NCBI GenBank assembly: GCA_946886875.1
Contig: CAMPJN010000019.1
Coordinates: 1 to 19,880 of the forward strand
Source: an uncultured Pseudomonas sp.
GTDB taxonomy: Bacteria; Pseudomonadota; Gammaproteobacteria; Pseudomonadales; Pseudomonadaceae
Reading direction: 5' to 3'
DNA: 19,880 nt
Shown here: one piece after another, positions 1 through 19,880 of the stretch
Layout: every line of letters starts with the position of its first letter
Position numbering within the stretch: position 1 is the first letter of the stretch
Notes under the pieces: model-generated
Told to the model about the DNA's origin: nothing
Database searches by the model: none
What the model saw: only the letters and a program-made list of their open reading frames with translations
Position numbers and translations under genes: made by a program

Positions 1-423
1 AGAGCCATGGGCTGCACTATCATAGGATGGACGGGCGATCACCGCAATGGGCATTCGTCGCGCGATACCGCGCCAAGCCTTCCACTGGCCGAATTGTGCT
101 AGATTGTCCGCCCCCATCAGCCAAATGAACCGATGACGCGGATAGCGCGCGGACAAGCGGCGCAGCGAATCGACGGTATAACGCGTGCCCAGCGTGCGTT
201 CGATTGCCGTCGGCCGGATAGGGGCACGACGCGCGATTTTCCTGGCGTGCTGCAATCTTGCGGCCAACGGCGCCATCTCGGTCGAGCGTTTCAGCGGGTT
301 GCCGGGAGAAACGAGCCACCATATTTCATCAAGACCGAGCGCCTGGGCAGCAAACAGCGAAATTGCCCGGTGGCCACCATGCGCTGGATTGAAGGAGCCG
401 CCCAATAGGCCAATGCGTGCCAT
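1..423 (-). CDS. nadD: Nicotinate-nucleotide adenylyltransferase, partial (C-terminal part outside window)
   Basis: NadD joins nicotinate mononucleotide to ATP to give deamido-NAD in cytoplasmic NAD synthesis. The minus strand is open from an ATG at 423 to the window edge, giving 141 codons. The N-terminus carries the nucleotidyltransferase motif GGSFNPAHGGH at residues 8-18, followed by the NadD-like stretch EIWWLVSPGNPLK and an MGADNL segment near residue 110. These are family hallmarks, so the call is firm although the C-terminal part is missing. The ATG is chosen because the motif lies at the expected distance from it; the ribosome-binding site is weak. It lies 110 bases downstream of rmuC in the same direction and could be co-transcribed with it. 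This is host chromosome, not part of the island. Confidence 0.92.
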   Translation of the reverse strand, partial: MARIGLLGGSFNPAHGGHRAISLFAAQALGLDEIWWLVSPGNPLKRSTEMAPLAARLQHARKIARRAPIRPTAIERTLGTRYTVDSLRRLSARYPRHRFIWLMGADNLAQFGQWKAWRGIARRMPIAVIARPSYDSAAHGS

Positions 424-532
424 CCCCAGCCCATGCCACCGTGAGGCTTTTCACGCAATCCGAAGCTTCGTTCTGATTTCAATAGCTGGCTAACTATCAA
501 TATGAACCCCAACTGAAGTCCTGCGGATCCGC

Positions 533-1963
533 CTATTCCACGATGCTGGGCAGTGCGTCTAACGGCCGCAAGGCTTCAGGAGAGGCGGGTTCACGCACTA
601 GTGCTTCGACCGGCTCCAACTGATCCAGTTCCTTGCCACCCGTTTCGATGTTGAGGTCGCGCAACTTGCGCCCGGTGACCAGCACTCGACCTTCGAAACT
701 ACCGACAAACGCGTTATAATCACCCACGGCCCCGGTCAGTCGATTGCCCAGTTTCCGAAGCGAAGTCGCCGCGCCCGCCAGCCTTTCATAAAGCTCCTTG
801 CCCAGTGCGCCAATGCGCTTGGCCTCGTCAGCCATTTTTTCCTGCCGCCATACCGCCGCGACTGTCCGGGCGATTGCGATCAGATTAGTCGGGGTCGCGA
901 GCAATACGCGCTTGGCAAAGGCGTGATCCCATAGTCGAGGATCATGTTCCAGCGCGGCGGACAGGAAATGCTCGCCCGGCACGAACATGATCACATAGTC
1001 GGGGGCTTCATCAAATTGATCAGCATAGCTTTTTCGCCCCAGCGTATCGACATGGGCGCGCATTGCGTTGGCATGGGCCGTCAACAGCCGGTTACGTTCA
1101 TCCTCACCTTCGGCTCCATAAGCATCCTGATAGGCGTTGAGTGATACCTTGGCGTCAATGACCAGCGATCGCCCTCCCGGCACGCGGAGGATGGCGTCTG
1201 GTCGCAACCGTCCATCCTCGCCCTCAACGCTCACTTCCGTGTGGAAATCGACATGTTCCGATAGGCCGCAGGTTTCCAGCACGTTGCGCAACTGCTGCTC
1301 GCCCCATCGGCCGCGTGCCTTCGGGGCATGGCGAAGTGAATCGACTAGCCGCTGCGCTTCCGCGCGCACCGCTTCCTGACCGGTGCGCATGGATTCGATC
1401 TCGCCGCGCAGGATGCCATAGGCTTCGGTCCGCTGCTGTTCGATCTGCGTGATCTTCAGGTCGTAGCGCTGAATCGTCTCATTGACCGGATGGAGCAGTT
1501 GCTTCAGTTGCGCTTCGCTTTTCTCATGCGCCTGCGTCATCCGCTGGTCCGCACGCTCCAGAAAATGAGTCTGCGCCTGTTGCAGCAGTTTGCCGCCGAT
1601 CTCGCTGAACTGCGCGGAAAGCTGTTCCTTGGCGTCCTTCAACGCGACAATCTGCGCCTCGAACGCTTCGGCTCGCGCCTGCGTATCGGACCGTAGGGCA
1701 GCCAAGTCGCGGCCCGCCGCCTCGCGCGCCGTCCGTTCCTCTTCCAATCGTCCCGCAAGCTCAGCCGCCTGCGCTGCGCGATCCTGCGCTACCACCAGTT
1801 CCTGCAAAGCCGCATTGCGCTGTGCCGTGATACTGTCCAGCTTCGCGGTAAGCTCCGTCTTTTCAGCGCTGGCAGTGGCAAGGGCCTTTCCCCGCAGCAG
1901 CCACCCGACCCCAATCCCAGCGAGCGAGGCTGCAATAATTAGCAGGGCGATCAGGCTGTCCAT
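533..1963 (-). CDS. rmuC: DNA recombination protein RmuC
   Basis: The 476-residue product has an N-terminal membrane anchor (residues 4-22), a long Ala/Glu/Gln-rich region predicted to be coiled coil (about 30-210), and a C-terminal domain of the RmuC restriction-endonuclease-like fold. That domain contains GRWGEQQLRNVLE from residue 218 and the nuclease-type segment LVIDAKVSLNAY near 268-278. In the known family RmuC limits inversions at short inverted repeats and is thought to be a nuclease. The start is supported by a GAGGGG Shine-Dalgarno stretch just before the ATG. It is a host gene. With the island removed it would lie about 140 bases beyond the end of guaA in the same direction. No frameshift or truncation is visible. 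Confidence 0.93.
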   Translation of the reverse strand: MDSLIALLIIAASLAGIGVGWLLRGKALATASAEKTELTAKLDSITAQRNAALQELVVAQDRAAQAAELAGRLEEERTAREAAGRDLAALRSDTQARAEAFEAQIVALKDAKEQLSAQFSEIGGKLLQQAQTHFLERADQRMTQAHEKSEAQLKQLLHPVNETIQRYDLKITQIEQQRTEAYGILRGEIESMRTGQEAVRAEAQRLVDSLRHAPKARGRWGEQQLRNVLETCGLSEHVDFHTEVSVEGEDGRLRPDAILRVPGGRSLVIDAKVSLNAYQDAYGAEGEDERNRLLTAHANAMRAHVDTLGRKSYADQFDEAPDYVIMFVPGEHFLSAALEHDPRLWDHAFAKRVLLATPTNLIAIARTVAAVWRQEKMADEAKRIGALGKELYERLAGAATSLRKLGNRLTGAVGDYNAFVGSFEGRVLVTGRKLRDLNIETGGKELDQLEPVEALVREPASPEALRPLDALPSIVE

Positions 1964-2105
1964 ATTATCCCCTCATTGGAACGAAAGGTGAACCTAACGC
2001 TCAGTTGCCGCTGTCGCAAGGGTTCTGCGTCAGGTGCCCGGAAACAGTCCGTCGAGCGTTCTGGTGCGGCCCTCAAACACTCCTCAACGGGGAATCAGCG
2101 TGAGA
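1964..2105. other. Host intergenic DNA between rmuC and the island end
   Basis: About 140 bases of host-like sequence hold no convincing gene. I see no clear rho-independent terminator for guaA here, although before insertion this DNA would have followed the guaA stop codon. Confidence 0.6.
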
Positions 2106-2198
2106 TCACTCCCACTCTATTGTAAACAAGACATTTTTATCTTTTATATTCAATGGCTTATTTTCCTGCTAATTGGTAATACCATGAAAAATACCATG
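2106..2198. repeat. Left attachment site and island end with arm-type repeats
   Basis: The core TCACTCCCACTC (2106-2117) is followed by TATTGTAAACAAG. Two direct copies of ATACCATG lie at 2179-2186 and 2191-2198, 12 bases apart. The same octamer recurs around the integrase gene at the other island end, so these are good candidates for integrase or excisionase arm sites (inference). The interval between core and arms is AT-rich and contains no gene. Confidence 0.75.
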
Positions 2199-2412
2199 CT
2201 CAGAAAAGGCTTAACAATATTTTGAAAAATTGCCTACTGAGCGCTGCCGCACAGCTCCATAGGCCGCTTTCCTGGCTTTGCTTCCAGATGTATGCTCTTC
2301 TGCTCCTGCAGCTAATGGATCACCGCAAACAGGTTACTCGCCTGGGGATTCCCTTTCGACCCGAGCATCCGTATGAGACTCATGCTCGATTATTATTATT
2401 ATAGAAGCCCCC
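2199..2412 (+). promoter_or_regulatory. Upstream region of sul2 with inverted repeat and ATT repeat tract
   Basis: No gene is evident in this stretch. A 7-bp inverted repeat, CGAGCAT (2362-2368) and ATGCTCG (2382-2388), is followed directly by a tract of ATT repeats up to 2402, ten bases before the sul2 ATG. The layout resembles the sequence preceding sul2 on small resistance plasmids, as far as I recall. The tract could supply a -10 element or an unstructured ribosome landing site, but I cannot assign the promoter from sequence alone. Confidence 0.45.
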
Positions 2413-3228
2413 ATGAATAAATCGCTCATCATTTTCGGCATCGTCAACATAACCTCGGACAGTTTCTCCGATGGAGGCCGGTATCTGGCGCCAGACGCAG
2501 CCATTGCGCAGGCGCGTAAGCTGATGGCCGAGGGGGCAGATGTGATCGACCTCGGTCCGGCATCCAGCAATCCCGACGCCGCGCCTGTTTCGTCCGACAC
2601 AGAAATCGCGCGTATCGCGCCGGTGCTGGACGCGCTCAAGGCAGATGGCATTCCCGTCTCGCTCGACAGTTATCAACCCGCGACGCAAGCCTATGCCTTG
2701 TCGCGTGGTGTGGCCTATCTCAATGATATTCGCGGTTTTCCAGACGCTGCGTTCTATCCGCAATTGGCGAAATCATCTGCCAAACTCGTCGTTATGCATT
2801 CGGTGCAAGACGGGCAGGCAGATCGGCGCGAGGCACCCGCTGGCGACATCATGGATCACATTGCGGCGTTCTTTGACGCGCGCATCGCGGCGCTGACGGG
2901 TGCCGGTATCAAACGCAACCGCCTTGTCCTTGATCCCGGCATGGGGTTTTTTCTGGGGGCTGCTCCCGAAACCTCGCTCTCGGTGCTGGCGCGGTTCGAT
3001 GAATTGCGGCTGCGCTTCGATTTGCCGGTGCTTCTGTCTGTTTCGCGCAAATCCTTTCTGCGCGCGCTCACAGGCCGTGGTCCGGGGGATGTCGGGGCCG
3101 CGACACTCGCTGCAGAGCTTGCCGCCGCCGCAGGTGGAGCTGACTTCATCCGCACACACGAGCCGCGCCCCTTGCGCGACGGGCTGGCGGTATTGGCGGC
3201 GCTGAAAGAAACCGCAAGAATTCGTTAA
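2413..3228 (+). CDS. sul2: Sulfonamide-resistant dihydropteroate synthase Sul2
   Basis: Dihydropteroate synthase joins p-aminobenzoate to hydroxymethyl-dihydropterin pyrophosphate in folate synthesis. Sul enzymes do this while discriminating against sulfonamides. The product is 271 residues, the standard Sul2 length, and I recognise the sequence. Visible DHPS motifs are the pterin/phosphate loop NITSDSFSDGG (residues 12-22), LDSYQP (84-89), LNDIRG (103-108), DPGMGFF (174-180), SVSRKSF and a late RTHEP. Sul proteins differ from normal DHPS near the p-aminobenzoate pocket in the GMGFF region (family knowledge). It starts at ATG 2413 and is followed 86 bases later by the start of glmM, reproducing a chromosomal folP-glmM order. 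It is mobile cargo of CR2 and the island, not the host folP. Its immediate upstream DNA is AT-rich and unlike the host. Confidence 0.97.
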   Translation: MNKSLIIFGIVNITSDSFSDGGRYLAPDAAIAQARKLMAEGADVIDLGPASSNPDAAPVSSDTEIARIAPVLDALKADGIPVSLDSYQPATQAYALSRGVAYLNDIRGFPDAAFYPQLAKSSAKLVVMHSVQDGQADRREAPAGDIMDHIAAFFDARIAALTGAGIKRNRLVLDPGMGFFLGAAPETSLSVLARFDELRLRFDLPVLLSVSRKSFLRALTGRGPGDVGAATLAAELAAAAGGADFIRTHEPRPLRDGLAVLAALKETARIR

Positions 3229-3314
3229 CTGCACATTCGGGATATTTCTCTATATTCGCGGTTCAGCAGGCATGTCCCCTTTGAGGGCGACCCGACGACA
3301 GGATAATCGACCTT

Positions 3315-3560
3315 ATGGTGCGCAAATATTTCGGCACAGACGGTATTCGTGGCAAAGCCAACGAAGGCGCGATGACGGCGGAAACCGCCTTGCGCGTCGG
3401 CATGGCGGCTGGCCGTGTCTTTCGTCGCGGTGACCACCGCCATCGTGTCGTGATCGGCAAGGATACGCGCCTGTCGGGCTATATGCTTGAACCCGCGCTC
3501 ACAGCCGGTTTCACCTCGATGGGCATGGACGTATTCCTTTTTGGCCCGCTGCCGACAACG
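3315..3560 (+). pseudogene. glmM: Truncated phosphoglucosamine mutase gene (glmM remnant)
   Basis: About 80 N-terminal residues of GlmM remain, beginning [16 protein letters not shown] and including the conserved [10 protein letters not shown] and [10 protein letters not shown] segments. The normal enzyme is about 450 residues and interconverts glucosamine-6- and -1-phosphate. The active-site serine loop lies beyond the break, so the fragment cannot be active. Similarity stops at about 3560, where the oriIS-like end of CR2 begins. The frame then runs through CR2 DNA to a stop at 3615-3617, adding about 20 unrelated residues. The remnant is the accepted marker of how sul2 was captured: a folP-glmM operon cut by CR2. 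The fragment looks proteobacterial and could show the donor lineage. Confidence 0.93.
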
Positions 3561-3578
3561 TATAGGAAGAATAAACGC
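3559..3578 (-). other. oriIS-like terminus of CR2
   Basis: On the minus strand this reads GCGTTTATTCTTCCTATACG. It closely resembles the IS91-family oriIS pattern GCGTTT...ACTTCCTATACGG as I remember it. It lies exactly where glmM similarity stops and 3' of the transposase gene, as expected for the replication origin end. Confidence 0.75.
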
Positions 3579-3792
3579 CCTTTTCACCCAAGTCCAACAG
3601 CTTTGGACCGCAGTTGACTCTTTCGACACCCCTGCGATGCAACCCAATCCGGCTGACGGGGAGCCAGCAACGCTGAAAATTTACCCTCCTCTTTCCCACT
3701 AGCGGCTCCTTTTCCGACAACCAGCACGGCGGATCCCTGCCGCGGCGCTGTGAACGCAGCATTTTGATTGGTATCGTTGGCCTTCAGGCTCG

Positions 3793-5286
3793 TCAGTCAA
3801 ACAGACCCAGGAGCAGCTCAGCCGGTGGCGCCCGGCTTTCGGGTAACGCCCTGGTCCCGCTGGTTTCGGCTTTGTGCTTCAGGTGATCAAGGATCTGCTT
3901 GATCACTATAGGGTCTTCAATGCAGGCGATGACTTTCATGGCGCCGCCGCAGCCGCTGCAGGTCTCGATGTCGATATTGAAAACACGCTTGAGCCGTTGC
4001 GCCCATGTCATCGACGCTCGCCGTTGTGCTGGTGTTGCCGGTTCATCAGCCACCCTGACCTTGTTGCCCCTGCCCCGTTTTGCCGGCGTGACCAACGCCC
4101 GGTGCCGACTGTTGGGTGCGAACACCCCGTGGAAGCGGGTTAGGTTGACTCTGGGCTTCGGTACCAGGGCGGCCAGCCTTGCAATGAAATCCAATGGTTC
4201 GAAAATGACGTGCGTGGTGCCGTCCCGGTACGGCGTCTTGAGCTGGTAGCGCACGTTGCCGCCTCGTGTTAACGACAGCCGCTTCTCGGATACCGCCGGG
4301 CGGCTGATGTACCGGCACAGCCGTTCGAGCTTCTTGCGTTCATCGGCCCTGGCCGCCACGCCGGCGTGCAGGCTGGACCCGGCTACCTTGCCAATCCCGT
4401 CACCGAACGGATCACCACTGGTCGGCAGAGTTTGCAAAGTGAACACCTTTCGCCCCGCCTGTGAACCGACAGCGATACGGTAAGTGATCGAGTGCCCCAG
4501 CAGGGGTGTCATCGGGTCGTCATCCACCGCATCCGAGGCCAGATAGCTGTTTTCGACATCCCGTTCCAGCAGGCCTTGCCGTTCCAGATAGCGACCCACC
4601 CGGTGGGCGATGGTGTGCGTCAGCTGGGTGAGCTCTGGGCTGGTCGGCGCCTTGACCCAGCGGAAACGCGCTGAGCCGTGGGATTGCTCGACATACACAC
4701 CGTCGAGAAACAGCATGTGGAAGTGAACATTCAGATTGAGCGCCGATCCAAAACGCTGGATCAGGGTGACCGCGCCCGTCTTGGCCACTTGGTGGGTATG
4801 GCCCGCTTTCTTGACCAGGTGCGTGGCAATGACGCGGTAAACGATGCCCAGCACCCACCCCATGATCTCGGGCCGGCTGGCAAACAGGAAACGCAGCTGA
4901 AACGGGAAGCTCAACACCCACTGACGCATGGGTTGTTCAGGCAGTACTTCATCAACCAGCAAGGCGGCACTTTCGGCCATCCGCCGCGCCCCACAGCTCG
5001 GGCAGAAACCGCGACGCTTACAGCTGAAAGCGACCAGGTGCTCGGCGTGGCAAGACTCGCAGCGAACCCGTAGAAAGCCATGCTCCAGCCGCCCGCATTG
5101 GAGAAATTCTTCAAATTCCCGTTGCACATAGCCCGGCAATTCCTTTCCCTGCTCTGCCATAAGCGCAGCGAATGCCGGGTAATACTCGTCAACGATCTGA
5201 TAGAGAAGGGTTTGCTCGGGTCGGTGGCTCTGGTAACGACCAGTATCCCGACCCCGGCTGGCCGTCCTGGCCGCCACATGAGGCAT
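3793..5286 (-). CDS. rcr2: ISCR2 transposase (HUH rolling-circle, IS91 family)
   Basis: The 497-residue product nicks and transfers one strand during rolling-circle transposition. An N-terminal zinc ribbon is visible (Cys76-x2-Cys79, Cys89, Cys95-x2-Cys98). The HUH metal site is HFH at residues 188-190 within LNLNVHFHMLFLDGVY. A single catalytic tyrosine is likely Tyr326 in LCRYISRPAVSEKRL, as in ISCR enzymes, whereas IS91 has two. A second cysteine cluster, CSGCGGAMKV, sits near the C-terminus. The start at 5286 is preceded by AAGGA and then by a LexA-box-like palindrome. The gene is intact, so the element may be active. It reads toward glmM and sul2, with about 235 bases between its stop and the element end. 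Confidence 0.93.
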   Translation of the reverse strand: MPHVAARTASRGRDTGRYQSHRPEQTLLYQIVDEYYPAFAALMAEQGKELPGYVQREFEEFLQCGRLEHGFLRVRCESCHAEHLVAFSCKRRGFCPSCGARRMAESAALLVDEVLPEQPMRQWVLSFPFQLRFLFASRPEIMGWVLGIVYRVIATHLVKKAGHTHQVAKTGAVTLIQRFGSALNLNVHFHMLFLDGVYVEQSHGSARFRWVKAPTSPELTQLTHTIAHRVGRYLERQGLLERDVENSYLASDAVDDDPMTPLLGHSITYRIAVGSQAGRKVFTLQTLPTSGDPFGDGIGKVAGSSLHAGVAARADERKKLERLCRYISRPAVSEKRLSLTRGGNVRYQLKTPYRDGTTHVIFEPLDFIARLAALVPKPRVNLTRFHGVFAPNSRHRALVTPAKRGRGNKVRVADEPATPAQRRASMTWAQRLKRVFNIDIETCSGCGGAMKVIACIEDPIVIKQILDHLKHKAETSGTRALPESRAPPAELLLGLFD

Positions 5287-5303
5287 GTTCCGCGTCCTTG
5301 CAA

Positions 5304-5323
5304 TACTGTGTTTACATACAGTC
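5304..5323. promoter_or_regulatory. LexA-box-like palindrome upstream of rcr2
   Basis: TACTGTGTTTACATACAGTC matches the gammaproteobacterial SOS box TACTGT(AT)4ACAGTA at 16 of 20 positions and keeps the essential CTG-N10-CAG. It lies 18-37 bases upstream of the rcr2 ATG, where binding would block expression. Alphaproteobacterial LexA recognises a different, GTTC-N7-GTTC type site, so regulation would depend on the host. Confidence 0.55.
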
Positions 5324-5397
5324 TATCGCTTAGCGGAAAGTTCTTTTACCCTCAGCCGAAATGCCTGCCGTTGCTAGACATTGCCAGCCAGTGCCCG

Positions 5398-5490
5398 TCA
5401 CTCCCACTCGATTGTAAACAAGCACACAAAACCCTTTAGTGACAACAATTTGCAAGAACTATCAGGCTCAGTGCCATGAAAAATACCATG
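5398..5490. repeat. Internal second island end (att core plus arm repeats)
   Basis: The core TCACTCCCACTC (5398-5409) is followed by GATTGTAAACAAG, differing at one base from the left end over 25 positions. Arm-like octamers follow: GTGCCATG at 5471-5478 and ATACCATG at 5483-5490. Core-to-arm spacing is 73 bases, identical to the left end, and the 12-base arm spacing is also identical. The bases between core and arms are very different from the left end. It looks like the original left end of a related island, left internal when the sul2/CR2 segment was added. Confidence 0.75.
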
Positions 5491-5496
5491 ACCAGA

Positions 5497-5721
5497 TCAT
5501 GAGGTTGAACACGGCTTGCGCCGGCAGCGTTCACGCTCCTGGTCGGCGATCTCGCCCGGCTGCAATGCTAGCTCAGCATCGGTCATGCGCTCCAGCACGT
5601 CGCGTAGGCGGATGGTGCAAGGAATGGGCGGCAGCTCGAACTCATAGCCGCCGGCGATCATTTCGGCCGCAATCTCCTCGGTGATGAAAAACGGCTCGTC
5701 GTCTTGGTTCGGCTTCTTCAT
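5497..5721 (-). CDS. Small acidic protein of unknown function, coupled to resolvase
   Basis: The 74-residue ORF begins MKKPNQDDEPFFITEEIAAEM and overlaps the resolvase stop by four bases (ATGA at 5718-5721), so it is probably translated by coupling. It is acidic until a basic cysteine-containing tail (ERCRRKPCSTS). That tail runs to within a few bases of the arm repeats, so the C-terminus may have been created by the island boundary. No domain is recognised. The central PIPCTIRLRDVLERMTDAELAL has helix-forming character. It could assist the resolvase or be a plasmid backbone remnant; neither is shown. Confidence 0.6.
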   Translation of the reverse strand: MKKPNQDDEPFFITEEIAAEMIAGGYEFELPPIPCTIRLRDVLERMTDAELALQPGEIADQERERCRRKPCSTS

Positions 5722-6455
5722 GCCCTTTCCTCCTGGCGCTCATCCTGGCCGACAGCGGCCAGGGCATCGGCTTCCGTCAATGCGTCCTCCACGAACGCGC
5801 CGTGCTGCTTCGCTTCGGCCTGGCTGACCTCGGCCCATATCCGTTTCACCTGGGCCGCACTGTACCCGGCCAGCTCGGCGGTCTTGTTGATGCTGTAGCC
5901 GGACTTGCGCAGCGCGACAACTTGGGCGCGGCGCTTCGGATCAGCACGGCGGCCCTTGTACCGCCCGGCCTGGCGGGCCAACTCAATGCCTTGGCGCTGG
6001 CGTTCGCGCCTGTCCTCGTAGTCGTCGCGGGCCATCTGCAAGGCCAGGCGAAAAAGCATGATCTGCACGGCTTCCAGCACGATCTTGGCGACGCCCTGGG
6101 CCTCGGCCGCCAGGTCGGATAGATCGACCACGCCAGGGACGGCCAGGCGTGCGCCTTTGGCCTGTATCGAGGCCACCAGGCGCTCGGCCTCGGGCAAAGG
6201 TAGGCGGCTGATGCGGTCGATCTTCTCGGCAATGACCACCTCGCCGGGCTGTAGGTCGCCGATCATGCGCAGCAGCTCAGGCCGGTCGGCGCGTGCGCCG
6301 GATGCCTTCTCACGGTAGATGCCGGCGACGTAGTAGCCGGCGGCCTTCGCGGCCGTAGTGATCGCCTCTTGGCGTTCCAAGTCCTGCGCGTCGGTGCTGA
6401 CGCGCAGATAGACCCGCGCCACCATCGGCGCGGCTACTGGCTTCGTCCTGCGCAT
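5718..6455 (-). CDS. Serine resolvase/invertase family recombinase
   Basis: The 245-residue protein has the N-terminal resolvase catalytic domain with ARVYLRVSTDAQDLERQ, the nucleophile likely Ser20. It continues through GVVIAEKIDRISRLP-type active-site segments and the long E-helix, and ends in a helix-turn-helix around KRRAQVVALRKSGYSINKTAELAGYSAAQVKRI. Such enzymes resolve plasmid or transposon cointegrates and multimers at res sites. A GGAG ribosome-binding site precedes ATG 6455; a second Met at codon 11 is possible. It faces away from the ars operon across a 147-base interval that could hold its res site. The 30-residue tail beyond the HTH is longer than in Tn3 resolvases and acidic. 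In an island able to replicate, it may resolve tandem or dimeric forms (inference). Confidence 0.88.
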   Translation of the reverse strand: MRRTKPVAAPMVARVYLRVSTDAQDLERQEAITTAAKAAGYYVAGIYREKASGARADRPELLRMIGDLQPGEVVIAEKIDRISRLPLPEAERLVASIQAKGARLAVPGVVDLSDLAAEAQGVAKIVLEAVQIMLFRLALQMARDDYEDRRERQRQGIELARQAGRYKGRRADPKRRAQVVALRKSGYSINKTAELAGYSAAQVKRIWAEVSQAEAKQHGAFVEDALTEADALAAVGQDERQEERA

Positions 6456-6538
6456 ACTTGCGGGCTCCTTTGGGCATACTCAAATGCACCCATCTTAAAC
6501 TGGCAGGCCAATTTATCACATATCGATCTAAATGCGCC

Positions 6539-6602
6539 TAGCTCATTTTTACAGCTTAAATGAGCTATTGAGCACACTCCATATTTCGACTATTATTGAA
6601 AC
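6539..6602 (+). promoter_or_regulatory. ars operon promoter with inverted-repeat operator
   Basis: A perfect 10-bp inverted repeat, TAGCTCATTT (6539-6548) and AAATGAGCTA (6558-6567), directly precedes a -35 TTGAGC (6568-6573), a 17-base spacer and a -10 TATTAT (6591-6596). The repeat is a plausible ArsR operator. The predicted transcription start falls at or within a base or two of the arsR ATG at 6603. Confidence 0.6.
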
Positions 6603-6935
6603 ATGGAAACGATAAATGCTGTAGCCGCCCTGGCGGCCATCGCTCAAGAATCGCGCCTCGCGGTGTTCCGGCTTCTCGTCCAGGCCGGCCCCGCCGGCAT
6701 GGCCGCCGGAAAAATCAGCGAAGCGGCCGGCATCCCGCCGTCTTCGCTATCCTTCCACCTGAAAGAGCTGGCACACGCCGGCATGGTCACGTCGCGGCAA
6801 GAAGGCCGATTTGTGATCTACGAGGCGAACTTTTCGACGGCCACTAACCTGGTGGCCTTTCTCACGGAAAACTGCTGCGGCGGCCAGGTGTGCAACCTGT
6901 CTTGCACCACGGAAGCCGGGAAGGTGTTGGCATGA
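6603..6935 (+). CDS. arsR: Arsenite-responsive ArsR/SmtB repressor
   Basis: The 110-residue winged-helix repressor has its recognition region at about residues 37-60 ([20 protein letters not shown]) followed by a wing ([13 protein letters not shown]). The As(III) site is at the C-terminus: Cys91, Cys92, Cys97 and Cys101 in [13 protein letters not shown]. This is the arrangement of the Acidithiobacillus-type ArsR rather than the classical ELCVCDL site in the DNA-binding helix. It heads the ars operon and overlaps arsH by ATGA. No Shine-Dalgarno sequence precedes the ATG and the predicted transcript begins there, so translation may be leaderless. Expected role: repress its own operon until arsenite or antimonite binds. 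Confidence 0.95.
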
Positions 6936-7699
6936 GACTTCGCCATCTTTCCGACCCCGATTCTTTGCCCGCTTTGGACAAATCCTTTGCCATCGAGCGC
7001 CCGGCGCTCGGGCTGGCACCCGACGCCCCGCCGGTGCGTATCCTGCTGCTGTATGGCTCGCTGCGCGCCCGCTCGTTCTCACGGCTGGCCGTCGAGGAAG
7101 CGGCCCGGCTGCTGCAATTCTTTGGCGCAGAAACACGCATCTTCGACCCGTCCGATTTGCCGTTGCCCGATCAAGTGCAAAGCGACGATCACCCGGCCGT
7201 CAAGGAGCTGCGCGCCCTGTCCGAGTGGTCAGAGGGACAAGTCTGGTGCAGCCCGGAACGCCACGGTCAGATTACCAGTGTCATGAAGGCGCAGATTGAC
7301 CATCTGCCGCTTGAAATGGCCGGCATCCGGCCGACCCAAGGCCGCACCCTGGCCGTGATGCAGGTATCCGGCGGCTCGCAGAGCTTCAACGCCGTGAACA
7401 CCTTGCGTCTGCTCGGCCGCTGGATGCGAATGTTCACCATTCCGAACCAGTCGAGTATCGCCAAAGCGTTCCAAGAGTTCGACGCGGCGGGCCGCATGAA
7501 GCCCTCGCCGTACTACGACCGAATAGCCGATGTGATGGAAGAACTGGTGCGCTTCACGGCGCTGGTACGGCCGCACCGTGAAGCACTGACAGACCGCTAT
7601 TCCGAACGGAAAGCGGCCGGCCACGTCATCGACGAGGCCACCGATCTTTCATCCATCGCCATTGCTCCCCAGCCACTACCAGAAAGCGAAACATCATGA
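6932..7699 (+). CDS. arsH: NADPH-dependent FMN reductase ArsH (organoarsenical resistance)
   Basis: The 255-residue flavodoxin-like protein has the FMN-phosphate loop [14 protein letters not shown] at residues 38-51, the conserved [16 protein letters not shown] region (98-112), and [15 protein letters not shown] (145-159). ArsH enzymes oxidise trivalent methylated or aromatic arsenicals to less toxic pentavalent forms, using FMN and NADPH. I place the start at ATG 6932, overlapping the arsR stop by four bases. An upstream ATG at 6890 lies inside arsR and adds residues not typical of the family. The stop overlaps the arsC start, again by ATGA. Full length, no defects seen. Confidence 0.94.
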
Positions 7700-8202
7700 C
7701 CGAAAGAATCTATAACGTCCTCATCCTCTGCACCGGCAATTCGGCGCGCAGCATCATGGCCGAAGCTCTCATCAACACGATGGGGCAAGGGCGCTTCCGC
7801 GCCTACAGCGCCGGCAGTCACCCAACCGGCAAGGTCAATCCCTTCGCCGTCGAAAAGGTGGAGTCGGTGAATTACCCGACCGAGAATCTGCGCAGCAAGA
7901 GCTGGGACGAGTACGCCACGCCCGACGCACCGAAGATGGACTTCATCATCACCGTCTGCGACAACGCCGCCGGCGAAATGTGTCCGGTGTGGCCTGGTCA
8001 GCCGATCTCGGCGCATTGGGGATTTGAAGACCCGGCCGCCGTCGAAGGCACTGACGCCGAGAAGCGCCGGGCCTTCGAACAAACCTTCCGGCACATGATG
8101 AACCGCGTCCGCCTGTTCGTGAATCTGCCTCTCAAAATGCTTGACCAGACGGCCATCAAGCGCGAGCTGGCGAACATCGGCAAGACCGAGCAGGAAGCAT
8201 GA
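7696..8202 (+). CDS. arsC: Arsenate reductase, low-molecular-weight phosphatase type
   Basis: The 168-residue protein reduces arsenate to arsenite for export. It has the LMW-phosphatase loop CTGNSARS starting at Cys12 (CX5R with Arg18) and two further cysteines, Cys88 and Cys96, in [16 protein letters not shown]. This is similar to the Cys82/Cys89 relay of the thioredoxin-coupled ArsC, so thioredoxin coupling is likely but not certain. The segment HWGFEDPAA is also typical. It overlaps arsH upstream and acr3 downstream by four bases each, giving a tightly coupled operon that passes arsenite to the exporter. Confidence 0.95.
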
Positions 8203-9266
8203 GCGCCGGCGCACAGGCCATCGCCGCGAAGCCGCGCCAGGCCCCGATGAGCGGCTTCGAGCGTTACCTGACGCTGTGGGTGGCCCTGTGCATCGTCGCC
8301 GGTGTTGCGCTCGGCCAGGGCCTTCCTGACGTGTTCCAGGCCATAGGCCGCATGGAAGTGGCCCAGGTCAATTTGCCGGTGGGCCTGCTGATTTGGGTAA
8401 TGATCGTCCCGATGCTGGTCAAGATCGACTTCGGGGCGCTGCACCAGGTCAAAGAGCATTGGCGCGGCATCGGCGTCACGCTGTTCGTGAATTGGGCCGT
8501 CAAGCCATTCTCGATGGCCCTGCTGGGGTGGCTGTTCATCCGACAAGTGTTCGCTCCGTTCCTGCCGGCCGATCAACTGGACAGCTACATCGCGGGCTTG
8601 ATCTTGCTGGCCGCCGCGCCCTGCACGGCAATGGTGTTCGTGTGGAGCCGCCTTACCAACGGCGACCCGCTTTTCACGCTCTCGCAAGTGGCTCTGAACG
8701 ACGCCATCATGATCGTGGCCTTCGCGCCCATCGTCGGCCTGCTGCTGGGCATGTCCTCGATCTCGGTGCCTTGGGACACGCTGCTGATTTCGGTCGTGCT
8801 CTACATCATCGTGCCGGTGATCCTGGCGCAGCTCTTGCGGCGGCATCTGCTCAAGCAAGGACAGGCCGCCTTTGAACGGGCCATGCAGAAGATCGGGCCG
8901 TGGTCGATGGCCGCGCTGCTGCTGACGTTGGTTCTACTGTTCGCCTTCCAGGGCGAGGCCATCATCCGGCAGCCGTTAGTGATCGCCATGCTAGCCGTGC
9001 CGATCTTGATTCAAGTGTTCTTCAATTCCGGGTTAGCCTACTGGCTGAACAAGCGGGCGGGGGAAAAGCACTCTGTCGCCTGTCCTTCGGCCCTGATCGG
9101 TGCCAGCAACTTCTTCGAGCTGGCCGTGGCGGCCGCCATCAGCTTGTTCGGTCTGCACTCCGGCGCTGCATTGGCAACCGTGGTCGGCGTCCTGGTCGAA
9201 GTGCCGGTGATGCTGCTGGTCGTGCGCGTGGTGAATCGCTCGAAGAGCTGGTACGAACGAGGTTGA
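8199..9266 (+). CDS. acr3: ACR3-family arsenite efflux permease
   Basis: The 355-residue membrane protein has about ten hydrophobic segments. Conserved ACR3 features include the essential cysteine in AAAPCTAMVFVWS (Cys142) and the essential glutamate in GASNFFELAVA (Glu307). These correspond to the Cys and Glu shown to be required in characterised Acr3 proteins. It exports arsenite through the inner membrane using the proton gradient. Also called arsB in some annotations, but the sequence is ACR3, not the 12-TM ArsB family. The start overlaps arsC by ATGA; an internal Met at residue 17 is an alternative. It is the last recognised ars gene, though tiny ORFs follow at once. Confidence 0.95.
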   Translation: MSAGAQAIAAKPRQAPMSGFERYLTLWVALCIVAGVALGQGLPDVFQAIGRMEVAQVNLPVGLLIWVMIVPMLVKIDFGALHQVKEHWRGIGVTLFVNWAVKPFSMALLGWLFIRQVFAPFLPADQLDSYIAGLILLAAAPCTAMVFVWSRLTNGDPLFTLSQVALNDAIMIVAFAPIVGLLLGMSSISVPWDTLLISVVLYIIVPVILAQLLRRHLLKQGQAAFERAMQKIGPWSMAALLLTLVLLFAFQGEAIIRQPLVIAMLAVPILIQVFFNSGLAYWLNKRAGEKHSVACPSALIGASNFFELAVAAAISLFGLHSGAALATVVGVLVEVPVMLLVVRVVNRSKSWYERG

Positions 9267-9268
9267 AC

Positions 9269-9384
9269 ATGAGTAGGAAAAAACTGAGGAAATGATTGCA
9301 GATTGCCGCGCCGGCCGCTTCCTGGCGCATTCGATCACTGACCTGGAACACCTAGTATCCATGCTTGCTGAGGTCGCCCGATGA
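9269..9384 (+). other. Two tiny chained ORFs after acr3
   Basis: Two bases after the acr3 stop, an 8-codon ORF (MSRKKLRK, 9269-9295) overlaps by ATGA a 30-codon ORF (9292-9384, beginning MIADCRAGRFLAHS). The latter overlaps the next gene by another ATGA. The repeated four-base overlaps suggest they are translated as coupling relays, or that they are remnants. No function is recognised and no family match is claimed. Confidence 0.35.
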
Positions 9385-9584
9385 CAGACCCAAAGAACCT
9401 AGAGAACAGGCTGCATGAGAAGGCCGACCCGGCCCGCGCCGTTTCCACTGGTCGGGTGCGCTACACACTGGCCGAACTACTGGCCGACGCGGAAGCATCC
9501 GGGGCTTACCCGCTGCCGCCGGAGGAACGCGAATGGATGGATGCGCCGTCTGTGGGTCGGGAATGGCCAAACAGTGAAGATTGA
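9381..9584 (+). CDS. Small protein resembling the C-terminal half of MazE-type antitoxins
   Basis: The 67-residue ORF has the segment RVRYTLAELLADAEASGAY followed by PPEEREWMDAPSVGRE. This pattern (basic-Tyr-Thr/Ser-Leu-x-Glu-Leu-Leu ... acidic-Trp-x-x-x-x-Pro-Val-Gly-Arg-Glu) is the toxin-neutralising tail of MazE/ChpBI/PemI antitoxins. The usual AbrB-like DNA-binding N-terminus is missing and replaced by an acidic 25-residue stretch. No MazF-like toxin gene follows; a terminator comes within a few bases. It overlaps the preceding tiny ORF by ATGA. It may be an anti-toxin decoy against other replicons' MazF, or a remnant. Recognition is by motif only. Confidence 0.5.
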   Translation: MTDPKNLENRLHEKADPARAVSTGRVRYTLAELLADAEASGAYPLPPEEREWMDAPSVGREWPNSED

Positions 9585-9585
9585 A

Positions 9586-9616
9586 AAAGGCGGCCAGTTC
9601 GAGTGGCCGCCCTTTC
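9586..9616. terminator. Bidirectional terminator between convergent genes
   Basis: The stem GGCGGCCA (9589-9596) and TGGCCGCC (9604-9611) flanks a 7-base loop. A-rich sequence precedes it and CTTT follows, giving TTTTT on the minus strand. It lies between the ars transcript and the convergent gene ending at 9621. Confidence 0.8.
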
Positions 9617-9620
9617 GTCA

Positions 9621-9845
9621 TTAGCTGCACGCTTGGCGCAAGGCGTTCATTGCTTCTTGAAAATCAGCCTGTGTCGCCCGGCCCGTTTCAGCTTGGTAGT
9701 ACACCACCATAAAAGCATTAGCGACGGCTTCGGCCAATGGCCCAAGGCTCCGCGCTTCCGCTTGGTTGATGTACTCCAAAGAAGAAAGAATAGCCGCTGC
9801 TTGATGCACTGCTTGCCCTGGTTCGATAATATGTTGTGTTGTCAT
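9621..9845 (-). CDS. Hypothetical protein of plasmid backbone, 74 aa
   Basis: The product starts MTTQHIIEPGQAVHQAAAIL and is largely helical by composition, with many Ala, Glu and Gln and no membrane segment. A strong ribosome-binding site (GAGAGGTG) precedes the ATG, so it is probably a real gene. It is the last gene of the minus-strand trb cluster, 63 bases after the 82-residue gene, and is followed by the terminator at 9586-9616. No family is recognised; in IncP plasmids the genes after trbL are trbM onward, and it does not resemble TrbM to my eye. Confidence 0.6.
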   Translation of the reverse strand: MTTQHIIEPGQAVHQAAAILSSLEYINQAEARSLGPLAEAVANAFMVVYYQAETGRATQADFQEAMNALRQACS

Positions 9846-9879
9846 AATTCACCTCTCCAGTAGGTGTTGATTGAAAGTG

Positions 9880-9903
9880 CCGGGCTGGTTGTGGCCAGCC
9901 CGG
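9880..9903. terminator. Hairpin after the 82-aa gene
   Basis: Perfect 9-bp stem CCGGGCTGG (9880-9888) / CCAGCCCGG (9895-9903) with a 6-base loop lies just past the stop at 9909 on the minus strand. The following T-tract is short, so it may be an attenuating terminator or an mRNA-stabilising hairpin. Confidence 0.5.
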
Positions 9904-9908
9904 TGCGC

Positions 9909-10157
9909 CTACAGGTACAGCCCCGCCGCCTCCGCGAATGCTGACCGCTCATTCCTGCCGCCATTAACCTCAATACTTATCGGCTTAGTTTCGCTCTCTC
10001 TCATAGGGTCTGGCCGTGATACAAAAGCGGCTGTTTCTGTCTCTGCATCGACCTCGGTCGATTGATCACCCAGCGGCGAAATAAATACCTGGCTGACTTC
10101 TTCCCTTGGCGCTTCATCCAGGGCCGCCAATGCGGCCATGTATGTTGATGTCGTCAT
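9909..10157 (-). CDS. Hypothetical protein downstream of trbL, 82 aa
   Basis: The ORF begins MTTSTYMAALAALDEAPREE and is acidic and probably soluble. A clear AGGAG ribosome-binding site lies inside the end of trbL, and the ATG is only four bases beyond the trbL stop, so translation is likely coupled. No domain is recognised. Position after trbL suggests a role in the transfer-related cluster, but the sequence itself gives no function. Confidence 0.6.
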   Translation of the reverse strand: MTTSTYMAALAALDEAPREEVSQVFISPLGDQSTEVDAETETAAFVSRPDPMRESETKPISIEVNGGRNERSAFAEAAGLYL

Positions 10158-10161
10158 CGTG

Positions 10162-11589
10162 CTAACTCCTGACTTCGTTACTATCTGGGCCAGAATCGGC
10201 GCCCAAGCTATTGCCCTCGAACTGGCCAGATTGGCTTGCTTCTTTCGGCTCCATGCTTTCGCGTATCGAAGCAGCCAGTTTTCCGCCTGTGGTTTCGCTC
10301 ACTCGCTCCTGGAATCCCTGCTTCACTTGAGAGCCGACACCCTTGGCTAACTCGGAGGCCGTGCCTGTGGCCAGCTTCGCGGCCTTGGCAAAGCCGCCAC
10401 CGCTTGAGCTACTGCCGCTGTCACCAAAGCCAGCCGCTTGGGCGAATGGGCTACTGCCAGCAGTACCCGCTTCACCACCACCGTTTCCGCCACTGCTGAC
10501 AACTGACCCCATGCTGGACATGTCACCGCCGGTTTCCATACTCGCTGATGCTTTCTGAAAAGCCGCTTGGAGTGCACTTGCACCTCCGGCTGCACCGGCT
10601 GCGGCACCCATAACCGCTTTACCTGCCAGGGCAGCGCCGCCAGTTGCCATACTGGCCGCCGTCACCGCCGCCCCAACTGCCGCACCCGCACCGAAGTTTC
10701 CAATTCCACCGGCTGCGCCAATACCACCACCAGACACAAGACCAGAAATCATCGGCGGAACTTTGTTGACCAAGAAAAGCAAGATGACCGATATAACCAA
10801 CATCACGGCCAGTTCCTGGGATGCCATGTTCTCGCTGATTTGCGTGTAGTAGTGATTGATGAACTCTTTGCCAATCGCAACCAGAAGCACCATTGCCATA
10901 AGCTGTGCGGCCAGGCCCAGCACGGTCTTGTAGTAATTGATCGCCATGTCGGAAGTCCAACGACTTCCACCAAAGCCAAGGAAGAACACACCGGCATACA
11001 ACAGAATCCAGGCTGATGCGAGCAACAGCAACAGGTTGACCGCAATCAACGCCAGGACAAACAAAACAGCCAGGGCCATTAGCTCCATGACCAGAGCAGT
11101 TGCCATCTGCCGCCATCCCAGCTCCGAGGTGGCCTGTACTGTGCGGTTGTATAACTCGAAACCAAGATCAAGGATGCTGGAGGGCCCAAGATTGCTATTG
11201 GAAAGTCCCCCCGCCTGCGCGCCCAGAGTTTGCAATGACTGAACAATCGTACCGGCGATATTCATGCCCTGGTTCGCATTCGTCAGCAACCACCAGAAAA
11301 AGCCGGTGAAGATCGTGAAGCGAACGAACTCCGCGAAGAACTCGCCAATGTCGGCCTTGCGCAAAGCCATCATGCCGAATGTCCAGACCATCGAAATCAC
11401 AACCAGCGTCCAGAACAAACGCGATGCAGCGGACTCAATAGCTGGCCCCCATGTTGCGGCAGCATCATGAAAACGCTTGAGCACATCATTCATAACACCG
11501 CTGCTACTTAGCTCCTGCGCCATTGCAGGTTCAGCCAGCACCATTGTGGCGACCATCATCAAGCCACCTAGAGCAATTTTCTTTCTCAT
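10162..11589 (-). CDS. trbL: P-type conjugative transfer protein TrbL (VirB6-like)
   Basis: The 475-residue inner-membrane protein has a signal-like start (MRKKIALGGLMMVATMVLAEPAMAQE), then several hydrophobic helices over about residues 55-290. A long Gly/Ala/Ser-rich, low-complexity tail follows (about 290-475). This is the TrbL/VirB6 architecture: a polytopic channel component of type IV secretion. I choose ATG 11589, preceded by GAGGTGG, rather than 11715, because the upstream extension lies within trbK in another frame and the signal sequence begins here. It follows trbK by 10 bases. No trbB-trbI genes occur in the window, so this subunit has no island-encoded machine to join; a helper plasmid's apparatus is the likely partner. 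Confidence 0.9.
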   Translation of the reverse strand: MRKKIALGGLMMVATMVLAEPAMAQELSSSGVMNDVLKRFHDAAATWGPAIESAASRLFWTLVVISMVWTFGMMALRKADIGEFFAEFVRFTIFTGFFWWLLTNANQGMNIAGTIVQSLQTLGAQAGGLSNSNLGPSSILDLGFELYNRTVQATSELGWRQMATALVMELMALAVLFVLALIAVNLLLLLASAWILLYAGVFFLGFGGSRWTSDMAINYYKTVLGLAAQLMAMVLLVAIGKEFINHYYTQISENMASQELAVMLVISVILLFLVNKVPPMISGLVSGGGIGAAGGIGNFGAGAAVGAAVTAASMATGGAALAGKAVMGAAAGAAGGASALQAAFQKASASMETGGDMSSMGSVVSSGGNGGGEAGTAGSSPFAQAAGFGDSGSSSSGGGFAKAAKLATGTASELAKGVGSQVKQGFQERVSETTGGKLAASIRESMEPKEASQSGQFEGNSLGADSGPDSNEVRS

Positions 11590-11599
11590 GGCGACCACC

Positions 11600-11836
11600 T
11601 CAATAATCATCTTTAGGGCTGGGCTTGAACTCCCACTGACGCATCTGCTTGGCCTTCTGGAATGCTCTGCATTCCTCGGTAAAGGCCTCTCGGTTCGCTT
11701 CGCTGCGCATTTCATTCAGTGCTGCCTGGAACGCATCGGGGGCACACGTCGCCGCATTTGGTTCGGGCATCCTTTCCTGTTCACATCCAGCCAACAACAG
11801 CAACGTAGCCGCGGTAGTAAAAAAGATTTTTTTCAT
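11600..11836 (-). CDS. trbK: TrbK-like entry-exclusion lipoprotein
   Basis: The 78-residue product has a lipoprotein signal MKKIFFTTAATLLLLAGC with lipobox Cys18. In RP4, the small lipoprotein TrbK between trbJ and trbL gives entry exclusion, and gene order here is the same (J-K-L). The ATG follows a GAGGCGGTGAG ribosome-binding site, 12 bases after the trbJ stop. The C-terminus (MRQWEFKPSPKDDY) is strikingly similar to the C-terminus of the neighbouring TrbJ (MRTWTFRPSPADNY). Identity as TrbK rests on position, size and lipobox, since TrbK proteins are poorly conserved. Confidence 0.75.
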   Translation of the reverse strand: MKKIFFTTAATLLLLAGCEQERMPEPNAATCAPDAFQAALNEMRSEANREAFTEECRAFQKAKQMRQWEFKPSPKDDY

Positions 11837-11848
11837 CTCACCGCCTCC

Positions 11849-12628
11849 CTAGTAGTTGTCTGCCGGACTCGGGCGAAACGTCCAGGTACGCATTTGCTCG
11901 GCCCTGGCATCACCTCGCGCCTCGGCATCGAGTTCTGCTGCAATCCGGGCTGCCTCCGCGTTGTGTTGGGCGGTCAACATGGTGCGAATCTGCAAGAGCT
12001 GATTGGCCTGCTGGCTGGCGAGCTGGTTGGCGTAGCCGATGGCCTGTAGCTGGCCAGTTGCACCCTGGGCCGCGCCTTGCAGCCGCTCCAGGGTACGGGC
12101 GTCATCCTTCAAAGCCTTTTGCTGGTCGGCAACGGTCTGGAACAGGGCATCGTTGGCCTTCTTTTGCGACTCTGACGCCAGGCGGCGGTTCTCTTCCATC
12201 GCTGCCTTTTCGGCCGGCGTGCATCCGCCGCTGCCGTTGAAGCATGGCGAGCTGCGGTAATAGGCCACGTCCTGAAACTTGGCCAGGTAACGATCCAGGC
12301 TGCCTAGCTGGTTCTCGTAATAGGCCAGCGTGTTTTGCGCGGCAATCAGCCGGTTGATCGTAGTCTGCGCCTGATCCCAGATATACGCGGCTGGGGCCAT
12401 CGTGTTCTGGAGCTGATTTTCGTACTGCTGCAACTGGGTCTGGTACTGCTCAATCTGCTTGAGCGTCTGCGCCACCGACTCGATGGCCGTCATGATGTTC
12501 TGGGCCAGGTTGCCGCCGTCGATGACGGGGATACCAGCTTGCACAGGGGCGGTGGTAGTGGTGATAAAGCCGGTTGCGAGTGCAACGGCTAGAGCGGTTT
12601 TTTTAGCCGCTAAAATTTTGGACTTCAT
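11849..12628 (-). CDS. trbJ: P-type conjugative transfer protein TrbJ (VirB5-like)
   Basis: The 259-residue secreted protein has a signal peptide (residues 1-31, ending APVQA) and then long Gln-rich helices (ESVAQTLKQIEQYQTQLQQYENQ). It ends with the tail RAEQMRTWTFRPSPADNY. TrbJ is the VirB5-like periplasmic subunit of P-type transfer systems, linked to pilus assembly and, in RP4, to the exclusion region. The start is set at ATG 12628 with GGAG before it; the frame is open upstream to 12700 but that part overlaps a leader hairpin and precedes the signal peptide. It is first in a trbJ-trbK-trbL-unknown-unknown cluster. One central pair of cysteines in CFNGSGGC is compatible with a disulfide. 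Confidence 0.9.
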   Translation of the reverse strand: MKSKILAAKKTALAVALATGFITTTTAPVQAGIPVIDGGNLAQNIMTAIESVAQTLKQIEQYQTQLQQYENQLQNTMAPAAYIWDQAQTTINRLIAAQNTLAYYENQLGSLDRYLAKFQDVAYYRSSPCFNGSGGCTPAEKAAMEENRRLASESQKKANDALFQTVADQQKALKDDARTLERLQGAAQGATGQLQAIGYANQLASQQANQLLQIRTMLTAQHNAEAARIAAELDAEARGDARAEQMRTWTFRPSPADNY

Positions 12629-12640
12629 GGTCGTACTCCG

Positions 12641-12703
12641 TCGATGAAAAGAAGGCATTGCCTTGACCAAGCGTTGTGCTTGTTCTCGGCAACGTTTCAT
12701 CGA
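12641..12703 (-). promoter_or_regulatory. Stem-loop in the trbJ leader
   Basis: A perfect 9-bp inverted repeat TCGATGAAA (12641-12649) / TTTCATCGA (12695-12703) encloses a smaller CAAGC-GTTGT-GCTTG hairpin. The lower stem ends beside the GGAG ribosome-binding site of trbJ, so folding could control trbJ translation (inference). Confidence 0.45.
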
Positions 12704-12768
12704 AGAGCTACGCCACTAGCTGATCGGTATTGCCCTTGGCGCTGAGGCCCGGACTTACAAACGTAAAA

Positions 12769-12957
12769 CTACTCTGTTTTTTTATCGCTTTCGGACAAGC
12801 CAACTTCCCGGCCAATCTCTTCAAGCTCTAGCGGCTGTACTGCCGCCGTCAGTATTTCGCGTATTTCCGCGTCGGTGCTCCTATCGTTGAGCGCTGCTCG
12901 AACTTTCAACGCACGGTGCACCTCGGCGGGTAAATTCCTGATAAGCACATTTGCCAT
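12769..12957 (-). CDS. Ribbon-helix-helix protein, FitA/StbC-like antitoxin without toxin
   Basis: The 62-residue protein starts MANVLIRNLPAEVHRALKVR and continues RAALNDRSTDAEIREILTAAV, the standard N-terminal RHH fold of FitA-like antitoxins and plasmid stability proteins StbC. The acidic C-terminus (EEIGREVGLSESDKKTE) would normally bind a PIN-domain toxin. No such toxin gene follows; the next gene in this direction is trbJ after about 140 bases. It may instead act as a DNA-binding regulator of the trb cluster. A 15-base sequence identical to one ahead of alpA lies 31-45 bases upstream of its ATG. The ribosome-binding site is weak (AAGGG). Confidence 0.78.
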   Translation of the reverse strand: MANVLIRNLPAEVHRALKVRAALNDRSTDAEIREILTAAVQPLELEEIGREVGLSESDKKTE

Positions 12958-12987
12958 ATCAATACCCTTTTGGTGTACCCGACAACC

Positions 12988-13002
12988 ATGCTATCAAAGA
13001 TA
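12988..13002. promoter_or_regulatory. Operator-like 15-mer shared with the rep operon
   Basis: ATGCTATCAAAGATA is identical to 16035-16049, ahead of alpA. Here the right half-site is degraded (GATATT instead of GATAGC). It lies upstream of the RHH/trb cluster on the minus strand and probably binds the same regulator. Confidence 0.5.
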
Positions 13003-13088
13003 TTAAAAATAGCAAGACCTATACTCTTGCAACCGGCGGTAGCCGATCAGCCCCGCAGGGCAGGATTCCCGTTGAGTGCCCCCGGCGC

Positions 13089-13155
13089 GAATAAGGGACA
13101 GTGAAGATAGATAACCGGCTTGCCGGTTAGCTAACTTCACCCATCCTGCCCGCAT
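13089..13155 (+). other. oriT: IncP-type origin of transfer (oriT)
   Basis: GAATAAGGGACA (13089-13100) leads into an 18-bp imperfect inverted repeat: GTGAAGATAGATAACCGG (13101-13118), CTTG loop, CCGGTTAGCTAACTTCAC (13123-13140), pairing 16 of 18. CCATCCTGCCCG follows. The RP4 oriT has the same order and nearly the same bases outside the stem centre, with nic in YATCCTG|Y, so the expected nick is between 13148 and 13149. Stem-centre bases differ from RP4, so specificity may be for another IncP-related relaxosome. No relaxase gene is in the window. Transfer from this nick would lead with the rep and integrase side. Confidence 0.85.
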
Positions 13156-13240
13156 TTCACCCACTATTGAAAATCTAGCGCATATCGAACGTAAAGCGTT
13201 TTATCGTCAAACAAACACCGATTCTTGGCAACATAACCGT

Positions 13241-13332
13241 AATCGTCACCAAATCGGCCTGCAATCGACATAGTCGCTTCAAAATCGCTGCTCAATCGGC
13301 TTTAAATCGGAACCTAAAATGCCAACAATCGA
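13241..13332. repeat. Helically phased AATCG repeats
   Basis: ATCG occurs at 13242, 13253, 13264, 13284, 13295, 13306 and 13328, mostly preceded by A or AA. Most steps are 11 bases, with one 20 and one 22. The spacing puts the motif on the same DNA face. It sits between oriT and the nested inverted repeats and may bind a relaxosome or replication protein. Confidence 0.45.
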
Positions 13333-13343
13333 CACAAACCATT

Positions 13344-13525
13344 CGCCCCGATGGGGCGAGTTGGACGCCAAAAAAGAAGGGCATAACCCGCCCCTCAAGT
13401 GTCAATGAACACAAGAAATTTGCCTCCCCTCCCGTCATACCACTAAGGCGACGTATTGATACTTGAGGGGCAACCTTTCCTGATGTTGACACCTTCACGC
13501 AGGTTACTGGTTATGGGCGTCCAAC
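13344..13525. repeat. Nested inverted repeats in the presumed origin region
   Basis: Three nested pairs are visible: GTTGGACGCC (13360-13369) with GGCGTCCAAC (13516-13525); CATAACC (13382-13388) with GGTTATG (13509-13515); and GCCCCTCAAGTGTCAAT (13390-13406) with ATTGATACTTGAGGGGC (13455-13471), 16 of 17 paired. A small CGCCCC/GGGGCG hairpin precedes them (13344-13358). Symmetry of this type fits the paired single-strand initiation sites of IncQ origins, but no match to a known ssi is claimed. Open frames crossing it look spurious. Confidence 0.6.
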
Positions 13526-13549
13526 ACACACGGCTCATTCCTGCTTGGT

Positions 13550-13579
13550 AATAATAAGAATAATAATCTTCTTATTATT
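13550..13579. repeat. AT-rich palindrome
   Basis: AATAATAAGAA (13550-13560) and TTCTTATTATT (13569-13579) form a perfect 11-bp stem with an 8-base loop, wholly AT-rich apart from single C/G bases. It could be a DNA unwinding element of the origin. Confidence 0.45.
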
Positions 13580-13788
13580 CTTACCGAACGAATGGGCACT
13601 GCTTAGCCATTTCACGTTTCGAGCCAAGGTTTCAGTACAGATAACTACAAGTGCACACAGCGGCCCTCCAGCACCGTTAGACGCAGATTCTGCTTCAGCT
13701 CATGGAATAAGGGACTCCGGGTTGTTTTCCCCTCTCACAAGGCGTTTCAGCGGCCACTGAAGCCGCCTTCTCTTCTTGGCGTTAAACC

Positions 13789-19880: not shown

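What the first reader, a model, noticed from the sequence alone, without database searches (positions are those of the whole stretch)
13089..13155. IncP-type oriT makes the island mobilisable in trans
The layout GAATAAGGGACAGTGAAG, an 18-bp stem, then CTTCACC-ATCCTG-CCCG reproduces the RP4 oriT with its nic hexamer. No relaxase is encoded, so after excision the circle could be moved by IncP plasmids. The stem centre is different from RP4, which predicts a particular IncP-related TraJ.
Basis: partly seen in the sequence, partly recalled or inferred. Interest (0 to 1): 0.75.

Follow-up and report, generated by a model that had tools for sequence, protein, structure and literature searches.

The report
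Two-key transfer origin in GIsul2
A drug-resistance island found in many kinds of bacteria carries the DNA start signal that IncP plasmids use for cell-to-cell transfer, with no gene of its own found here that acts on it, so it likely hitch-hikes on visiting IncP plasmids, most likely those of the epsilon subgroup rather than the textbook plasmid RP4.

Summary
Observation confirmed, with corrections. The window holds GIsul2 (2110-17576, 100% to known copies) at guaA. At 13089-13151 it carries an IncP-1-type oriT: 19-bp inverted repeat, 8 bp, nic predicted at 13148/13149. The nearest oriT is not RP4's: the 59 bases up to nic are 59/59 identical to IncP-1epsilon pHH128, 57/59 to R751 and 47/59 to an RP4-type oriT. 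The site is also larger than reported. Right of nic, seven AATCG boxes (13241-13331) repeat the 20-11-11 spacing of IncP-1epsilon; the boxes are conserved, the bases between them are not. This is the predicted TraK array.

Two codes thus point to one helper type. Stem arms ..CTAA go with VPV-type TraJ (9 of 9 distinct TraJ), ..GGCCTA with VYC-type (16 of 16); 9 of 9 held-out TraJ with a classifiable arm agree. Where a traK gene was found, the AATCG array goes only with pHH128- and A. pittii-type TraK. GIsul2 looks like an island that lost traJ, traI and traK but kept the site. GIsul2, a proposed IncP helper and the presence of an oriT are already in print; I found no account of the two-part specificity. 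Mobilisation is untested.

The parts
2110..17577 (.). GIsul2 island, with TCCCACTC at 2110-2117 and 17570-17577
   Evidence: 2110-17576 is 100% identical to plasmid copies; att sites
13033..13088 (.). traJ-leader part of the oriT, kept although traJ is absent
   Evidence: 95.2% to pHH128 over 13033-13156; overlaps Rfam traJ-II
13049..13151 (-). Rfam traJ-II motif (RF01760), full length, with no traJ behind it
   Evidence: 109.7 bits, cut-off 40, model 1-104/104
13089..13151 (+). oriT core, GAATAAGGG...CTTCACCCATCCTGCCC
   Evidence: identical to pKJK5 in this stretch
13101..13119 (+). left arm of the 19-bp inverted repeat
   Evidence: 17 of 19 complementary
13122..13140 (+). right arm (..GGTTAGCTAA..), predicted TraJ site, CTAA class
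   Evidence: arm class goes with TraJ N-terminus
13143..13148 (+). nic hexamer ATCCTG; predicted nick 13148/13149
   Evidence: 8 bp from the arm, as in RP4 (PMC7314908 passage); nick not tested
13241..13331 (+). seven AATCG boxes (13241, 13252, 13263, 13283, 13294, 13305, 13327), predicted TraK array
   Evidence: same spacing in pHH128; box conservation
12769..12957 (-). FitA-like ribbon-helix-helix gene, first annotated gene behind the traJ leader
   Evidence: PF22513, E 1.5e-16; R485 annotation
11849..12628 (-). trbJ
   Evidence: annotation of R485, offset 1510; 75% to pKJK5 TrbJ
11600..11836 (-). trbK, entry-exclusion lipoprotein
   Evidence: annotation of R485, offset 1510
10162..11589 (-). 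trbL
   Evidence: R485 annotation; PF04610
13960..14028 (.). three 22-bp direct repeats, iteron-like, beside repC
13990..14871 (-). repC, IncQ-type
   Evidence: PF06504, E 7.8e-145; R485 annotation
14858..15685 (-). repA-like helicase
   Evidence: R485 annotation
15690..15911 (-). alpA
   Evidence: PF05930
16059..17261 (-). tyrosine integrase
   Evidence: PF00589; R485 annotation
17566..19125 (-). guaA, the target gene

Best explanation
At 13033-13331 the resistance island GIsul2 carries the sequence of an IncP-1epsilon-type transfer origin (the 59 bases up to nic are identical to those of pHH128) but no detected gene that acts on it, so an IncP-1 plasmid, most likely of the epsilon subgroup, is predicted to nick and export the excised island in trans. 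Steps: (a) Shown in print by others: the integrase excises the island as a circle and reinserts it (PMC9376610). (b) Inferred: the helper's VPV-type TraJ binds the right arm, its TraK binds the AATCG array, TraI nicks at 13148/13149, and the helper's TraG and T4SS export the strand. (c) Inferred from the RP4 polarity: the side with the array, iterons, repC, repA, alpA and int would enter first and the trb genes last, so replication and integration genes arrive early. (d) Inferred: the site was kept when the three relaxosome genes were lost, because relatives still have traJ (Bordetella trematum L015) or traJ, traI and traK (Alcaligenaceae L022).
For: Identity to IncP-1epsilon. The AATCG boxes keep the epsilon spacing; against pHH128 23/25 box bases match versus 12/51 between boxes (Fisher 9e-9), and 0 of 3000 shuffled pairs reach the observed coincidence. 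The array ends just before the traK start in pHH128 and the A. pittii plasmid, and TraK of RP4 is reported to bind a curved region of about 200 bp downstream of the traK promoter (PMC7314908 passage). Arm class and TraJ N-terminus agree in 25 of 25 distinct classed TraJ and in 9 of 9 held-out TraJ with a classifiable arm. Among oriTs with a TraK gene found, the array occurs with pHH128- and A. pittii-type TraK only. The same stem is in 33 of the 103 stretches that the oriT pattern found in GTDB genomes, and in 32 of 32 with enough stored the array is at the same positions. 12 of 13 checkable copies lie at guaA.
Against: No transfer or nick experiment. TraI of IncP type is absent (E 1e-10) from 28 of 30 genomes bearing the site, and the other two hits are 33% and 26% identical, so no close IncP helper lives with the island in these 30. 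TrbJ is closest to epsilon (75%), but TrbL is closest to R751 (54%, against 46% for pKJK5). The TraK array is predicted from spacing and conservation only. Some pentamer seen seven times is not rare in itself (648 of 20000 shuffles). L034 has a VPV-type TraJ with an arm of neither class, and TraK at 51-54% to pHH128 goes without the array.
Confidence: 0.75

Rival explanations
1. The site is an IncP oriT that any IncP-1 plasmid, RP4 included, mobilises about equally; the stem and array differences do not matter in cells.
For: The outer repeat bases and most nic bases are shared by all 11 oriTs compared.
Against: Arm class tracks TraJ N-terminus in every classed case. PMC12696120 (passage) says TraJ and TraK give specificity to their native oriT.
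Confidence: 0.25
2. The oriT is a relic: the island no longer moves by conjugation and spreads aboard plasmids that it entered by its integrase or by CR2.
For: GIsul2 sits in plasmids, 14 of 15 listed with this stretch typed conjugative, among them an IncX plasmid and, in print, an IncA/C plasmid (PMC5704250 passage); no close helper is resident in 28 of 30 genomes; circles may be rare (PMC9376610 passage).
Against: Diverged relatives keep stem and array: L052 and L078 have the same stem and 7 of 7 boxes, and L015 keeps 30/30 box bases against 58/86 elsewhere. Copies lie at guaA in many genera.
Confidence: 0.15
3. The conserved stretch is mainly the traJ-II leader RNA, now regulating fitA-trbJKL, and transfer is secondary.
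For: Full-length Rfam traJ-II on the minus strand lies upstream of fitA.
Against: The match covers the oriT repeat and nic; the AATCG array lies outside it; no sigma-70-like promoter was found in 12600-14100.
Confidence: 0.08

Closest known systems
IncP-1epsilon oriT (pKJK5, pHH128)
   Same: 59/59 identity up to nic; AATCG array with 20-11-11 spacing
   Different: No traJ, traI or traK beside it; array shifted 11 bp with two extra boxes; bases between boxes at chance identity (12/51)
R751 oriT (IncP-1beta)
   Same: CTAA-class arm, 57/59
   Different: No AATCG on the TraK side; TAGCG is its commonest pentamer there
RP4/RK2 oriT (IncP-1alpha)
   Same: Layout, repeat length, 8 bp to nic, nic hexamer
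   Different: 47/59 (RP4-type PB5); GGGCCTA arm; no array
GIsul2 / Tn6591 as published
   Same: The same island; oriT listed in its backbone; IncP helper proposed from TrbJ, TrbK and TrbL
   Different: The passages seen give no oriT subtype, stem class or TraK array
Relaxase-less IMEs (iOriT), e.g. MGIVflInd1, GIE492 (table of PMC5704250)
   Same: Integrative element without relaxase, helper in trans
   Different: Other helpers; no IncP-type stem or box array known to me (recalled)
oriT mimics of staphylococcal pWBG749 plasmids (PMC8136818, abstract and passages)
   Same: Borrowed oriTs in subtypes, read by the accessory protein SmpO at the right repeat arm; an N-terminal change (F7K) switches the choice
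   Different: Gram-positive plasmids, unrelated system; here an integrative island with a second, TraK-side array

Membership tests
IncP-1 oriT (cis site) | 19-bp inverted repeat 8 bp from nic | tested here: met
   Arms 13101-13119 and 13122-13140, 8 bp to 13148/13149; standard from PMC7314908 (passage)
IncP-1 oriT (cis site) | nic sequence ATCCTG|CCC and conserved GAATAAGGG flank | tested here: met
IncP-1 oriT (cis site) | TraK-binding region right of nic | tested here: inconclusive
   Conserved AATCG array at the expected place; binding untested
IncP-1 oriT (cis site) | Nicked by IncP TraI | not testable with these tools
   Needs protein
IncP transfer region with its own relaxosome | traJ/traI on the left, traK on the right | tested here: not met
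   tblastn of pKJK5 TraI, TraJ, TraK finds none at E 1
IME without relaxase (iOriT) | Integrase and att sites | tested here: met
IME without relaxase (iOriT) | No relaxase | tested here: inconclusive
   No IncP TraI and none in the gene table of R485; a quite unrelated relaxase was not exhaustively sought
IME without relaxase (iOriT) | Moved by a helper | not testable with these tools
   No assay
Rfam traJ-II leader RNA | Sequence and structure match | tested here: met
   109.7 bits
Rfam traJ-II leader RNA | Lies upstream of traJ | tested here: not met
   fitA follows; no TraJ in the window

The most novel reading that the evidence does not exclude
IncP-family oriTs are two-key locks: a stem arm read by the N-terminal strand of TraJ and a helically phased pentamer array (AATCG, TAGCG or CAGCG by TraK clade) read by TraK. 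A large family of relaxosome-stripped islands, GIsul2 among them, survives by keeping and swapping these keys to fit the IncP plasmids of the day, some islands holding two oriTs of opposite class. The Rfam traJ-II RNA would then be largely this DNA lock rather than a leader RNA.
Probability: 0.4. Interest if true: 0.72.

Novelty: new variant of a known kind. Interest (0 to 1): 0.55.

Why it matters
GIsul2 has been proposed to help spread sul2, yet its movement between cells is not demonstrated in the papers seen. The sequence now names a testable helper (IncP-1epsilon, isolated from manure and arable soil) instead of RP4, and gives a rule linking oriT stems to TraJ types that can be checked in any genome.

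Tried and rejected
(1) First idea: the oriT is a half-and-half hybrid joined at nic by relaxase recombination. Rejected: against L015 and pHH128, sites at nic-103 to -90 match the island (5 of 5), nic-67 to -16 match the plasmid (11 of 11; ten of these are five arm pairs, so about six events), and right of nic 114 of 128 match the island (pHH128 aligns poorly there). So a stem patch differs, not a half. Its direction is open: L022 has the other arm class, but L015's TraJ is itself 97% identical to pHH128 from alignment column 51 on.

(2) Resident helper: no TraI in 28 of 30 genomes. The genomes of the 23 later stretches were not searched.

(3) TrbL does not support epsilon.

(4) Raw pentamer counts are weak evidence: 648 of 20000 shuffles hold some pentamer seven or more times (homopolymers were not excluded), while AATCG itself, chosen after seeing it, reached seven in 0 of 20000.

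(5) TraK at 51-54% to pHH128 (L034, L096, L106, L111) does not go with an AATCG array. L076, with no TraK found, has four boxes at another spacing.

(6) Held-out TraJ: 10 plasmid hits were fetched. L128 was dropped; L126 and L130 have a TraJ already in the set; L127 and L129 have neither motif; L122, L123, L124 and L131 agree; L125 (VYC) has a variant arm, GGGGCTA, and is not counted. Among the 23 later stretches five new TraJ agree (L096, L097, L104, L110, L111), but L104 and L110 share N-termini with earlier ones, and L096 and L111 with each other. L034 of the first set was left unclassed.

(7) AlphaFold of TraJ (pTM 0.52): residues 1-16 below pLDDT 50, first helix 22-35; it does not show the strand. 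Nearest solved relative is NikA 2ba3 (E 0.009).

(8) Viral-contig scan: 0. Promoter scan: 0.

(9) 11 stretches with the RP4 stem on contigs of 3.9-5.8 kb look like laboratory vector and were dropped from family counts.

Full report
What the window is. The stretch 2110-17576 is GIsul2, 100% identical to plasmid copies (gene table from the IncX plasmid R485), with TCCCACTC at 2110 and 17570 and guaA on its right. The flank guaA is 84% identical to the nearest genome held and 77% to that of Sphingopyxis granuli, so the host is probably an alphaproteobacterium. No assembly of the window itself is held.

The observation. The IncP-type core stands at 13089-13151 and nowhere else in the window. Arms of 19 bp (17 of 19 complementary) end 8 bp before the predicted nick, the hexamer ATCCTG being the last six of these, the geometry reported for RP4 (PMC7314908, passages). 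blastn of 13000-13250 finds 385 plasmid records, of which 60 were seen; in many of these the alignment runs from 13033 to 13156, so the traJ leader is included. Over the 59 bases up to nic, IncP-1epsilon pHH128 scores 59/59, R751 57/59 and PB5 47/59; pKJK5 is identical in the core too. PB5 stands for RP4: its stem and TraJ equal those of pUZ8002 (that pUZ8002 derives from RK2 is recalled). pHH128 and pKJK5 are named as IncP-1epsilon in PMC4301011 (passages); PMC3590792 (passages) names pKJK5 IncP-1epsilon in its table.

The second half of the site. As a query by itself, 13149-13345 finds 15 plasmid records, all at 99% or more. Yet seven AATCG boxes stand at nic+92, 103, 114, 134, 145, 156 and 178 (0-based). 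pHH128 has 125, 145, 156, 167 and 190, and an Acinetobacter pittii plasmid has 114, 134, 145, 156 and 179: the same 20-11-11-22/23 steps, about one helical turn or two. Laid at that offset, window and pHH128 agree at 23 of 25 box bases but only 12 of 51 bases between boxes, which is chance level (Fisher 9e-9). Against A. pittii the figures are 24/25 and 20/51, and against Bordetella trematum L015 30/30 and 58/86. No pair of shuffles (0 of 3000) reaches four same-pentamer coincidences at one offset. In pHH128 and A. pittii the array ends just before traK begins. Among seven reference TraK only pHH128 and A. pittii (58% to each other, 25-36% to the rest) go with AATCG; in R751 the commonest pentamer of the stretch is TAGCG and in several other islands CAGCG (both seen after the fact). 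TraK at 51-54% to pHH128 lack the array. I read the array as the TraK site; binding is untested.

The first key. Of 26 distinct TraJ proteins beside IncP-type oriTs, 25 have a classifiable arm..CTAA (9 TraJ) goes with an N-terminus VPV and ..GGCCTA (16 TraJ) with VYC. Six columns separate the classes, all at R751 residues 14-25. The 26th, L034, has VPV and an arm of neither class. Nearest neighbours by alignment columns 1-30 have the same arm class 25 of 25 times, by the rest of the protein 21 of 25, so arm follows N-terminus rather than descent alone; L015 is 97% identical to pHH128 from column 51 on but has a VYC N-terminus and a GGGCCTA arm. Nine of nine held-out TraJ with a classifiable arm agree, a tenth has a variant arm, and two have neither motif. 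TraJ is of the NikA-like family. In a staphylococcal accessory protein, SmpO, an N-terminal F7K change switches oriT choice (PMC8136818, abstract and passages).

The family. A scan of GTDB genome contigs gave 103 stretches, all analysed, with 104 oriTs. 33 carry the GIsul2 stem; in 32 of 32 with enough stored the array has the same positions, and L016 is cut. 12 of 13 copies with stored flank (of the first 30) lie at guaA. In E. coli, 22 of 5426 genomes hold 12950-13400. Besides the GIsul2 type and the 11 vector-like rows, 15 stretches (16 sites) show no traJ in the stored left flank: 10 sites of the CTAA arm and 6 of the GGCCTA or near-GGCCTA arm (L102 and L106 are cut on the left, L051 has 589 bases). 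Of 24 relatives' genomes, 13 have no TraI at E 1e-10 or better. L015 keeps traJ only; L022 keeps traJ, traI and traK, and after its traK the sequence again resembles GIsul2. I infer stepwise loss of the relaxosome genes with retention of the site.

How it most likely works. Excision and integration are shown by others (PMC9376610, passages). The rest is inferred: an incoming IncP-1epsilon-like plasmid supplies TraI, TraJ, TraK, TraG and the T4SS. With RP4 polarity the side with iterons, repC, repA, alpA and int enters first and the trb genes last. The review PMC5704250 (passages) proposes IncP-1alpha and perhaps other IncP helpers, and retrotransfer through TrbJ, TrbK and TrbL. My data favour epsilon by stem, array and TrbJ (75% pKJK5, 67% R751, 60% RP4), but not by TrbL (46, 54 and 48%).

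Literature. PMC8239412 (passages) lists oriT among the backbone parts of Tn6591 = GIsul2, without sequence or type in the text seen. PMC9376610 has 0 uses of the word oriT. PMC11389934 (passages) defines iOriT. Harmer et al. 2017 (Plasmid) was not seen; it may describe more. That the two-part specificity is not in print rests on the searches, of this library only, mostly read as listings.

Verdict. A real, probably functional, transfer origin in a known island.

Noticed in passing
window 13049-13151 and L008, L012, L029, L038, L051, L053, L061, L078, L083, L090: Rfam traJ-II (rated certainly an RNA and cis-regulatory in a table of PMC2864571, passage) is full length at 94.7-110.5 bits in these loci, where no traJ was found, and at 90.1-112.6 bits in ten loci with traJ. 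It may be oriT DNA rather than a leader RNA.
   Followed up: partly
L061 (1610-1672 and 6044-6107); L105 and L114 (one Brenneria salicis contig): Two contigs with island genes each hold two IncP oriTs of opposite arm class and no traJ in the stored flanks.
   Followed up: partly
L003 5599-6695: A traJ-oriT-traK fragment, identical in both proteins to locus L022, lies between two CR2 (ISVsa3) copies on an Acinetobacter pittii plasmid that also has tet(Y), mph and sul2 nearby.
   Followed up: no
window 13960-14028, 13990-15685: Three 22-bp iteron-like repeats with IncQ-type repC and a repA-like gene but no repB primase in the gene table: the circle might replicate.
   Followed up: no
window 9839-9910: PtaRNA1 antisense RNA, 86.6 bits, overlapping the start of a gene annotated as a ptaRNA1-family toxin; PtaRNA1 is also in 6 of 20 other loci scanned.
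   Followed up: no
window 5402-5409: Third TCCCACTC, upstream of the CR2 gene, which would fit the attLR of PMC9376610.
   Followed up: no
L008 3001-3117: Azotobacter chroococcum 308-kb plasmid, typed non-mobilizable, carries an IncP oriT with no TraJ, TraK or TraI found in 6 kb.
   Followed up: partly
L013, L020, L030, L037, L040, L042, L050, L056, L069, L089: Ten contigs of 3.9-4.7 kb in assemblies of mostly marine genera (recalled) carry the RP4 stem and no TraJ, TraK or TraI match: probably laboratory vector contamination.
   Followed up: no
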